A stretch of DNA of 64,000 bases from contig CACJEG010000001.1 of assembly GCA_902592375.1 (NCBI GenBank), positions 124,001 through 188,000 of the forward strand, in the 5' to 3' direction. The position numbers and the translations under genes are program-made. The stretch is from an uncultured Pelagibacteraceae bacterium (GTDB lineage Bacteria; Pseudomonadota; Alphaproteobacteria; Pelagibacterales; Pelagibacteraceae). Positions 1 through 64,000 of the stretch are shown piece by piece; the first letter of the stretch is position 1; each line of letters starts with the position of its first letter. The notes under the pieces were generated by a model, which ran no database searches, was not told where the DNA came from, and saw only the letters and a program-made list of their open reading frames with translations.

Positions 1-9
1 GTTAAAAAC

Positions 10-18
10 TTATCCACA
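10..18 (+). other. Candidate single DnaA box
   Basis: The nonamer TTATCCACA matches the consensus DnaA box exactly. It is followed at once by GGTTATA, which recurs as TATAACC just before guaC, so the guaC leader carries a 7-base inverted repeat with a 27-base spacer. Only one box is visible and the window begins here, so whether a cluster (an origin or a DnaA-regulated promoter) lies upstream cannot be seen. A chance match is possible. Confidence 0.3.
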
Positions 19-68
19 GGTTATATATTTGTTTGAAATAAGTTTTATTACTTATAACCTTGGGCCAT

Positions 69-1103
69 ATGAGAATTGAGGAAGAACTTAAGCTAGATTA
101 TTCCGATGTATTGTTTAGGCCAAAAAGAAGTACTTTAAAAAGTCGTAAAGACGTAAATCTTCTACGAACTTATCGATTCAAATATAGCAAGAATGAATGG
201 TCAGGTATTCCAGTAATGGCTGCAAATATGGATGGTGTTGGAGAATTAGGTGTTGCTGAAAAATTAAATGAATATGGGATGATTACATCATTAACAAAAC
301 AACATGATATTAAAAAACTTAAACAAAATAAAAATATTAAAAAAATCTATCCTAATATCGCACTTAGCGTTGGTATTAAAAAAGAAGATTTTCAAAATTT
401 AGATAAAGTATTAAAAGAATTTAGTTTTTTTAAATTCATTTGTATTGATGTTGCGAATGGATACACAGAACATTTTACCAATTTTATTAAATCAGTAAGA
501 GATAAATATCCCACAAAAACAATCATTGCTGGTAACGTCGTAACAGCAGATATGACTCAAGAGTTAGTTTTAAGTGGAGCTGATATTGTTAAAGTTGGTA
601 TTGGACCTGGAAGTGTTTGCACAACAAGAATTCAAACTGGAGTTGGTTATCCACAATTAAGTGCAGTAATCGAATGTGCTGATGCGGCTCATGGACTTGG
701 CGCACATGTGATTGCAGATGGTGGATGCACTTGTCCTGGTGATGTTGCTAAAGGTTTTGGAGGTGGAGCAGATTTTGTAATGCTTGGCGGTATGCTTGCA
801 GGACATGATGAAGGTAATGGTAAAATTGTCAAAGTTAACGGAGAAAAATATATAGAGTTCTATGGATCTAGTTCTGAAGTTGCTAATAAAAAACATTATG
901 GTGGACTATCAGATTATCGAAGTAGTGAAGGAAGAAAAGTAAGAGTAAAATATAGAGGCAAAATAAACGATACTATTTTAAATATTCTTGGTGGTATAAG
1001 AAGTAGCTGTACTTATGTTGGCGCTCCTTCACTAAAACAATTAAGTAAATGTACAACTTTCGTTAGAGTATCCAATCAATTTAATGATAGTTTAATTAAA
1101 TAA
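69..1103 (+). CDS. guaC: GMP reductase
   Basis: Reduces GMP to IMP with NADPH and ammonia release, a cytosolic purine-salvage step. The protein is a TIM barrel of the IMPDH/GMPR family and matches the E. coli GuaC N-terminus closely (MRIEEELKL, then RPKRSTLKSR). It lacks the CBS pair of IMP dehydrogenase. The active-site loop GIGPGSVCTTRIQTGVG holds the catalytic cysteine at about residue 183. The ORF track starts at a TTG at position 60; I chose the ATG nine bases downstream because family members begin MRIEE and the length then equals the usual about 345 residues. A phosphoribosyltransferase gene converges on it, ending 2 bases away, so the two probably form a purine-salvage neighbourhood on opposite strands. 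Confidence 0.93.
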   Translation: MRIEEELKLDYSDVLFRPKRSTLKSRKDVNLLRTYRFKYSKNEWSGIPVMAANMDGVGELGVAEKLNEYGMITSLTKQHDIKKLKQNKNIKKIYPNIALSVGIKKEDFQNLDKVLKEFSFFKFICIDVANGYTEHFTNFIKSVRDKYPTKTIIAGNVVTADMTQELVLSGADIVKVGIGPGSVCTTRIQTGVGYPQLSAVIECADAAHGLGAHVIADGGCTCPGDVAKGFGGGADFVMLGGMLAGHDEGNGKIVKVNGEKYIEFYGSSSEVANKKHYGGLSDYRSSEGRKVRVKYRGKINDTILNILGGIRSSCTYVGAPSLKQLSKCTTFVRVSNQFNDSLIK

Positions 1104-1104
1104 T

Positions 1105-1623
1105 TTATTTTTCAAACTTAAAATCTTTTATATTTGTAGTTTCATATTTCTCAAAAGGCATATGTATCCAAGGAGAGTCTTTTAAATAATCTACAGAATA
1201 GTCAGGTTTAAATTTTGAAGTTGATTTGTGCCATAAAACTGCAGTTTTAATTTTTTGGTCAAAATAAAAACCATAAAAATGTTCTAACCATTTAATACTT
1301 TTTATTAAAGTTTTTCCAGAGTCAGCTAAATCATCAACTAACAAAACATGTGAGCCTAAATTTGGAGTAGTTTTCGCTAAATCTCTTGAAAAAGTAAACT
1401 GTCCTTGTTGATTTTTTATATCGTCACTATCACCATGGTAAGATTCTACAGATAGAATGGCTAAAGGGACATTAAAAAGTCTACTAAAAATATCTCCAAC
1501 CCTTAGTCCACCTTTTGCAATACAAATTATTTGATTAAAATTTAAATTATCATCATGGATTTTTTTAGCTAATTGCTCTATCTTTTTATGATAATCTTCC
1601 CAAGTTATATAAATATCTTTCAT
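1105..1623 (-). CDS. Purine phosphoribosyltransferase family protein
   Basis: A type I phosphoribosyltransferase that would transfer ribose-5-phosphate from PRPP to a purine base. The PRPP-binding motif VLLVDDLADSGKT is intact at about residues 93-105, and the IAKGGLRVGD segment at about 35-44 supplies the PPi loop. At 172 residues it is the size of hypoxanthine/xanthine phosphoribosyltransferases (COG2236 or Gpt type). The base specificity cannot be read from sequence alone; the guaC neighbour supports purine salvage. The tRNA-Met gene lies directly upstream on the same strand. Confidence 0.8.
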   Translation of the reverse strand: MKDIYITWEDYHKKIEQLAKKIHDDNLNFNQIICIAKGGLRVGDIFSRLFNVPLAILSVESYHGDSDDIKNQQGQFTFSRDLAKTTPNLGSHVLLVDDLADSGKTLIKSIKWLEHFYGFYFDQKIKTAVLWHKSTSKFKPDYSVDYLKDSPWIHMPFEKYETTNIKDFKFEK

Positions 1624-1628
1624 AATTT

Positions 1629-1705
1629 TGGTAGCGGGAAGTGGGATCGAACCACTGACCTCGGGCTTATGAGTCCCGCGCTCTAACCAACTGAGCTACC
1701 CCGCC
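1629..1705 (-). tRNA. tRNA-Met (CAT), elongator type
   Basis: The reverse complement folds as a full cloverleaf: acceptor GGCGGGG with TCCCGCT, D arm GCTC..GAGC, anticodon loop CTCATAA, T arm AGTGG..CCACT, discriminator A and an encoded CCA. The first pair is G-U, as in other alphaproteobacterial elongator tRNA-Met; it lacks the C1xA72 mismatch of initiators. The anticodon stem has four C/G pairs closed by an A-G mismatch next to the loop. tRNA-Ile2 (CAU with lysidine) is the alternative, but overall likeness to rickettsial elongator tRNA-Met favours Met. Confidence 0.93.
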
Positions 1706-1773
1706 TTAATTGATAAATGGTTTATAATATAAATCTTTATTGTTTCAATAAACTTTTTTAAATCAAATCTAAA

Positions 1774-1983
1774 CTAAATAATAAAATAAATAGCTAATGA
1801 GCTAACTAAACCAGCTAAAATAATTGAAAAAACAATTCTTTTTTTTAAAGTTCTTTTTTGGTCTAATCGAACTCTGTTTAGTAAAATATTTACATTAGTA
1901 GTTTTAATTTTATCTAATTCAAAATCTTTATTTTTAGGAATATCAATATTAAATAATGATGTACCTTGATCATTTTTTTTCAC
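1774..1983 (-). CDS. Small tail-anchored membrane protein (hypothetical)
   Basis: 69 residues, no family recognised. It has a polar, lysine-rich N-terminal part of about 48 residues and one hydrophobic segment at the extreme C-terminus (about residues 49-69), which predicts a tail-anchored inner-membrane protein with its N-terminus in the cytoplasm. Its second half resembles another small protein in this window (11912-12109, minus): both carry VN(I/V) followed by L, R and a basic stretch directly before the single membrane helix. The AT-rich gap between it and the tRNA (about 70 bases) holds nothing I recognise. Confidence 0.6.
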   Translation of the reverse strand: MKKNDQGTSLFNIDIPKNKDFELDKIKTTNVNILLNRVRLDQKRTLKKRIVFSIILAGLVSSLAIYFII

Positions 1984-2032
1984 ACTTTATTTAACCAGCT
2001 TATTAACTTAAATACAATAAAATTAAAATTAA

Positions 2033-4477
2033 CTAAATTTTTCTAAAATCTTTTGTATTTAGTGGTTTTGAAAGAATTTCGATTGGATATTTGATCTTCT
2101 CTACTTCTATGAACAAATTTTTATCTTTAAGCGTATCTATTGTATTTTCTGAATTAACATAGCCAAATGATAAATTTTTATCAAAGCAGAATGAATAATT
2201 TCCTGAAGTTGTTCTTCCAATGATTTTATTATCTAAATAAATAGGCTCTTCATGTAACAACAAAGGTTGACCTGGTTTACTATCTTTTAATGTAAACATC
2301 ATCATTGTCTTTTCTAAAGGTTTATCTTTAATTTTAAACAATGCGTCTTTACCTATAAAATTAAAATTTTTTTTATAACTAATAGTAAAATTTAAACCTG
2401 CTTGATACTGATTTTCTTCTGGTGAAATATCATGGCCCCAATGTAAAAAACCAGTTTCCATTCTCATTATATCCATTGCATGCATACCGCAATGAGATAA
2501 ACCAAAGTTTTTGCCTTCATTAGTTAAAATTTTATATAAATCCAAAGCATCGTTTTTATTAACGTATAATTCAAAGCCAAGTTCACCCACATAAGATATT
2601 CTTTGTGCCCAAACTTTTATATTCTTAATCAATACATTTTTTCCTGATCCAAATTGAAAATTTTCTGGTGAATAATCTTCATCACTAATCTTTTGAATCA
2701 TATCTCTACTTTTAGGACCAAATAAACCAAGACAGCAAATCTCTTCGGTAATATCTATAAATTTAATATTTTCAGATAAATATTTTAAAATATGAAATTT
2801 ATCTCTTGCTCTAGTTGCTGCTGAACTAACTATTCTAAAATGATTTTTATCAATACAGACAACTGTTACATCTGCTTCAATACCACCGTCCACATTTAAC
2901 ATGTGTGTATATGTAGTTTTTCCAATTTCATTTTTAATATTAGCTGTGCAGATGTTTTGTAAATCGCTATGAGTTTTCTCACCTTTTAAATCAAATTTAG
3001 AAAAAGTTGAAAAATCAAAAAGTCCTACATTTTTTCTAGCATTTATAGTTTCATGTTTTGCTGATGGATACCAATTTTGATAGTTAAAACTATATTCATA
3101 TTCTGGTTTTTCTCTATTTAAGGAATACCACATAGGTCTTTCAAACCCTCCAGCTACACCAAAACATGCACCAGCTTTTTTTAATTCTTCGTGATAAGGT
3201 AATAATTTTTTATTTCTTGAAGTTGTATGTTGTTTATACGGCCAATGCATACCATATAAATCCCCTAAGGTTTCAGTGACCCTGTCCATGATAAATTTTT
3301 TTGATGAATGAAGCTTTTGAAATCTTTTTATATCTAAAGAAAATAAATCTTCATTTATATGACCGTTAATCATCCATTCCGCAGTTACTCTTCCTGCTCC
3401 TCCAGAACTTGCTATTCCAATACTATTGAAACCACAACATGTATAAAGGTTTTTTACTTCTGGTGTTTCCCCAAGTAAATACTGAGTATCAGGTGTGAAT
3501 GATTCAGGGCCTGAAAAAAACTTTCTTATACCTGCGTTTTCTAACATTGGGAGTCTATGAAAAGATTTCTCAAAGTAAGGTTCAAAATGATCAAAATCAT
3601 CAGGAAATTCTCCAAACGAAAAATCATCAGGAACTCTTCCACTATTTTTAAAAGCAGGTTTTGCATTAGGTTCGAAAATTCCAACTAACATTTTTCCAGC
3701 ATCTTCTTTTAAATAAAGACAAGCATTGTAATCCCTCAAAACAGGTAAATCTTTTGGAAGATCTTTCATTGGCTCCGTAATCACATAGAAGTGCTCATTA
3801 GGATATAGAGGAACACTAACACCAATATCTTCTCCAATTTGTCTAGACCACATTCCTGTAGCTAAAACTACATATTCACAATCAATTTTTCCTTGAGAAA
3901 TTTCAACACCACATATTCGTTTATTTTTTAATAAAATTTTTTTTACTGGTGTCTTCTCAAATATTTGAACACCCAGCATTCTAGCTGCTTTAGCCAATAC
4001 ATTGGTAACTCCAACAGGATCTGCCTGACCATCTTTAGGCATATAAACACCACCAACTAGATCTTCGTTTTTTACTACTGGATATAATTCTTTTATTCTT
4101 TCTTTGTTTAAAACTTCTACCTCAACATTAGAAAGTTGTGCAGTTGTAGCTTGCCTTAACAACTCCTGCATTCTTTCTTTGGAAGAAGCTACTGTTATTG
4201 CTCCATTCTGTTTAAGACCAGTTGATAAACCTGTTGTTTTTTCTAGCTCTTTGTAAAGATCTAAAGAATATTTTCTTAATTTAGTTATAGTAGAAGTAGC
4301 TCCTAATTGACCTATTAATCCTGCAGCATGCCAAGTTGTACCTGATGTTAATTGATCTCTTTCTAATAAAACAACTTCTTTCCAGCCAAATTTAGCTAAA
4401 TGATAAGCACAAGAAGTGCCAGCAACGCCACCTCCTATTACAACTACCTTTGCGCTTGAAGGATAGTTTTTTTCCAT
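2033..4477 (-). CDS. FAD-dependent dimethylglycine/sarcosine dehydrogenase-like protein with GcvT domain
   Basis: Likely oxidises an N-methylated glycine and passes the one-carbon unit to tetrahydrofolate. Residues 1 to about 390 are a DAO-type FAD oxidoreductase with the dinucleotide motif VVIGGGVAGTSCAYHLA and the SGTTWHAAGL segment, whose histidine carries covalent FAD in dimethylglycine dehydrogenases. From about residue 430 to the end is an aminomethyltransferase (GcvT) fold, giving the 800-850 residue length usual for DMGDH/sarcosine dehydrogenases. SAR11 uses glycine betaine and relatives, so such enzymes are expected. It ends the minus-strand run tpa-like, ald, DMGDH-like, with 2 bases between it and ald. 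The exact substrate (dimethylglycine, sarcosine or another methylamine) cannot be decided from sequence. Confidence 0.82.
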   Translation of the reverse strand: MEKNYPSSAKVVVIGGGVAGTSCAYHLAKFGWKEVVLLERDQLTSGTTWHAAGLIGQLGATSTITKLRKYSLDLYKELEKTTGLSTGLKQNGAITVASSKERMQELLRQATTAQLSNVEVEVLNKERIKELYPVVKNEDLVGGVYMPKDGQADPVGVTNVLAKAARMLGVQIFEKTPVKKILLKNKRICGVEISQGKIDCEYVVLATGMWSRQIGEDIGVSVPLYPNEHFYVITEPMKDLPKDLPVLRDYNACLYLKEDAGKMLVGIFEPNAKPAFKNSGRVPDDFSFGEFPDDFDHFEPYFEKSFHRLPMLENAGIRKFFSGPESFTPDTQYLLGETPEVKNLYTCCGFNSIGIASSGGAGRVTAEWMINGHINEDLFSLDIKRFQKLHSSKKFIMDRVTETLGDLYGMHWPYKQHTTSRNKKLLPYHEELKKAGACFGVAGGFERPMWYSLNREKPEYEYSFNYQNWYPSAKHETINARKNVGLFDFSTFSKFDLKGEKTHSDLQNICTANIKNEIGKTTYTHMLNVDGGIEADVTVVCIDKNHFRIVSSAATRARDKFHILKYLSENIKFIDITEEICCLGLFGPKSRDMIQKISDEDYSPENFQFGSGKNVLIKNIKVWAQRISYVGELGFELYVNKNDALDLYKILTNEGKNFGLSHCGMHAMDIMRMETGFLHWGHDISPEENQYQAGLNFTISYKKNFNFIGKDALFKIKDKPLEKTMMMFTLKDSKPGQPLLLHEEPIYLDNKIIGRTTSGNYSFCFDKNLSFGYVNSENTIDTLKDKNLFIEVEKIKYPIEILSKPLNTKDFRKI

Positions 4478-4479
4478 TT

Positions 4480-5598
4480 CTAATGTTTGATAGCTTCTCC
4501 AGGTTCTACGAAATTATGTCCAAATACATCAGCAACAGCTTTGTATGTTACTTGACCTTTATGAACATTTAACCCTGCTAAAAAGTTTTTATCGTCACTT
4601 AATGCTTTTTGATAACCTTTGTTAGCTAGTTTAACTAAAAAAGGTAAGGTTGCATTATTTAATGCCAATGTAGATGTTCTAGGTACACCGCCTGGCATAT
4701 TTGCTACACAGTAATGAACTACGTCATCAACTATATAAGTTGGATCACCGTGTGTTGTAGGTTTACTAGTTTCTACACATCCTCCCTGATCTATAGCAAC
4801 ATCAACAATTACAGATCCTCTTTTCATTGTTTTGATCATTTCTTTAGTGATTAATTTTGGGGCTTCTGCACCTGGAATTAATACTCCGCCAACTAATAAA
4901 TCTGCCTCAGCAACTAATTTATCTAAATCTGTTTTATCACTTTGTTCAGGAATAATTTTATCTCCAAACATTTCAACAAGTTGTTTTAATCGAGCTTCAG
5001 ATTTATCTACAATATGAACTTTTGCTTGCATACCAGTTGCGATCACAGCAGCATTTTCTCCAACAACTCCTCCACCTAATATAACTACTGTTCCACCTGT
5101 TACACCTGGTGCGCCCCCTAATAGCAGCCCTCTTCCACTTTGGTTTTTCTCTAAACAATGAGCTCCAGCTTGTACAGACATTCTTCCCGCAACTGCACTC
5201 ATTGGAGCAAGTAATGGTAATCTTCCATTATCATCAGTAACTGTTTCGTAAGCAATATTAATACTTTTAGATTTAATTAATCCTTCAGTTAATTCTTTTG
5301 CAGCTGCTAAATGTAGATAGGTATATACAATCTGATTTTCTCTAATCATATCAACTTCTACTTTTTGAGGTTCTTTAACTTTAACAATTATTTCTGCATC
5401 ATTAAAAATGTCAGCTGCAGTATCAGCAATTTTAGCTCCTGCTTTTAAATATTGATCATTCTCAAATCCAGCTTCAAATCCACCATTATTTTCAACCAAC
5501 ACTTCATGACCTTCTGAAACTAAAGTTTTAACACTGTCAGGTGTTAAACCAATTCTATTTTCCTGAGGTTTTATTTCTTTAGGAACTCCAATTTTCAT
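4480..5598 (-). CDS. ald: Alanine dehydrogenase
   Basis: Catalyses NAD-dependent oxidative deamination of L-alanine to pyruvate and ammonium. The N-terminus MKIGVPKEIKPQENRIGLTP is diagnostic for the alanine dehydrogenase/PntA family. The Rossmann motif GGGVVGENAA and the YTYLHLAAAKELT segment with the catalytic histidine near residue 96 are present, and 372 residues is the family's usual length. It lies 9 bases downstream of a class III aminotransferase. That pairing fits recycling of alanine formed when taurine or another amine is transaminated onto pyruvate, with net release of ammonium. Confidence 0.95.
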   Translation of the reverse strand: MKIGVPKEIKPQENRIGLTPDSVKTLVSEGHEVLVENNGGFEAGFENDQYLKAGAKIADTAADIFNDAEIIVKVKEPQKVEVDMIRENQIVYTYLHLAAAKELTEGLIKSKSINIAYETVTDDNGRLPLLAPMSAVAGRMSVQAGAHCLEKNQSGRGLLLGGAPGVTGGTVVILGGGVVGENAAVIATGMQAKVHIVDKSEARLKQLVEMFGDKIIPEQSDKTDLDKLVAEADLLVGGVLIPGAEAPKLITKEMIKTMKRGSVIVDVAIDQGGCVETSKPTTHGDPTYIVDDVVHYCVANMPGGVPRTSTLALNNATLPFLVKLANKGYQKALSDDKNFLAGLNVHKGQVTYKAVADVFGHNFVEPGEAIKH

Positions 5599-5607
5599 AT
5601 ATGAAAA

Positions 5608-6954
5608 TTAATTCTTTTTACTTTTTGCGTAATTTGTTATTCCAGTTCGAAGTTTTTCAATAATCTCATCAATGTGTTTTTTTTCACAAATAAACATTGG
5701 AGCAATGATTAAACAATCACCTGTAGCTTTGAAATTTACACCTGCTTCGTAGCAATGTTTGAAACAAGTAAATCCTGCTGCACCTGGTTTTTTGTCCATA
5801 ACAATATCTATACCACCCATCATTCCATATCCTCTAATGTTATCAACAACGTCAATATCTTTTAAAGACATTAAACCTTCTTGGAAATAAGGTGCTAAAT
5901 TTTTTGCTCTATTAAAAATATCATCCTTTTCAATAATGTCCTGTACAGCTAAACCAGCAGCTACAGAAATTGGTATTCCTGAATAAGTATAACCATGAAA
6001 TAATTCTATAGTTCCTTTGGGAGCATTTTCTGCAATAGCATCATAAATATCTTCTTTGCATGCAACTACACCCATTGGACTAATTCCGTTTGTGGTAGCT
6101 TTTGCCATTGTCATCATGTCTGGAGTTACTCCGTACTCTTGTGATGCAAATGGAGATCCTGTTCTACCCCATCCTGTAATTACTTCATCAAAAATTAAAA
6201 GTATTCCATGTTTATCACAAATCTCTCTTAATCTTTGCAAATATCCTTTTGGAGGAACTAATGTACCTGTTGATCCTGCTATAGGTTCAACAATACAAGC
6301 TGCAATATTTTCAGCTCCAAAATTCATACAAATTCTTTCTAAATCTTCCGCTAACTCAACACCTGTTTCTGGTTGACCACTTACAAACTTATGTTCTGGT
6401 AAATGTGTATGTCTCATATGAACAACGCCTGGCATTAAAACACTTGCAAAAGTTTTTACGTTATTAACCATACCTCCAACAGAAGTCGCACCAATATTCA
6501 TTCCGTGGTAACCTCTTTCTCTACCAACAAATCTAAATCTTTGGCTATCACCTCTTGCTCTGTGATAAGCGATTGCAATCTTAATTGCTGTCTCAACAGC
6601 TGTTGAACCACAAATGGTATAAAACATTCTATTCAAGTTTCCTGGAGTATGTTTTGAAATTCTTGTGGCTAACTCAAATGATCCACCAAATCCTTGTTGG
6701 AAAGGTTGGCAATAATCTAAAGTTTTTAATTGATTTGTTATAGCCTCAATAATTTCTTCTCTACCATGACCTAAAGGATTACAAAATAATCCAGAGCTTG
6801 CATCAATTTGAGTTTGGCCTTGATGGTTTTTTAAATACACACCTTTAGCTTCAACAATTAATCTTGGGTTCTCTTTAAAATCTCTGTTAGATGTAAATGG
6901 CATCCAGTGCTCATTTAAAGAATTTGGAATTGCTGTTTTGTTTTGTGTGCTCAT
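5608..6954 (-). CDS. Class III aminotransferase, probable taurine-pyruvate aminotransferase
   Basis: A PLP enzyme that probably moves the amino group of an omega-amino compound onto pyruvate. The cofactor aspartate lies in LIFDEVITGWGRTG and the Schiff-base lysine in MTMAKATTNGISP, both typical of class III enzymes; 448 residues fits. Taurine-pyruvate aminotransferase is favoured by context: ald directly downstream regenerates pyruvate, and a TauABC importer diverges from its promoter region. Sequence alone cannot exclude beta-alanine, putrescine or hypotaurine as substrate. The product sulfoacetaldehyde would need Xsc, which is not in the window. The first gene of a three-gene minus-strand operon. 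Confidence 0.78.
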   Translation of the reverse strand: MSTQNKTAIPNSLNEHWMPFTSNRDFKENPRLIVEAKGVYLKNHQGQTQIDASSGLFCNPLGHGREEIIEAITNQLKTLDYCQPFQQGFGGSFELATRISKHTPGNLNRMFYTICGSTAVETAIKIAIAYHRARGDSQRFRFVGRERGYHGMNIGATSVGGMVNNVKTFASVLMPGVVHMRHTHLPEHKFVSGQPETGVELAEDLERICMNFGAENIAACIVEPIAGSTGTLVPPKGYLQRLREICDKHGILLIFDEVITGWGRTGSPFASQEYGVTPDMMTMAKATTNGISPMGVVACKEDIYDAIAENAPKGTIELFHGYTYSGIPISVAAGLAVQDIIEKDDIFNRAKNLAPYFQEGLMSLKDIDVVDNIRGYGMMGGIDIVMDKKPGAAGFTCFKHCYEAGVNFKATGDCLIIAPMFICEKKHIDEIIEKLRTGITNYAKSKKN

Positions 6955-7034
6955 AAAAATTTCTTTCTATAAAAAGTGTTGTTAATTTTCTAACTATTAG
7001 ACTAAATCATTTTCATTGCTAGAAATATTTTGTC

Positions 7035-7048
7035 TACCATATTTGGTA
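7035..7048. promoter_or_regulatory. Candidate operator in the tpa/tauA divergent region
   Basis: The 197-base gap between the divergent aminotransferase and tauA genes contains TACCATATTTGGTA, an inverted repeat with 5-base arms around a 4-base centre, roughly midway. The flanks (TTTGTC...TATTACA) extend the look of a GntR-like site, but no binding protein is known here. Both promoters must lie in this gap. The rest of it is plain AT-rich DNA up to a weak AGGGGAA ribosome site before tauA. Confidence 0.3.
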
Positions 7049-7151
7049 TTACATCTATACAACCTTTAATAGAATTATTTTTTTTTGTTTTACATCCCTC
7101 TGAAATTGAATTTAAATGAGGTAATTTAATTAATTAAACATAGGGGAATAA

Positions 7152-8093
7152 ATGAAAAAAATATTAAGTTTTATTCTAGGATCTATATTCGCACTTAACC
7201 TATCGATTTCAGTTGCAAATTCAGCTGCAAACGAAGTTAGAGTTGCATACTTTCTAGAATGGCCTAGCCCAAATTTAGAGGACATGCAGAAGAAAAATTT
7301 TGCAAAAGCTCTTGGTGTTCCAGTTAAATGGACAAACTTCACTAACGGTGGAGCTATGACTGATGCAATGTTAGCAGGAGATATTGATATTTCTTACTCT
7401 CAAGGATTAGTACCTTTTATCAATGCTGTAAAATCTAATGCACCTATCAAATTAGTTGATATTGCTATGGAATATGGAATGGGTGGAACTACATGTGTTA
7501 CATCTAACGCTTCTGGAATTACAAAAGCAAACGCTACTGAATTAGAAGGTAAAAAAGTTGCTGTTCCACTAGGAACAATGGCTGAATACGTTTTTGATGA
7601 AAGTATGAAAGTTGTTGGTGCTGACAGAAGTAAAATGGACATTATTCAAATGGACCCAGAAGAAGGTGCTGCTGCATTAGTAAGCGGTGATGTTGTAATG
7701 GCATGTTTATTTGGTGGTAATTCTATCAAAGCAGCAACTGCAGTTGGATCAAGACTTTTAACTGTAGATGAAGCTAGAGCAGCTGGTATCTTAGGTATAG
7801 ATATCACTTCTGTTACAGATAAATTCATGAAAGAAAACCCAGGTATGTTAAGAACTTTCATCGAAGTTACTCATGAAGCTAATGCTAGATATAAAGCTGG
7901 TAAAGCTGACATGAATGCTATGGCGAAAGCTTCTGAAATGACAGTTGCAGATATGAAAGACACTTTAAGTGGTTTCAAATTCTTAACTCCAGAAGAAACA
8001 AAAGCATCTATGGAAAGTGGTAATCTTGATGGTTTCCTAAAAGGAATGGGAACTCCAGGAGGAGCTGTAGATACAAGTTTCTTACCTTTATAA
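7152..8093 (+). CDS. tauA: Periplasmic taurine/sulfonate-type ABC substrate-binding protein
   Basis: Binds a small anionic or zwitterionic substrate in the periplasm and hands it to the TauBC membrane complex. A Sec signal peptide is clear (MKK, hydrophobic core, cleavage after the SVANSA/A region, about residue 25). The mature protein starts with VRVAYF-type beta strand and shows the NMT1/SsuA-like type II binding fold: substrate-channel segment GDIDISYSQGLVPF near residue 77, then GKKVAVPLGTMAEYVF. Gene order binding protein, ATPase, permease matches tau operons. The ligand is assigned by homology and by the divergent aminotransferase; other sulfonates are possible. A strong hairpin follows the stop codon, which should make this the most abundant product of the operon. 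Confidence 0.82.
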   Translation: MKKILSFILGSIFALNLSISVANSAANEVRVAYFLEWPSPNLEDMQKKNFAKALGVPVKWTNFTNGGAMTDAMLAGDIDISYSQGLVPFINAVKSNAPIKLVDIAMEYGMGGTTCVTSNASGITKANATELEGKKVAVPLGTMAEYVFDESMKVVGADRSKMDIIQMDPEEGAAALVSGDVVMACLFGGNSIKAATAVGSRLLTVDEARAAGILGIDITSVTDKFMKENPGMLRTFIEVTHEANARYKAGKADMNAMAKASEMTVADMKDTLSGFKFLTPEETKASMESGNLDGFLKGMGTPGGAVDTSFLPL

Positions 8094-8115
8094 TTTTAAG
8101 GGTTTAAAACTTTAT

Positions 8116-8154
8116 AAATAGGCACTGATTTTATAATTGGTGCCTATTTTTTTT
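8116..8154 (+). terminator. Intra-operon hairpin with U-tract after tauA
   Basis: AAATAGGCAC pairs with GTGCCTATTT (10 bp, extended inward by wobble and A-T pairs) and is followed by a T-run. It lies between the tauA stop and the tauB start, so it is probably a leaky intrinsic terminator that lowers ATPase/permease expression relative to the binding protein, or a 3' stabiliser of the tauA message. Confidence 0.8.
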
Positions 8155-8179
8155 ATCAAATTTCTAATATAAGGCAGTA

Positions 8180-8977
8180 ATGAGTGATCTGATTTCTCAA
8201 AATCTGAACATGATTTTCAAAACTCCAAAAGGAGAAACAGTTCATGCCTTAAAGGATGTAAGCTTTACTTTAAAAAAAGGAGAGTTACTTACAGTTCTTG
8301 GTCCTTCTGGTTGTGGAAAAACAACTTTATTAAATATCACTGCAGGATTTTTAAGACCTACTTCAGGAAAAATAACACTTAACAATAATGAAATTGATGG
8401 ACCTGGTGTTGAAAGAGGAATGGTTTTTCAACAAGGTGCTTTGTTTGAATGGTTAACGGTAGCTGAAAATGTAAATTTTGGACTCAGAATGAAAAAAGAA
8501 AATCCTGAAGTTACAGCTAAAAAGGTTGATGAGTGGTTAGATATAGTTGGGCTTAAAGGTTTTGGTAACACACCTACCTATCAATTATCTGGAGGTATGC
8601 AGCAAAGGGTTGCCCTTGCAAGATGTTTAATCAATGATCCAGATTTAATTTTAATGGATGAGCCTTTAGGGGCGTTAGATGCTTTAACAAGAGAAAAGAT
8701 GCAGTCTTTAGTTTTAAAGATTTGGAAAGAAACAGGAAAAACAATTATCTTAATTACGCACTCTGTTGAAGAAGCATTGTTACTTGGAGAAAGATTGTAT
8801 GTAATGGCTCCAAGACCAGGACGTATACATAAAGAGTATAATCTTCCATTTGCAGAAATGGGTCTTACTCAAGATTTAAGAGAAATTAAAAAAAATAAAG
8901 AATTTTCATCAACAAGAGAAGAAATTTTATCCATGATTTGGAATATGGAAGAAGAAATAATGGGGAAAGATAATTAA
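8180..8977 (+). CDS. tauB: Taurine-type ABC transporter ATP-binding protein
   Basis: Energises import by ATP hydrolysis at the cytoplasmic face of the TauC permease. All ABC motifs are intact: Walker A GPSGCGKTT (about residue 41), Q-loop in VFQQGALFEW, signature LSGGMQQR, Walker B LILMDEP and the H-loop histidine in ITHSVEEA. 265 residues matches TauB/SsuB. The stop codon overlaps the first base of the tauC start codon, so the two are translationally coupled. Confidence 0.9.
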   Translation: MSDLISQNLNMIFKTPKGETVHALKDVSFTLKKGELLTVLGPSGCGKTTLLNITAGFLRPTSGKITLNNNEIDGPGVERGMVFQQGALFEWLTVAENVNFGLRMKKENPEVTAKKVDEWLDIVGLKGFGNTPTYQLSGGMQQRVALARCLINDPDLILMDEPLGALDALTREKMQSLVLKIWKETGKTIILITHSVEEALLLGERLYVMAPRPGRIHKEYNLPFAEMGLTQDLREIKKNKEFSSTREEILSMIWNMEEEIMGKDN

Positions 8978-10902
8978 TGTTAACCCAATTTGTAACAATA
9001 TTAATTATCGTATCTGTTATTGGCTGTATTCTTTATGGAAGAAGATTAATTAAAACTGAAAAAGTTGATGCAGTTTTTGGTAATCCAGAAAGAGCAAAAG
9101 GTGGAACTCACTGGGTAATAGTTGGAACCAGCGCAATTCTCATGTTGTGGCTTTATTATTCGTGGGATATCGCAAAAGGCTTCTATCCAAAATCAGCAAA
9201 TGAATTATGTCAAGTTGCTAAAATTAATGAGTCATTATTAGGTTTAAAATATCAATTCCCTATTGAGGAAAGAGAATTCAAAAGCACATCTATTATTAAA
9301 ATTGAAAATAAAAATCTTGTAAAAATTGCAAATGAGATAAAAGCATCTCCAGATCTAAATGATCAACAAAAAACAATCCTTGTTAGCTACATTGATAGAA
9401 CTTCTAAATTAATTCCTTTCTTAACCAGTGAAGAGTTAATGGAAATGGATACCAAAATTAAACTTAAGGAAATAACAGAAGAAATAAAAGTTTTAAGTTC
9501 TAATTTCCAAAAGAAAGATTATCCTTTTGAAACAGATGCTCAAAAAAATGAAAGACAAAAGCTTATTAATGAGCAAGGTGGTTGGGGAATAACAACAATA
9601 GATTCTGGAAGTGGTTCTATAGAAAATACAATAGAAATACCAACTGCACCACAAACGAATAGAGGTTTAAAATTTGCTGCAGCAGCTGCTGAACTTAAAA
9701 TTATAAATGATAAATTTTTTAAAGTAAGAAATCATAATCCACAGTTTAAAAATGCGATTAAACAACTTAAAGATGATATCAAAGCTTATAGAAAGAGTTT
9801 AGATGACAGTATGGAGATTGCATCTGATTATGCAAAGAACATTGTTAAAATTGCTAGAAGAATAGAGTTTGCAAGTATCTATCCCCCTAATGCATTAAAT
9901 GAAATGCAGGCAGCAATTGTTGAATTTGATGAATTACAAAATAAAGAGCAAGGTGGATTAAGATTAATAGATATTCTTTTATTCCCTGCTGGGACAATTG
10001 TTGCAAGTGGACCTACATGTTCAGAACAAGGATCAGGAAGATGGTTACCAAAACCATCTGATACATTTAATAAATTTATCCTGATGTCAAAACCAAGTGT
10101 TGGCTACAAAAATATTCCTCTTTTATGGATTGAGATGGTGGACGTGAGTAAAATGATAGGATTTATTTTACCAGACTGGATTGCAGATATAATGCCTGGT
10201 GAATATCCAGTGCATACTAAAGATGGAATAGTAAAAGAAAACTTTAAAAGTAATGTGTTAAAAGTTGTTACAGGTGATTTCAAATTATTTAAAGTGCCTG
10301 TTCCATACGGACATATCTGGGATTCTTTTTTAAGAGTATTCTTAGGACTAATCTTTGGTATCATAATTGGTGTACCTCTAGGATTATTTATGGGTCTAAA
10401 CAGATTTGCTAAAGGTTTCTTTGATCCACTAATTGAACTTTATCGACCGGTCCCTCCTTTAGCATGGGCACCTTTGATTATTTCAGTTCTTGGAATTGAT
10501 AACTCAGGAAAGGTATTTTTATTATTTATGGTCTCTTTATCAATTATGATTATTTCTGCAAGAGCTGGTGCATCAGGAACACAACTTTCAAAAATCCATG
10601 CAGCCCACTCATTAGGCGCTACTAAAAAACAAATATTAAGACACGTGATTTTCCCTAATTCACTCCCTGAAATTCTTACAGGAATTAGAGTTGCAGTTGG
10701 TATGTGTTGGGGAACACTTGTTGCTGCAGAGTTTTTAGCGGGTACAACCGGTATTGGTTTTGTTGAAAACGTTGCTAAAAAATACTTCCAATATGAGGTA
10801 ATTTGGATAACGATATTTATTATGGGTCTACTTGGTCTTTTATTTGATATTACATTAAGAAAAATAATCGATAAAACTATTCCTTGGCGTGGAAAAGGAT
10901 AA
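8977..10902 (+). CDS. TauC-like ABC permease with a very large N-terminal/periplasmic extension
   Basis: The last about 195 residues are a normal SsuC/TauC permease: helices from about residue 448, and an EAA loop (AAHSLGATKKQILRHV, about residues 543-558) that docks TauB. Ordinary TauC is about 275 residues; this protein has 641. The extra part has two hydrophobic segments near residues 1-22 and 45-64, then about 380 residues with few hydrophobic stretches, lysine/glutamate-rich and partly coiled-coil-like, including a GPTCSEQGSGRW segment at about residue 346. Topology predicts that this domain is periplasmic. The reading frame is continuous and preserved, so the extension is real rather than a gene-calling artefact. 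Role unknown; docking of TauA or ligand capture are possibilities. Confidence 0.85.
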   Translation: MLTQFVTILIIVSVIGCILYGRRLIKTEKVDAVFGNPERAKGGTHWVIVGTSAILMLWLYYSWDIAKGFYPKSANELCQVAKINESLLGLKYQFPIEEREFKSTSIIKIENKNLVKIANEIKASPDLNDQQKTILVSYIDRTSKLIPFLTSEELMEMDTKIKLKEITEEIKVLSSNFQKKDYPFETDAQKNERQKLINEQGGWGITTIDSGSGSIENTIEIPTAPQTNRGLKFAAAAAELKIINDKFFKVRNHNPQFKNAIKQLKDDIKAYRKSLDDSMEIASDYAKNIVKIARRIEFASIYPPNALNEMQAAIVEFDELQNKEQGGLRLIDILLFPAGTIVASGPTCSEQGSGRWLPKPSDTFNKFILMSKPSVGYKNIPLLWIEMVDVSKMIGFILPDWIADIMPGEYPVHTKDGIVKENFKSNVLKVVTGDFKLFKVPVPYGHIWDSFLRVFLGLIFGIIIGVPLGLFMGLNRFAKGFFDPLIELYRPVPPLAWAPLIISVLGIDNSGKVFLLFMVSLSIMIISARAGASGTQLSKIHAAHSLGATKKQILRHVIFPNSLPEILTGIRVAVGMCWGTLVAAEFLAGTTGIGFVENVAKKYFQYEVIWITIFIMGLLGLLFDITLRKIIDKTIPWRGKG

Positions 10903-10918
10903 ATGTTAAGGGGATGAA

Positions 10919-11923
10919 ATGAAGACCCCAGTTTTAAAAAAACAAGTCATTAAAATATTCCAAAAATTTGGTCTAAGTAAAGATCATGCTTTAATTTCTA
11001 CTAATGCATTAATTAATGCAGAATTAGTTAGTGCATATGGACATGGTTTATCAAGACTTAAGATGTACTGTGATCGAATTTCTAAAAAAGTAATTAATCC
11101 AAAACCAAAAATTAAAATTAAAAAAATTTCTTCTTCTATTTCTCATATTGATGCAAACAATAGTATTGGTTTTGTTGCAGCTGATTTAGGAATTAAAACT
11201 GCAATTAAACATGCACAAAAAACCGGAATAGGAATGGTAGCAGTTAAAAATAGTGGTCACTATGGCTTATCTGGTTATTACGCTGAACAAGCAGTAAAAA
11301 AAAATTTAATTACAATGATATATACAAATGCTCCTCCAGCAGTTGCTCCACATGGTGCATTAAAAACTTTATTTGGAACAAATCCAATTTGTTTTGGATC
11401 CCCTGCTGGTTCCAAAATTCCATTTATTTTAGATACATCAATCTCAATGATCAATAGAGGAAAAATAAGAGTTGCTGCAAGAAACAATCAAACAATTCCT
11501 GCGGGAGTTGCTTTAGATAAATTTGGTAAACCAACTACTGATGCAAAAAAAGCATTAGCAGGAGTACAATTACCAATTGCAGGTTTTAGAGGCTCAGGAC
11601 TTGCTTGGATGGTAGATATTTTAAGCGGAGTTTTAACAGGAGGAAATCATGCAGGGAGAGTTAAAGATCCATTTGATGATTTTTCAGGTCCGCAAAATAT
11701 TGGACATTTATTTATAACTTTTAAAGCAAATTTGTTTCAAAAAAATTATAACCAACGAATTAAAGATAATATTAAAACAATAAAAAAACTTCCTAAAATT
11801 AAAGGTGTTAAAGAAATAATGTATCCAGGACAAAATAAGTTTAACCGGTATAAAAATAACTCAAAAAAAGAAATTTCTATACCGGATATAATAAAGAAAG
11901 ATTTGGAAACCTTAATAAGTTAA
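10919..11923 (+). CDS. Ldh-fold malate/L-lactate/sulfolactate-type dehydrogenase
   Basis: An NAD(P)-dependent 2-hydroxyacid oxidoreductase of the malate/L-lactate dehydrogenase (Ldh_2) family, which includes YlbC, YjmC and the (R)-sulfolactate dehydrogenase ComC. Family marks are HGLSRLKMYCDRI near residue 42, KNSGHYGLSGYYAE with the active-site histidine near 115, and GTNPICFGSP near 155. Length, 334 residues, is normal. It is 16 bases downstream of the Tau permease and so probably in the tau operon. With that neighbour and a HisD/HpsN-like enzyme 3 kb away, a sulfolactate-to-sulfopyruvate role is attractive but unproven; malate, lactate or ureidoglycolate are alternatives. Its 3' end overlaps the convergent small gene by 12 bases. 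Confidence 0.75.
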   Translation: MKTPVLKKQVIKIFQKFGLSKDHALISTNALINAELVSAYGHGLSRLKMYCDRISKKVINPKPKIKIKKISSSISHIDANNSIGFVAADLGIKTAIKHAQKTGIGMVAVKNSGHYGLSGYYAEQAVKKNLITMIYTNAPPAVAPHGALKTLFGTNPICFGSPAGSKIPFILDTSISMINRGKIRVAARNNQTIPAGVALDKFGKPTTDAKKALAGVQLPIAGFRGSGLAWMVDILSGVLTGGNHAGRVKDPFDDFSGPQNIGHLFITFKANLFQKNYNQRIKDNIKTIKKLPKIKGVKEIMYPGQNKFNRYKNNSKKEISIPDIIKKDLETLIS

Positions 11924-12109
11924 CATCGTTAGAGCACCCAAAGAAACGATAACAGATGATAAAATTATTGTTCGTTTAACTTTTTCCTTCTTCTTTTCTT
12001 CTAGAAGTCTTTGCTTTAGAACATCCACATTAACCCTTTTTGGAGTTTCAACATATTGAGAGGGGGTCTCTACAATCTCAGATGTTCTATGTAAGCTTTC
12101 TGTACTCAT
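11912..12109 (-). CDS. Small tail-anchored membrane protein (hypothetical)
   Basis: 65 residues with no recognised family. A hydrophilic N-terminal part rich in T, E and V (about residues 1-24), then VNVDVLKQRLLEEKKKEKVK, a strongly amphipathic basic helix, and a single C-terminal membrane helix (about residues 46-65). It is a likely paralogue of the protein at 1774-1983, with the same order of elements and similar VN-x-x-L-x-x-R spacing before the helix. It diverges from the two-HTH regulator gene and its stop lies inside the end of the Ldh-type gene on the other strand. Confidence 0.55.
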   Translation of the reverse strand: MSTESLHRTSEIVETPSQYVETPKRVNVDVLKQRLLEEKKKEKVKRTIILSSVIVSLGALTMLTY

Positions 12110-12162
12110 ATTTCGTTTATAATTATTATTTTAATCATTTTTACTGCAAGTTTTACATACTA

Positions 12163-12185
12163 GGGTTGTCCATAATGGGTTGACT
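12163..12185. promoter_or_regulatory. Candidate regulator site with GGGTTG repeats
   Basis: The 117-base divergent gap upstream of the two-HTH regulator contains GGGTTGTCCATAATGGGTTG: two GGGTTG copies 14 bases apart with a CCATAATGG palindrome between and overlapping them. A third partial copy (ATTGGGTT) lies about 20 bases nearer the regulator start. In such AT-rich DNA the repeated G-tracts stand out and could be autoregulatory operators. No binding protein can be named. Confidence 0.3.
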
Positions 12186-12226
12186 CTAATTTCACTTTTG
12201 TTCATATTGGGTTTTTTTATAAAAAA

Positions 12227-13189
12227 ATGAATACTTTACCTAGCATTTCCGAACACATAGATCAGAATGTAATCAATAAAGTAATTGAAGATAATTTTGC
12301 CGCACTGGCACCCTCTTTTTACACTCTAGCCAGCAATTGGTTTGTAAGAGCTTACGACCATTACAAAGATATAGATAAGTTCATCATCATTATATATTTG
12401 ATAAATCAAGACCTTGTATATTTCAGACAAAATGGGATAAAAATTGATTACAATACATTTTACAAGGATAATTCAATCGAAATTAATAAAATTAACATTT
12501 CTGATATTTCAAAAGATCTAGGGGTACCCAAAGAGAGCATCAGGAGAAAAGTTTTAGAATTAGAAAAACTAGGAGTAATTAAAAGATCTGGTAAAAAAAT
12601 ATTTATTGTTAGAGATACACTTTACTCAGTTAGAGCAACTAATACGCTGACAGAGATTGCAACTATATTACATGAATTTAATAAAATTTTAAAAAAAGAA
12701 AAACTAGCATTTGAAGTTTATTCAGTTGATGAAATAGTATCTGCGATGAAAGAAAATTTCTCTTATTGCTGGTACCAATTTAATAAATTCTGGTTTATTT
12801 ATGTAAAGAGATGGAGAGAAGAGTTGAAAGATTTAGAAGTTTTTTCAATTGGCATGGTTATACTTATCAATGCAATTAAAAATAAGGAATTTACTCCAAA
12901 AAAATCAAACATGAATACTTATCGAAAAGAAATTATGGGCTCAGATAAAAGAGGAGTTAATGCTATGTCTGTTGCTGATATTACTGGTATACCAAGACCA
13001 ACGGTTGTTAGAAAATTAAAATATTTAATTGAAAGAAAATTTCTTCATATTAATGAAAAGAAATTAATTTCATATAATGAAGAATATTCAACAAAAAAAA
13101 AGACAGATAAATTATTAAAGGCAAATATGCTTAGCTTAAGCTATTTTATTTATAAAATTTTTAATCAAATAAGAATAATCAATCCTTAA
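12227..13189 (+). CDS. Probable transcriptional regulator with two winged-helix-type domains
   Basis: 320 residues, no exact family recognised. It looks like an internal duplication. Each half has an aromatic helical segment (residues about 30-75 and 185-220) followed by a helix-turn-helix: ISDISKDLGVPKESIRRKVL at about residues 91-110, and MSVADITGIPRPTVVRKLKY at about 240-259. Each HTH is followed by a beta-wing (VIKRSGKKIFIV and LHINEKKLISY). The pattern resembles MarR/IclR-like recognition helices in a pseudo-dimer, which could bind DNA as a monomer. It sits between the Tau/Ldh operon and the Pta/HisD-like genes and could control them. The 3' end overlaps the convergent BASS gene by 4 bases. 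Confidence 0.65.
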   Translation: MNTLPSISEHIDQNVINKVIEDNFAALAPSFYTLASNWFVRAYDHYKDIDKFIIIIYLINQDLVYFRQNGIKIDYNTFYKDNSIEINKINISDISKDLGVPKESIRRKVLELEKLGVIKRSGKKIFIVRDTLYSVRATNTLTEIATILHEFNKILKKEKLAFEVYSVDEIVSAMKENFSYCWYQFNKFWFIYVKRWREELKDLEVFSIGMVILINAIKNKEFTPKKSNMNTYRKEIMGSDKRGVNAMSVADITGIPRPTVVRKLKYLIERKFLHINEKKLISYNEEYSTKKKTDKLLKANMLSLSYFIYKIFNQIRIINP

Positions 13190-14037
13190 TTAGATTTTCT
13201 TAAAATATAAATAAAAATAAATCCAGTTATATACATGATTAGTGCATAAGCACCAGTTGGTAATGCATATAAAATATCCGTACCAAATATTTGTGTAGAG
13301 ACAAATAATGCTAATGTTCCATTTTGCAGTCCACATTCTAAAGCAATACACTTCATTTGTTTAACACCTGAAGCAAAAGCTTTTGCAATGTAATAGGCAA
13401 TGAACATCATTGAAATATTTAAAATTAGGGCAATTAAACCAGCTTGTTTTATAAAGCTAATAAAATTTTCTCTTTCTGAATAAAAAGCTGCTACGAAAAA
13501 AACAGCGAATAAAATTATGTTAAGTTTATTAAATATTTCAACTTTAGAAGATATAAAATTTTCAGCAAATTTTCTAATAATCATTCCTAAAATCACAGGC
13601 ACTGTTACAACTAAAAACATTTTTAAAGCTATTCCTGTCATTGAAATGTTTCGAGAAACTTCTGTTATCCCTAACATGTCTGCAGATGTAAAGATTATTA
13701 AAGGAACTGTAATTATACTTAATAAACTAATTACAGCAGTTAAAGATATTGATAACGCAACATCTCCATCAGCAAACTTTGTCATTACATTAGATGTTAC
13801 ACCTCCTGGTGCTGCAGCTATGATCATGACCCCTATTGCTATTTCAGGCGGTGTTTTTAAAATTAAAATTAATATGTATGCTACAATTGGAAGAATTATT
13901 AATTGAGAAATAAAACCAACAATAAAATCTTTTGGTGCTTTAAATACTCTTCCAAAATCTTCTAGTTTTAATCCTAAGCCTAAGCCTAACATTATTAATG
14001 CCAATATGATTGGCGCTATTTTAGTTACAATTTCCAA
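13186..14037 (-). CDS. BASS-family sodium-dependent transporter
   Basis: A bile acid:sodium symporter superfamily (SBF) membrane protein with about nine hydrophobic segments in 283 residues. Family motifs include MLGLGLGLKLEDF near residue 17, IAAAPGGVTSNVMT near 75-88, and ALECGLQNGTLAL near 235. Such proteins import small organic anions with sodium; the ligand cannot be read here, though an organic acid or sulfonate suits the neighbours. The start codon is TTG, supported by a strong upstream ribosome site. It diverges from the phosphate acetyltransferase gene. Confidence 0.82.
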   Translation of the reverse strand: MEIVTKIAPIILALIMLGLGLGLKLEDFGRVFKAPKDFIVGFISQLIILPIVAYILILILKTPPEIAIGVMIIAAAPGGVTSNVMTKFADGDVALSISLTAVISLLSIITVPLIIFTSADMLGITEVSRNISMTGIALKMFLVVTVPVILGMIIRKFAENFISSKVEIFNKLNIILFAVFFVAAFYSERENFISFIKQAGLIALILNISMMFIAYYIAKAFASGVKQMKCIALECGLQNGTLALFVSTQIFGTDILYALPTGAYALIMYITGFIFIYILRKSN

Positions 14038-14040
14038 ATT

Positions 14041-14048
14041 CTCCCCCG
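14041..14048 (-). promoter_or_regulatory. Strong ribosome binding site fixing a TTG start
   Basis: On the minus strand the sequence CGGGGGAG lies 4 bases before the TTG codon of the BASS gene (position 14037). The G-rich block stands out in this AT-rich gap and supports TTG as the true start; there is no ATG in frame nearby. Confidence 0.55.
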
Positions 14049-14138
14049 CTCAAGACCAATTATATAAACTTGTTAAATTTATATAAAGAATTTTTTTTTA
14101 TATACATGTTAAGTTTTTTCACTTATTTGTAGAAAAAA

Positions 14139-15050
14139 ATGCTTTCAAACAAAGAAATTGTCTGTCCAAATAACTTATTAGATTTAGCTCATAAAAAAAA
14201 AGGAGTTAAAGTTGCAGTTGTAAATGCTGGTAAACCCTTACCGATGTTATCTGTTCAAGACGCAGTTAACGAAAATTTAATTGAGCCTATATTTATTGGT
14301 CATGAAGTAGAAATTCAAAAATGTGCAGAGGAAATTGGTTGGGATATTTCAAAATACGAGCTTATTCATGAGCCTGTAGAAAATGATACTGCTAAAATTG
14401 CAGCTAAATTAGCAAGTGAAGGCAAGGTGCAAATAATAGTTAAAGGACATATTCACACTGATGTACTTATGAAAGAAGTGCTTAAACGTGAATATAATTT
14501 GCTAGGAAAAACAAGGTTAAGTCACATCTGGCATATGACTATTGGTAAAGATGATAAGCCATTAATTATTACTGATGGAGCATTAAACGTTTTACCAAAT
14601 GTTAAAACAAAAATGCATATTCTTAAGAATGTCGTTAATTTTTCAAATAGAATAGGAATAGAGAGACCAAAAGTATCTGTATTATCTGCAACCGAAGAAG
14701 TTTTAGAAAGTGTCCCAAGTTCTATTGAGGCTGCAGAAATAACAAAATTAGCTAAAGAAGAAAATTTAAGTGCTGACGTATTTGGCCCTTTAGCATTTGA
14801 TAATAGTATTTCAAAAAAATCGGCTGCAATTAAAGGAATTAAAAATTTGGTTGCTGGAGAAGCGGATGTTTTATTGGTACCTAGTGTAGAAACTGGAAAT
14901 GCTTTAGTAAAAATGCTTATCTATTTTAGTGGAGCATGCGCCGCGGGAGTTGTTGTTGGTGGAAAAGTGCCAGTCGTTATAACAAGTAGATCTGACGAAG
15001 CACAAGCGCGTTTAGCTTCAATTGCAGCTGCAGTTGTAGCCTTAGACTAA
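14139..15050 (+). CDS. Phosphate acetyl/butyryltransferase family protein, short Pta form
   Basis: Would interconvert acetyl phosphate and acetyl-CoA in the cytosol. The 303-residue protein is the catalytic PTA_PTB domain alone, without the N-terminal regulatory domain of long Pta. Marks are IVKGHIHTDVLMK near residue 103, a GPLAFDNSISKKSA stretch near 222, and the C-terminal CAAGVVVGGKVPVVITSRSD signature. If Xsc acts elsewhere in the genome on sulfoacetaldehyde, its product acetyl phosphate would need this enzyme; pta commonly accompanies xsc in taurine degraders. Phosphotransbutyrylase activity is the alternative. Confidence 0.82.
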   Translation: MLSNKEIVCPNNLLDLAHKKKGVKVAVVNAGKPLPMLSVQDAVNENLIEPIFIGHEVEIQKCAEEIGWDISKYELIHEPVENDTAKIAAKLASEGKVQIIVKGHIHTDVLMKEVLKREYNLLGKTRLSHIWHMTIGKDDKPLIITDGALNVLPNVKTKMHILKNVVNFSNRIGIERPKVSVLSATEEVLESVPSSIEAAEITKLAKEENLSADVFGPLAFDNSISKKSAAIKGIKNLVAGEADVLLVPSVETGNALVKMLIYFSGACAAGVVVGGKVPVVITSRSDEAQARLASIAAAVVALD

Positions 15051-15109
15051 ATGTTTCATTGAATTTCAATAGAAATTCATTTAAATAAACTGAAATTTAA
15101 AGGAGAGAA

Positions 15110-16396
15110 ATGGCAATTACATACTTAAAAAAATCACCAAAAACATCATCAACTGATGACACAAAAACAAGAGAAATAGTTGAAAATATTCTAAAAGACA
15201 TTGAGACTAGCAAAGAAGAAGGTTGTAAAGAGCTTTCTAAAAAGTTTGATAAATATGAAGGTGATGTGATTGTTTCAAAAGAAAAAATTGAAGAAATAAA
15301 AAAAAATTTAGATCAGAAAACTAAAGATGATATTCAGTTCTCTCACGAAAGAGTTAGAAAATTTGCTGAAGCACAATTAAAAAATTATGGCCAAGACTTT
15401 GAAGTTGAATTATCTGATGGTTTATTTGCTGGACAAAAACTTATTCCAGTAAATACAGCAGGTTGTTATGTGCCAGCAGGAAGATATGCTCATATAGCTT
15501 CAGCTGTAATGAGTGTGACGACAGCAAAAGTTGCTGGAGTTAAAAATATTTTAGTTTGTAGTTCACCTAAACCTGGAGTTGGAGTACATCCATCAATTGT
15601 TTATACAGCTGACTTATGTGGTGCTGACGTGATAATGAATTTAGGTGGTGTACAAGCTATTGCAGCAATGACAAACGGCTTATTTGGAAATGCACCTGCA
15701 GATATTTTAGTAGGTCCTGGTAACCAATTTGTTGCTGAAGCAAAAAGAATTTTGTTTGGAAAAGTTGGTATAGATTTATTTGCAGGACCTACAGAAATTG
15801 CAGTAATTGCAGATGAGACAGCAGATCCTGAAATGGTTGCATATGATTTAGTTGGACAAGCAGAACACGGTTACAATTCTCCAGCTTGGTTGTTTACTAA
15901 AAGTAAAAAAGTTGCAGACTATGTAATGCAAAGAGTTCCAGAATTAATTGCAGATTTACCGGATCTTCCAAAAGAAAATTCAGGTGCTGCATGGAGAGAT
16001 TATGGTGAAGTAATTCTTTGCGATACTGATGAAGAGATTGCTAAAGTTAGTGATGAATACGCTCCAGAACATTTAGAAGTCCAGACCAAAAATTTACAAT
16101 GGTACCACGACAGATTAAAAAATTACGGATCTTTATTCATTGGTGAAGAAACAACAGTTGCTTATGGAGACAAATGTTCGGGAACAAATCACATACTACC
16201 AACAAAAGGTGCTGGTAGATACACAGGTGGTTTGTTTGTTGGTAAATTTATAAAAACATTAAGTTTCCAAAGAATGAGTAAGGCTGCAACAAAAGAAGTT
16301 GGTGCTGCTTGTGCAAGAATTTCTAGATACGAAGGAATGGAAGCGCATGCTAGAACTGGTGATGTAAGATTAAGAAAATACGGATTTTCTAATTAA
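15110..16396 (+). CDS. Histidinol dehydrogenase family, probable sulfopropanediol (DHPS) 3-dehydrogenase
   Basis: A zinc- and NAD-dependent two-step dehydrogenase of the HisD superfamily, 428 residues. Residues matching the HisD zinc ligands and general base are kept: Q250 and H253 in GQAEHGYNS, EH in YAPEHLEVQ, D and H in YGDKCSGTNHILPT, and H in GMEAHARTG. The histidine biosynthetic neighbours expected for hisD are absent. Instead it follows pta in a sulfonate-type block, which fits HpsN (2,3-dihydroxypropane-1-sulfonate to sulfolactate). It has a strong AAGGAGAG ribosome site. Biosynthetic HisD cannot be excluded without a tree and knowledge of another hisD in the genome. Confidence 0.75.
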   Translation: MAITYLKKSPKTSSTDDTKTREIVENILKDIETSKEEGCKELSKKFDKYEGDVIVSKEKIEEIKKNLDQKTKDDIQFSHERVRKFAEAQLKNYGQDFEVELSDGLFAGQKLIPVNTAGCYVPAGRYAHIASAVMSVTTAKVAGVKNILVCSSPKPGVGVHPSIVYTADLCGADVIMNLGGVQAIAAMTNGLFGNAPADILVGPGNQFVAEAKRILFGKVGIDLFAGPTEIAVIADETADPEMVAYDLVGQAEHGYNSPAWLFTKSKKVADYVMQRVPELIADLPDLPKENSGAAWRDYGEVILCDTDEEIAKVSDEYAPEHLEVQTKNLQWYHDRLKNYGSLFIGEETTVAYGDKCSGTNHILPTKGAGRYTGGLFVGKFIKTLSFQRMSKAATKEVGAACARISRYEGMEAHARTGDVRLRKYGFSN

Positions 16397-16407
16397 TAAT
16401 TAATTAG
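16389..16407. terminator. AT palindrome across two convergent stop codons
   Basis: CTAATTAATAATTAATTAG is a perfect 19-base palindrome centred on position 16398. It contains the TAA stops of the HisD-like gene (plus) and of the GH63-like gene (minus), which are only 3 bases apart. It may act as a shared bidirectional terminator, though an A/T-only stem would be weak. Confidence 0.4.
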
Positions 16408-17659
16408 TTAATTTTAAATCTAAATATAGAGCTGCGGACCAAGAAAAATTATTTGCACCCATTGGTTTACCATTCTTACAACTATAATATTCATGAAATC
16501 CTTTTTTTTCTACCAATCTAATAGTGCTTTGTTTAATTTTTTTTGAGTATTTTTCATCCTTATTAATGAGACCCTTGCATATAAACCAATTACAATTAAC
16601 CCACACAGGACCTCTCCAATATCGTTTTTCCTCAAAGCTTCTGTGAGTAGGTTTTATTGAAGAAAAGAAGTATTTTTCATTTACGTTATGTTTTTTTAAA
16701 TTTTTAATCAAAACATTATTTATTTTATGATTATTTATATCAGCGAATAATACTAAGTAATTTGTTATTGATGGGACTGATATTTTTTTTTTATTTCTTA
16801 CATCAAATGAAAAAAAAGCACCCTTTTTTTTGTCAAAAAATCTTAAAATGTTTCTCTCAGTAAGTTTTACGTATTTAATAATTTTTGAGCTATCTAGATT
16901 AAATTTTTTCAAAAGTATGACTAAATCTTTATTTGCTTTAAGAAATATAGAATTAAATCCAATATCAACAACATTGAACAATGCAGTATTGAATATTTTT
17001 TTTGGATTATACTTCTTTTTTCTTAGGTCGTTTTTAATCGTTACATACCTATCATAGTCAATATTTAAAGGTCTATGTTCTGGATTAACAACTTTATTAT
17101 CAGCTCTTTTATATTGAATATTTTTTTCAATTTTAACTTTGCTCATTGGTCCATCCCAAAGTGAAGAATTATCATAGCCACTTTCCCATGGATGAAGTAT
17201 TGATACTAAACCAGTTTTATTTGGATCTCTATATTTAATAAACCACTCATGAGATTTTTTGATTTTAATTATAAATTTTTTAATTTCTGTTTTTTGTTTT
17301 TTATTAATTTTATTTTTATCTATTATTTGTTTTAAAATACTTGCAAGCACCGGAGGTTGAGTTATTCCAGAGGAGTGAATTTTATTCCCACAACTCCAAG
17401 CAGTATAATTAGGATAGTAATTAGTATTTGTATCATGAAATAGAATGTGTGGAATCATTCCATCTTTCCATTGTCCATCTAATAGGGTTCTAATTTCTTT
17501 TAATGCAAAATTAAGATTAAAGTATGAGTATCCCAGAGCAATGAATGCTGAGTCCCAGTTCCATTGTGCAGGATATAATTTATTATTTGTTGGTAATGTG
17601 TATCCCCTTTTTCTATTTCCGATTAAAGTTTTTTGTGCGATTTTAACAAATTTATTCAT
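16400..17659 (-). CDS. GH63-like glycoside hydrolase (possible glucosyl/mannosylglycerate hydrolase)
   Basis: An (alpha/alpha)6-barrel glycosidase with no signal peptide, so cytoplasmic. Features shared with GH63/GH37-type enzymes are QWNWDSAFIALGY near residue 32, GMIPHILFHD near 67, HPWESGYDNSSLWDGPM near 155 (with a candidate acid), and EEKRYWRGPVWVNCNWF near 345. At 419 residues it matches bacterial mannosyl/glucosylglycerate hydrolases more than eukaryotic processing glucosidases. It is the last gene of an ABC sugar importer operon and its start overlaps the permease stop by one base. The natural reading is hydrolysis of an imported small glycoside osmolyte to a hexose and glycerate or glycerol. 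Trehalase-type activity is an alternative. Confidence 0.72.
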   Translation of the reverse strand: MNKFVKIAQKTLIGNRKRGYTLPTNNKLYPAQWNWDSAFIALGYSYFNLNFALKEIRTLLDGQWKDGMIPHILFHDTNTNYYPNYTAWSCGNKIHSSGITQPPVLASILKQIIDKNKINKKQKTEIKKFIIKIKKSHEWFIKYRDPNKTGLVSILHPWESGYDNSSLWDGPMSKVKIEKNIQYKRADNKVVNPEHRPLNIDYDRYVTIKNDLRKKKYNPKKIFNTALFNVVDIGFNSIFLKANKDLVILLKKFNLDSSKIIKYVKLTERNILRFFDKKKGAFFSFDVRNKKKISVPSITNYLVLFADINNHKINNVLIKNLKKHNVNEKYFFSSIKPTHRSFEEKRYWRGPVWVNCNWFICKGLINKDEKYSKKIKQSTIRLVEKKGFHEYYSCKNGKPMGANNFSWSAALYLDLKLTN

Positions 17660-18852
17660 TATCCTTTTACGCTTCCTGCAGTTAAACCACTTACTAGATA
17701 TTTTTCAAAATAAACAAAAATGAATAGCACTGGCAAAGTTACAATAACTGAACCAGCCATCAAATATTGTCTAGGAGTTTCTGCATCACCACTTAAGTAT
17801 TGAATAGCTCTAGATAATGTAAATGAATTTGGATTATCTAAAAACATTAATGAAAACAAAAACTCATTCCAAGCAATCATAAACACATATAATGCTACCG
17901 ATGAAATAGCTGGAATACTTAGCGGAATTATAATTTTTGTGATAATTCCAAACCAACTTAGTCTATCTAATATTGCGGCTTCTTCTAGCTCCTTAGGTAT
18001 GCTTTTAAAATATCCTTGTAGCATATAGATTGCGACAGGAAGTGTGGTAGCAGTATATACTATCAACAAACCTTCTATAGAATTTCTCAATCCTAATTGA
18101 CTAAAAATTGTATAAAGTGGAATAACAAGCACTATTGCTGGAAACATGTAGATTATAAGTATTGATGTAGATAAAAATGTTTTTCCAAAAAAATTTAATC
18201 TTGCCACCGCATAAGCAGCTGGGATTGCAAAAAGAAGAGTGATAATAACTGTGCCAACTGAGACGATAGTGCTAGTAATAATATATTTTCCAAAATTATA
18301 AGATTTAAAAATTACAAAATATGAGTTGAACAATCCTTTTAAACCTTGAGCAAAATTTATACTAAAATCTAAAGGGTTTACTAACAAAGCAATCTGAGTT
18401 TTAAAACTCGTTACTAACATCATATAAAACGGGAATAGTATTACAAAAGAAAAAAATAAAATTCCAAACAAAGTTAAAAAATCAAAAAGGATAACTTGCG
18501 TGGAGTGTTCTTCTTTTAGGTTAGTGAAATTATACTTATTAATTTTACTGACAAAAAAATATATTATTAAGAAAGTACCTACATTATACCATACAGGAAG
18601 TTTTTGTATTAAGTAGCCATCAAAAATTACAAATAAAGATGAAAAAATAATAGATTTATAAATAGGTTTAATTTTATCATTAAAAATTAAATGAAATAAA
18701 GATATTAAAAATCCTATAATAAAAAATATTTCAATATTAAATGTTTTGATAGTTAATCCTTGCAATGTTGCTAATACTTTCCAAATTGAAACTAAAAATA
18801 TTAAGAAAAATGTAGCTATCAATGAAAATAGAATTGTATTTTTAATTTTCAT
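17659..18852 (-). CDS. Sugar ABC transporter permease (MalG-like) with extra N-terminal helices
   Basis: An inner-membrane subunit of a CUT1 sugar importer. The C-terminal about 275 residues are a normal MalG-type permease, with the EAA loop EELEEAAILDRLSWFGIITK near residue 300 and a terminal VSGLTAGSVKG tail typical of the family. The protein has 397 residues because about 115 residues with roughly four additional hydrophobic segments precede the core; ordinary MalG is about 280-300 residues. Its start overlaps the MalF-like gene by 11 bases and its stop overlaps the hydrolase start, so translation is coupled through the operon. Confidence 0.87.
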   Translation of the reverse strand: MKIKNTILFSLIATFFLIFLVSIWKVLATLQGLTIKTFNIEIFFIIGFLISLFHLIFNDKIKPIYKSIIFSSLFVIFDGYLIQKLPVWYNVGTFLIIYFFVSKINKYNFTNLKEEHSTQVILFDFLTLFGILFFSFVILFPFYMMLVTSFKTQIALLVNPLDFSINFAQGLKGLFNSYFVIFKSYNFGKYIITSTIVSVGTVIITLLFAIPAAYAVARLNFFGKTFLSTSILIIYMFPAIVLVIPLYTIFSQLGLRNSIEGLLIVYTATTLPVAIYMLQGYFKSIPKELEEAAILDRLSWFGIITKIIIPLSIPAISSVALYVFMIAWNEFLFSLMFLDNPNSFTLSRAIQYLSGDAETPRQYLMAGSVIVTLPVLFIFVYFEKYLVSGLTAGSVKG

Positions 18853-20101
18853 CTACCCTCTTTCCTAAAAGTTTAAAATAAAAAAACATAAACATTAAAA
18901 GTAAGACAACAATGACTATAGAAACAGCTGAACCCATACCAATATCTGAAATTGCAAATCCTTGTTGATAAACATTTATAGGCAAAGTTCTTGTTCCAGA
19001 TGCACCTCCTGTTAATAAAAAAACATCCTCAAATTTATTAAAGTTCCAAATAAACCTAATCATAAACAATATTGATATAACTGCTGTTATTTGTGGAAGA
19101 GTAATTTTAAAAAACTTTTGAAATGGGCTAGCTCCATCAACATCAGCAGCTTCATAAAGCTCTTTAGGGATGGCTTGCAGTCTTGCGAGAATAAAAAGAA
19201 ATGCCAAAGGGAAATATCGCCATATCTCAAACATTATAACTGTTGTCAAAGCTAATCTTAATTTAAAATCAAATCCTAAAACGCTAATCTCTATATATTT
19301 TTGTCCAAGTAAATTAATTGGTGTTTCTATTATTTGATAATTTATCAATAAACTATTTAGTGTTCCGCTATTTGGATCTAATAATAGTTCCCAGGTATAT
19401 GCCAAAGCAACAACGGGAGCCACATATGGAAAAAGTAAAACACTTCTCATAAAAGTTCTTCCGTAAAACTTTTGATTAACCATTTGTGCTGTCAAAATAC
19501 CAAAAATAATTGAGCCAACTGTCCCAAAAAATGTGTAATAAAATGTTGTAAGAAGTAAGTCTATAAACTCATTATCAAATAAAACTTTTTTGAAGTTTTT
19601 TAAAGTAAAGTTGGTATTCAGTAATATATTATCAGATTTACCATCTAGTTTTGGCTTGATTGATTTAAGCTTTTTTTTATCAATTTTTGATCCATCATTT
19701 GTTTCAAAAATAACTTGAAAATTCTCCCTATATTTAGCTGGCCAATTACCAAATTCACATTTTAAATTATAATTATTGTAGTCACATCTTGGATCTAAAT
19801 TTACAATTTCAAAATTTTTAGGAAAATTATCTTGAAAAGAAACATCTCTTATTTCTTGAATTAATGAGCTATTTCTTAACTTGTATAATATTTTTATTTT
19901 TGAAGTCTCTTCAGAAATAGATTTTACGATTTTTTTTGCCCTTGGCTCTGGTATTCTGATATCTTTTAATTCAACTTCTTTAAAACTAATCCAAACGTTT
20001 GCAAAAATTGGAAATAAAATTATTGCAAAAACTAAAAGGACTGCAGGTAAAGTTAATATGTATGCGGTTTTTTTTTCTGTATTTGCTAAAGTGTCATTCA
20101 T
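18842..20101 (-). CDS. Sugar ABC transporter permease (MalF-like) with large periplasmic insert
   Basis: The partner permease of a CUT1 importer, 419 residues. Membrane helix 1 is at about residues 13-33. It is followed by about 150 polar residues (two cysteines, RCDY and LKCEF) before the permease core resumes near residue 188. The EAA loop is ELYEAADVDGASPFQKFFKI near 315. An insert between helices 1 and 2 recalls the P2 loop of E. coli MalF, which contacts the binding protein, though the position differs. The start codon sits directly after the T-tract of the hairpin that follows the upstream binding-protein gene, leaving room for a ribosome site only inside the hairpin. Confidence 0.86.
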   Translation of the reverse strand: MNDTLANTEKKTAYILTLPAVLLVFAIILFPIFANVWISFKEVELKDIRIPEPRAKKIVKSISEETSKIKILYKLRNSSLIQEIRDVSFQDNFPKNFEIVNLDPRCDYNNYNLKCEFGNWPAKYRENFQVIFETNDGSKIDKKKLKSIKPKLDGKSDNILLNTNFTLKNFKKVLFDNEFIDLLLTTFYYTFFGTVGSIIFGILTAQMVNQKFYGRTFMRSVLLFPYVAPVVALAYTWELLLDPNSGTLNSLLINYQIIETPINLLGQKYIEISVLGFDFKLRLALTTVIMFEIWRYFPLAFLFILARLQAIPKELYEAADVDGASPFQKFFKITLPQITAVISILFMIRFIWNFNKFEDVFLLTGGASGTRTLPINVYQQGFAISDIGMGSAVSIVIVVLLLMFMFFYFKLLGKRVDEN

Positions 20102-20102
20102 A

Positions 20103-20136
20103 AAAAAAGCGGATAATTTATATTATCCGCTTTTTT
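20103..20136 (-). terminator. Intra-operon terminator after the sugar-binding-protein gene
   Basis: On the minus strand AAAAAAGCGGATAAT pairs perfectly with ATTATCCGCTTTTTT around a 4-base loop and runs straight into the ATG of the MalF-like gene. It is the strongest intrinsic-terminator structure in the window. It should let most transcripts end after the binding-protein gene, with read-through supplying the permeases. Confidence 0.85.
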
Positions 20137-20148
20137 AAAATATTTAAA

Positions 20149-21480
20149 TTAATTGAATTTAGCTAATGATTTATTAATCATATCAACAGCTTCATCTACA
20201 TCAATTTGATCATCAATATAAAGTCTAGTGATTCTGTTTATAAATTGAGAATTAATGACTTTTGATGCTCTAGATAGTTCACCTTCTTTTACTCCCCATC
20301 TGTTTGCAGTATCTAAACCTGCCACGATATTGTTAATAACATCTGTGTCATAAAGATCTGATAAGGGAGCTTTTCTATCAACTCCTACAGGCAGTTTGCT
20401 CCATGCTTTTGTAAAAGCTTCAGGGTCACTTGAATTTCCTCTTCTTACAGGAAATTTACCTTCTGGTGCAATAGATAACGTACTTGTGTAACCTTCGTCC
20501 ATTGAGTACATGATAAATTGTTTAGCTTCATCAGTATCAGCATCAGCAGTTATACCAAAGTATCTAATATCTGCCCATGCAGCACCTTTTTTGTTACTTG
20601 GTCCACTAAAATTAGTTATGAAACCAGTTTTTGATGCTAGCTCTGGAGAAGTTGGATCACTATTAATTGTTGGAGGAGCAGAATCTCTTAATCCTGCAAG
20701 TTCATCCATAATAAATGGAGACCAAATAATCATTGGAGTTTTACCAGCAAAGTATAGTTCTCTAGATTGTTTCCAGTAAAGTTCACCTGGAGGACTTGCT
20801 TTTGAGATAACTTTATAAAACTCTAATGCCTCTTTCAGTTTCTTACCTTGTTTTTTAATACCACCCTTTTTAACGATATTAACTCCATTTGCTAAAAGAA
20901 CATGCTCTAAAACCTGACTCATAAAATTTTCATCAGTTTTAGTTGCTGCTACGAAACCAAACATACCATTTTGTTTTGATAATTTCTCAACAGCAGCTAC
21001 AATATTTGCATAGCTTGTTGGTGGTGCTAAATCTGCATTTTCAAATAGATCTTTTCTATAAACAACCATTTGAGTCCAACCATCAACTGGTACTGCAGCA
21101 ATTTTTGAACCTGATTTTGCCATGTTAAGTGCACCTGGTGCAAATGTATCTTTACCTAAATCTTTAACAACATCGTTGTTGGCATCTACATCTAAAATTC
21201 CAGCTTCTGCCCATGGTAATACGTATTGTAAAGTATGATAAATAACATCTGGTAAATCACCTGCAGCCGCAGCAGCAGTTGCTCTCGTACCTAATTCCTT
21301 TTCTTCAATTGGAATTACATCTACTTTAATACCTGTTTTAGCTTCAAAAGCTTTTGCCATTTCCTCTTGTTTAGCCATTCGGGCAGGCTGAACTTCTGTA
21401 GTCCAAAACTTTATGTCTGCGTAAACAATATTCGAGATAAAAAACGAAATTACGCAAAACATCTTTATTATATTTTTCAT
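20149..21480 (-). CDS. Sugar-type ABC transporter periplasmic binding protein
   Basis: A type I/cluster D extracellular solute-binding protein (MalE/UgpB-like, 443 residues). It has a Sec signal peptide (MKNIIK, hydrophobic core, cleavage after NIVYA at about residue 21). The mature part shows FWTTEVQPARMAKQEEMAKA and GIKVDVIPIEE, the standard first beta-alpha unit, and GWTQMVVYRKDLFENA near the hinge. Its AGGAGGGG ribosome site is among the strongest in the window, and a terminator follows, both pointing to high expression. The ligand is unknown; the GH63-like hydrolase downstream suggests a glycoside. Confidence 0.88.
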   Translation of the reverse strand: MKNIIKMFCVISFFISNIVYADIKFWTTEVQPARMAKQEEMAKAFEAKTGIKVDVIPIEEKELGTRATAAAAAGDLPDVIYHTLQYVLPWAEAGILDVDANNDVVKDLGKDTFAPGALNMAKSGSKIAAVPVDGWTQMVVYRKDLFENADLAPPTSYANIVAAVEKLSKQNGMFGFVAATKTDENFMSQVLEHVLLANGVNIVKKGGIKKQGKKLKEALEFYKVISKASPPGELYWKQSRELYFAGKTPMIIWSPFIMDELAGLRDSAPPTINSDPTSPELASKTGFITNFSGPSNKKGAAWADIRYFGITADADTDEAKQFIMYSMDEGYTSTLSIAPEGKFPVRRGNSSDPEAFTKAWSKLPVGVDRKAPLSDLYDTDVINNIVAGLDTANRWGVKEGELSRASKVINSQFINRITRLYIDDQIDVDEAVDMINKSLAKFN

Positions 21481-21543
21481 TTCCCCTCCTATTAATATTT
21501 TAAACTATATTAAAATGATTCTATTTAGCAAAGACAAGACTGA

Positions 21544-21560
21544 CACATATCAGGTATGTG
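21544..21560. promoter_or_regulatory. Candidate operator upstream of the sugar-binding-protein gene
   Basis: CACATATCAGGTATGTG is an inverted repeat with perfect 6-base arms and a 5-base centre, about 65 bases upstream of the binding-protein start. The 144-base gap otherwise holds AT-rich DNA. A repressor site or an internal promoter control element is plausible, but no LacI or GntR gene is nearby. Confidence 0.4.
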
Positions 21561-21624
21561 ATTGATACATGTTAATTATTCAAAAAAATGGTAAAAATTC
21601 GAAATTAGTCAATTATAGGTTGTG

Positions 21625-22680
21625 TTATGATTTTAATCTTTTTTCATTTTTATCAAAAATAAAAATGTCATTTAGATCAAAACCTATGGAACTTCCTATT
21701 TCAACATTGCTTGGAATTTTTGCACTTAATTGGTGTTCATCTTTTTTCATATATACAATTTTTTCATTACCAAGGTTTTCAATTAATTCTATTTCAGGAT
21801 TAAAAGTAAATTTTGTATTCTGATTTGCTTTTAAATGTTCAGGCCTTATACCGACAAAATGTTTAGATTTGTTTAATTTTAATTTATCAAATTGAATTTC
21901 ATTACCTAATATTTTAATTGTATTTTCTGAAACAACATTTTCCTCTTTTACTTCTAAAATATTCATTTTGGGTGTGCCTATAAATTGTGCAACAAAAATA
22001 TTTGCTGGATCGTTATAAATTTCCTCAGGAGTACCAACCTGTTCAATATTTCCTTGATTTAAAATAACTATTCGGTCAGCCAGGGTCATGGCTTCAACTT
22101 GATCATGAGTAACATAAATCATATTTGTTTTGATCTGGTTGTGTAATTTAGATATTTCAACCCTCATTTCAGCTCTTAATGCAGCATCTAAGTTAGATAA
22201 AGGTTCATCAAATAAAAATATTTTTGGATTTCTTGTTATTGCTCTTCCTATCGCCACTCTTTGTCTTTGACCTCCAGATAATTGTTTTGGTTTTCGCTCT
22301 AATAGCTCTTCAATTTTTAAAATTTTTGCAGCTTGCATTACTTTTGTATTTATTTCTTCTTTTGGTCTTTTCTCAATTTTTAGACCAAAAGACATGTTTT
22401 CATAAACATTCATATGAGGATAAAGAGCGTAAGATTGAAAAACCATTGCAGTTTGACGTTTCGAAGGATGAAGTTCATTAATTTTTTGATCATTAATAAA
22501 AATTTCACCTTCGTCTATTTTTTCTAATCCGGCAATCATTCTTAGAAGAGTTGATTTTCCACATCCAGATGGTCCAACTAATACAAGAAACTCATCTTCT
22601 TTACCTAAAAGATTAAAATCTGTGATTATTTTATTAGATCCAAATGATTTGTGTACTCCAGTAAATTTTATGTTAGCCAT
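21625..22680 (-). CDS. Sugar ABC transporter ATP-binding protein (MalK/UgpC-like)
   Basis: The ATPase of a CUT1 importer. Residues 1-235 are the ABC domain with Walker A VGPSGCGKST, signature LSGGQRQR, Walker B IFLFDEPLSNLD and the H-loop in VTHDQVEAMTLADR. Residues about 240-351 are an OB/TOBE regulatory domain ending in the family motif VGIRPEHL and a final beta-barrel. Ordinary length. It is encoded directly upstream of the binding protein and 2 bases after the double-SnoaL gene. It may also serve the second importer at 26.9-30.1 kb, which lacks an ATPase gene. Confidence 0.93.
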   Translation of the reverse strand: MANIKFTGVHKSFGSNKIITDFNLLGKEDEFLVLVGPSGCGKSTLLRMIAGLEKIDEGEIFINDQKINELHPSKRQTAMVFQSYALYPHMNVYENMSFGLKIEKRPKEEINTKVMQAAKILKIEELLERKPKQLSGGQRQRVAIGRAITRNPKIFLFDEPLSNLDAALRAEMRVEISKLHNQIKTNMIYVTHDQVEAMTLADRIVILNQGNIEQVGTPEEIYNDPANIFVAQFIGTPKMNILEVKEENVVSENTIKILGNEIQFDKLKLNKSKHFVGIRPEHLKANQNTKFTFNPEIELIENLGNEKIVYMKKDEHQLSAKIPSNVEIGSSIGFDLNDIFIFDKNEKRLKS

Positions 22681-22681
22681 T

Positions 22682-23767
22682 TTATTTTTTTATACTTTCT
22701 AAAACATCCACTCCAATTTGTTTTAATATGTGGATTATATCAATTGGAACCCAGTTTTCACGAATTTTTCCTTCATCATGATGATAAAAATCCATAACTC
22801 TCATAGTTACTTTTTGGTTTTCAGATTTATATCCTAACCAATCCTCAGTTCCATATATTGCCTGAATACTATTCCATCCTGCTGTTAAAGAAAATTTTCC
22901 ATCCCCTAACTCACAATAATGGCCAAGTTTCCAATAATTTCTTTCCTTAAAAGTTTTTCTAAAAGGTAACTGATGATTATCTACAAATCCTTCTAAAGAT
23001 CTGGCAGTTCCAATACCACTTGGTCCATACCAAATCATTTTTTCATGCCAATAATCTTTTTGTGGATGGTTTATTAATCTTTCCTTAAGATCTTTATTAG
23101 AAGAAACCTCTAATTCAGGTTTTATATTTAAACTTCTCTGCATGATAAGTGATTGCTCTAAACTAGCTTTAGAAATTTCCATATTTTTTTCAAAAAAATT
23201 TACACCATCTGTATTTATTGGATTTAACCAATTTCCTTCAGATCCTCTTGATGGATTAATTGGATTTGATCCAGTTTGTATTAATAGATCTATTAAATCG
23301 ATTAAAATATAACTCTCAATAATTTTACCATCTTTAAGCTGATGAATTTCACAACACTTTAAATTTACCATTTTGTTATTAGGTTGAATGCCCAACCAAG
23401 TATTTTTAAACACTCCTGATAATGAAGAAATTGAACCTACTTGGATTTTATCTCTAAAAGCGCCACTAATTACTATTTGCTCTCGTCTTTCAAGATCAGG
23501 AAATGAATTAAAAAGAGGTTTCCAAAATTTTTCTTTAAAATCATCAACTCCTACAAATTCATTTAATGGGTAAAAACAATTAACATTAATATTGTGAGAG
23601 AACGCATTTTTAAGATTTTGATCTAGTTTAGAGATACCGTCATTTACTATTGAATTTAAATATTTTCTGACAACTTGTTTGTAGTTATAATTTTCCTCGG
23701 GTGATATGACTATTTTTTCTACTTTCTCTTGACCCTTAAGACCTGTATCAAATTGTTCTATTTGCAT
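22682..23767 (-). CDS. Double SnoaL-like (NTF2-fold) protein
   Basis: A soluble protein with two SnoaL/NTF2-like domains (about residues 20-165 and 215-355). The second ends FYHHDEGKIRENWVPIDIIHI, the typical last strand where the loop carries D/E-G-K-I. SnoaL domains bind small hydrophobic or polar ligands and some are isomerases, cyclases or aldol enzymes; no specific activity can be assigned. The ORF track starts at a GTG at 23797. I prefer the in-frame ATG at 23767, which leaves 50 bases for the two divergent promoters; this is uncertain. First gene of the minus-strand ABC/GH63 operon. Confidence 0.7.
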   Translation of the reverse strand: MQIEQFDTGLKGQEKVEKIVISPEENYNYKQVVRKYLNSIVNDGISKLDQNLKNAFSHNINVNCFYPLNEFVGVDDFKEKFWKPLFNSFPDLERREQIVISGAFRDKIQVGSISSLSGVFKNTWLGIQPNNKMVNLKCCEIHQLKDGKIIESYILIDLIDLLIQTGSNPINPSRGSEGNWLNPINTDGVNFFEKNMEISKASLEQSLIMQRSLNIKPELEVSSNKDLKERLINHPQKDYWHEKMIWYGPSGIGTARSLEGFVDNHQLPFRKTFKERNYWKLGHYCELGDGKFSLTAGWNSIQAIYGTEDWLGYKSENQKVTMRVMDFYHHDEGKIRENWVPIDIIHILKQIGVDVLESIKK

Positions 23768-23817
23768 ATATTTTTTGTTAGATAATTTTACTATCACAAA
23801 ATATAGTTTAAAAAAAT

Positions 23818-24762
23818 ATGAATAATCGATTAGCTAAATTTAAAGATCTTGTTCCAAGTACTTTACCATTTGTTGAGGGCAAGATGGATGGTCACAAAGA
23901 AAGAAAAAATTATTCTATTGTAGGCCCAGGTGTCGCAGAGGATAGTAAACAATTTGTTAAAATAGCAATGCCTCATAGCTTTAATCTAGGTGCTGTATCT
24001 GCTATGCCTAAAAATGGTTCTGGTTTACATAGCCACACAACTGCAGAGGTTTTTATTATTTATTCTGGTAAATGGAAATTTTATTGGGGAGCTGAAGGCA
24101 AAGATGAAACAATATTAAGTGCTGGAGATATTATCTCTATGCCTACAAATATGTTTAGAGCATTTGAAAATGCGGGTGATGAAGAAGGTTTAATTTTTGT
24201 AGTTTTAGGTGGAGATGATCCTGGAATAATAACTTGGGTTCCAAGTGTCTTAGAAAAAGCAAAAAAAACAGGCATGGCACTATTAAATGATAATTCATTA
24301 ATTGATTTATCTTTAAATGAAATTCCAAAAGGGAAAAGTATTCTTGAACCAATTTCTGAAGAAGAAATAAAAAAATTTGATAATTACAAACTAGATCAGC
24401 TAGAAAAATTTATATGTAAAAATAATGAAAATTCTAAACAAGTTAATAAAGTAAACGATAATTTTTATTTAATTCAAATTCTTGGAAATAAATTTGAAAA
24501 TAAAGAATACGCTCCATTAATAAATCAAGATACTGGATTTAACCTTTCAATTTTAAAATGTAAAATCGGACAAATAACTAATTTAAAGTTTGAAAAACCT
24601 ACAATATTATTTTCAAGAACTGGTAAGTGGGAAATTATGATTGATGATTTTCAATGCATTTTAAACCCCAAAGATACAATTTCTATCCCAATCAATTCAA
24701 ATGTTAATATAAAGATAAATGAACAAGAGGATTGTTACTTAAATTGTGTAACTCAAATCTAA
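23818..24762 (+). CDS. Bicupin protein
   Basis: 314 residues with two cupin folds. The N-terminal cupin (about residues 50-125) has the full metal-binding motif GSGLHSHTTAEVFIIYSGKW and the second motif GDIISMPTNMFRAFENAG, so a metal site (2-His, Glu, His-type) is likely. The C-terminal cupin (about residues 225-310) keeps the fold pattern (TGKWEIMIDDF, NPKDTISIPIN) but lacks the HxH motif, so it is probably structural. The family includes dioxygenases, isomerases and ligand-binding proteins; the role here is unknown. Its stop codon overlaps the next gene's ATG by one base (TAATG), so the two are coupled. Confidence 0.8.
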   Translation: MNNRLAKFKDLVPSTLPFVEGKMDGHKERKNYSIVGPGVAEDSKQFVKIAMPHSFNLGAVSAMPKNGSGLHSHTTAEVFIIYSGKWKFYWGAEGKDETILSAGDIISMPTNMFRAFENAGDEEGLIFVVLGGDDPGIITWVPSVLEKAKKTGMALLNDNSLIDLSLNEIPKGKSILEPISEEEIKKFDNYKLDQLEKFICKNNENSKQVNKVNDNFYLIQILGNKFENKEYAPLINQDTGFNLSILKCKIGQITNLKFEKPTILFSRTGKWEIMIDDFQCILNPKDTISIPINSNVNIKINEQEDCYLNCVTQI

Positions 24763-25724
24763 TGAAAGGATTTGATCCAAAGTATAAAAACTTTCCTGAT
24801 TATATTCTTAAAATAACTAAACAAATTTGGGAAAACAAAGATGTTGAGTCTATTGCTCAATTTTACACTGATAATATTCCTGTTAGATCTCCATTTGGAG
24901 TTACTTATGGAAACAAACCTGTAATTGATGCAACTTATGCAACCTTAAAAGAATTTCCTAACAGACAGTTGCTTGGTGAAGATGTGATCTGGAATGGAAA
25001 TGATGATGTGGGTTATCATTCATCTCATAGAATTTTAAGCAAAGGAACACATCTTGGAGATGGTTCATATGGTAAACCAACCGGTAAAGATATTTACTAT
25101 AGAGTAATTGCTGATTGTGCGTGCAAAAATAATCAAGTCTATGATGAATGGATTGTCCGTGATCAAGGTGCTATGGTAAGACAAATAGGATTTACACCTA
25201 AAGAATTTGCACAAATGATTATTGATAAAGAAGGAGGCGCCGACAAAGCACAACAATTATTCAATTCAAGCTCTGACATGAAATCAGATTATAAACAAAG
25301 CGTTGTGCCTGATGACTCAGCTGGGGGTAAATACTCAAAAATATTGAAAAATATCTTTAAAAATAATTATGATTTTTCTGATTATGCAAGAGCTGCAACT
25401 ATCTATTGGCCTGGAAATAAAATTGGACATGGAAGAGAGGATATTGTCAAATTTTGGAATAATTTAAAAAATACGTTTAGTGATATAAAGTTTTCAATAG
25501 AACATGTTGGTTATTTAGAAGAACCAGATAAAAATCCCAAAGCATCAATAAGATGGTTTTTAGAAGGTAGTCATTCTAAAGATACTGAAGAATTTGGTGA
25601 AAAATCAAATAAAAATATTTTCATAATGGGGATAAACCATTCAGAAATAGTTGATGGTAATGTTATAAGAGAATGGGTTTTATTTGATGAGGTTGCAATT
25701 TGGAAGCAAATTTTAATGAAATAA
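24762..25724 (+). CDS. Double SnoaL-like (NTF2-fold) protein
   Basis: A second protein with two SnoaL-like domains, about residues 10-155 and 190-318 of 320. Repeated family features are the ADNIPVRSPFG/YWPGNKIGHGREDIV-type loops and the closing strands DEWIVRDQGAMVRQIG and REWVLFDEVAIWKQIL. It shows only general likeness to the divergent double-SnoaL protein at 22682-23767. The ORF track begins 30 bases upstream at a TTG inside the cupin gene; the ATG at 24762 overlapping the cupin stop is far more likely. Function unknown; co-encoded with the bicupin and a MetE-like enzyme. Confidence 0.75.
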   Translation: MKGFDPKYKNFPDYILKITKQIWENKDVESIAQFYTDNIPVRSPFGVTYGNKPVIDATYATLKEFPNRQLLGEDVIWNGNDDVGYHSSHRILSKGTHLGDGSYGKPTGKDIYYRVIADCACKNNQVYDEWIVRDQGAMVRQIGFTPKEFAQMIIDKEGGADKAQQLFNSSSDMKSDYKQSVVPDDSAGGKYSKILKNIFKNNYDFSDYARAATIYWPGNKIGHGREDIVKFWNNLKNTFSDIKFSIEHVGYLEEPDKNPKASIRWFLEGSHSKDTEEFGEKSNKNIFIMGINHSEIVDGNVIREWVLFDEVAIWKQILMK

Positions 25725-25727
25725 ATT

Positions 25728-26855
25728 ATGAGCAAAATTAAAACAACACATGTAGGAAGTTTACCTAGATCAAATGAATTATCTGAACTCTTATTTAAAA
25801 AAGATCAAAAAGAACAAATAGATTTTAATCAATTTGATAAGATTGTTCAAAAAGATGTTAACAACATTGTTAAAAAACAAATCGAGGTTGGAATTGATTA
25901 TGTTAGCGATGGTGAAATGTCTAAGATTAGTTATGCTACTTATGTTAAGGATAGAATTGATGGATTTTCTGGTGAGAGTGAGAGAAAAGCACCAAAAGAT
26001 TTAGATGACTTTCCTTCTTTCAAAGATAGAATTGCAAGAACAGGCGGTACTCCTACTTACACAAGACCATGTTGTACAAGCGAATTAAAAATCAAAGACA
26101 AAACTTCACTAACAAAAGATATTAATAATTTTAAACAAGCGTTAGAAAAAAATAATCATAAAGATGGTTTTATGAACGCTGCTTCTCCTGGGGTTATTTC
26201 TGCTTTCTTACCAAATAAATATTATAAAAATGATGATGAATATTTAGAAAATTTATCCAACCTTATGAAGGATGAGTATGAAGAAATCACCTCAAATGGA
26301 TTAAAACTCCAGTTAGATTGTCCAGATTTGGCTCTTGCTAGACATATGACTTTTAAAGATTTATCAGAAACTGAATTTTTAATTAGAGCTGAAAAACAAA
26401 TAGAATGTCTAAATAATGCTATTAAAAATATCGACAGCGCTAGTATAAGACTACATATCTGTTGGGGAAATTATGAAGGACCTCATCTTCATGATATTCC
26501 GTTAGAAAAGATATTGCCAATTGCATTGAAAGCCAATGTTCAGACTTATCTAATTGAGTCATCAAATCCAAGACATTCTCATGAGTGGCAAATTTTTGAA
26601 AATTTAAAAATTCCAAATGACAAAATAATTGCCCCAGGAGTAATAGATTCTACAACAAACTTTGTAGAACATCCCGAAGTTGTAAAGAATAGAATTTTAA
26701 CCTTTTCTAAGGTCATTGATGCTGAACAATTACTAGCTGGGACTGACTGTGGGTTTAGTACCTTTGCTGGCTTTGGTAATGTAGACGAAAATATAGTTTA
26801 TAAAAAACTTGAGGCTCTTGTAAGAGGTGCGGAACTTGCGTCAAAAGTGATTTAA
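25728..26855 (+). CDS. MetE-like zinc methyltransferase core (COG0620)
   Basis: A UROD/MetE-like TIM barrel of 375 residues equivalent to the C-terminal half of cobalamin-independent methionine synthase. The N-terminus KTTHVGSLPRS is the family hallmark. Zinc ligands are kept: the H and C of HICWGNYEG, a Glu in LIESSNPRH, and the C of AGTDCGFSTF. It lacks the N-terminal folate-binding half of full MetE. Short relatives include archaeal methionine synthases and epoxyalkane:coenzyme M transferases, so the thiol acceptor and the alkyl donor are unknown. It follows the double-SnoaL gene by 3 bases and probably belongs to its operon rather than to methionine synthesis. Confidence 0.75.
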   Translation: MSKIKTTHVGSLPRSNELSELLFKKDQKEQIDFNQFDKIVQKDVNNIVKKQIEVGIDYVSDGEMSKISYATYVKDRIDGFSGESERKAPKDLDDFPSFKDRIARTGGTPTYTRPCCTSELKIKDKTSLTKDINNFKQALEKNNHKDGFMNAASPGVISAFLPNKYYKNDDEYLENLSNLMKDEYEEITSNGLKLQLDCPDLALARHMTFKDLSETEFLIRAEKQIECLNNAIKNIDSASIRLHICWGNYEGPHLHDIPLEKILPIALKANVQTYLIESSNPRHSHEWQIFENLKIPNDKIIAPGVIDSTTNFVEHPEVVKNRILTFSKVIDAEQLLAGTDCGFSTFAGFGNVDENIVYKKLEALVRGAELASKVI

Positions 26856-26870
26856 TTATCACTTTTATTC
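26843..26870 (+). terminator. Terminator of the cupin-SnoaL-MetE-like operon
   Basis: AAAAGTGAT pairs with ATCACTTTT (9 bp, 6-base loop) and is followed by ATTC; the hairpin includes the last codons and stop of the MetE-like gene. It separates this operon from the ABC transporter genes downstream. Confidence 0.65.
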
Positions 26871-26938
26871 TATTTCATGAGTAGATATAATTTTCTAACT
26901 TAAATTATAATTTAACTAACAAAATAGAGAGAAAACAT

Positions 26939-28159
26939 ATGAGAAAAATACTAGTTACTTTATTGTTTCTACTTTTTGGAACTTCTGCATTTGCAGATTG
27001 TAACATTAAAAGTGGTTCAATAAATATTTTGGCAAATGATTTTCCTGCATTAAGAACTTTCGTTGAAACTTCTAAACAATGTAAAGGAAGTGCTGATTTT
27101 AAAGTGACTCACTCATCTGAGCATAATAAAATCGCTGTGCCAGCTTTGACTGCAAATCCATCTGAGTTTTCAGCAAGAATTGCAGCTAATAGTTCAATTG
27201 TTCCTTTGATGAACCAAGATTTAATTAGACCATTAGATGATCTTGTTAAAAAATATGGAAAAGGAATTCAAGATTCTCAATTAATTACAATCGATGGAAA
27301 AGTAATGGCTGTAGCGTTTATGGCTAATACTCAACATTTGTATTACAGAGAAGATGTTTTGAAAGACCTTGGTATAGCTATTCCAAAAACTTATGAGGAA
27401 GTAGTTGCAGCATCTGAAAAAATTAGAGCTTCAGGTAAAATGCAATATCCTTACGCAGCTGCATACAAAGCTGGTTGGAATTTAGCAGAAGAATTTGTGA
27501 ACATGTTTATTGGTCACGGTGGTGAATTCTTTAAATCTGGAAGTGCAGAGCCTAATATTAATAATGCTAAAGGCGTTGCTACTTTAAATATGTTAAAAAA
27601 ATTATCTGAATTGAGTAACCCTGATTACTTAACTCATGATAGTGAAGCAATTAAAGTAGAATGGGAATCTGGTAATGTTGCATTGATGACATTATGGGCA
27701 TCTAGATCAGGAACACTTTTAGATGATGAAGGTGATCCTAACATTACTAAAGCAACTAAATTAACTGGACCTGCTACTGTAGGTGGAGGAAATATTCCAG
27801 CTGCTACATTATGGTGGGATGGTTTCACACTTGCAAAAAACAGACCTGATGCAGATGCTGAGGCAACATTTAGAGCTTTAGCGCATGCAGCATCAAATAA
27901 AAAGATGGTTGCTGACGCTGCTGATCAAGCCGTTTGGTTAGTAGAAGGGTTTGTACCAGGACCAAAATCTATTGGTGTTATCGAAGCTGTAAAAATGGGA
28001 GCAAAACCATATCCAATGTTACCGCAAATGGGTTTAATGCATGGTGCATTAGGAAGTGAGATTGTTGAGTTTTTACAAGGTAAAGAGTCGGCTGAACAAG
28101 CATTGAAAGATGTTGAGGCTGCTTACATTAGTAAAGCTAAAGAACAAGGCTTTCTATAA
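26939..28159 (+). CDS. Sugar-type ABC transporter periplasmic binding protein
   Basis: A cluster D binding protein of 406 residues with a Sec signal peptide (MRKILVTLLFLLFGTSAFA, cleavage near residue 19). The mature chain starts with a cysteine-containing DCNIKSG stretch and a second cysteine near residue 43 (SKQCKGS), which could form a disulfide. Typical hinge and ligand segments are QHLYYREDVLKDLGI near 138-152 and VEWESGNVALMTLW near 237. It belongs to the same broad family as the binding protein at 20149-21480 but is clearly a different subfamily. Ligand unknown. Followed by a hairpin and two permease genes. Confidence 0.87.
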   Translation: MRKILVTLLFLLFGTSAFADCNIKSGSINILANDFPALRTFVETSKQCKGSADFKVTHSSEHNKIAVPALTANPSEFSARIAANSSIVPLMNQDLIRPLDDLVKKYGKGIQDSQLITIDGKVMAVAFMANTQHLYYREDVLKDLGIAIPKTYEEVVAASEKIRASGKMQYPYAAAYKAGWNLAEEFVNMFIGHGGEFFKSGSAEPNINNAKGVATLNMLKKLSELSNPDYLTHDSEAIKVEWESGNVALMTLWASRSGTLLDDEGDPNITKATKLTGPATVGGGNIPAATLWWDGFTLAKNRPDADAEATFRALAHAASNKKMVADAADQAVWLVEGFVPGPKSIGVIEAVKMGAKPYPMLPQMGLMHGALGSEIVEFLQGKESAEQALKDVEAAYISKAKEQGFL

Positions 28160-28172
28160 AATCTAAAACTTA

Positions 28173-28197
28173 TAAGTGGGGATTTATTCCCCACTTA
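28173..28197 (+). terminator. Intra-operon hairpin after the second sugar-binding-protein gene
   Basis: TAAGTGGGGA pairs perfectly with TCCCCACTTA around a 5-base loop, between the binding-protein stop and the first permease start. The following T-tract is poor (GTCAATTTTAA), so it may act more as a 3' RNA stabiliser or leaky terminator than as a true one. Confidence 0.7.
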
Positions 28198-28208
28198 GTC
28201 AATTTTAA

Positions 28209-29237
28209 ATGCCTAATAAAACTTTTTTCTGGTTTTTCTTACCTACAGGTTTAGCAATGATCCTGTTTATTGGACTACCAATTATATCTACCGGCATTCA
28301 ATCCTTTTATGCACAACATGATCAAGTAGTAAAAGAAGTTAAAAAATGTGATCCTTTTGGATGTACTGTTTCAATTGTTGTTGATAACGAAGAAACCTCA
28401 AAAATTAGGGAAGCAAAGCCTCTTGGAAAATTTAATGGTTTTGGCACTTATACTGATCGAAATCATTTAGCAGTTGATGAAATAAAAAAATTTTGGAATG
28501 AAACTGAAAGTTTTGGTGCTTTTGTAGACCAGGTAACAAATCTTCCCTTTTATAAAGCTCTGATATTTACTTTAACTTATTGTTTGTTTGTTACACCAAA
28601 TGTGCTCCTCTTAGGATTTATTATTGCATTAAGTTTAAATGCAGTTGCTAGAAAAATTAGAGGGCCTTTAATCTTTGGTACGATTTTACCGATGATCGTT
28701 ACACCATTGGTTGGATCATTAGTATTATTTTGGATGATAGATTCTCAGGGTATAATTGGAGCAAATATTCAAAATTTGATGAATGATCCTTATTTATCAC
28801 TTAAATCATCAAAAACATTAACATGGATAACAATAATTATTTACGGAATATGGCATCATTCCCCTTTTGCCTTTGTGGTTTTTTATGCGGCACTTCAAAC
28901 AGTTCCTCAAGAACCAGTTGAAGCTGCAATTATAGATGGAGCCTCAAGATTTCAGAGAATTAAACATATAGTTTTACCTCATATTTATCCTGTAGTTACA
29001 TTTGTTGCTTTGATCTCTTTAATGGATAACTTTAGAGTATTTGAGCCCATTATTGGTTTTAGCGCTGAAGGAAGTGCACAATCTTTATCTTGGTTGATAT
29101 ATGACAATCTAGTTAATGAGGAAGTAATATTGTTTGGTTCAGCTGCAGCTACTTCAATGATGACTATTATTGGTATAGCTATTCTGCTAGCACCAGTATT
29201 AATTAGAACTTGGAAAGAATTTAAAACAGCGAGATAA
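28209..29237 (+). CDS. Sugar ABC transporter permease (MalF-like)
   Basis: A CUT1-type permease of 342 residues. Helix 1 is at about residues 5-27. A periplasmic insert of about 75 residues follows, with two cysteines in KKCDPFGCTVS, before the core helices begin near 110. The EAA loop is EPVEAAIIDGASRFQRIKHI, about residues 238-257. No ATPase gene follows the second permease, so the MalK-like subunit at 21625-22680 or another genomic ATPase must serve it. Confidence 0.88.
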   Translation: MPNKTFFWFFLPTGLAMILFIGLPIISTGIQSFYAQHDQVVKEVKKCDPFGCTVSIVVDNEETSKIREAKPLGKFNGFGTYTDRNHLAVDEIKKFWNETESFGAFVDQVTNLPFYKALIFTLTYCLFVTPNVLLLGFIIALSLNAVARKIRGPLIFGTILPMIVTPLVGSLVLFWMIDSQGIIGANIQNLMNDPYLSLKSSKTLTWITIIIYGIWHHSPFAFVVFYAALQTVPQEPVEAAIIDGASRFQRIKHIVLPHIYPVVTFVALISLMDNFRVFEPIIGFSAEGSAQSLSWLIYDNLVNEEVILFGSAAATSMMTIIGIAILLAPVLIRTWKEFKTAR

Positions 29238-29239
29238 TT

Positions 29240-30121
29240 ATGGATTATGGACTAGATACAAAATCAACTCGTTTAAAAACTTTTAACACTATTTTTATAA
29301 TCACCTGGTTGTTGATTGCTTGTTTTCCTTTTATTTGGACTTTTTGGGGATCATTTAAAGTAAGAGCTGATTTCTTTTCAAGATCTGATTGGTTGTATGC
29401 GATATCAGCATTTAATACCTTAATTGAAACAGGCGGACAATTTACAACTAATGCTTATACACAAGCTTGGACTGAGGGTGAATTTTGGAAAGCATCAAAA
29501 AATACAATTATAGTTACAGTATTTGTTGTAAGTATTTCTTTATTTTTAGGTACTTTAGGTGCATATGCTCTTTCAAGATCAACTGAGAAATATGCTTTTT
29601 GGATTTTAATGGCAGCTTTAATTTTTAGAGCTATGCCACATATAACTTTAGTATCAGGATATCTTTTTCCTTTCTTTGAATTGCAGATTTGGGGAATTCT
29701 TCCTACTACGATTGTTGTTTTGGTTGCTATAAATCAGCCTTTTACACTATGGTTACTATACTCCTTTTTTAAAACAGTTCCTAAAGAACTTGACGAAAGT
29801 GCTTTAATAGATGGTTGTTCGTATTTTCAAGCTTTTAGGCATATCATTATGCCAGTGATGTGGCCTGGAGTAATTACAGCAGGATTATTTAGTTTAATGT
29901 TAGCTTATAATGATTTTACAGTAACAGCGTTACTTCTTAATCAAGAAAATCATACTATGGTCCCAAAAATACAAAGTTACTTAGGTACTAATCAACATGA
30001 GGGAAATTTAATGTGGGCAGTTTCTGCAGTTGTATCTGCTACTGCACCTTTATTTATGCTTGTTATGTTTTTCCAAAGACAGGTTATTAGTGGTTTAACT
30101 GCTGGAGCTGTGAAAGGTTGA
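29240..30121 (+). CDS. Sugar ABC transporter permease (MalG-like)
   Basis: The partner CUT1 permease, 293 residues, of normal MalG length with six helices. The EAA loop is ELDESALIDGCSYFQAFRHI near residue 186 and the C-terminus VISGLTAGAVKG is the family tail. It begins 2 bases after its partner permease and its stop codon overlaps the TTG start of the HAD gene. Confidence 0.9.
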   Translation: MDYGLDTKSTRLKTFNTIFIITWLLIACFPFIWTFWGSFKVRADFFSRSDWLYAISAFNTLIETGGQFTTNAYTQAWTEGEFWKASKNTIIVTVFVVSISLFLGTLGAYALSRSTEKYAFWILMAALIFRAMPHITLVSGYLFPFFELQIWGILPTTIVVLVAINQPFTLWLLYSFFKTVPKELDESALIDGCSYFQAFRHIIMPVMWPGVITAGLFSLMLAYNDFTVTALLLNQENHTMVPKIQSYLGTNQHEGNLMWAVSAVVSATAPLFMLVMFFQRQVISGLTAGAVKG

Positions 30122-30780
30122 AATATTATAAAGCATTACTTTTTGGTTCTATTGGATCTATTGTTGAAACTTCAGAAATTCAGAGAAAGTCATTCAATAA
30201 AGCATTCAAACAATATGGACTCGATTGGAATTGGACCAAACGTGAGTATCAATATTTATTAAGTAAATCAGGTGGCAAAGATAGAATATCAAGATATGCC
30301 AAAAAGAAAAAAAATGAAGTTAATTCAGTATATTTAAGAAATTTAAAGACTAAAATCTTTAATAATTATCTTAGAAAAAATCATCTTAAATTAAGGCCAG
30401 GTGTTAAAAATTTAATTTCTTTATGTAAAAAAGAAAATATTAAAATTGCATTTGTTTCATCTACATCGTTAAACAATATAAATGCAATCTTATATTGTTT
30501 AAGAAAATCAATTAATAAAAGAAATTTTAACTTTATAGGGAATGCAAAATTAGTAAAAAAATTAAAACCCAATCCAGATATATACTTATTAGCACTTAAA
30601 AAACTTAAGCTTAAAGCTAATGATTGTGTAGCAATTGAGGATTCTCAAGAAAGTTTAAATTCAGCTAGGCGAGCTAAAATAAAATGTATAATTTTTCCTG
30701 GAAAATTTCATTCTTCAAAAAAATTTATTGGAGCTTATAAAAAAGTTTATCAGCTTAATAAAAATATTATTTTGAGATAA
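30118..30780 (+). CDS. HAD-superfamily phosphatase (beta-phosphoglucomutase-like)
   Basis: A cytosolic HAD subfamily IA enzyme of 220 residues. Motif II is FVSSTS (about residues 118-123), motif III uses KKLKPNPDIYLLALKKL, and motif IV is AIEDSQESLNSA near 182-193. Motif I is unusual: the first strand reads YKALLFGSIGSIVET, where the usual DxD nucleophile (FDxDGT) is replaced by GSIGS. The catalytic aspartates are therefore missing, which argues for a non-catalytic or altered protein. The TTG start overlaps the permease stop (TTGA). The gene's 3' end overlaps the convergent hydrolase by 14 bases. Confidence 0.72.
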   Translation: MKYYKALLFGSIGSIVETSEIQRKSFNKAFKQYGLDWNWTKREYQYLLSKSGGKDRISRYAKKKKNEVNSVYLRNLKTKIFNNYLRKNHLKLRPGVKNLISLCKKENIKIAFVSSTSLNNINAILYCLRKSINKRNFNFIGNAKLVKKLKPNPDIYLLALKKLKLKANDCVAIEDSQESLNSARRAKIKCIIFPGKFHSSKKFIGAYKKVYQLNKNIILR

Positions 30781-31522
30781 ATTCTTTTACTAAATTATTA
30801 AATTGATCAGGCTGTTCTAAGTGAACATTATGAGCACAATCTTTAAATATTTCTAAACGGCTATTTTTAATGTTTTTATTAAGTGTATCAACTTGATCAA
30901 AATTATATGAAGTATCTTTATCACCCCATATTATAAGAGTTTCATTTTTTATATTTTTTAAATTTTCTTTACCTCTCCAATTTTTCATTGCTAGTAATGC
31001 GTTATCAGCAGTTTCTAATGAAACATTTTTAACAGCATTTTCACAAAGAAAATAATTTTTGTCCTTATCACCTTTTACAAACCACTTAAGAGGTACTCTA
31101 GAAAAAGAGAGTTGTGCGCCTTCTTTCTTAAGTTTTTCCCTTGTTTCATCCATAGTCTCAAATCTTCCTGGGATATCTCCAATGGATCCTGTTGCAAAAC
31201 AAATTAATTTATTAACTCTATCCCCAATCAATTTTGTAATTTCTTGAACAATCATTCCTCCCATTGAATGACCAATTAAATTGAATTTATCGATCTTTTT
31301 TTGATCTAATACATTTATAATTTCTTTAGCCATTTTATTAATAGAATCTAAAGATTTTACATTATGACTTTCTCCAAATCCTGGGAGAGCTGGGGTAATC
31401 ACACGATAATCTTTTGAAAAAAATTCTTTTTGAAAAGTCCACATTTCAGATGAGCCTAAATAGCCATGAACTAAAACAAAAGGAAACCCTTCGCCTAAAT
31501 CATCTACGTAAATATTGCTCAT
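30767..31522 (-). CDS. Alpha/beta hydrolase
   Basis: A 251-residue alpha/beta hydrolase fold enzyme. The oxyanion region is VHGYLGSSEMW, the nucleophile elbow is LIGHSMGGM (serine near residue 98), the acid is in IIWGDKDTSY near 200, and the catalytic histidine is in CAHNVHLEQPDQF near 230. No signal peptide. The family covers esterases, ring-cleavage hydrolases and lactonases, so the substrate is open. Its start overlaps the upstream LysE-type gene stop (ATGA-like, 4 bases). Confidence 0.85.
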   Translation of the reverse strand: MSNIYVDDLGEGFPFVLVHGYLGSSEMWTFQKEFFSKDYRVITPALPGFGESHNVKSLDSINKMAKEIINVLDQKKIDKFNLIGHSMGGMIVQEITKLIGDRVNKLICFATGSIGDIPGRFETMDETREKLKKEGAQLSFSRVPLKWFVKGDKDKNYFLCENAVKNVSLETADNALLAMKNWRGKENLKNIKNETLIIWGDKDTSYNFDQVDTLNKNIKNSRLEIFKDCAHNVHLEQPDQFNNLVKEFISK

Positions 31523-32124
31523 AATATCTCATTAATAATGAATAAAGTTAAAATAGACATAAAACATATGATAAAAATATTAATTACTTTCCAAATTTTT
31601 TTACTATTAGCATACTTCGATAAATAATTAGATAAATATCCTAATATAAAAAAAAATAAAAATGATGCTATAGACGCACCTATCCCAAATAAAATTTTTT
31701 GGTTAAGTAAATAATTTTTTGAAAAATTTCCAAGAAAAAAAACTGTATCAGAATAAACGTGTGGATTTAAATATGTAAATCCTAAAGTTTTAAATACAAT
31801 ATTTAATTTTGAAATATTATTTGGTTCAGTACTAAAGTTAATATCAGAATAATGAGATTTTATTTTTTTAAAAATAAAGTGAAGTAAAAATAAAATTAAA
31901 AATAAATTTAAAATTAATTCAATTAAAGAGTTAAAGTATTGATTAAAATAATGGAAAAGAAAAATACCCAAAAAAATTAATATCAAATCTGATATTGAGC
32001 ATATTAAGCAAACAATAAATATGTGTTGTTTTTTTAAACCTTGCTCAATAACAAAAATATTCTGGGCACCTATAGCTAAGATTAAGCTAATCCCTGTAAA
32101 GAAGCCTAATACCAGGTATTCCAT
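31519..32124 (-). CDS. LysE/ArgO-family amino acid exporter
   Basis: A 201-residue inner-membrane protein with about six hydrophobic segments. The family motif LILAIGAQNIFVIEQGLKKQ at about residues 14-33 and ICSISDLILIFLGIF at 42-56 match LysE/ArgO exporters of basic or other amino acids. In a streamlined genome a LysE exporter probably relieves accumulation of an amino acid from peptide or amine use; the substrate is not shown by sequence. Confidence 0.85.
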   Translation of the reverse strand: MEYLVLGFFTGISLILAIGAQNIFVIEQGLKKQHIFIVCLICSISDLILIFLGIFLFHYFNQYFNSLIELILNLFLILFLLHFIFKKIKSHYSDINFSTEPNNISKLNIVFKTLGFTYLNPHVYSDTVFFLGNFSKNYLLNQKILFGIGASIASFLFFFILGYLSNYLSKYANSKKIWKVINIFIICFMSILTLFIINEIL

Positions 32125-32136
32125 TAGGCTTTAAGT

Positions 32137-32547
32137 TTACTCTGGATTTGCTGTTAATGTTTTGATTTCTAGAATATTTTCGTTTGGGTCTTTAACGAAG
32201 AAAGTTTCTTGCTCGTATTTTGTTCCTTTAAATCTCAAATAAGGTTCATCGTAATACTTAGTTCCACTATCTTTTAATCTTTGTTTTAAAGCATCAAAGT
32301 CTTTTCTGGATAAATGAACACCAAAATGAGGGACAGAAACATTTCCCATGTCTACATCATGTCTCTCATTGTCTAATTTATGTTCGCTTTTATGCAAAGT
32401 TAATTCATTGCCCCAAAAATCAACATCTGCCCACTCTTGTGCCGAGTTATCTAACCTACATCCTAAAGTTTCACTGTAAAATTTTTTTGCAACCTCCAGG
32501 TCTCCACAAGGGATAGCTAGATGAAAACAATTGGTGTTTTTGTACAT
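32137..32547 (-). CDS. VOC-family (glyoxalase/extradiol dioxygenase-like) protein
   Basis: 136 residues, a single vicinal-oxygen-chelate protein made of two beta-alpha-beta-beta-beta modules. The first metal-type histidine is in NCFHLAIPCGDLEVAKKFY, others in VPHFGVHLSRKDF, and the terminal Glu is in DPNENILEIKTL. The set suits a metal-binding glyoxalase or dioxygenase fold; the reaction is unknown. It is divergent from cysE and has its own sigma70-like promoter. Confidence 0.8.
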   Translation of the reverse strand: MYKNTNCFHLAIPCGDLEVAKKFYSETLGCRLDNSAQEWADVDFWGNELTLHKSEHKLDNERHDVDMGNVSVPHFGVHLSRKDFDALKQRLKDSGTKYYDEPYLRFKGTKYEQETFFVKDPNENILEIKTLTANPE

Positions 32548-32576
32548 ATAAACCTCTTTAAATTGAGCAATTAAGT

Positions 32577-32606
32577 ACTATATAAGGCATATAATTTTTT
32601 AATCAA
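32577..32606 (-). promoter_or_regulatory. Sigma70-like promoter for the VOC gene
   Basis: On the minus strand TTGATT (-35) and TATAGT (-10) are separated by 18 bases, about 30 bases upstream of the VOC start codon. An 80-base divergent gap also has to contain the cysE promoter. Confidence 0.4.
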
Positions 32607-32627
32607 CAGCAACTAAACTTAAGAAAT

Positions 32628-33212
32628 ATGAGTGATTTTTTACAATCAATAATTGATAGAGATCCAGCAGCAAAATCTAAATTAAGTTTAATATTAACTT
32701 ATCCAGGTGTTAAAGCGGTATTCTTTCATAGAATAGCTAATTTTTTTAGTACTGCAAAATTTCATTTGATTGCGAGAATCATTTCTCAATTTTCAAGATT
32801 CTTAACTGGTATCGAAATACATCCAAACGCTAAAATTGGAAAAAATTTATTTATCGATCATGGAATGGGCGTTGTGATTGGAGAAACATCTGAGATTGGT
32901 GATAACGTAACTATTTATCATATGGTTACATTAGGAGGAATTGCGCCTAGTATAAACTCTAATGATCAACGTAACATGAAAAGACATCCTACTATAAAAG
33001 AAGATGTAGTAATTGGATCAGGTGCACAAGTATTAGGTCCAGTAGTAGTTGGTAAAGGTGCAAGAATTGGAGCTAATGCAGTCATAACTAAAGATGTTGC
33101 TGAAAATGCTGTGATGGTTGGAATTCCAGCAAGAAGTGTTGGAATAGCTGATAGTGAATTTAAACCTTATGGAATTACACCTGACAGTGATAAAAAATCA
33201 GATAATGAATAA
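32628..33212 (+). CDS. cysE: Serine O-acetyltransferase
   Basis: Transfers acetyl from acetyl-CoA to L-serine, giving O-acetylserine for cysteine synthesis. The 194-residue protein has a short N-terminal helical domain and a left-handed beta-helix of hexapeptide repeats. The catalytic site is [31 protein letters not shown], a near-perfect CysE signature, with the second histidine in [10 protein letters not shown]. Length is that of the short CysE form. The stop codon overlaps the cysteine synthase start by 8 bases, so synthesis of both enzymes is coupled. Confidence 0.94.
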
Positions 33213-34206
33213 CACACAAAACGATTTTATTTCAGGAATAGGAAACACCCCATTAATTAAGTTAAGAGCAGCATCAGAAATTACTGGATGCAATATTTAT
33301 GGAAAAGCAGAATTTTTAAATCCAGGTGGATCAGTTAAAGATAGAGCGGCACTTGCATTAATTAAAGACGCTCAAGAAAAAAAATTAATTACTAAAGGTG
33401 GAACAGTTGTTGAAGGAACAGCTGGTAACACTGGAATTGGTTTAGGTCTATTAGGAAATTCCTTAGGTTATAAAACAATCATTGTAATGAATGACAATCA
33501 AACCCAAGAGAAAAAAGATCTACTTAGAAATCTTGGAGCCGAATTAAGATTAGTGCCACCTAAGCCTTATAAGGATGATAACAATTTTGTTAAAGTGGCA
33601 GCGAGACTTGCAGATGAATTAAGACCAACAAATAATAACGGTGTTATTTGGGCTAACCAATTTGATAATACTGCAAATGCCAAAGGTCATTACGAAGGAA
33701 CAGGACAAGAAATTTGGGAACAAACTGAAGGTAAAGTAGATGGGTTTGTGTGTTCTTCTGGAACTGGAGGAACTATTTCAGGTGTCAGTAATGCTCTTAA
33801 AGAAAAGAACAAAGATATAAAAATTTACCTGTCAGATCCAAAGGGATCAGCTCTTTATAATTACATAAAAAATGGTGAACTAAAATCTGAAGGTGGATCA
33901 ATTACTGAGGGAATTGGGTCAAGCAGAGTAACAGCTAACTTTGGTGAGGCTAAGATTGATGATGCCTATTCAATTGATGACCATGAAGCATTACCTATAC
34001 TTTATGATTTAATTCAAAATGAAGGTCTAAGCTTAGGCACTAGTTGTGGTATCAATATCGCTGGTGCAATAAGAATGGGTAAAGAATTGGGACCTGGTAA
34101 AACTATTGTAACAATTCTTTGTGATAGAAGTGATAAATACGCAACTAAAATGTTCAATAAAAAATTCTTAGAAGAAAAAGGTCTACCAGTACCTAATTGG
34201 TTTTAG
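33205..34206 (+). CDS. cysK: Cysteine synthase A (O-acetylserine sulfhydrylase family)
   Basis: A PLP fold type II enzyme joining sulfide with O-acetylserine. The PLP lysine is in [16 protein letters not shown], followed by the substrate loop [14 protein letters not shown], and the phosphate cup in [13 protein letters not shown]. With 333 residues from the chosen ATG the length is normal. The ORF track begins 51 bases upstream inside cysE; the ATG at 33205 starts directly before the conserved [13 protein letters not shown] and overlaps the cysE stop. The GTAGNT form of the substrate loop (rather than TSGNTG) resembles the CysK/CBS-like subgroup, so a cystathionine-synthase-like or phosphoserine-type donor is not excluded. 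SAR11 depends on reduced sulfur, which fits direct sulfide capture. Confidence 0.85.
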
Positions 34207-34619
34207 ATATAAATTTTATCAGCTAATCCGTAACAAAGTATTGCGCTTAACAAAGTTAAAATACCTGGTGCAATTATTCCTTCGTTAGATGTTTGTGGAG
34301 TATGACCTAATTTATTTATTTTAATTGTATAAATTCCTACACAAAAAGCTGAAAGGTTTTGTAAAAATACTAAATTAAAAAAAGCCCATGTTCCTTGAAG
34401 TCCGTCAGGTCTAATAAAGCCAACCCATATAGCCATAGCTACAGCTCCAATAAATAATGATCCAAAAAATCTAGTCATTCCTGCACCAGTATCGTCAATA
34501 CCAAACTTATCTAAAAATTTCTTTGTAGCAAAAACAGTCTGATATGCATAAGCAGCAAAAATTACAAAATGAACTAAAAATACAATTAAATAAAAAATTC
34601 CATTAAATTTTTCAATCAT
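34203..34619 (-). CDS. Four-helix membrane protein (hypothetical)
   Basis: 138 residues with about four hydrophobic segments (residues 7-28, 48-65, 77-97, 115-133) and a charged loop after the first. No family was recognised with certainty. It is compact and lacks a signal peptide, so it is probably an integral inner-membrane protein. The last codons overlap the end of cysK on the other strand by 4 bases. Confidence 0.6.
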   Translation of the reverse strand: MIEKFNGIFYLIVFLVHFVIFAAYAYQTVFATKKFLDKFGIDDTGAGMTRFFGSLFIGAVAMAIWVGFIRPDGLQGTWAFFNLVFLQNLSAFCVGIYTIKINKLGHTPQTSNEGIIAPGILTLLSAILCYGLADKIYI

Positions 34620-34689
34620 AGTGAAACGTTATCAAAAATTAAAATTAATTAAAACAATTAATTCAACGATTTTTACAGTCTAAAACTGC

Positions 34690-34754
34690 ATATCTGTCGC
34701 GCGATATAAACACAAGAGACTCCGTAATTAAAATGTAACAGTCTCCAGTTACGG
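34690..34754 (+). promoter_or_regulatory. Structured leader: GC-rich palindrome and interlocked inverted repeats
   Basis: In the 159-base gap before the secreted-protein gene, TCGCGCGA (34697-34704) sits inside a larger ATATC...GATAT inverted repeat. Further on, GAGACT (34716-34721) pairs with AGTCTC (34740-34745), while CCGTAA (34722-34727) pairs with TTACGG (34749-34754). The order A, B, A', B' allows either a pseudoknot or two mutually exclusive hairpins, 24 bases before the ATG. No known riboswitch class could be matched by eye. Confidence 0.4.
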
Positions 34755-34778
34755 TTCAATTATTCGGAAAGGAATATT

Positions 34779-35267
34779 ATGAGAAAAATAATACTAACAT
34801 TAATTTTTACATTAATGTCGATGTCTTCAGTATCATTTGCAGATGGTCATAGTGGAAAAATTAGTCTTGCTGGTTTTTTTGTTGGCGATGCTAAAGCTAT
34901 TGTAGACGAAAAAGGTAACATCATGACTTTTACATATGAAGGTCTAAGTGGATTTAATGCAATTGAAGGTACTTCGTTTGGTGATAATTCATCACATCAT
35001 TGTATAGGTGCAGGAACTATTCCAGGTAAAGGTTTTGAAATGGGTCACTGCAAAATAATGTTTATAAATGGTGACACAGCAATAATTTATTATGAAATAA
35101 AATTAGGTTACTCAATGGAAGGTACTTTCAAATGTATCAGTGGTACAGGTAGATATGAAGGTATCGAATGCAGTGGAACTACAGGTTATACACAAATTAA
35201 GCCTGCTCAGGAAGGTAAAATACATGCAACGAATTATTACAGGGGCACTTATACATTAAAAAAATAG
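34779..35267 (+). CDS. Small secreted protein (hypothetical)
   Basis: 162 residues with a Sec signal peptide (MRKIILTLIFTLMSMSSVSFA, cleavage near residue 21). The mature part is glycine-rich with alternating strands and four cysteines (HHCIGAG, GHCKIMF, FKCISG, ECSGTTGY), suggesting a disulfide-stabilised beta-barrel or sandwich. The stretch GTGRYEGIECSGTTGYT occurs in calycin-like or allene-oxide-cyclase-like secreted proteins, but I cannot assign a family. A good AAAGGAAT ribosome site is present. Followed by a second small secreted gene. Confidence 0.7.
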   Translation: MRKIILTLIFTLMSMSSVSFADGHSGKISLAGFFVGDAKAIVDEKGNIMTFTYEGLSGFNAIEGTSFGDNSSHHCIGAGTIPGKGFEMGHCKIMFINGDTAIIYYEIKLGYSMEGTFKCISGTGRYEGIECSGTTGYTQIKPAQEGKIHATNYYRGTYTLKK

Positions 35268-35276
35268 GAAAATATT

Positions 35277-35650
35277 ATGAAAAATATAATAATAACTTTA
35301 TTCAGTGTTTTATTTCTAACATCTACATATGCAGATATGAATGATAGCGATAAAAATAGAGCTTGGGAATGCAGTGGGATATATATAGCTAATTATTTTT
35401 TACCATCAGGTGAAACATTTGAATATAGTATGAAAGAAAAGTCTATGGCATCAGTGAAAGTTTTAAAAGCTTATGCTTAGAAGTAGGAATTCCTGAAAAG
35501 GAATGGGATGAAGGGGTAAACAAAGCTGTTGATAAGTTTTATGGGTCTAAATTTGATGAGGCTAAAACTAATGCCTGTCATGACTTCGTAAATTCTACAG
35601 TACCTAATGGAGAAGATAGAGTTAAAAAAGTAGTACAAACTCTATATTAA
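35277..35650 (+). pseudogene. Small secreted protein gene with an internal -1 frameshift
   Basis: The ORF track shows 67 residues with a signal peptide (MKNIIITLFSVLFLTSTYA) ending at 35480. In the -1 frame the coding pattern continues without a stop as SLCLEVGIPEKEWDEGVNKAV... to a TAA at 35648-35650, which would give about 124 residues in all. The switch point coincides with T TTA AAA (35462-35468), a canonical -1 slippery heptamer in the right register, also a homopolymer run where indel errors occur. Cysteines CSGIY and AC in the second part would suit a periplasmic protein. Programmed frameshift, recent mutation or sequencing error are all open. Confidence 0.65.
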
Positions 35651-35668
35651 CAAAAAAAAGGAAAAAAA

Positions 35669-35953
35669 ATGGAAAAAGAAATGTTAGTAGTAGCAAAGTT
35701 AAAAGAAGGTACTTTTGAAAAATTCATGGGATTTATGCAATCTCCTGAAGGACTTGCTGAAAGAGCAAAAGTTGCAGTGGTTGAAAAAACAATTGGAACT
35801 GTAACTCCAGACAAAAGTACTGTAATGTTTAAAATATTTTGTACTGATGAAGCTGCACTTCATAAGTTTATAGAAGGTACCGAGGTATCAAAACCAATAA
35901 TGGATGAAGTGTTAGACAGTTACTCAATATATGATTTAACTAAGGTTAAATAG
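35669..35953 (+). CDS. Small soluble protein, possible dimeric alpha-beta (ABM-like) fold
   Basis: 94 residues, no signal peptide. The pattern beta (MLVVAKLKEG), helix (TFEKFMGFMQSPEGLAERA), beta, beta (KSTVMFKIFCTDEAALHKFIEG) resembles the antibiotic-biosynthesis-monooxygenase/dimeric alpha-beta barrel fold, where a lone histidine in the helix may matter. Function unknown. It starts a run with the SnoaL-like and thioredoxin-fold genes, spaced by 11 and 0 bases. Confidence 0.65.
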   Translation: MEKEMLVVAKLKEGTFEKFMGFMQSPEGLAERAKVAVVEKTIGTVTPDKSTVMFKIFCTDEAALHKFIEGTEVSKPIMDEVLDSYSIYDLTKVK

Positions 35954-35964
35954 AAAGGAATAAC

Positions 35965-36285
35965 ATGTCTATATTAGAAAAATATAGTGCTGCATTAAAA
36001 AATAAAGATGAAGCTGCCATGAATGAACTTTTGCATGACGACTTTAAATTCACAATGCACAAGTCAGGAAATGTTTTAACCAAAAGTGATGTTATCAAAT
36101 GGGCGATGAGTGGTGATATTAATCAAGATAAGGTTAGAATTGTTTATGAAAATGACGAAGTTGGTATTCACCATGCCTTCGTAACATTTAATGATGGTAA
36201 TGTTGAGGCGGTAATGGCAGTTTATAAATATGACAATGGAAAAATTGTCAGTTTAGAAACTGGTGCTACACCAATGCCAAAATAA
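35965..36285 (+). CDS. SnoaL/NTF2-like small protein
   Basis: 106 residues forming one NTF2-like domain: first helices ALKNKDEAAMNELLHDDFKFTMH, then the strands VLTKSDVIKWAMSG and HHAFVTFNDGNVEAVMAVYKYDNGKIVSLETGATPM. Such domains act as ligand-binding or isomerase units. It is directly followed by the isomerase-like gene, whose GTG start touches its stop codon (TAAGTG), so they are probably translationally coupled. Confidence 0.75.
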   Translation: MSILEKYSAALKNKDEAAMNELLHDDFKFTMHKSGNVLTKSDVIKWAMSGDINQDKVRIVYENDEVGIHHAFVTFNDGNVEAVMAVYKYDNGKIVSLETGATPMPK

Positions 36286-36876
36286 GTGAGTGAAATTGAT
36301 TTTTATTTTTCGATAGGAAGCACATATACCTATCTATCTGTAACTAGAATACTTGATGTTGAAAAACAACATCAAGTAAAATTTAACTGGAAGCCTTTTT
36401 CAGTAAGAGCAATCATGAAAGAGATGAACAATATCCCATTTCCAAAGGATAAAATGAATAAAGTTAATTACATGTGGAGAGATATTGAAAGAAGAGCTGA
36501 AGGCTATGGTTTTTTTGCTAAAACACCAGTTCCCTATCCATTATCAGAATTTGATTTAGCGAACCAAATTGCAATCCTTGGTTTTGAAAAAAGTTGGGGA
36601 GAAAAATTTGTTATTCTAACTTATAAAAAATGGTTTCAAGAAGGTAAAGAACCAGCTATCGAGCCAAGTATCTCGGAAGTTTGCTCAGAATTAAAACTTG
36701 ATAAAGATGAAATTGTCTCTGAAGCAAAATCATCAGATATAGAAACAAAATATAATGAAAACACAAACTCAGCTCGTGAAAATAAAATTTTTGGTAGCCC
36801 ATCTTTTATTGTAAAAAATGAACTCTTTTGGGGGGATGATAGAATGGAAGATGCAATTAAATGGTCTCTTAAATAA
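36286..36876 (+). CDS. DsbA-family thioredoxin-fold protein (HCCA isomerase-like)
   Basis: 196 residues with a DSBA/2-hydroxychromene-2-carboxylate isomerase fold, cytosolic. Instead of CxxC the first loop reads FYFSIGSTYTYLSVTRI, with the serine that activates glutathione in HCCA isomerases and kappa-class GSTs. It has the WKPFSVRAIMKEMNN helix, and the C-terminal VFGSPSF-type cis-proline stretch appears as FGSPSFIVKNELFWGDDRM. This supports a glutathione-dependent isomerase or transferase. The GTG start directly follows the SnoaL stop. Confidence 0.8.
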   Translation: MSEIDFYFSIGSTYTYLSVTRILDVEKQHQVKFNWKPFSVRAIMKEMNNIPFPKDKMNKVNYMWRDIERRAEGYGFFAKTPVPYPLSEFDLANQIAILGFEKSWGEKFVILTYKKWFQEGKEPAIEPSISEVCSELKLDKDEIVSEAKSSDIETKYNENTNSARENKIFGSPSFIVKNELFWGDDRMEDAIKWSLK

Positions 36877-36914
36877 TTCTATATATTCTCCTTAAATTCA
36901 TTTAAAGTCTCGAA

Positions 36915-37247
36915 ATGAGTCTTACAACTTCATATTTATTTTTAGGCATTGCAGTTTTTTTGGGTGTTACATCAAATAGTTTTGCTAAAAGTGCTGAAGG
37001 ATTTACTCTTCTAATTCCAAGCATAATCACTGCTATTACAATTGTATTATGTATGTACACTCTTTCATTAGTAATGAAAAATATTCCAATGGGAATTACT
37101 TATGCTTCCTTTGCAGGCTTAACAATTATAGCAACTGTTGTTGTGGGTATAATTAAATTTAATCAAGTACCCAATTTATATTCATTTATTGGTTTAGCTT
37201 TTATTATTGTTGGTGTTTTAATGGTTAACCTGTTAGGTAATAATTAA
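36915..37247 (+). CDS. SMR-family-like protein lacking the catalytic Glu
   Basis: A four-helix small multidrug resistance (EmrE-type) protein of 110 residues. Alignment to EmrE by eye (YLFLGIAVFLGVTSNSFAK against YIYLGGAILAEVIGTTLMK) puts glycine 17 where EmrE has Glu14, the residue that couples protons to substrate. The EmrE Trp63 region GIAYAIWSG is GITYASFAG. The rest of the fold (EGFT, NQVPNLYSFIGLAFIIVGVLMVNLLG) is well kept. It is not a standard drug/proton antiporter. It is a tandem paralogue of 37479-37814, with a DUF2798 gene between. Confidence 0.82.
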   Translation: MSLTTSYLFLGIAVFLGVTSNSFAKSAEGFTLLIPSIITAITIVLCMYTLSLVMKNIPMGITYASFAGLTIIATVVVGIIKFNQVPNLYSFIGLAFIIVGVLMVNLLGNN

Positions 37248-37248
37248 T

Positions 37249-37476
37249 ATGATTAATAAAAAATACGCTCAACCTTTATTCATGATTTTTATGTCCTTTG
37301 GCATGAGTGTGATTATGAGTGGAGTTGTAGTTGCTGTAAACACTGGAGTTACAGATGGCTTTATAAGTAGATGGTTTTATTCTTGGATGTTTGCATTTCC
37401 AGTTGCATTAATTGCTGCCTTTATAATGGCTCCTATAATGAGACCTTTGGTTAATAAAATTGCATCAAAAGAATAA
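37249..37476 (+). CDS. DUF2798 membrane protein
   Basis: 75 residues, two membrane helices (about 8-30 and 43-63) joined by a short loop. The sequences FMIFMSFGMSVIMSGVV and WMFAFPVALIAAFIMAPIMRPLV are the DUF2798 hallmark. Function unknown. It is packed between two SMR-type genes (1 and 2 bases of spacing), so the three are surely co-transcribed and may form one membrane complex. Confidence 0.82.
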   Translation: MINKKYAQPLFMIFMSFGMSVIMSGVVVAVNTGVTDGFISRWFYSWMFAFPVALIAAFIMAPIMRPLVNKIASKE

Positions 37477-37478
37477 TC

Positions 37479-37814
37479 ATGAAACCTTTATTTGGATATT
37501 TATTTTTAGCTATTGGGATTTCTTTTGGTATTGCATCAAATAGTTTAGCTAAAATTTCTGAGGGATTTACCAAACTTACACCATCTGTTTTATGCATATT
37601 ATTTATGTGTATTACAATGTTTTCAATTGCAAAAGCAATGCACGCTCTTCCAGTTGGTTTTGCTTACGCAACATATAGCGGTTTAACTGTAACTGGGGTT
37701 GTTCTTTTTGCAGTATTAAAATTTAATCAAGTGCCTAATCTTTATGGAATAATTGGAATTATTTTAATTATTATTGGTGTAATAATGGTTAATTATCTTG
37801 GACGACTGAACTGA
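37479..37814 (+). CDS. SMR-family-like protein lacking the catalytic Glu
   Basis: 111 residues, four helices, paralogous to 36915-37247. Both share SNS(F/L)AK, EGFT, KFNQVPNLY and a final MVNYLG/MVNLLG. Glycine again replaces the EmrE Glu14 position (YLFLAIGISFGIASNSLAK), and the Trp63 region is GFAYATYSG. Paired SMR genes usually give heterodimers in opposite topology; here both partners lack the ionisable Glu. The last 22 bases overlap the convergent DUF952 gene. Confidence 0.82.
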   Translation: MKPLFGYLFLAIGISFGIASNSLAKISEGFTKLTPSVLCILFMCITMFSIAKAMHALPVGFAYATYSGLTVTGVVLFAVLKFNQVPNLYGIIGIILIIIGVIMVNYLGRLN

Positions 37815-38164
37815 TACTTTTTTAAAATCTCTGGAAGCTCATGTCTTCCATATTCATTCAATGGTAACTCATATTCGTTAGCAACTGCGCTAGTATCTAA
37901 AGGTGAATATAAATGAGGATACATATCTCCATTTGATGCCTGTTCCCACAATAAATGTTCAAGCTTAAAAGCATTTACTCTTAACAAAACTAGATTTTCT
38001 TTTTTGGGATAATGTTTATTTAAAGTTTCCTCTACCTGATCCTCTTCAGAAAAGTGAATATATCCATCTTTAAGATCTTTTTCTGACCCACCATAAATTC
38101 CTGATCTTTTGGCCTTTTGCCACTCATCTTTATCTATAACCTTGAAAATAAATTCTAAATTCAT
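37793..38164 (-). CDS. DUF952 family protein
   Basis: 123 residues, cytosolic. The pattern FIFKVIDKDEWQKAKRSGIYGGSEKDLKDGYIHFSEEDQVEETL is the DUF952 signature, including the IHFS motif with a conserved histidine, and a later VLLRVNAFKLEHLLWEQ segment. The family is often encoded near glutathione or tRNA-related enzymes and has no proven function. It is 1 base from DUF924 and convergent with the SMR gene, with which it shares the last 22 bases. Confidence 0.82.
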   Translation of the reverse strand: MNLEFIFKVIDKDEWQKAKRSGIYGGSEKDLKDGYIHFSEEDQVEETLNKHYPKKENLVLLRVNAFKLEHLLWEQASNGDMYPHLYSPLDTSAVANEYELPLNEYGRHELPEILKKYQFSRPR

Positions 38165-38165
38165 T

Positions 38166-38729
38166 TTACCAAGAAGAGTTTGGACCTTTTAGGAATTCTA
38201 ATTCTTCTTCAGTAGACTCTCTTCCTAAAATTTCATTTCTATGAGGATATCTATGAAATTGTCTGATTGCTTTTGTGTGATCTTGCCAAAATTTTTTTAT
38301 TTCATTGTATCCTTCGTGCTCTCTTAAATATTTATTTAATAAGTAATATGCCATTTCATGATCACTGATTTCCTCACTATGAATTAAAGGTAACAACATA
38401 AAAAATCTTTGATTTACATTCATGGCTTCTAAATAACCTGAGTAAACTGCGTCGTTTACAATTAATCTAGTTTTTTGATCTTTAGAAAAAGCTTTTTTAT
38501 CATTTCTAAACATATTTCTTGAAAACTGATCAAATAAAATAACTAATGCTAGACAACTCATGGGATTATCTTGCCAATCATCATATTCATTTTGACATGC
38601 AAGTTCATAATCTTTTAAAAAATTATCTTTAATTTTTTCATCAAACTTTTCATCTTTTTTAAAACGCATTTCGGAAGGAGTTTCTTTAAACCAGAAATCT
38701 AAAATTACTTGTGCTCTTTCTGGAATCAT
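38166..38729 (-). CDS. DUF924 family protein
   Basis: 187 residues, all-helical TPR-like DUF924. Marks are VILDFWFKETPSEMRF at the N-terminus, CLALVILFDQFSRNMFRNDKKAF near residue 59, and QFHRYPHRNEILGRESTEEELEFL near the C-terminus. Function is unknown; homologues are widespread in proteobacteria. Its start overlaps the inositol-monophosphatase gene stop by 4 bases (ATGA), so translation is coupled. Confidence 0.88.
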   Translation of the reverse strand: MIPERAQVILDFWFKETPSEMRFKKDEKFDEKIKDNFLKDYELACQNEYDDWQDNPMSCLALVILFDQFSRNMFRNDKKAFSKDQKTRLIVNDAVYSGYLEAMNVNQRFFMLLPLIHSEEISDHEMAYYLLNKYLREHEGYNEIKKFWQDHTKAIRQFHRYPHRNEILGRESTEEELEFLKGPNSSW

Positions 38730-39532
38730 TTAGCTACTGGCTTTAATAATTTTAAAACTTTTTGATGATTTTGTTTATTATTAGAAGCAAGTATATTTCC
38801 ACCCAACACAGGGTTTTTATTATCCCATGTAGTTATTATTGCTCCTGCTGCTCTAACAATTGGTATCAATGGGTGAATATCCCATATTTTATTAGCACAC
38901 TGGGCAACTATTTCAATTCTACCCTCTGCCAATTGACAATATGTCAAAGCATCAAAACAAGGAAATTGCATCCGTTTTATAAATTTTTTAATTTTTAATT
39001 GTTGTTTTAAAGATAAGTGATGATGAAAGGCAGCTGCTAATTTTGCGTTTGCAAAATTTATCTTTGTATTAATTTTTAATTTTTTTTTTTTATTATTCTC
39101 AAAAACATATGCTGAATTTTTGTTTAAGTTTAAATAATATTTCTTCATTTTTGGAAAATTAGCTAGTCCTAAAACAGGCTCTCCATTGTAATTTAATGAA
39201 ATGAGATTGCTCCAACTAGTATTACCTACAACATATGATCTAGTTCCATCAATTGGGTCTATCACCCAAGAAAATTCACTTTTAGTATTTTTATAACCAT
39301 ATTCCTCTCCTATAATTTGGTGATTTGGGAATTTTTTTGAAATTTTAGATCTTATGAATTTTTCAAATGCTTTGTCAGATGTTGTTACAGGATCGTAACC
39401 TTTGCCTTTCATCTTATTGGTTATCTTAAATGGCTTATCTAACTTAGCATAATAAAACTTAGTTAAATCTTTAGCAAGTTGATTTAAAAAGCTCGCATAT
39501 ATTGGATATTTTTTTATATCAAATTCTTTCAC
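38726..39532 (-). CDS. Inositol monophosphatase family phosphatase (possible histidinol phosphatase)
   Basis: 268 residues, a Mg-dependent phosphatase. The metal site motifs are IIGEEYG (about residue 74), VIDPIDGTRSYVVG (about 91-104) and, near 218, CANKIWDIHPLIPIVRAAGA with the catalytic Asp. The family includes SuhB, CysQ and histidinol-phosphatase HisN. The GTRSYVVG form and length fit HisN-type enzymes common in alphaproteobacteria, but the substrate is not certain. First gene of an operon with DUF924 and DUF952. Confidence 0.82.
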   Translation of the reverse strand: MKEFDIKKYPIYASFLNQLAKDLTKFYYAKLDKPFKITNKMKGKGYDPVTTSDKAFEKFIRSKISKKFPNHQIIGEEYGYKNTKSEFSWVIDPIDGTRSYVVGNTSWSNLISLNYNGEPVLGLANFPKMKKYYLNLNKNSAYVFENNKKKKLKINTKINFANAKLAAAFHHHLSLKQQLKIKKFIKRMQFPCFDALTYCQLAEGRIEIVAQCANKIWDIHPLIPIVRAAGAIITTWDNKNPVLGGNILASNNKQNHQKVLKLLKPVAK

Positions 39533-39599
39533 AATGAACTCTTACTATTTAATTTATGTTGATTAAAGTTAAATTTTAAATAATCCTTAACTTACTATT

Positions 39600-40703
39600 A
39601 TGAAAATCGAGCTAGTTGAAAATAAGGTTTATTTTAATAATGGGTCTGAAAAAAAAGAAATTCACCCATTCTGGTTAAGAGAAAGAGTTAATGGTGAGGA
39701 GTATTTAGATAAAGGAACTCAGCAAAGACTTTTTGATCCTACCTTTTTAAGTAATGATGTTTCAATAAATAAAGTAAAGCTTAATGAAAAATACTTAGAG
39801 GTTGATTTTACTGATGGTGTTAATTCAAAATTAGAAATTGATAAAATTACTTCTGAATTTTCAAAAGAAGATATTGTAATAAAATCTATTGTAAAAACCA
39901 AATGGGACTCCTCTTTAAAAAATATAAAAAATTTTGAATACCAAGAAAATTTTTACGAAAGTAAAGAGATGTACGATTTACTTGTTTCATTTTACAAATA
40001 TGGTTTTGTAATAATTAAAAATATTCCAACATCTAAAAATTATATTGTGAAATTTGCTAATTCTATAGGCAGTGTCCGAAGAACAAATTTTGGTGAATAT
40101 TTTAATGTTAAATCTAAACCTGATCCAAACGATCTTGCTTATACTTCATTGGCATTAGCACCTCATACTGACAATCCTTATAGAAATCCTGTTCCATGTA
40201 TTCAAATTTTGCATTGTATAGAAAGTAAAGTTTCAGGAGGATTATCGACTTTAGTAGATGGTTATACAGTTACTGAAGATTTAAAAAATCAATATCCAGA
40301 ATATTATAAAATTTTAACTGAAGTAAAAGTTAGATTTAGATTCATAGATAAAGAAGTAATTTTAGAAACTATTTCTCCTTTGATTGAACTAAATGAAGAT
40401 AAGAGTTTCAAGCAGGTAAGATTTAGTCCTAGATTAGACTATGTTCCAATTTTAGAAAAAGAAAAATTAGATCTTTACTACCAAGCAAGGAAAAAAATAT
40501 CTGAAATGTATAATTCAGATAAGTATAGAATTGAATTTAAACTTGAGCCAAAAGACTTAATGATGATGGATAATCATAGACTGCTCCATGGAAGAACGGC
40601 TTATGAGACAAAAGAGGGTGAAAGATTTTTACAAGGTTGTTATATTGATTACGATAGTACTGAGGGAAAACTTAGACACTTAAAAAGAAAGTTTAATCTT
40701 TAA
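39600..40703 (+). CDS. Gamma-butyrobetaine hydroxylase-like 2-oxoglutarate/Fe(II) dioxygenase
   Basis: 367 residues. The N-terminal domain (IHPFWLRERVNGEEYLD, DUF971-like, about residues 20-95) is followed by a TauD-type catalytic jelly roll. The iron ligands are H and D of ALAPHTDNPYR near residue 191 and the distal H in DNHRLLHGRTAY near 340; the following Arg binds 2-oxoglutarate. This arrangement is that of gamma-butyrobetaine and trimethyllysine hydroxylases (carnitine pathway). It may oxidise another betaine or trimethylammonium compound in SAR11. The 3' end overlaps the convergent flavodoxin-like gene by 11 bases. Confidence 0.8.
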   Translation: MKIELVENKVYFNNGSEKKEIHPFWLRERVNGEEYLDKGTQQRLFDPTFLSNDVSINKVKLNEKYLEVDFTDGVNSKLEIDKITSEFSKEDIVIKSIVKTKWDSSLKNIKNFEYQENFYESKEMYDLLVSFYKYGFVIIKNIPTSKNYIVKFANSIGSVRRTNFGEYFNVKSKPDPNDLAYTSLALAPHTDNPYRNPVPCIQILHCIESKVSGGLSTLVDGYTVTEDLKNQYPEYYKILTEVKVRFRFIDKEVILETISPLIELNEDKSFKQVRFSPRLDYVPILEKEKLDLYYQARKKISEMYNSDKYRIEFKLEPKDLMMMDNHRLLHGRTAYETKEGERFLQGCYIDYDSTEGKLRHLKRKFNL

Positions 40704-41280
40704 ACAAATTTTCTATTTGCGCTTCAGCCTCTTTGATAGATTTTTCATAATCTAGTGCCATTTGATCTGCACTAATTATATCTACTTTTTCTATACCAAA
40801 AAAGTTAAGAATAAATTTTAACCAAGGAGTTAAAAAATCTTCTGAACTATTTAGTTTTGTTCCTCCAGAAGTAATAACTAGATATGCATGTTTATTTTTT
40901 AATAACCCTTCTCTTCTTCCATTTGGTTTAAATCTAAAAGTTTCACCTATACGAGCAGCTAAATCCGACCAAGCTTTAAGAGTCGCTGGTGGTCCATAAT
41001 TATAAATTGGAGCTGAAATTATAATGACATCACTCTCTTTTAATTCTTTTACAAGTTTGTCAGAGAGCTCAAACATTTTTTTATGTTCTTCTGTTTGGTC
41101 TTTTTCATCAATATTCATTCCAGATTCTGTAAGCCCACTTACAAAAAGCATCTCATCATCTAAATCTCTGTAAATTACTTCATCTTCTGGTTTTTTAATT
41201 TTATCTAAAAGTTTTTTTGCTAAAGCTCTTGAGGTAGAGCCTTTTTTTCTAGCACTGGAGTCTATTTGATAAATCTTCAT
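40693..41280 (-). CDS. Flavodoxin-fold NADH:quinone oxidoreductase (FMN-dependent, AzoR-like)
   Basis: 195 residues, a flavodoxin-like fold FMN protein. The FMN phosphate loop reads DSSARKKGSTSRALAKKL, with the second loop SAPIYNYGPPATLKAWSDL and ring contacts in VITSGGTKL. The set matches FMN-dependent NADH-azoreductase/quinone reductase (AzoR/AcpD). It would reduce quinones or azo compounds with NADH in two-electron steps. It is 9 bases downstream of ccdA. Confidence 0.82.
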   Translation of the reverse strand: MKIYQIDSSARKKGSTSRALAKKLLDKIKKPEDEVIYRDLDDEMLFVSGLTESGMNIDEKDQTEEHKKMFELSDKLVKELKESDVIIISAPIYNYGPPATLKAWSDLAARIGETFRFKPNGRREGLLKNKHAYLVITSGGTKLNSSEDFLTPWLKFILNFFGIEKVDIISADQMALDYEKSIKEAEAQIENLFKD

Positions 41281-41289
41281 TAATACTTT

Positions 41290-41997
41290 TTATCCGAATT
41301 TTTGCATAAATGGAAAGATTTCAATGATATAAAAACCAATAGCTTGTAATTGATTAGTTAAAATTAAAATACCTGTAACTAAAAGAGTTATTCCACCAAT
41401 TTTTGAAATTAAATTTATGTTTTTCTTAAAATTTTTAGAAAATAACAAAAATCTTTGAATCAAGTATCCAGACAAAACAAAAGGAATAGCAAGACCTAAT
41501 GAATAAGAAATTAACAAGATTACTGCTCTTGATAAAGTTTCTTCAATAGATGCTAAAGCTAAAATTGAACCTAAAATTGGACCAATACATGGTGTCCAGC
41601 CAAAACCAAAAGCAACACCAATCACATATGGAAAAAGAATATTTCTTGATTCTTTTGCATCAAATCTTTTTTCAAAATTTAAATATGGAATATTAATAAT
41701 TCCAATTAATTGAAGAGAAAAAATTATAATAATTATTCCGGCTGAAATTCTTAACACTTCTGAATTTTGTAATAGCGCCTGTCCCAAAAAAGATGCAGAT
41801 GCACCTAAAAGAACAAATACAGTTGAGAACCCTAAACAAAATAAAATTAATGGAAAAAAATTGATTTTTTTTTGATTTAAAATTTCTTGTAAAGATTGGC
41901 CTGAGATATAAGAAATATATCCAGGTATTAAAGGTAAAACACATGGAGACAAAAAGCTTATAAGTCCTGCCCCAAAAGCAATTAAGTATTCAAACAT
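41290..41997 (-). CDS. ccdA: Cytochrome c biogenesis/thiol transport protein CcdA
   Basis: An inner-membrane protein of 235 residues with six helices that carries reducing equivalents from cytosolic thioredoxin to periplasmic thiols. The two redox cysteines are in ISFLSPCVLPLIPGY (residue about 18) and FGFGWTPCIGPILG (about 135), both typical. It is the short CcdA, without the periplasmic DsbD domains. Its start codon directly follows the stop of ppc with no spacer (adjacent at 41997/41998), so coupled translation is likely. Confidence 0.9.
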   Translation of the reverse strand: MFEYLIAFGAGLISFLSPCVLPLIPGYISYISGQSLQEILNQKKINFFPLILFCLGFSTVFVLLGASASFLGQALLQNSEVLRISAGIIIIIFSLQLIGIINIPYLNFEKRFDAKESRNILFPYVIGVAFGFGWTPCIGPILGSILALASIEETLSRAVILLISYSLGLAIPFVLSGYLIQRFLLFSKNFKKNINLISKIGGITLLVTGILILTNQLQAIGFYIIEIFPFMQKFG

Positions 41998-44685
41998 CTA
42001 TCCAGTATTCTTCATTGCTGCAGAAATACCTGCAATCGATGTCATTAAAGCATCTTCAAGAAATTTCTTATCTAAATTTTTATATTTTTTATTTGTTAAT
42101 TTATTCATTACATTTGCCTGAAGTATGTTTAACATTTCTGTATAATTACTTCTTATAAATAAAGCTTTTCTAAATTCTTTTCTCTCTTTTACCACTTCTT
42201 TGGGGGTAATTTTATTGTGCAATTTGACCAATGCCTCAAATTGAAATCTTAATTTTTTACCAATTCTTTTTAATGATGCGTCGGCTAAATTATTTTCATA
42301 AATAACTGATATTTCTGGATCCACCTTGGAAATTACCATATCTAAAATATCCATCGTTGATACAAAGTATGGCCAGTTTCGTTCCATGTCAGTCATTGTT
42401 CTTTTAAACTTTTTAATTGATCCGTACCTCAATGCTTCGGTTGTACCAAGCCAAGCGGGTAACATTAATCTAATTTGTGTCCAAGCAAATACCCAAGGGA
42501 TAGCTCTTAAACTTTGAATATTATCAACATTCTTTCTTTTGGTTGGTCTTGATCCAATTGCAAGTTTTCCTAGTGATTTATGTGGCGTAACTGTTTTGAA
42601 GTAACGAATAAAATCCTCGCTTTGATTTAAATATTTTCTATATGAAGATGTAGAAATTTCTGACATTTTTTGAATTAATTCACGCCATTTACTTTTTGAT
42701 CTTGGTGGAGGATTTAAAGAAGCATCCATTACAGAACCGATATAGCTACAAAGGTTATATTCAGCTAAAGGTTTGTATCCATACTTTTGTTGAATCACCT
42801 CACCTTGATCAGTAATTCTTATTTTACCATTAACTGTTCCTGAAGGTTGTGATTTTAAAGTAGCTTGAATAGGTCCGCCTCCTCTTCCTGGAGATCCACC
42901 TCTACCATGAAAGAAAACAAGATCTATTTTATATTTTTTAGCTAAACTTCTAAGTTCCTCTTGAAGTTTATATTGATGCCAACTTGCAGATAATTTTCCA
43001 GCATCTTTACTGGAGTCTGAATATCCAATCATCACTTCCTGTTTCGACTTAATCATTTTTCTATACCATGAAAGTTTGAACAAGTTTGTCATAACACTGT
43101 TAGCATTTTTTAAATCATCCAAAGTTTCAAAAAGTGGCACGACTCTTAATAGATTTTTGTTTTGTGCCTGCATTTGTAAAAAATAAACAGATAAAATATC
43201 AGATGCTGTTGAGGTCATTGATATTACATATGCACCTAGGCACTCAATTGGTGTTTTCGCTAACTGTTTGAAAGTATTCAAAACTTCTTTATTTTCTTTA
43301 TCTTTTATTTTTATTTTATCTACAAAATATTTTTTTTCTTTTATATATTTATTTAATAATTTTACTTTTTCTATTTCAGTTAAAGAAGAATATTTTATAT
43401 TTTTTTTTTTAAAAATTTCGTTTAAAAGTTTTTCATGTCTATCTGCCTCTTGTCTTATATCTAATCTTGCTAAATTAATTCCAAAGCACCTGACTCTTCT
43501 CATTAAATCTAATAGGTCTGCATTTGCAATATACTCTCCTCGGTTTGCTTTTAATGATTTTCTTACTTCTCTTAATGGAAGAGTTATTTCATTTTTATTT
43601 TGAATTAATTTTTTTTCATCTAAATGTGCATTGTTATTTAAATGATTTTCAATTAATTGATGGGTTAGTCTTACCTTATCCCTAATTGGTCTCAAATAAA
43701 CTCTATAAGGTTCATAGCTATTTCCTGTTGCTCTTTTAATTTTTGTAGAGCATTCTTCCATTGATAAATCTTGTATCAATTTAGTCAGTTCTTTCTCATA
43801 TAATTTTGCAGCTTGCCATCTAGAAAATAAAATTACCTTCTTTGTAACTTCAGCTGTTACATTAGGATTTCCATCTCTATCTCCACCCATCCATGATCCA
43901 AATTGAATTGGATTAAAATCACGAGGTAAATCTTTCTTTAAATTTTTTCTGAATATGTCGTTAAGTCTTTTATAAACTTTAGGAATGGTGTCCCATAGAC
44001 TATCTTCGATAACAGCTAAACCCCACCTCGCTTCATCTAATGGAGATGGTTTGGTCCTTTTAAGTTCATCTGTTTTCCATATTATTGCAATTTCCGAGTA
44101 AAGCTTTCTATCTAATTCTATAATCTTGGACGGATATTTTTTATAAAGATGTCTTTGCTCCATAATTTGAATTAAATTGGCATATTTTTGAATTAAAGTT
44201 CTTCTTTTTACTTCAGTAGGATGAGCGGTAAGCACAATGCCTATATCAAGTTTTGTGGCTTGTTCATAAATTTTTTTATCCGAAATTTTTTTATTTTTAA
44301 ATAAACTTTCTATTATATCTTCAATGAAAAGATTTTGATTTTTACTTTTAAAATATGGATTTTCAAATTCATTTAACTTTCTAGATGCATCTAATGACTC
44401 AGCTAAATTCATTAAATTTAAAATATGTGAAAATGCTCTTGTTAATTTAAATGTATTTTTAGGAGAAAGTTTTTTTACTTCTTTCGAAATTTTTGAAAAA
44501 ATTTTACTTTTATTTTTATCTGATAAAGTATTTTTTGATAATAATCTAAATTTTTCAACAATTTCAAAAAAAGCTGAACCTTCCTGATCTTTAATTACTC
44601 TTCCAAGAAAAGTTCCTAATAATCTAATATCTTCTCTTAAAAGCTTTGTTGGTATTCGCTCATAGTAAAGATCTCTTTTCTTCAT
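41998..44685 (-). CDS. ppc: Phosphoenolpyruvate carboxylase
   Basis: Carboxylates PEP with bicarbonate to oxaloacetate, the main anaplerotic reaction, cytosolic. 895 residues is the usual length. Diagnostic motifs are VLTAHPTEVKRR near residue 150 (catalytic His), GSWMGGDRDGNP near 263, VMIGYSDSSKDAGKLSA near 545 and FFHGRGGSPGRGGGP near 590, with catalytic Lys/Arg kept. The N-terminal LREDIRLLG aligns with other PEP carboxylases, so the ATG start is plausible although it overlaps the end of the SMP-30 gene by 26 bases. Confidence 0.97.
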   Translation of the reverse strand: MKKRDLYYERIPTKLLREDIRLLGTFLGRVIKDQEGSAFFEIVEKFRLLSKNTLSDKNKSKIFSKISKEVKKLSPKNTFKLTRAFSHILNLMNLAESLDASRKLNEFENPYFKSKNQNLFIEDIIESLFKNKKISDKKIYEQATKLDIGIVLTAHPTEVKRRTLIQKYANLIQIMEQRHLYKKYPSKIIELDRKLYSEIAIIWKTDELKRTKPSPLDEARWGLAVIEDSLWDTIPKVYKRLNDIFRKNLKKDLPRDFNPIQFGSWMGGDRDGNPNVTAEVTKKVILFSRWQAAKLYEKELTKLIQDLSMEECSTKIKRATGNSYEPYRVYLRPIRDKVRLTHQLIENHLNNNAHLDEKKLIQNKNEITLPLREVRKSLKANRGEYIANADLLDLMRRVRCFGINLARLDIRQEADRHEKLLNEIFKKKNIKYSSLTEIEKVKLLNKYIKEKKYFVDKIKIKDKENKEVLNTFKQLAKTPIECLGAYVISMTSTASDILSVYFLQMQAQNKNLLRVVPLFETLDDLKNANSVMTNLFKLSWYRKMIKSKQEVMIGYSDSSKDAGKLSASWHQYKLQEELRSLAKKYKIDLVFFHGRGGSPGRGGGPIQATLKSQPSGTVNGKIRITDQGEVIQQKYGYKPLAEYNLCSYIGSVMDASLNPPPRSKSKWRELIQKMSEISTSSYRKYLNQSEDFIRYFKTVTPHKSLGKLAIGSRPTKRKNVDNIQSLRAIPWVFAWTQIRLMLPAWLGTTEALRYGSIKKFKRTMTDMERNWPYFVSTMDILDMVISKVDPEISVIYENNLADASLKRIGKKLRFQFEALVKLHNKITPKEVVKERKEFRKALFIRSNYTEMLNILQANVMNKLTNKKYKNLDKKFLEDALMTSIAGISAAMKNTG

Positions 44686-45571
44686 TACTTATAATAAATT
44701 TTTTTTGTAAAACTCCTCTTGCATTTGTTTTTACACTAAAAAAGAAACCTGAATATCTATATTTTCGCAGATCTGCTTTGCTCATCCCTTTTGTAGCTGT
44801 TGAAACATATAGTTCTTTAGTATTTTTACCTCCAAATGCACAATTAGTTATATTTTTTGCAGGAAACTGAATTCGGTGAATTAATTTTGCTTTTTCATTA
44901 AAAACAGAAATACAAGCGCCATGGAAATGAGCTACCCATAAATTTTTATTTTTATCTAAAGTCATTCCATCTGGTGCACCATCTTTGATTGAGAATTTTT
45001 TAAATATTTTTTTACTAATAATTTTATTATTTTTGTTTATTTTGATTTTATAAATATTTTTTTTTGCGCTGTCGGTGTGATAAAAATTATACTGATCAAT
45101 AAACGCTGGTCCATTAGTAATTCTATAATTTTTATCAACTTTTATTAATTTAAAATTTTTGTCTAGCTTATATAAAGAACCTTTTTCAATTTTTCTTTCC
45201 AAGTTGTCCATGGTGCCAAACCAAAGATTTCCAGCAGAATCTGTTTTACCATCATTAATTCTATTTAGTTTCAAGTTTGGTTCTATCTTTATTGATTTTA
45301 AAATTTTTTTTGATTTTAAATTTTGAACTCTTAATTCTCCCTGGAGACCTAAAACAAAAATATAATCTTTGATATGAGCGATAAAACCAATTTCTTTATT
45401 TACTTTAAAAATTTTCTTTTTTTTACTTTTAATATTGAAAGAATAAATTTTCTTTTTTTTAATATCTACAAAATAAATTGAGTTATGTTCATTAACCCAT
45501 AACGTTCCTTCACCTAAAGTACATCTTAATTTCCAAAGAGGTTTTGGTTCTGATGTTTTTATTTTATTCAT
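44660..45571 (-). CDS. SMP-30/gluconolactonase family lactonase
   Basis: A 303-residue six-bladed beta-propeller of the SMP-30/LRE family that hydrolyses sugar lactones with a metal ion. Marks are LGEGTLWVNEHNSIYFVDI (with the metal-binding Glu), NRINDGKTDSAGNLWFGTMD near residue 105 with N/D ligands, GPAFIDQYNFYHTDSAK near 150, and GAPDGMTLDKNKNLWVAHF near 200 with the catalytic Asp. It suits opening of an aldonolactone in the sugar-acid island. Its start overlaps the enolase-superfamily gene by 8 bases and its end overlaps the ppc start by 26 bases. Confidence 0.87.
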   Translation of the reverse strand: MNKIKTSEPKPLWKLRCTLGEGTLWVNEHNSIYFVDIKKKKIYSFNIKSKKKKIFKVNKEIGFIAHIKDYIFVLGLQGELRVQNLKSKKILKSIKIEPNLKLNRINDGKTDSAGNLWFGTMDNLERKIEKGSLYKLDKNFKLIKVDKNYRITNGPAFIDQYNFYHTDSAKKNIYKIKINKNNKIISKKIFKKFSIKDGAPDGMTLDKNKNLWVAHFHGACISVFNEKAKLIHRIQFPAKNITNCAFGGKNTKELYVSTATKGMSKADLRKYRYSGFFFSVKTNARGVLQKKFIISNEEKRSLL

Positions 45572-46736
45572 TTACCGCAAACTCTTTAATAAAATCTTCA
45601 TTTGGGTTTATGCCAATACCTATATTGTCTGTTACTGATGCATAACCGTTATTGTTTTTAACTTGGTCTAAAATTGAAAATTCTTCATTTGGTAAATCTG
45701 TGATAAAAATATTTTTTTCTGTTGTGTCAAACTCAAGCATTGATTTTGATGGAAATAATCCACCTGGCATATCTGGTTGTGCTGTCAACAAATGAAGGTT
45801 AACCGCAATACTAACTGCAGAACCCCATACATGATTAATTACTGGTATAAAATTTGCTTGCGCTAATGCTGTAACTTTTAAATACTCTGTAATTCCGCCA
45901 AGTCCACAAACCTCTGGTTGAGCTATATCAATACATTTATTTGATATTAATTTATTCCAGCCATATTTGGTAAATTCAGCTTCTCCTCCTGCAATGCTAG
46001 TAGAGATTTTTTGTTTTAATTCTCTGTAACCCTCATAATCTTCAGGAGCCACAGGTTCTTCAAACCAATAAATATCTAGTTCATCTAAACCTTTTCCAAA
46101 ATAAAGAGCATCTTTCAAATTATAAGCGTGGTTGGCATCAACCATTAATTTAAAATCTTTTCCAACAGAGTCTCTTACAGCTTGAACTAACTTTAAATCT
46201 TCTTTTGGACCTAATCCAACTTTCATTTTCATGGCTTTAAAATTTTTTGATTTTATTTGCTTAGACTCTTCTTTGAACAAGGCGATCAATTCATCAACTG
46301 ATTTTTTTTGTAACATCATTCCATATCCATACACTGGAACTTCATTATTACATTTGCCACCGACAAGTTGATAAAGAGGAGTATTTGTCTTCTTTCCAAG
46401 AATATCCCATAAAGCAATATCCACTCCTGATAATGCTTGAATTGGCATACCCTTTTGACCGCTATCTCTTAAAAGATTGTATACTTTTTGCCAGATATGT
46501 TCTTTATTTAATGGATCTTCTCCAATTACTAAAGGCTGTATAACCTTTTCAACAATAAACTTATTCGCTAAAGCTATATTTCCAGGACCAAAACATTCAC
46601 CCCAACCTGTTATTCCTTCATCTGTTTGAACTTCAACAATATGAGCTGTACGATGTTTATAATACTGTTGTGAGTAACCAAGTTCATTTTCTAACTCATA
46701 TCTAAGTACATGACTTTTAATAGAAGTTATTTTCAC
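45564..46736 (-). CDS. Mandelate racemase/enolase-superfamily sugar-acid dehydratase
   Basis: 390 residues, enolase superfamily, MR subgroup. The KxK base is in KAMKMKVGLG near residue 168, metal ligands are D in MVDANHAYN, E in YWFEEPVAPED and E in SIAGGEAEF, and the second base His is in VINHVWGSAVS near 300. Such enzymes dehydrate aldonates or aldarates to 2-keto-3-deoxy acids. The exact sugar acid (fuconate, galactonate, rhamnonate or similar) cannot be decided by eye. Genes on either side, an FAH hydrolase and a lactonase, support an acid sugar pathway. Confidence 0.87.
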   Translation of the reverse strand: MKITSIKSHVLRYELENELGYSQQYYKHRTAHIVEVQTDEGITGWGECFGPGNIALANKFIVEKVIQPLVIGEDPLNKEHIWQKVYNLLRDSGQKGMPIQALSGVDIALWDILGKKTNTPLYQLVGGKCNNEVPVYGYGMMLQKKSVDELIALFKEESKQIKSKNFKAMKMKVGLGPKEDLKLVQAVRDSVGKDFKLMVDANHAYNLKDALYFGKGLDELDIYWFEEPVAPEDYEGYRELKQKISTSIAGGEAEFTKYGWNKLISNKCIDIAQPEVCGLGGITEYLKVTALAQANFIPVINHVWGSAVSIAVNLHLLTAQPDMPGGLFPSKSMLEFDTTEKNIFITDLPNEEFSILDQVKNNNGYASVTDNIGIGINPNEDFIKEFAVNE

Positions 46737-46742
46737 AATTAA

Positions 46743-47585
46743 TTATAAAGCAACTACCTTCGAGTTTTGCTCTCCTAAGTTTTCTATTGATAATTTCATT
46801 GTATCACCGGCTTTTAAGAATTGTTGAGGCTTCATTCCCATTCCAACACCTGGAGGTGTTCCAGTTGTAATTATATCACCAGCTTGAAGAGACATAAATT
46901 TACTTAAATAAGATACAATTATATCAACATTGAATATCATTGTGCTTGTGTTACCTGTTTGCATTCTTGTACCATTAACATCTAAACTCATTTTTAAATT
47001 ATTAACATCTGCAATTTCATCTTTTGTAACCAAGTAGGGCCCAATTGGTCCGTAAGTATCATGAGATTTTCCTTTAACCCATTGACCCATTTTTTCAATT
47101 TGCCATTCTCTTTCACTAATATCATTTACTAAACAATAACCTAAAATATGATCTTGAGCTTGGCTTTCAGAAATATGTTTTGTTTCTTTTCCTATAACGA
47201 TTCCTAATTCAACTTCCCAATCAAGTTTTTTTGATCCTGAAACTATTTCGATATCATCGTTTGGTCCATTAATTGAACTTGTAGCTTTCATAAAAGTAAT
47301 TGGTTCAGATGGAACCTCTGCACCTGTTTCAGCTGCGTGATCAGAATAATTTAATCCAATTGCAACAAATTTACCTGGCTTAGTAATACAAGATCCTATT
47401 CGATCACTTGCAGATAATTCTGGTAAAGAAGATAAATCAGCACTTTGTAATTTGGAAATAGTCTCAAAATTTAAATGATCAGGATTTAAATCTTTAACAT
47501 GAGAACTAATATCTCTAATTTTACCGTCTTTATCTAAAACACCTGGTTTTTCGTTTCCTTTATTTCCTACTCTTAATAATTTCAT
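46743..47585 (-). CDS. Fumarylacetoacetate hydrolase family protein (probable diketo-sugar acid hydrolase)
   Basis: 280 residues. The family signature is KFVAIGLNYSDHAAETGAEVPSEP near residue 92, metal-binding Glu residues are in DWEVELGIVIGKE, and GDIITTGTPPGVGMGM near 235 is the C-terminal motif. FAH proteins cleave C-C bonds of 2,4-diketo acids; in the non-phosphorylative L-fucose pathway 2,4-diketo-3-deoxyfuconate is split to pyruvate and lactate by this type. Next to a KDF-dehydrogenase-like SDR that role is plausible. Fumarylpyruvate or other diketo-acids are alternatives. Confidence 0.87.
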   Translation of the reverse strand: MKLLRVGNKGNEKPGVLDKDGKIRDISSHVKDLNPDHLNFETISKLQSADLSSLPELSASDRIGSCITKPGKFVAIGLNYSDHAAETGAEVPSEPITFMKATSSINGPNDDIEIVSGSKKLDWEVELGIVIGKETKHISESQAQDHILGYCLVNDISEREWQIEKMGQWVKGKSHDTYGPIGPYLVTKDEIADVNNLKMSLDVNGTRMQTGNTSTMIFNVDIIVSYLSKFMSLQAGDIITTGTPPGVGMGMKPQQFLKAGDTMKLSIENLGEQNSKVVAL

Positions 47586-47606
47586 ATTTATCCTTTTGTT
47601 ATTTAA

Positions 47607-48350
47607 TTATATTGAAATTCCACCATCAACATGAATAGTACTTCCTGTTGTAAATGTTGCATCATCGCTAGCTAAATAAACAGCCACAGCTGCTATTTCT
47701 TCTGCTGTACCTAATCTCCCCATAGGTTGTCTTGCTATAAAATCTTTTTTTGCTTGAACAGGATCTGGACTTTGATTTACCCTATCTTGCCAAGAAGGTG
47801 AATAAACTGTGCCTGGGGCAATTGAATTACATCTAATATTTTTTTTAACAAAATCTGCTGCAATCGCTTTTGTTAAACCAATCACTGCGCCCTTTGTTGT
47901 TCCATAAACAAATCTATTTGGAAAACCTTTAAAGCTAGATGCACATGAAGATATATTAATAATACTTCCACCATTTTGTTTGATCATTAAAGGTAAAATA
48001 GCTTTACACATAAAGTACATCGACTTGACGTTTACATTAGAAGAAAAATCCCAATCTTTTTCATCACATTCCAATATTGTTCCATGGTGAACAAATCCAA
48101 CTGCATTAAATAAAACATCAACTCTATCTAAAGTTTCAGTAAATTCTAAAATTGCATTGTTGTCTGTTGAGTCTAACTTTTGCACTTTAATCTCAGGATA
48201 TTCTTTATTTAAATCAGCTAAAGTTTTATCATTTAAATCAGTGGCAGTTACATGAGCACCTTCTTTTTGAAATGCTATTGCTGTTGCTTTTCCAATCCCT
48301 TGGCCTGCTGCTGTTACGAGAATTTTTTTACCTTCTAATCTTCCACTCAT
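47607..48350 (-). CDS. SDR dehydrogenase (DHRS6/2-keto-3-deoxy-L-fuconate dehydrogenase-like)
   Basis: A 247-residue NAD(P)-dependent classical SDR. The cofactor motif is VTAAGQGIG; the catalytic triad is Ser in INISSCASS, Tyr in FVYGTTKGAV and Lys four residues later; the acidic D in TATDLNDK favours NAD. The sequence is strikingly close to mammalian DHRS6/BDH2 (FVHHGT, CDEKDWDF, FDFSxNxNV-like), and the bacterial members of that group include 2-keto-3-deoxy-L-fuconate dehydrogenase. This, plus the FAH gene 21 bases downstream, points to a 2-keto-3-deoxy sugar acid as substrate. Confidence 0.87.
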   Translation of the reverse strand: MSGRLEGKKILVTAAGQGIGKATAIAFQKEGAHVTATDLNDKTLADLNKEYPEIKVQKLDSTDNNAILEFTETLDRVDVLFNAVGFVHHGTILECDEKDWDFSSNVNVKSMYFMCKAILPLMIKQNGGSIINISSCASSFKGFPNRFVYGTTKGAVIGLTKAIAADFVKKNIRCNSIAPGTVYSPSWQDRVNQSPDPVQAKKDFIARQPMGRLGTAEEIAAVAVYLASDDATFTTGSTIHVDGGISI

Positions 48351-49216
48351 TTTTTATTTATCCTTTCGATTTCATTATAAAGTGAACTATGATCAGTGTT
48401 TCCATGACCATTATCGACTAAGGTTTTATACATTTCTTTCACCAAATTTGAAATAGGTAAATGTGTATTATATGAATTTGCACACTCTAAAATGTTATTC
48501 ATATCTTTTAAATGGGTAAAAGTTTTACCTTTTGGAGTAAAATCTTTATCTATCATTCTTTTTCCATGTGTTTGTAAAATTTTACTGTCTGCCCAACCTC
48601 CAGAAAGAGCTTTAATTAATTTTACTGGGTCAGCTCCAGCTTTTTCACATAAAGTTATTGCCTCCGCAACTGCTCCTATTGTAACTCCTACTACAATTTG
48701 ATTTGCTAACTTTGAAACTTGTCCACTACCAATTGGTCCAACTAAAGTTGGATTTCCCATAGCTTTTAAAATATTTATAGAGTTATCAAAGACACTTTGC
48801 TCTCCTCCAACCATTATAGCTAATGACGCTTCCTCTGCTCCAATTGTTCCTCCTGAAACCGGTGCATCTAAATAATTTACATTTTTTGATTTTAGACTGT
48901 TCCCATATTTTGTTGCTGTCGTTGGTTTAACTGAACTCATATCAATAACAGTTGATCCAGATTTTAAATTTTCTAATAATTCTGAATTACTCATTATTGC
49001 ATCAACAGCGCTATCATCTGTTAACATTGTAATAATAAAGTCATTATCTTTAACAACTTCACCTAATGTTTTTGATATTTCAGCGCCAAACTCTTTCAAA
49101 GGTTCTGCTTTATTAATTGAACGATTGAATACTTTTAGTTTAAAATCTGATTTTAATAAATTTTTAGCCATTGGCAGGCCCATAAGACCTGTTCCAATAA
49201 AGCCTATTTTCATCAT
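48347..49216 (-). CDS. Beta-hydroxyacid dehydrogenase (3-hydroxyisobutyrate/tartronate semialdehyde reductase family)
   Basis: 289 residues. Rossmann motif GFIGTGLMGLPMAKNL at the start, the substrate motif APVSGGTIGAEEASLAIMVGG near 118, and the catalytic Lys in GQVSKLANQIVVG near 171. The family contains GarR (tartronate semialdehyde reductase) and 3-hydroxyisobutyrate dehydrogenases. In a sugar-acid island, GarR-like reduction of tartronate semialdehyde or another semialdehyde is possible. The start may be M1 or M2 (MMKIGFIG); it overlaps the DctM stop by 4 bases, and its stop overlaps the SDR start by 4. Confidence 0.86.
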   Translation of the reverse strand: MMKIGFIGTGLMGLPMAKNLLKSDFKLKVFNRSINKAEPLKEFGAEISKTLGEVVKDNDFIITMLTDDSAVDAIMSNSELLENLKSGSTVIDMSSVKPTTATKYGNSLKSKNVNYLDAPVSGGTIGAEEASLAIMVGGEQSVFDNSINILKAMGNPTLVGPIGSGQVSKLANQIVVGVTIGAVAEAITLCEKAGADPVKLIKALSGGWADSKILQTHGKRMIDKDFTPKGKTFTHLKDMNNILECANSYNTHLPISNLVKEMYKTLVDNGHGNTDHSSLYNEIERINKK

Positions 49217-50529
49217 GGTTTCGGTTTAAATTCGTGGAAGTTTTGTGTCATCGCTTCTGGAAAGAACATAACACATGCTAACACAATTAACTGAATCACT
49301 ATAAATGGAGCAAAACCTCTAAATATATCTGTTAATGAAATGTGTGGAGGTGCAACAGATTTTAAATAAAAAGCGGCGGGTCCAAATGGTGGACTTAAAA
49401 ATGAAACTTGCATGTTTACACAAAATAATATTCCAAACCAAATTGGATCAAATCCTAGAGCAATCACTATTGGTAAAAATACAGGCATTGCTAATAATAC
49501 AATTCCAACCCAATCCATGAATGCTCCCATAATCAAAAACATAACCTGCATCATGAAGATTAAATACATTGGTTTTAAATCATAAGCCAAAATAGTTTCT
49601 GCTACATATTTAGGACCTCCAGCAAGAGAATAAGCCCCTGCTAAAACTGTAGCACCAAAAGTAATAGTTAAAATAGTTCCTGATGCTTTGAAAGTTCTTG
49701 TTAATGCATCTTTAAATAAAAACCACGTTAGTTCTTTTCTTGCAAAAATTATAATTAATGTAGCAACTACTCCCATACCTGCTGCTTCTGTAATTCCTGT
49801 CATTCCAGAATAAATTGAACCTAATACAATGATTACAATACCGATCGGTGGTAAAAGACCAGGAAGGTATGACATTTTTTCTTTTAAAGTTAAAGCAGGC
49901 TCATCGCTTAAAGGTGCTAAATGCGGTTGTAATCTTGTACGAATTAAAATGTATGTAATAATTAAACCTGAAATCATTAAACCAGGAACAATAGCTTCTT
50001 GGAATAACATAGTGATAGAAGTCTCCGTTGTTAATCCATAAATAATTAAAACAATTGAAGGCGGTATCATGGTACCTAAAGATCCAGACGCACAGATGAT
50101 ACCTATCGACATATCCTGATCGTATTTTAATCTCAACATTTGAGGTAGTGCAATCAAACCTAATAAAACTATTTCTCCACCAATAATTCCACTCATCGCT
50201 GCCATAATTGTTGCCATGATGGCAGTTACGACTCCCACTCCACCTCTAGTTTTTCTTAACCAAGCATTTAATGCATCGTATAAATCTCTTGCGATGTTCG
50301 AACGTTCGAGCAAGGAGGCCATAAAGATGAATAAAGGTACTGACAAAAATGAATAAGTAACAACTAATGAATAATACCTAGAAAGTAATATTCCTAATGC
50401 GTGTTCTCCTATGTATAAAAATACTAGTACTGCACCCATAAAACCAGATGCAAAACCCATAGGAACACCAATAGATATAAGTAACAATAACCCTACTATT
50501 AGTATTATCGAAAGTGATCCTATATCCAT
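49213..50529 (-). CDS. TRAP transporter large permease (DctM-like)
   Basis: The 438-residue, 12-helix sodium-driven subunit of a TRAP importer. Family features include GVPMGFASGFMGAVL, ERSNIARDLYDALNAWLRKTRGGVGVV, GSLGTMIPPSIVLIIYG and VNMQVSFLSPPFGPAAFYLKSV near the C-terminus. The start is 1 base from DctQ. The substrate is set by the DctP partner; the catabolic neighbours suggest a sugar acid. The subgroup resembles TRAP systems for mannitol/chloroaromatic-type acids. Confidence 0.93.
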   Translation of the reverse strand: MDIGSLSIILIVGLLLLISIGVPMGFASGFMGAVLVFLYIGEHALGILLSRYYSLVVTYSFLSVPLFIFMASLLERSNIARDLYDALNAWLRKTRGGVGVVTAIMATIMAAMSGIIGGEIVLLGLIALPQMLRLKYDQDMSIGIICASGSLGTMIPPSIVLIIYGLTTETSITMLFQEAIVPGLMISGLIITYILIRTRLQPHLAPLSDEPALTLKEKMSYLPGLLPPIGIVIIVLGSIYSGMTGITEAAGMGVVATLIIIFARKELTWFLFKDALTRTFKASGTILTITFGATVLAGAYSLAGGPKYVAETILAYDLKPMYLIFMMQVMFLIMGAFMDWVGIVLLAMPVFLPIVIALGFDPIWFGILFCVNMQVSFLSPPFGPAAFYLKSVAPPHISLTDIFRGFAPFIVIQLIVLACVMFFPEAMTQNFHEFKPKP

Positions 50530-50530
50530 A

Positions 50531-51100
50531 TTATTTTAATTCTTTAGATGGATCGTATTGTTTTTCTTTTGGATTTCTCCAATCAATAATTAAATTATTT
50601 ACAGATTGAACAGCAATAAGAAATACGCATAAAAGTGTTAATGGCTTCATAGTAGCTGGAATTGGTGGATCCCAATATGTTGCAAATCTCTCCCAATTTA
50701 TAAATGATCTGTATGCATCTTCCATACCTCCATAAATTACAGCAGCTGCGAAAAGAACAATAATTAAAGTGCTAATTAGGTCAAAAATTCTCTGTGTGGG
50801 TCTACTAACCCAATCATACAATAATACTATTCTAATATGGCTTCTTAATCTTGTTGCATATATACCGCCAACTAAATAACAAACACCAGCAAGCCATAAA
50901 CACAGTTCGTTTGCCCACAAAGTTGGTTTAAACAATACATATCTCATAAAAATTTCATACATCATCACAATTACAATTACAGGAATTAAATATTTAATTG
51001 TGTGACTTAAAAATAAGGAAACTCTATCAATCCAATTTATTGGAAAATCATCTTTACTCGCGACTTTTTCATTTTGTTCTTGTAATTCTTTATCGATCAT
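50531..51100 (-). CDS. TRAP transporter small permease (DctQ-like)
   Basis: 189 residues with four hydrophobic segments (about 30-50, 65-85, 95-120, 135-165) and a polar N-terminus, typical of DctQ. The sequence WANELCLWLAGVCYLVGGIYATRLRSHIRI is the family hallmark. It joins DctM to form the membrane complex. The start is separated from the DctP stop by a 56-base gap that carries a strong hairpin. Confidence 0.9.
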   Translation of the reverse strand: MIDKELQEQNEKVASKDDFPINWIDRVSLFLSHTIKYLIPVIVIVMMYEIFMRYVLFKPTLWANELCLWLAGVCYLVGGIYATRLRSHIRIVLLYDWVSRPTQRIFDLISTLIIVLFAAAVIYGGMEDAYRSFINWERFATYWDPPIPATMKPLTLLCVFLIAVQSVNNLIIDWRNPKEKQYDPSKELK

Positions 51101-51122
51101 TGAGTAAAAATTTAAATAATTC

Positions 51123-51144
51123 GAAGGGCCCTTGCAGGCCCTTC
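51123..51144. terminator. Hairpin between DctP and DctQ genes
   Basis: GAAGGGCC pairs with GGCCCTTC (8 bp, 6-base loop), the most GC-rich element in the area. In the operon direction (minus) no clear U-tract follows, so it may stabilise or process the DctP message more than end transcription. Confidence 0.65.
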
Positions 51145-51156
51145 AAAAATTTTTTA

Positions 51157-52173
51157 TTACATGATACCGTTAGCTTTCATATAAGCTTTGTGTATCTCAA
51201 TAAGTGCCGCAGCTTCTGGAGACTTAGTCTTCCATTCTTCCCAAGCAGCTAGAGCAGCTTGTCTGAATTTAAGTCTGTCTTCTCTAGACCAGTCATGAAG
51301 AGTAACGCCCATCTCATTTAAAGCTTTAACAGCTTCAGCGTTTTTTCTTTCAACTAAGCTAGTGATAGTTCTTCCAGCAATTTCTATTGCAGCCAACATA
51401 GCACCTTGCTCATGTTTCTTTAACTTCTTCCATACTTTTGTATTACAAGCTAAGTGGTCAGCTGGCATAGAGTGGAAACCTGGGTATGTAGCATATTTAT
51501 TTTGCTCATAGTGACCACCAGCATAGTTAGTAGCTAAAGATGAATAGTCAGCACCATCGATTAGACCAGTTTGTAAAGCAGTTGGAACTTCACCAAAGTC
51601 CATTACGATTGGCTTAGCACCTAATGCTGTAAAGATCATACTTTCCATTCCTGGAGGTGATCTAAATTTAAAGTCTTTCAATGAAGCAACATCTGGTATT
51701 GGTCTGCTAGATATTAAAGACTCATGTCCTGGTATCCACCAACCAATTAATGTCATTCCATATTTGTTGTAAAGCGCATCAACAGCTTCTTGAGCTCCTG
51801 GGAAATTCAAGAATTCATATTGTTGATATGGGTTATCGTATCCACCCATTACATCACCTGCGAATTGGAACGCTGCATTTTTACCAGTTTGGTAACCAGC
51901 ACCAGTCATATCACAATCGATAATTCCAGTTTGTGCAGAGTTAAATACCTCAGCAGATTTACCTGTTACTGATGATGAGTAGAACATTTCTACTTTTAAG
52001 CTTCCGCCAGAAAACTTCTCTACGTTCTTAGCGAATTGAGCAGCAACTTCACCATTTGGTGAACTAGCTGTAAAGTGAGTTTCAATCTTTAAAGTCTTTG
52101 CATTTGCAGAGCCAAATAAAGCAACTGAAACAATAGCCACAGCTGCTATAGTTTTAGATATAAGTTTAAACAT
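51157..52173 (-). CDS. TRAP transporter periplasmic binding protein (DctP-like)
   Basis: Binds the substrate of the TRAP importer in the periplasm. The Sec signal peptide MFKLISKTIAAVAIVSVALFGSANA is clear. The ORF track begins 39 bases upstream; I use the second ATG, which is preceded by a GAGGAAGAT ribosome site and starts directly at the signal peptide. Family segments are NGEVAAQFAKNVEKFSGGSLKVEMFYSSSVTG, MESMIFTALGAKPIVMDFGEVPTALQTGLIDGADY with the conserved carboxylate-binding Arg in FKFRSPPGME. This is the common DctP type for carboxylates, consistent with sugar acids. Confidence 0.93.
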   Translation of the reverse strand: MFKLISKTIAAVAIVSVALFGSANAKTLKIETHFTASSPNGEVAAQFAKNVEKFSGGSLKVEMFYSSSVTGKSAEVFNSAQTGIIDCDMTGAGYQTGKNAAFQFAGDVMGGYDNPYQQYEFLNFPGAQEAVDALYNKYGMTLIGWWIPGHESLISSRPIPDVASLKDFKFRSPPGMESMIFTALGAKPIVMDFGEVPTALQTGLIDGADYSSLATNYAGGHYEQNKYATYPGFHSMPADHLACNTKVWKKLKKHEQGAMLAAIEIAGRTITSLVERKNAEAVKALNEMGVTLHDWSREDRLKFRQAALAAWEEWKTKSPEAAALIEIHKAYMKANGIM

Positions 52174-52293
52174 TATCTTCCTCTCGTTTATGTTTTTTTG
52201 AAAGTTAATCATAAAAGATTTTTGAGATCAATAATTTCGTTTAACTTTTATATATAGAAATTATATATATTAACTAAACAACTTATAGTTGTT

Positions 52294-53262
52294 CTAAACT
52301 ACTTCTGAAATAAGAGGTTTTTTATTGAAAAAACAATAAATATTGTCGACAGCCATCATGCTCATAGCTAATCTGGTTTCATGTGTTGCACTTCCAATGT
52401 GCGGTAAAACAAAACAGTTATCTAGTTTTAAATATCTTTTATCTAAATTTGGTTCGTTGTTGAAAACGTCTAAACCTGCTGCATAAATTTTTTTGTTTTC
52501 TAATGCATCTATCAAGGCATCATCATCAATGGTTGATCCTCTTGATGTATTTATAACTACAGCATGTTTTGGTAACAAGCTTATTGTTGAATAATTAAGA
52601 ATATGTTTAGTTTCAGCAGTTGCAGGTGTATGTATACTAACAAAGTCACACTCTGGTAGCATAGTTTTAATATCAGAAAAATATTTAGCCCCATCCTCTA
52701 AATCATCAGATAGTTTATTTCTATTGTAATAAATTATCTTCATACCAAATGCCTTAGCAGATTTTGCAGCCATTCTTCCAATACGACCCATGCCAATAAT
52801 ACCTAAGGTTTTACCTGTAACAGAATTTCCAATCATAAATTTAGTTAAATCCGGTTTTTGATTTTTCCAATCATCTGCTCTAACTAGATTATAAGCTTCA
52901 CCAATTCTTCTGGATGCAGCTAAAATCAAAAGTATAGTGGTTTCAGCTACCGCCTCATTTAATACATTTGGAGTATTTGTTACTTTAATTTTTTTTTCTT
53001 CAGCAGATTTAATTGAAATATTATCATAGCCAACACCAACCTGAGCTATAATTTTTAATTTACCATTTAAATTTTTAAAAAAATTTTCACCAATTTTATC
53101 AAAACCTGTTGATATCATTCCATCATAATCATTAACAATTTTAATTAATTCACTTTCTGGAATAGGTTCGTCTTTTGGATTAAGAGTTACTTCAAATTCT
53201 TTTTGAAGTTTTTGTTCTGCTAAATCTGATATTTTTCTAGAAACTAATATTTTTGGCTTCAT
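52294..53262 (-). CDS. D-isomer-specific 2-hydroxyacid dehydrogenase (glyoxylate/hydroxypyruvate reductase-like)
   Basis: 322 residues, NAD(P)-dependent. The Rossmann motif is LGIIGMGRIGRMAAKSAKAFGMKIIYYNR near residue 153. The catalytic triad is R in NTSRGSTIDDDALIDAL, E in AAGLDVFNNEPNL and H in LPHIGSATHETR. It could reduce glyoxylate or hydroxypyruvate, or oxidise a D-2-hydroxyacid from the island. It begins 2 bases after the IlvD/Edd-type gene stop, so the two are in one transcript. Confidence 0.9.
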   Translation of the reverse strand: MKPKILVSRKISDLAEQKLQKEFEVTLNPKDEPIPESELIKIVNDYDGMISTGFDKIGENFFKNLNGKLKIIAQVGVGYDNISIKSAEEKKIKVTNTPNVLNEAVAETTILLILAASRRIGEAYNLVRADDWKNQKPDLTKFMIGNSVTGKTLGIIGMGRIGRMAAKSAKAFGMKIIYYNRNKLSDDLEDGAKYFSDIKTMLPECDFVSIHTPATAETKHILNYSTISLLPKHAVVINTSRGSTIDDDALIDALENKKIYAAGLDVFNNEPNLDKRYLKLDNCFVLPHIGSATHETRLAMSMMAVDNIYCFFNKKPLISEVV

Positions 53263-53263
53263 A

Positions 53264-55048
53264 TTAGTGAGAATCTCTTGGTAAACCTTTGGTATGTGAT
53301 ACGTCTAAATATTTACCTCGAGAATTAATGCACGCACCATCCTCCAATTGACCAACAGTATTTCTAAATATTTCCTGCCAAGGAGTTTGATTATTTGGTT
53401 TAAATACTTTTTTATTTTTTCTTCGTTTTTTAAATTCAGCTTGAGAAATTAATAAATCAACTCTTCTTTTGTTTAAGTCTATTTTGATTTTATCGTAAGT
53501 TTTAACAATTCCTAGATCTCCACCTACTGCAGACTCTGGCGAAACATGTAATATTGATGGACTCTCTGATGTTCCACTTTGTCTTCCATCACCCAAAGTT
53601 GGTAAATGTCTTATTCCTTTTTTCAATAATCTGTCTGGTGGTTGCATGTTAACCACTTCTGCTGATCCAGGATAACCAACAGGTCCACAGCCTCTAATAA
53701 TTAATAGAGAGTTTTCATCTATTTTTAACTTCTTATCATTAAGTCTTTTGTGATAATCCTCAGGGCCATCAAAAACTATAGCTTTACATACAAAAACATT
53801 TGGGTGTTTAGGGTTTGATAAATATTGATCTCTAAATTCTTTACTGATTACAGATGTTTTCATAATAGCAGATGAGAAAAAGTTACTTTTCATAACTAAA
53901 AAACCAGCTTTTTCAGTCAATGCATTCTTAAATGTTTTAATTACTTTGTTATCTACATCAACTTTCTTTCTTAAATTTTCACCTACAGTCTTTCCAGTAA
54001 CTGTCTTAATTTTTGTATGAATTTTTTTGTTTTTAATTAATTCTTTCATTACCGCAGGTATTGCTCCAGCTCTGTGAAAACTTTCCATTAAGTATTCTCC
54101 TGCAGGTTGGCAATTTACTAATAAAGGAATGTTGTGCCCAAGTTTTTGCCAATCAGAAAGATCAAATTTAATTCCCATATGTTTTGCAATAGCACTTAGA
54201 TGAGCAGTACAATTACTAGATCCACCAATAGCACTTGCAACAACGACTGCATTTTCAAAAGCTTTACGTGTCATAATTTTTGACGGGGTTAAGTCTTCAT
54301 GAACCATTCCAACGATTCTTTTTCCTGTTTCGTAAGAAATTTGTTCTCTTTCTCTATAAGGAGCTGGAATAACAGCGCCCCCTGGTAAAGACATGCCTAA
54401 TGCTTCAGCAACAGAGTTCATTGAAGAAGCTGTTCCCATTGTATTACAATGTCCAGCACTCGGTGCAGAAGATGCAACCATATCCATAAATTCTTCGTAT
54501 TTAATTTCTCCTTTAGCTAACATTTTTCTTGCTTCCCAAACTACCATTCCTGAACCAGCTAATTTTCCTTTATAAACTCCATCTAACATTGGACCGCCTG
54601 ATAAAACTATTGCAGGAATGTTTACTGTAGCAGCTGCCATTAAAGCTGCCGGAGTAGTTTTATCACATCCTGTTGTTAAGATAACTCCATCAATTGGGTA
54701 TCCATACAAAACTTCAACTAGTGACAAGTAAGAAAGATTTCTATCCAACATTGCTGTTGGTCTTTTTCCAGTTTCTTGAATTGGGTGAGTAGGAAATTCC
54801 ATTGGTATCCCGCCTGCTCTTCTTATCCCATCTTTTATTCTTTTGCTTAAAGACATGAAATGCCTATTGCATGGAGATAAATCACTGCCAGATTGCGCAA
54901 TTCCTATAATTGGATTTCCAGATTGCAATTCTTTTCTTGTAAGACCATAATTTAAATACCTTTCTAGATATAAGGCCGTCATGTCAGGGTTTTTTGGATT
55001 ATTGAACCACTGTTGACTTCGAAAACTCTTTTTTCTTTTTTTAGGCAT
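53264..55048 (-). CDS. IlvD/Edd-family sugar-acid dehydratase (arabonate/xylonate-type)
   Basis: 594 residues, a [2Fe-2S]- or [4Fe-4S]-dependent dehydratase for aldonates. Cluster cysteines are kept in DLSPCNRHF, LTTGCDKTTPAA and SAPSAGHCNTMGTAS. The conserved GGSSNCTAHLSAIAKHMG and LVNCQPAGEYLMESFHRAGAIPAVM follow, and the C-terminal domain has GPVGYPGSAEV and LGDGRQSGTSESPSILHVSPE. Length and motifs suit L-arabonate/D-xylonate/D-galactonate dehydratases better than IlvD, which is shorter. The start is 46 bases from the divergent UxaA-type gene. Confidence 0.9.
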   Translation of the reverse strand: MPKKRKKSFRSQQWFNNPKNPDMTALYLERYLNYGLTRKELQSGNPIIGIAQSGSDLSPCNRHFMSLSKRIKDGIRRAGGIPMEFPTHPIQETGKRPTAMLDRNLSYLSLVEVLYGYPIDGVILTTGCDKTTPAALMAAATVNIPAIVLSGGPMLDGVYKGKLAGSGMVVWEARKMLAKGEIKYEEFMDMVASSAPSAGHCNTMGTASSMNSVAEALGMSLPGGAVIPAPYREREQISYETGKRIVGMVHEDLTPSKIMTRKAFENAVVVASAIGGSSNCTAHLSAIAKHMGIKFDLSDWQKLGHNIPLLVNCQPAGEYLMESFHRAGAIPAVMKELIKNKKIHTKIKTVTGKTVGENLRKKVDVDNKVIKTFKNALTEKAGFLVMKSNFFSSAIMKTSVISKEFRDQYLSNPKHPNVFVCKAIVFDGPEDYHKRLNDKKLKIDENSLLIIRGCGPVGYPGSAEVVNMQPPDRLLKKGIRHLPTLGDGRQSGTSESPSILHVSPESAVGGDLGIVKTYDKIKIDLNKRRVDLLISQAEFKKRRKNKKVFKPNNQTPWQEIFRNTVGQLEDGACINSRGKYLDVSHTKGLPRDSH

Positions 55049-55094
55049 AATTTAAATAATGGTTTGTTTAAGTTATTGGTTATATAATAATTTT

Positions 55095-56600
55095 ATGAAT
55101 AATCTAATAGTTTTAAACAAGAATGACAATGTGGGCGTTAGCCAATTTATTATTCCTGAAAAAACTAAAATTGAAGGTCATGAGATTAGCACTATTGATC
55201 CAATCCCTTTTGGACACAAAGTTTGTTTAAAAACTATTAAAAAAGGTGATCCAATCATAAAATATGATCAAATTATTGGATTTGCTTTAGATGATATTAA
55301 ACCAGGACAACATGTTCATTCTCATAATTTAGAATTTAGAGAATTTAAAAGAGATTTTAAAGTTACAGATAAAAAACATGTTATTGATGAAAAAGCAGAC
55401 ACCTTCTTTAATGGAATTTTAAGAGATAATGGACAGGTTGCTACCAGGAATTACATTGGAATTGTAAGTACTGTAAATTGCTCAGCTACTGTCACTAAAA
55501 TGATAGTTGAGAGAATTAAATATTCTGACATTCTAAAAGATTACCCAAACATCGACGGCATAGTTCCAATTACTCACTCAACAGGATGTGGAATGAATAC
55601 TGAAAGTGAAGGAATGCAAATTTTCCAAAGAACTATAGATGGATTTAAAAACCATCCTAATTTTTCTCACGTTTTTGTTATAGGTTTAGGATGCGAATGT
55701 GCACAAGTTAGTTTATTTGATGAATCTTTAAAAAAACATAACCGTATTCATTTTCTAACAATCCAAGATGAGGGCGGAACAAAAAAAATAGTGGAGAAAG
55801 TATTGTCTCAAATTAAAAATTTACTTTCAGAAGCTAATAATGTTCAAAGAACTTCACAACCAGTAAGTCATTTAACTTTAGCTCTTCAATGTGGTGGTTC
55901 AGATGGATATTCAGGAATAACCGCAAATCCTGCACTAGGAGTTGCAGCAGATCTCTTGGTTAAAAAAGGTGGAAGTTCAATTTTATCCGAAACTCCAGAG
56001 ATTTATGGAGCTGAACATTTATTAATTAATAGAGCAAGCTCACAAGAGACTGCTAATAAACTTATTAAAAGAATTGAATGGTGGAAACATTATACTTCAA
56101 TTAATAATAGTTCTATGGACAACAATCCTGCGCCAGGAAATAAAAAAGGTGGTCTAACAACCATATTAGAAAAATCCTTAGGCGCTGTTGCAAAAGGAGG
56201 AAACTCAATCCTTCAAGATGTATTGCATTATGCTGAACCTTTAAAAAATAAAGGTTTTAATTTTATGGACTCTCCTGGTTATGATCCTGTATCTGTAACT
56301 GGTCAAGTTGCATCAGGTGCTAATGTTATTTGCTTTACAACAGGACGTGGATCTTGCTTTGGTTGCAAGCCAGTTCCAAGTTTAAAACTTTCTACGAACT
56401 CAGCAATGTTTGAAAGAATGTCTGAAGACATGGATATTAATTGTGGGACAATTGCTGAAGGAAAAGAAAAAGTTGAAGAAGTTGGTCAAAAAATATTTGA
56501 ATTAGTTGTAAATACAGCTTCAGGGAATAAATCAAAAAGTGAAATCAACGGCTACGGTGACGAGGAGTTTAATCCTTGGCAAGTTGGCGTTGTAATGTAA
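55095..56600 (+). CDS. UxaA/GarD-family altronate/galactarate dehydratase
   Basis: A 501-residue Fe-dependent dehydratase. The N-terminal SAF domain (about residues 1-90) precedes the catalytic part: LRDNGQVATRNYIGIVSTVNCSATV, THSTGCGMNTESEGMQIFQRT, LALQCGGSDGYSGITANPALG, and the C-terminal RGSCFGCKPVPSLKLSTN with CG/GC metal ligands. These are marks of altronate and galactarate dehydratases. The track starts 36 bases upstream at 55059; I use the ATG at 55095, where the SAF domain begins. Divergent from the IlvD/Edd gene with very little promoter space. Confidence 0.88.
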   Translation: MNNLIVLNKNDNVGVSQFIIPEKTKIEGHEISTIDPIPFGHKVCLKTIKKGDPIIKYDQIIGFALDDIKPGQHVHSHNLEFREFKRDFKVTDKKHVIDEKADTFFNGILRDNGQVATRNYIGIVSTVNCSATVTKMIVERIKYSDILKDYPNIDGIVPITHSTGCGMNTESEGMQIFQRTIDGFKNHPNFSHVFVIGLGCECAQVSLFDESLKKHNRIHFLTIQDEGGTKKIVEKVLSQIKNLLSEANNVQRTSQPVSHLTLALQCGGSDGYSGITANPALGVAADLLVKKGGSSILSETPEIYGAEHLLINRASSQETANKLIKRIEWWKHYTSINNSSMDNNPAPGNKKGGLTTILEKSLGAVAKGGNSILQDVLHYAEPLKNKGFNFMDSPGYDPVSVTGQVASGANVICFTTGRGSCFGCKPVPSLKLSTNSAMFERMSEDMDINCGTIAEGKEKVEEVGQKIFELVVNTASGNKSKSEINGYGDEEFNPWQVGVVM

Positions 56601-56612
56601 TTTATTTTTTCT

Positions 56613-57479
56613 GTGCCTCAACAAACATCCTTAATTAATGTAATTTTATTAGCCGCTGGTGGTTTTTTTATGTTTGTTTGTATGGACTCTACAGCAAAGT
56701 ATCTTGGAACGGTAATGCCAGTTACTCAAGCAATTTGGGGAAGATTTTTTTTTCACTTGGTATCTTTAATTATATTTTTTGTAATTTTTAAACCAAAAGT
56801 AAATTTAAAAAAAAATTTTAAAGTACAAATAATTAGATCGATATTAATGGTCACTGCCACCTCGTTTATGTTTTATTCTTTACAGAAATTTGACTTGGTA
56901 GATATTTATGTTGTTTTCTTTACAGCTCCTTTAATCGTTTCATTACTTTCAGCATACTTCCTAAAAGATATCTTAAGTACAAAAGGTATACTTTTAATGA
57001 TATTGAGCTTTGGCTCGATTGTTTATTCACTAGGTCCAAGTATGAGAATATTTAGTTTAGATTTAATATTCCCAATTGTTCCTCCAATTTGCTGGGCTCT
57101 TTATCAATTTTTTACCAAAGTTGTATCTGGTGATAACGATCCATTTGCTGCTATATTTTATACTTCAATTTTAGGTGCAATAATTTTTAGTATTTTTATA
57201 TTTTTTAATTGGGTGCCATTAGAGAAAAATATCTTTTGGCTTTATTTAGTAATTCTTGGTGTGGCAGGTTTTGTAAGTCATTCTTTGATTATATACGCAA
57301 TACAACTTTCTAATTTGTCATTTGTAACTAATTTTCAATACTCACAATTAGTTTGGTCTACAATTATTAATTTCTTAATTTTTGGTGTACCGTTTGATTA
57401 TAATAAAATTGTTGGTGTATTAGGAATTATTGTTTTTGGTATAATGTTCATAAGAACAGAAGGTAAAAAGAAAAGTTAA
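56613..57479 (+). CDS. EamA/DMT-superfamily permease
   Basis: 288 residues, ten predicted helices in two EamA repeats, for example MDSTAKYLGTVMPVTQAIWGRFFFHL in the first and PPICWALYQFFTKVVSG in the second. DMT permeases usually export metabolites or drugs. It has a GTG start 12 bases after the UxaA-type stop, so probably the same operon. Substrate unknown; efflux of a sugar-acid intermediate or import of a carbohydrate are both possible. Confidence 0.85.
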   Translation: MPQQTSLINVILLAAGGFFMFVCMDSTAKYLGTVMPVTQAIWGRFFFHLVSLIIFFVIFKPKVNLKKNFKVQIIRSILMVTATSFMFYSLQKFDLVDIYVVFFTAPLIVSLLSAYFLKDILSTKGILLMILSFGSIVYSLGPSMRIFSLDLIFPIVPPICWALYQFFTKVVSGDNDPFAAIFYTSILGAIIFSIFIFFNWVPLEKNIFWLYLVILGVAGFVSHSLIIYAIQLSNLSFVTNFQYSQLVWSTIINFLIFGVPFDYNKIVGVLGIIVFGIMFIRTEGKKKS

Positions 57480-57493
57480 ATAGTGGGGTTTAA

Positions 57494-58351
57494 ATGAAAA
57501 ATATAGGTTTTATTGGTGTTGGATATATGGGCTATGGAATAGCTAAAAATATTTTAAAACATAAAAATAAGCTTTTTGTCATTGCTAATAAAAATAGAAA
57601 ACCAATTGAGAAAATTGTTAGCGATGGAGCTGAAGAAGTAAAATCTTTTGAAGATTTTTCTAGTAAAAATTTAGATGCAATGTTTATGTGTGTTACCAAC
57701 ACTCCTATAGCAAAATTAATTTCTGAAAAAATATCTGATATTTTAGATAGTAAAACTTTAATTATTGATATCACTACTCACAACAAAACTGGTTCAATGG
57801 AAACTGAGGCAATATTCAAAGAAAAAAAAATAAATTATGTTGAGTGCCCTGTAATGGGAGGACCTGTTCAAGCAGAGGAAGGTATATTGGGAGGAATTGT
57901 TGGAGCGTCAGATGAAAATTTTAAAATTGCTGAACCATACTTTAATTTTTTCTGTAAAGAATATTTTCATTTTGGACATGTTGGAATGGGAGCAAAATCT
58001 AAGCTTTTAAATAATTTTTTATCCCTTGGAAATGCTGCATTAGTTAATCATTTGGCTAAAAGTGCTACAGAAATGGGTTTAGATTTAAAAAAAGTATTTG
58101 ATGTTGCAAAACTTGGTTCTGGAAATTCTGCAGCACTTAATAGAGTTTTTGATAATCTGTTAAAAGGAGACTTTACTGGCTTTAAGTTTACTGCAAGTAA
58201 TTCTGTAAAAGATTTAACTTATATTCAAGATTTATTAAAAGATTTTCCTGAAGCTGAAAAAGTTGCTGAAGTAAATAAAAATTATTTTCAAAAAGCTGTT
58301 GATGATGGTTACGGTGAAAATTTTATTAGTGAATTAATAAATAAAAAATAA
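57494..58351 (+). CDS. Beta-hydroxyacid dehydrogenase (3-HIBDH/GarR family)
   Basis: 285 residues. The Rossmann motif GFIGVGYMGYGIAKNIL, then YVECPVMGGPVQAEEGILGGIVG near residue 120 and the catalytic Lys in GAKSKLLNNFLSLGN near 173 mark the family. It is only distantly related to 48347-49216 in the same island. The pair could act on two semialdehydes, or one may be an imine/glyoxylate reductase. It follows EamA by 14 bases and ends the plus-strand run. Confidence 0.85.
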   Translation: MKNIGFIGVGYMGYGIAKNILKHKNKLFVIANKNRKPIEKIVSDGAEEVKSFEDFSSKNLDAMFMCVTNTPIAKLISEKISDILDSKTLIIDITTHNKTGSMETEAIFKEKKINYVECPVMGGPVQAEEGILGGIVGASDENFKIAEPYFNFFCKEYFHFGHVGMGAKSKLLNNFLSLGNAALVNHLAKSATEMGLDLKKVFDVAKLGSGNSAALNRVFDNLLKGDFTGFKFTASNSVKDLTYIQDLLKDFPEAEKVAEVNKNYFQKAVDDGYGENFISELINKK

Positions 58352-58475
58352 TTTTGGAAGTAACTTAAGTTAGCGGGAATCTACTAAAGCACTAGGTTGT
58401 ATTCAATAAATATATTTACTCAAAATTAAAATAAATTAATTGAAATTGTATAATTTATAATTACCTTTTTTATAG

Positions 58476-58630
58476 AAGGAGGTTTATGTTAATACTTTCA
58501 CCACCTGATACTTAGCTGAACAGCTCATATTTCAAAAATATAACGAAAAATAAATTCCTCTCGGAATTATAATGCCAAAGAGGCGATACAAGGGAGCTCT
58601 TTAGGTATACACTTAAAGAGCGAACCCTTT
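58476..58630 (+). ncRNA. Candidate structured RNA with a 9-codon ORF, between convergent genes
   Basis: The 284-base gap between the two convergent genes is not empty. It holds the full anti-Shine-Dalgarno complement AAGGAGGT before ATG, a 9-codon ORF (MLILSPPDT, 58486-58515), then AATTCC-TCTC-GGAATT (58553-58568) whose loop region CCTCT can also pair with AGAGG (58579-58583). A last stem GCTCTTTA/TAAAGAGC (58596-58621) carries an outer AGGG/CCCT closure and a GTATAC in its loop. No U-tract follows, so this is not an ordinary terminator. The upstream 120 bases, including a TATAAT at 58449, are AT-rich and could hold a promoter. Name and role unknown. Confidence 0.4.
58486..58515 (+). CDS. Possible 9-residue leader/micro-ORF
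   Basis: ATG-TTA-ATA-CTT-TCA-CCA-CCT-GAT-ACT-TAG follows a perfect AAGGAGGT at ideal spacing. It is too short for the ORF track. Two consecutive prolines (CCA CCT) near the end would slow ribosomes, as in attenuator peptides. No downstream gene on this strand lies near enough to be attenuated, so a small dual-function RNA is the alternative. Expression is unproven. Confidence 0.3.
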   Translation: MLILSPPDT

Positions 58631-58635
58631 AAAAA

Positions 58636-59163
58636 CTAATTTACAGATTTTAATATTTCTAGTGGAAGTGGAGCTTCTGGGTATTTTTTTTGACACAATT
58701 TTTCATAGTTTTCACAAAAACTCATGATAGTTTTTTTAACTTCTTTTTTATTTTTATTTGAAAGATTAAGGTCTTTAATTAATTCACTGCAATTTTTTTC
58801 TAATTCTTTTATTTGCTCTCCTGAAAAAAATTCTCCTGTTTCTATTTCCCAATAAGTGTCTTCAAGCTCATCATCAGTTAAATCATTTAGTTTTTTCTGT
58901 AATAATTTAATAGTTTCGTCCTCTGTTGCTTTATCTCTCATAGGAGAATTTTTAAGTTTTCCAAGGCATTTATCTCTTAATCCATCAATGAAATGAAAAT
59001 AAGGTTTACCCTCTGAAAAATCTCTAAAATGATTTGTACTAAAATACTTATCTATAGCTCTTTCTGTAGAAACCTTTTCTTTGCCCTTAATTATTGCTAT
59101 TTGCACATAAACTTCTTGGCTAATATATTCTTCTATATGATCTTTAACTTTTTGAGGTATCAT
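58636..59163 (-). CDS. Hypothetical soluble protein
   Basis: 175 residues with no recognised family. It is highly charged (lysine and glutamate), largely helical by pattern, with no signal peptide or membrane segment. Four cysteines (RDKCLGK, EKNCSEL, SFCENYEKLCQKK) could form a metal site or be incidental. It lies 13 bases downstream of the cytochrome c'-like gene on the same strand, so probably shares its message. Its strong, continuous coding pattern supports a real gene. Confidence 0.6.
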   Translation of the reverse strand: MIPQKVKDHIEEYISQEVYVQIAIIKGKEKVSTERAIDKYFSTNHFRDFSEGKPYFHFIDGLRDKCLGKLKNSPMRDKATEDETIKLLQKKLNDLTDDELEDTYWEIETGEFFSGEQIKELEKNCSELIKDLNLSNKNKKEVKKTIMSFCENYEKLCQKKYPEAPLPLEILKSVN

Positions 59164-59176
59164 TCTAACTTAGTAA

Positions 59177-59644
59177 TTAATGTTCTTCTCTGTACCTGCT
59201 GTGGCAAGCCTTACAATTACTCCACATAAATTGTTTCAGAGTACCTCTTATATCTTCGGCATCTTCAATTACAGATGTAAGTTTTATCATATCATCAGAG
59301 GCTTTTTGCATTAATGCATTAAAAGCATCTTTTTCTTCCCAAACAGTTGGTAAAGCTTCAGTATCAAATTCATCTTCAGTGCTTTCGGGAAATAGATCTA
59401 TCAAAACTTTATAATTTTCACTCATTTCAATCATTAGTTTTTTTGCTTTTTCAAAATCTCCTTTTGAAGAGAAAGCCTGAACCCTTTTAGCTGTACTATA
59501 GTTTTTACTAAACAATGCTTGTCTACTTTTAACAATATCTTCTACTGTTAACTCAGCATTAGAAGATGAGACGAAAAATACGCTTAAAATCGAGAATAAA
59601 ATTATTTTAATATATTTTTTTATGTGATTAAATAAATTATGCAT
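59177..59644 (-). CDS. Cytochrome c'-like periplasmic heme protein
   Basis: 155 residues with a Sec signal peptide (KKYIKIILFSILSVFFVSSSNA, cleavage near residue 29). The mature part is a four-helix bundle ending in CKACHSRYREEH, the CxxCH heme motif at the C-terminus as in cytochromes c' and b562-like c proteins. Family members bind NO or act as small electron carriers. Its ATG is half of an ATGCAT palindrome shared with the divergent cytochrome b561 gene, so a conventional promoter and ribosome site for each would lie inside the other coding region. Confidence 0.85.
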   Translation of the reverse strand: MHNLFNHIKKYIKIILFSILSVFFVSSSNAELTVEDIVKSRQALFSKNYSTAKRVQAFSSKGDFEKAKKLMIEMSENYKVLIDLFPESTEDEFDTEALPTVWEEKDAFNALMQKASDDMIKLTSVIEDAEDIRGTLKQFMWSNCKACHSRYREEH

Positions 59645-60166
59645 GTAACAAATACCTTAACAGAGTATGGAATTATCTCAAAGGTGTTACATTGGCTCAG
59701 CGCAGCTATTCTATTCATACAAATACCTTTGGGTTTTTATCTAGTTGATTTAGATTTTGGTGATCAAAGAATAACTATTGAAGATATACACGTTACGTTA
59801 GGTTTAACTGTGTTTTATATAATAATAATTAGATTAATAAATAATATACTTAATCCAACTCCAAAATTAGATCCAAGTATTTTTAAAGGACAGAGGTTTT
59901 TGGCAAAAATGAACCATGTGCTTTTATATATTGCTATTTTATCAATAACAATTTCAGGAATATTAAAAAAATTGTTTAATGGGGAAACATTAACAATATT
60001 GTTTAAGGAAATTCAAATTAACGAAAATTTTGATTTAGCAGATCAGTTTTATGAAATTCATATTCTTTCGAATTATACTCTTATCGGTTTAATAGTGCTT
60101 CATATATCTGCTGTTATTGTTCACAAACTATTTTTTGGGGACAATTTATTAAAGAGAATTCTTTAA
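59639..60166 (+). CDS. Cytochrome b561 family membrane protein
   Basis: 175 residues with four membrane helices. The b-type heme histidines are those of KVLHWLSA (residue about 18), DIHVTLG near 50, and two later ones in the third and fourth helices (MNHVLLY, VLHISAVIVH), as in bacterial b561 (DUF4405/Ni-hydrogenase-like) proteins. It is a likely partner of the divergent cytochrome c'-like protein: quinol or superoxide electron transfer to the periplasmic heme protein. No Shine-Dalgarno is seen upstream. Confidence 0.85.
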   Translation: MHVTNTLTEYGIISKVLHWLSAAILFIQIPLGFYLVDLDFGDQRITIEDIHVTLGLTVFYIIIIRLINNILNPTPKLDPSIFKGQRFLAKMNHVLLYIAILSITISGILKKLFNGETLTILFKEIQINENFDLADQFYEIHILSNYTLIGLIVLHISAVIVHKLFFGDNLLKRIL

Positions 60167-60168
60167 TC

Positions 60169-60606
60169 TTAATGACAAGCAATTCCAAATTTTTTTAATC
60201 TCCAATAATTATAAGGCCAAGGAGTTAAAAAACCTACAATCAGCATTATTGGTACCACCCACCATGTTAAAATTGCGCCTCCAGTTAAAACGTAGTCAGT
60301 TAAATTCATCATGATTTCCATACTAATCATTGAAATTAAACTCATGCCACAAGCTGTTTTGAATGCATTAACAAAATTAAAATTTTGTGTCATTAAAATT
60401 ATTGTTTCTAAAATAATACTTGTAATCAATCCGTTTATGATTGCTAAAATCATTATTCCTAAAACAGGAAAAGGAATTTGAGTTAATTGAAAAAATAATA
60501 TTGTTCCAAAATCTCCAATTGCACAACCAAGTACACACCAGGCTGTATTTTTTGCACTTCTTTTCCAGGTATGTCTGCAAGACCAATGAAATGTGGAGGT
60601 ATTCAT
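60169..60606 (-). CDS. DUF4396-type membrane protein
   Basis: 145 residues, about four membrane helices. The sequence WSCRHTWKRSAKNTAWCVLGCAIGDFG and the MEIMMN-TDY stretch resemble DUF4396 domains, which are often fused to or adjacent to copper-related proteins. Cysteines and histidines (SCRHTW, AWCVLGC, ACH at the C-terminus) may bind metal. No function proven. It diverges from the ETHE1-like gene and converges with cytochrome b561, whose stop is 2 bases away. Confidence 0.7.
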   Translation of the reverse strand: MNTSTFHWSCRHTWKRSAKNTAWCVLGCAIGDFGTILFFQLTQIPFPVLGIMILAIINGLITSIILETIILMTQNFNFVNAFKTACGMSLISMISMEIMMNLTDYVLTGGAILTWWVVPIMLIVGFLTPWPYNYWRLKKFGIACH

Positions 60607-60628
60607 TATTATTTGATATTAATGATAA

Positions 60629-61312
60629 ATGATTTTTAGACAAGTTTTCGATAATAAATCATCAACTTATACCTATTTAATTGCGTCGGCAAAAGGTCGC
60701 GAGGCAGTCATAATTGATCCAGTAATTGAGAATGTTGAAAGCTATATTAGGCTACTAAACGAATTAGATTTAAAATTAGTTAAGGTAATAGATACTCATA
60801 TTCATGCTGACCATGTAACTGGTGCAAGTAAACTTAAGCAAGCCACAAATTGCTCTACACTTATGGGGGAACACACCCCTGCTGACGCTGTTGAAATTAA
60901 AGTAAAAGATGATGAAATAATAAGAATCGATCAAATAGAAATCAAAGCGATGTATACTCCTGGTCATACTTCTGACAGTTATAGTTTCTTAATGGATAAC
61001 TATTTGTTTTCAGGAGATACTCTTTTAATTAATGGCACTGGTCGAACAGATTTTCAAAATGGTAGCTCAAAAGATGCTTATAATTCTATTTTTAATAGAT
61101 TGTTAAAATTACCTGAGGACACCATTTTGTATCCTGGTCATGATTATAACGGCAAAGAATCTAGTACCATTGGTAATGAAAAAAAATTTAACCCAAGATT
61201 GCAGGTTAAAAATGTTGATGAATATGTTGATCTTATGTCAAATCTTAATTTAGCAAAACCAAAATTAATAGATATTAATGTAAGTAGAAATATTAAGTTA
61301 GGTGCTAACTAA
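60629..61312 (+). CDS. ETHE1-like persulfide (sulfur) dioxygenase
   Basis: A metallo-beta-lactamase fold Fe(II) enzyme of 227 residues. The metal motif DTHIHADHVTGASKL (residue about 57-71), the second His in YTPGHTSDSYSF, the Asp in LFSGDTLLINGTGRTDFQ and the final His in LYPGHDYNG match ETHE1-type persulfide dioxygenases, which oxidise glutathione persulfide to sulfite. In an organism that handles reduced sulfur compounds this is reasonable. The 3' end overlaps the convergent AzlD gene by 8 bases. Confidence 0.88.
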   Translation: MIFRQVFDNKSSTYTYLIASAKGREAVIIDPVIENVESYIRLLNELDLKLVKVIDTHIHADHVTGASKLKQATNCSTLMGEHTPADAVEIKVKDDEIIRIDQIEIKAMYTPGHTSDSYSFLMDNYLFSGDTLLINGTGRTDFQNGSSKDAYNSIFNRLLKLPEDTILYPGHDYNGKESSTIGNEKKFNPRLQVKNVDEYVDLMSNLNLAKPKLIDINVSRNIKLGAN

Positions 61313-61622
61313 AGACAACAAATATTAAAAACCAATAAGAAACTAATCCAGCTGAAATTGTTGCAATAATATTTTTTGAAAAATAACCTACAATAACAGC
61401 AACTAATGCTCCAAAAATTTTAGGATCATTCATTTCTATAAAAGTTCCAAAATCATTTATAAATATTCCTGGAAATATTATTGCTGGGAATACTGCAGAA
61501 GGAACGTATTCCAATACTGCTTTAATTTTATCTCCCAACATATCTCTACTTATTAAAGCGATCATAGTCATTCTAGTAAAGTAAGTTAATATCCCAGCAA
61601 AAATTATTGCAGTAAGAGTCAT
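61305..61622 (-). CDS. azlD: AzlD-family branched-chain amino acid transport protein
   Basis: 105 residues with about four membrane helices. The stretch TYFTRMTMIALISRDMLGDKIKAVLEYVPSAVFPAIIFPG near the N-terminus is typical of AzlD. It acts with AzlC as an exporter of branched-chain amino acids or related compounds. The start overlaps the azlC stop by 4 bases. Confidence 0.9.
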   Translation of the reverse strand: MTLTAIIFAGILTYFTRMTMIALISRDMLGDKIKAVLEYVPSAVFPAIIFPGIFINDFGTFIEMNDPKIFGALVAVIVGYFSKNIIATISAGLVSYWFLIFVVFS

Positions 61623-62305
61623 TTTTTTAACCTCAATAATAGTGCAGCCACAAATAAAGCAATTATGGGTGAAATAATTATGTAGGATTTAAATGGAGCG
61701 TCAAAAAATAACAGTGAACTCAAGCCACAAGTAATCATTACAATTACATGATCTAATTTTTTTAAATCCTGAACAACAATTGCTATAAATGTTAGGGGAA
61801 TTGCAAATTTTAATCCAAGTTCTTCTGGAACAAATGATCCTAAAACAATACCTGATAAAGTTGCTATCTGCCAACAAACCCACATTGTACAACCGGTACC
61901 AATTAAATGATAATGTAAAAATTCTTCACTTCTATTTTTTTTGAAAAACTTATTAGACTCAGCAAACCCTTGATCTACAACAACATAAGAAATTAATAAT
62001 TTTTTTATAAAAGATAATTTTTCTAAATATTCAGATAAAACAGCTCCATATAATAAATGTCTGGAATTTATAATTCCAACAGAAGCAACTGCAACTAAAC
62101 TAGATGCGCCCCCTGATAACAATTGTAAAAATACTATCTGTGAAGCTCCTCCAAAAATTATGAAAGACATTGCGTAAACTAAATATGGGTGAAATCCGAG
62201 TTCAACACCGATTGCTCCACAAATTATTCCAAATGGAATAACAGAGAGCATGTGTGGTGAAATATCCAACATTCCTCGAGTAAATAATTGTTTTTTGGTA
62301 AGCAT
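61619..62305 (-). CDS. azlC: AzlC-family branched-chain amino acid exporter
   Basis: 228 residues with about seven membrane helices. Family segments are SVIPFGIICGAIGVELGF near the start, IIFGGASQIVFLQLLSGGASS near 50-70 and NSRHLLYGAVLSEYL near 82-96. Forms a complex with AzlD; the exported amino acid is not shown by sequence. It is 12 bases downstream of the iron-type ABC ATPase. Confidence 0.92.
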   Translation of the reverse strand: MLTKKQLFTRGMLDISPHMLSVIPFGIICGAIGVELGFHPYLVYAMSFIIFGGASQIVFLQLLSGGASSLVAVASVGIINSRHLLYGAVLSEYLEKLSFIKKLLISYVVVDQGFAESNKFFKKNRSEEFLHYHLIGTGCTMWVCWQIATLSGIVLGSFVPEELGLKFAIPLTFIAIVVQDLKKLDHVIVMITCGLSSLLFFDAPFKSYIIISPIIALFVAALLLRLKK

Positions 62306-62317
62306 TTGCTTGTTTTA

Positions 62318-63379
62318 TTAAAAACAAACTATGTGATCAATATTAATCGGTCTTTTAATTCCAAACTTTTCGTCAGCTTCATGTTGATGTTCGTGATGGG
62401 AATGAACAAAAACTGGTATTAACAAATCGCTGTTGGTTTTTAAAGTATAGATAAAGTTTGTTCCTCTAAATTTTCGATCTACTACTTCTAGCTTTAGATT
62501 GCTTTTATCATCGTGCTCAAGGTCTTCTGGTTGTAATAATAATTGTACATTTGAACCTTTTGGATAACGCTTAATAAAATTACCTTTAATTGTTCCAAGA
62601 TCCTCATTTTCTAACGAATTTTCTCCTGTTACTTTTGCTGGGATTAATATTCCACGATTTAAAAAATTTACTACTTCGACTGAGTTTGGAAAATGATAAA
62701 CATTATAAGGATCGTCAAACTGTTTAATTTGGCCATCTAATATAATTGCACATTTGGTACCAAGATAAAAAGCTTCATAGGAGTCATGAGTAACAATTAT
62801 TGTTGTAATTTTTAATTTACTTAATAATTTTTTTAATCTTACTTGAATTTCTTCTTTAAAACTTTGATCTACATTAGATAGGGGTTCATCTAAAAGCAAA
62901 AGATCAGGTTGAGTTAATAGCGATCTTGCAAGCGAAGCTCTTTGCGCCTCCCCTGCACTAATTTCATGAGGATATTTTGGTAATATTTTTTCTATATCAA
63001 GAAAATCTATAATCTCTTTAAAACTAAGTTTTTTCTTTCTTTTTCCTTTATTTCTCTCTGCGCCTAATAAAATATTTTTTTCAACTGTGTAATGAGGAAA
63101 TAAACTGTTGTCCTGAAAAGCTAAAGATATGTTTCTATCTTCAGGTTCTACATTTTGATCTTTAGACGATAATAATTTTCCGTTTAATTTTATTGAACCT
63201 TTATCAATTTTTTCTAAACCAGCTATAGTCCTAAGTATTGTGGTTTTACCAATTCCTGAAGGACCAAGAATACATAAAGTATCCCCTTCATTTTCAATCG
63301 CAAAAGATGCATTCTTGACTTTAATCTTTCCACTTATAGTGAAATCAACATTTTTAATCTCTAAATAACTATCGCTCAT
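62318..63379 (-). CDS. Fe3+-type ABC transporter ATP-binding protein (FbpC-like)
   Basis: 353 residues. ABC domain with Walker A LGPSGIGKTT, signature EISAGEAQRASLARS, Walker B LLLDEPLSNVDQ and H-loop VTHDSYEAF; residues about 240-353 are a TOBE-type regulatory domain. The degenerate signature (ISAGEAQR, no LSGGQ) and the histidine-rich VHSHHEHQHE tail near residue 330 are typical of the FbpC/AfuC subgroup that energises Fe3+ (or related) import. The permease gene upstream overlaps its start by 11 bases. Confidence 0.85.
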   Translation of the reverse strand: MSDSYLEIKNVDFTISGKIKVKNASFAIENEGDTLCILGPSGIGKTTILRTIAGLEKIDKGSIKLNGKLLSSKDQNVEPEDRNISLAFQDNSLFPHYTVEKNILLGAERNKGKRKKKLSFKEIIDFLDIEKILPKYPHEISAGEAQRASLARSLLTQPDLLLLDEPLSNVDQSFKEEIQVRLKKLLSKLKITTIIVTHDSYEAFYLGTKCAIILDGQIKQFDDPYNVYHFPNSVEVVNFLNRGILIPAKVTGENSLENEDLGTIKGNFIKRYPKGSNVQLLLQPEDLEHDDKSNLKLEVVDRKFRGTNFIYTLKTNSDLLIPVFVHSHHEHQHEADEKFGIKRPINIDHIVCF

Positions 63380-64000
63380 TTTCCCTCAGTATATATTTAG
63401 ATGTAAGCATTATAAATAGAGTTGCAATCAAAATTAGAAACAATGAAGGAACAGCTGCAGCTTCTAATAAGTCTTCTGAAGCAGATATATAAGCTGTAGT
63501 TGCAAATGTTTCAAAATTAAAAGGTCTTAAAATCAAAGTGATTGGCAATTCTCTTATTATTTCTAAAGAAATTAGTATTCCAACAAATAAAAGAGAGTTT
63601 CTTAAGAAAGGTACATGAATATTCATGAAAGTTTTCTTCTTAGAGTAACCAAGCAAATATGAACTTTCATCGACGGAAATATTTATTTTCTCATAACCAG
63701 ATTTTATTCCATTAAAGGCTAAAGAATAGAATCTTACAAAATAAACTAAGACAAGTCCAAGAATGGAACCAATAAACATTTTTTTAATAGATAAAAAACC
63801 TAGTGCTTTTACAACATTGTCATCAAACCATGCAATAAAAGTTATAAATGCCACTGCTAAAATTACTCCTGGAATTGCATAACCAGAAATAGATAAAGTA
63901 GATAAAAAGTTTAAAGTTTTATTTTTAGAAACTCTATTTCCATAATTAGAAATTAAAGAAAAAATTATTAAAACTAAGCTTGATAATAACACCAAGTACA
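63369..64000 (-). CDS. Fe3+-type ABC permease (FbpB-like), 5' end outside the window
   Basis: The C-terminal part (over 200 residues) of a two-domain permease of the FbpB/SfuB type. Visible are GYAIPGVILAVAFITFIAW, FNGIKSGYEKINISVDESSYLLGYSKKKTFMNIHVPF (the EAA region) and LEIIRELPITLILRPFNFETFATTAY. The frame is open to the window edge, so the TTG start in the ORF track is only a truncation effect. The binding protein gene should lie further upstream, outside the window. Confidence 0.8.
   Translation of the reverse strand, partial: YLVLLSSLVLIIFSLISNYGNRVSKNKTLNFLSTLSISGYAIPGVILAVAFITFIAWFDDNVVKALGFLSIKKMFIGSILGLVLVYFVRFYSLAFNGIKSGYEKINISVDESSYLLGYSKKKTFMNIHVPFLRNSLLFVGILISLEIIRELPITLILRPFNFETFATTAYISASEDLLEAAAVPSLFLILIATLFIMLTSKYILRENER

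Follow-up and report, generated by a model that had tools for sequence, protein, structure and literature searches.

A free-standing structured RNA of Pelagibacterales with a conserved Pro-Pro mini-ORF near its predicted 5′ end

The locus and the fold of the RNA

The window analyzed here is a 64,000-nucleotide stretch of DNA from an uncultured Pelagibacteraceae bacterium. A free-standing structured RNA of ∼160 nt (58474-58630, + strand) lies in a gap between two of its genes. The ends of this RNA are approximate: we place the 5′ end at or just before a Shine-Dalgarno (SD) sequence and the 3′ end past the last stem. Comparison among relatives yields an anatomy that comprises a promoter of its own, a 5′ end at the SD, an ORF of 6-10 codons and a 3′ domain of three hairpins, after which no gene follows on that strand. 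Two covariance models, R1 and R2, match the window at 58469-58630, and the fold of the region beats that of shuffled sequence (z = −3.4). Judged by comparison of sequences, the RNA is structured, translated and free-standing, and we hold with moderate confidence that it is a translated small RNA with a regulatory role in Pelagibacterales. The gene that follows, on the opposite strand (58636-59163, −), encodes a 175 aa protein (MIPQKVKDHIEEY...) that is the most frequent convergent neighbor of the RNA and gives no match in Pfam.

Three hairpins on the + strand make up the 3′ domain. H1 (AATTCC-TCTC-GGAATT, 58553-58568) has five of its six base pairs changed on both sides among relatives. H2 (GCC-AAAGA-GGC, 58574-58584) is conserved, with one pair altered from CG to GC in a distant clade. 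H3 (AAGGG-A-GCTCTTTA...TAAAGAGC-GAA-CCCTT, 58590-58629) consists of the stem GCTCTTTA/TAAAGAGC at 58596-58603/58614-58621 and a closing AAGGG/CCCTT helix at 58590-58594/58625-58629, separated by an asymmetric internal loop, and 7 of its 12 pairs are changed on both sides. The original prediction, made from the sequence of the window, had named the AATTCC/GGAATT hairpin and the GCTCTTTA/TAAAGAGC stem closed by AGGG/CCCT, both of which are present. Its further suggestion that the loop of the AATTCC hairpin also pairs downstream is not borne out by relatives, in which this loop is mostly ATTT, GTTT or TATT.

Covariation, which had been proposed as a check, is strong in both main stems. In an alignment of 43 sequences, which are related so that the counts do not represent independent events, 96.6% of cells pair and 12 of 22 base pairs are changed on both sides, mostly in H1 and H3. 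Cells with double changes number 61, compared with 16 in shuffled alignments, and none of 500 shuffles reaches 61. When the partner column is slid by one position as a control, pairing falls to 59-65%. Moreover, G-U combinations outnumber A-C combinations 53 to 10 in H1 and H3, and thus the + strand is the one that folds.

In 106 of 108 unique loci the RNA and the nearest gene downstream converge, and these genes belong to many unrelated families with diverse products. The earlier observation that no same-strand gene follows, and that the element is therefore not an ordinary leader, holds well beyond the window: leader function is excluded for nearly all members, and we rejected a leader peptide, an attenuator and a riboswitch because a same-strand regulated gene is missing downstream. 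The nearly constant convergence of the neighbors would also suit a bidirectional terminator or some other DNA element between genes, with no RNA gene at all, and H1 read on the minus strand does resemble, by inspection, a terminator hairpin followed by a T-run. However, a consensus scan of the gap finds no intrinsic terminator on either strand, and the + strand has no U-tract, the feature on which the original prediction had set the element apart from terminators. A DNA element would not be expected to show the G-U excess of the + strand, nor does it account for the conserved promoter, SD and reading frame described below. We therefore regard this explanation as highly improbable.

Distribution, promoters and known RNA classes

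BLAST searches with the gap sequence recover the element from many genomes of the window's genus. A search for the ORF pattern identifies it in 137 of 397 Pelagibacterales genomes, with one copy in each and all in that genus, and the reversed control pattern has no match in the genomes listed. Model R1 extends the distribution to 150 of the 397 genomes of the order, nearly always as a single copy and including two more genera, while R2 adds one further genus and more members. Among 151 high-quality genomes of the order, 76 carry R1 matches; the RNA is thus dispensable, or has diverged, in the remaining half or so. A collection of ∼85,000 species holds at least 118 matching stretches, and among the matches listed all are from Pelagibacteraceae or Pelagibacterales. 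No match was found in the viral contigs searched, nor with R2 in sampled genomes of the class Alphaproteobacteria outside the order. Model R3, built from a sister family (see below), gives only weak and scattered matches in wider Alphaproteobacteria, which we take as probable noise. One locus (L204, G187:C6:25790-25942) with the same upstream gene as the window holds a decayed copy of the RNA that lacks SD, start codon and promoter.

Upstream of the RNA, genomes of the window's genus carry an inverted repeat, GGTTGTATTCAA...TTGAATACAACC, whose two arms each contain the −35 box of one of a pair of divergent promoters. The right arm belongs to the predicted promoter of the RNA. Its −35 box TTGAAA (58440-58445, +) is a degenerate arm in this lineage and reads TTGAATACAACC in many relatives. 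The likely −10 box is TACCTT (58462-58467, +), with a spacer of 16 nt and 10 nt upstream of GGAGG, and an alternative −10 box, TATAAT, is present at 58456-58461 (+). A + strand −35/−10 pair that ends 7-11 nt before GGAGG occurs at 115 of 135 loci, compared with 1.3 in shuffles, which places the expected start of the RNA right at the SD. This conserved promoter is indirect evidence for a transcript.

The left arm GGTTGTATTCAA (TTGAATACAACC on the − strand; 58395-58406, −) is retained in 125 of 135 unique relatives and is a unique intergenic site among the sites checked in the window's genome. It holds the −35 box of the divergent promoter, whose −10 box TAGATT (58378-58383, −) follows after a spacer of 17. 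All 125 arm-bearing loci have TAnnnT at exactly 17 nt, compared with a mean of 1.6 at other offsets. This strongly conserved promoter (TTGAAT-17-TAGATT, 58378-58406, −) faces away from the RNA. Within the window, transcription from it would enter the upstream + strand gene at its 3′ end and so yield an antisense transcript or a second small RNA. At three other loci (L209, L212 and L213) a membrane protein of 59-60 aa (M..STIIIYALNIIAGFAGADY..F..GEAFIIWILMAILVNNC) is encoded on the divergent promoter, to the left of the RNA on the − strand; this protein occurs in several relatives, is not beside the RNA in the window and has no match in Pfam. Such a divergent partner gene was rejected as the cause of the palindrome, which persists at loci whose left gene is unrelated and oppositely oriented. 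We also rejected TTGAATACAACC as a regulon motif, since the palindrome recurs neither at its other exact copy nor at the near matches that were read.

The original prediction allowed that the RNA might belong to a known class. A search of Rfam 15 gives no match to the region up to E = 10, and relaxed thresholds applied to distant members and sister-family loci return only weak, sub-threshold chance matches. ARAGORN reports only a tRNA-Met in the window, and tmRNA was rejected accordingly. In HTCC1062, where the tmRNA lies at 10302-10518 (PMC2704228), the element fills the intergenic region 762678-763012 between SAR11_0785 and qacH (the SAR11_0785/0786 gap). This gap appears in Table 1 of Meyer et al. 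2009 without an assigned RNA, its 76 BLAST hits being fewer than the 200 set there as the cut-off (PMC2704228); its length of 335 nt and its GC content of 27.76% are exactly those of that table. The SAR11 RNA motifs of the same study are rpsB, rpsL, ffh, SAM-V, rhtB, pntA, bablM and SAR11_0636 (PMC2704228). They come from the same organism group, but their coordinates and described structures differ from those of the present element. The SAR11_0636 motif in particular was rejected, because it forms a three-stem junction in the SAR11_0635/0636 gap, whereas the element consists of serial hairpins without a junction. Genome G012 of our comparison set also carries the element, and we take it to be HIMB5. 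A screen of alphaproteobacterium HIMB5 by Stav et al. 2019 gives the GC-IGR candidates HRC-1 and HRC-2, three sORFs and one sRNA, as well as unnamed ones (PMC6429828). This candidate list may already include the motif.

The Shine-Dalgarno sequence and the mini-ORF

A perfect SD and a nine-codon ORF, MLILSPPDT, featured in the original prediction and are present in the window. The SD AAGGAGGT (58476-58483, +) occurs once in the whole 64 kb when both strands are counted and ends 2 nt 5′ of the ATG; its AGGAGG core is invariant in alignment A1. The mini-ORF runs from ATG to TAG at 58486-58515 (+). Conservation of its frame had been named as a further check, and in 118 of 118 unique relatives an ATG stands behind the SD in frame with (P)P[DE][TI]-stop. 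The distances from ATG to Pro in these 118 sequences (6, 9, 12, 15, 18 or 21 nt) are all multiples of three. The 29 distinct peptides vary at the N-terminus and end in PPDT, PPET, PPEI or, in one clade, PDT, directly followed by the stop. Codons change among relatives (CCA/CCG, CCT/CCA, GAC/GAT/GAA and ACT/ACA/ATT), as do the stops (TAG/TAA/TGA), and Asp is replaced by Glu in other genera. The search pattern preset part of this motif, whereas the BLAST and model searches did not, and members found by the models obey the same rule (MKSPPDT, MKTPPDT, MSKLTPPDT, MSPPET and MSPPEI). With frame and stop kept and synonymous changes accumulated, sequence comparison indicates that the mini-ORF is translated. 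The retained frame, the covariation and the convergent neighbors support the original view that the element is a conserved RNA, either a small RNA or one of dual function, and not a leader or a terminator.

A near-invariant C-terminus, a strong SD and a retained stop might mean that the short peptide is itself the product, with the RNA structure merely protecting a tiny mRNA. We consider this unlikely, because the N-terminus is free in both sequence and length, the whole peptide can be as short as six residues, and the covariation of the hairpins is stronger than plain mRNA protection seems to need. The stop region carries an additional constraint, since TAG ends 98 of 114 mini-ORFs, whereas among the window's 56 long ORFs it ends only 7. 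Frameshift read-through beyond the stop was rejected by eye, as the frames are soon closed and the longer ones are broken by indels.

The most conserved block of alignments A1 and A3, CCACCTGATACTTAGCTGA (58501-58519, +), encodes Pro-Pro-Asp-Thr-stop and continues with CTG(G/A). It includes CCACCT, which is able to pair with the AGGAGG of the SD. A hairpin within the ORF (CCA-C-CUGA/UUAG-C-UGG) was rejected by eye, being feasible in many members and broken in others, including the window's own clade. One clade has a single Pro (MLKLPDT or MLNLPDT, then stop), in contrast to PPD or PPE in all other f1 clades, and carries a second ATG, out of frame, that overlaps the SD. At loci of this clade (L198, L200, L201 and L202) the RNA lies directly 3′ of a gene for a Fur/Zur-like regulator, so named by eye.

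Another family of Pelagibacterales (loci L254-L271) has a conserved small RNA with an SD and start of the form GGAGGTTAAAAAG[A/T]TG, a start-x-Pro-Pro reading frame, hairpins and a U-tract terminator; it also carries a conserved GGGTGGTGTCCACAAC. In two genera (g2 and g3) a stop follows no more than two codons past Pro-Pro(-A/T), while g4 has no early stop and a 19-codon ORF. These ORFs are mainly PPA or PPT (MNPPA, MTPPTL), most without an acidic residue. When the f1 model R2 is run on the sister-family loci, its six best matches all fall on the element and in register (E ∼0.001-0.35); the reverse test is weaker. By sequence, this RNA is a probable distant relative of the f1 RNA.

These data bear on an explanation that keeps the translated RNA but treats Pro-Pro as incidental. 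The conservation of CCACC(U) would reflect its pairing with the SD as a self-limiting initiation hairpin, and the ORF would merely be opened and closed by ribosomes, as an occupancy switch or 5′ stabilizer, with no pause. In keeping with this, RNAalifold on A1 pairs columns 9-15 with 37-43, that is, AGG.GG(U) of the SD with (A/G)CC.CCU, and the sister-family model pairs GTGG with CCAC. Pro-Pro is kept in the sister family despite the changed residue that follows it. In addition, the first Pro codon (58501-58503 and its homologs) is CCA or CCG in 114 of 114 unique two-Pro sequences and never CCC or the perfectly pairing CCT. Because CCT makes up 39% of Pro codons in the window (277, compared with 380 for CCA), perfect pairing of this codon with the SD seems to be avoided. 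Conversely, the middle base of the SD always faces a mismatch, and folding the window's element together with upstream sequence gives a minimum-energy structure that lacks the SD hairpin. The peptide is also implicated by the change from Asp to Glu, with the frame kept across several length classes. We regard this explanation as possible, if doubtful.

A possible paused-ribosome input and comparison with known systems

We infer, with moderate confidence, that a ribosome pausing on the 5′ Pro-Pro mini-ORF may control the hairpin domain of the RNA. In the most far-reaching form of this proposal, which we advance tentatively and do not consider probable, the state of this one ribosome would be the input of the RNA, with EF-P or translation status relayed in trans and not to a gene downstream. 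The very strong SD would load a ribosome once the 5′ end of the RNA emerges. One codon ahead of the stop this ribosome would pause at Pro-Pro-Asp/Glu, a motif of EF-P-dependent pausing, such that its footprint would cover the conserved block and hold the 5′ end engaged. The occupancy, which EF-P and the state of translation would determine, would serve as the signal and decide either the lifetime of the RNA or the re-sequestration of the SD by CCACC, and the 3′ hairpins would be the effector, acting in trans on a partner. In Escherichia coli, PPD was seen exclusively at PPX sites that pause, and PPE belongs to the EF-P-dependent pauses (PMC4140641). A gene for EF-P is present in the window's genome.

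PPA and PPT are weaker pause contexts. Since these predominate in the sister family and one f1 clade retains a single Pro, pausing may not be the conserved point, and the conservation of CCACC may reflect pairing with the SD and not Pro-Pro. These observations and the possible CCACC-SD pairing keep two alternatives to the paused-ribosome proposal alive. An abortive event could take the place of a pause: early Pro and acidic residues would cause the 70S ribosome to fall apart, and the RNA would report Mg2+ or ribosome stability as do Salmonella mgtL and mgtQ, yet as a free-standing molecule. Every f1 ORF has Pro and Asp/Glu within codons 3-10, and mgtQ offers a precedent in which the ribosome is destabilized by the acidic residues of a short ORF, with the following gene under the control of alternative stem-loops (PMC8092293). 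However, most sister-family ORFs lack the acidic residue and there is no downstream gene to switch, and we judge this alternative improbable.

We know of no RNA class in which the input of a paused ribosome is relayed in trans from a free-standing RNA. SAR11 bacteria, among the most abundant cells on Earth, have streamlined genomes in which few regulators are known. A small RNA that has persisted across the deep divergences of SAR11, and that is outside the known motif lists compared here, would be one of the main unstudied regulators of this group. A 5′-terminal SD combined with a Pro-Pro-acidic ORF of 6-10 codons, and with no gene downstream, suggests that an RNA acting in trans can use a paused ribosome as its sensor.

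SgrS/SgrT, Spot 42/SpfP and RNAIII/hld are small RNAs with a dual function that are also translated. The element resembles them in being free-standing and in having its own (here predicted) promoter, a small ORF and parts that are structured or non-coding. It differs from them in that the ORF has only 6-10 codons and lies at the extreme 5′ end behind a near-perfect SD, and in that only the Pro-Pro-acidic end of the ORF is conserved. With mgtL and mgtQ it shares a short ORF with Pro and acidic codons, alternative hairpins nearby and, by analogy, a likely input from EF-P or ribosome stability (PMC6460261, PMC8092293). However, mgtL and mgtQ lie in the leader of, or between, genes of the same transcript and act in cis (PMC6460261, PMC8092293), whereas no gene follows the present RNA on its strand.
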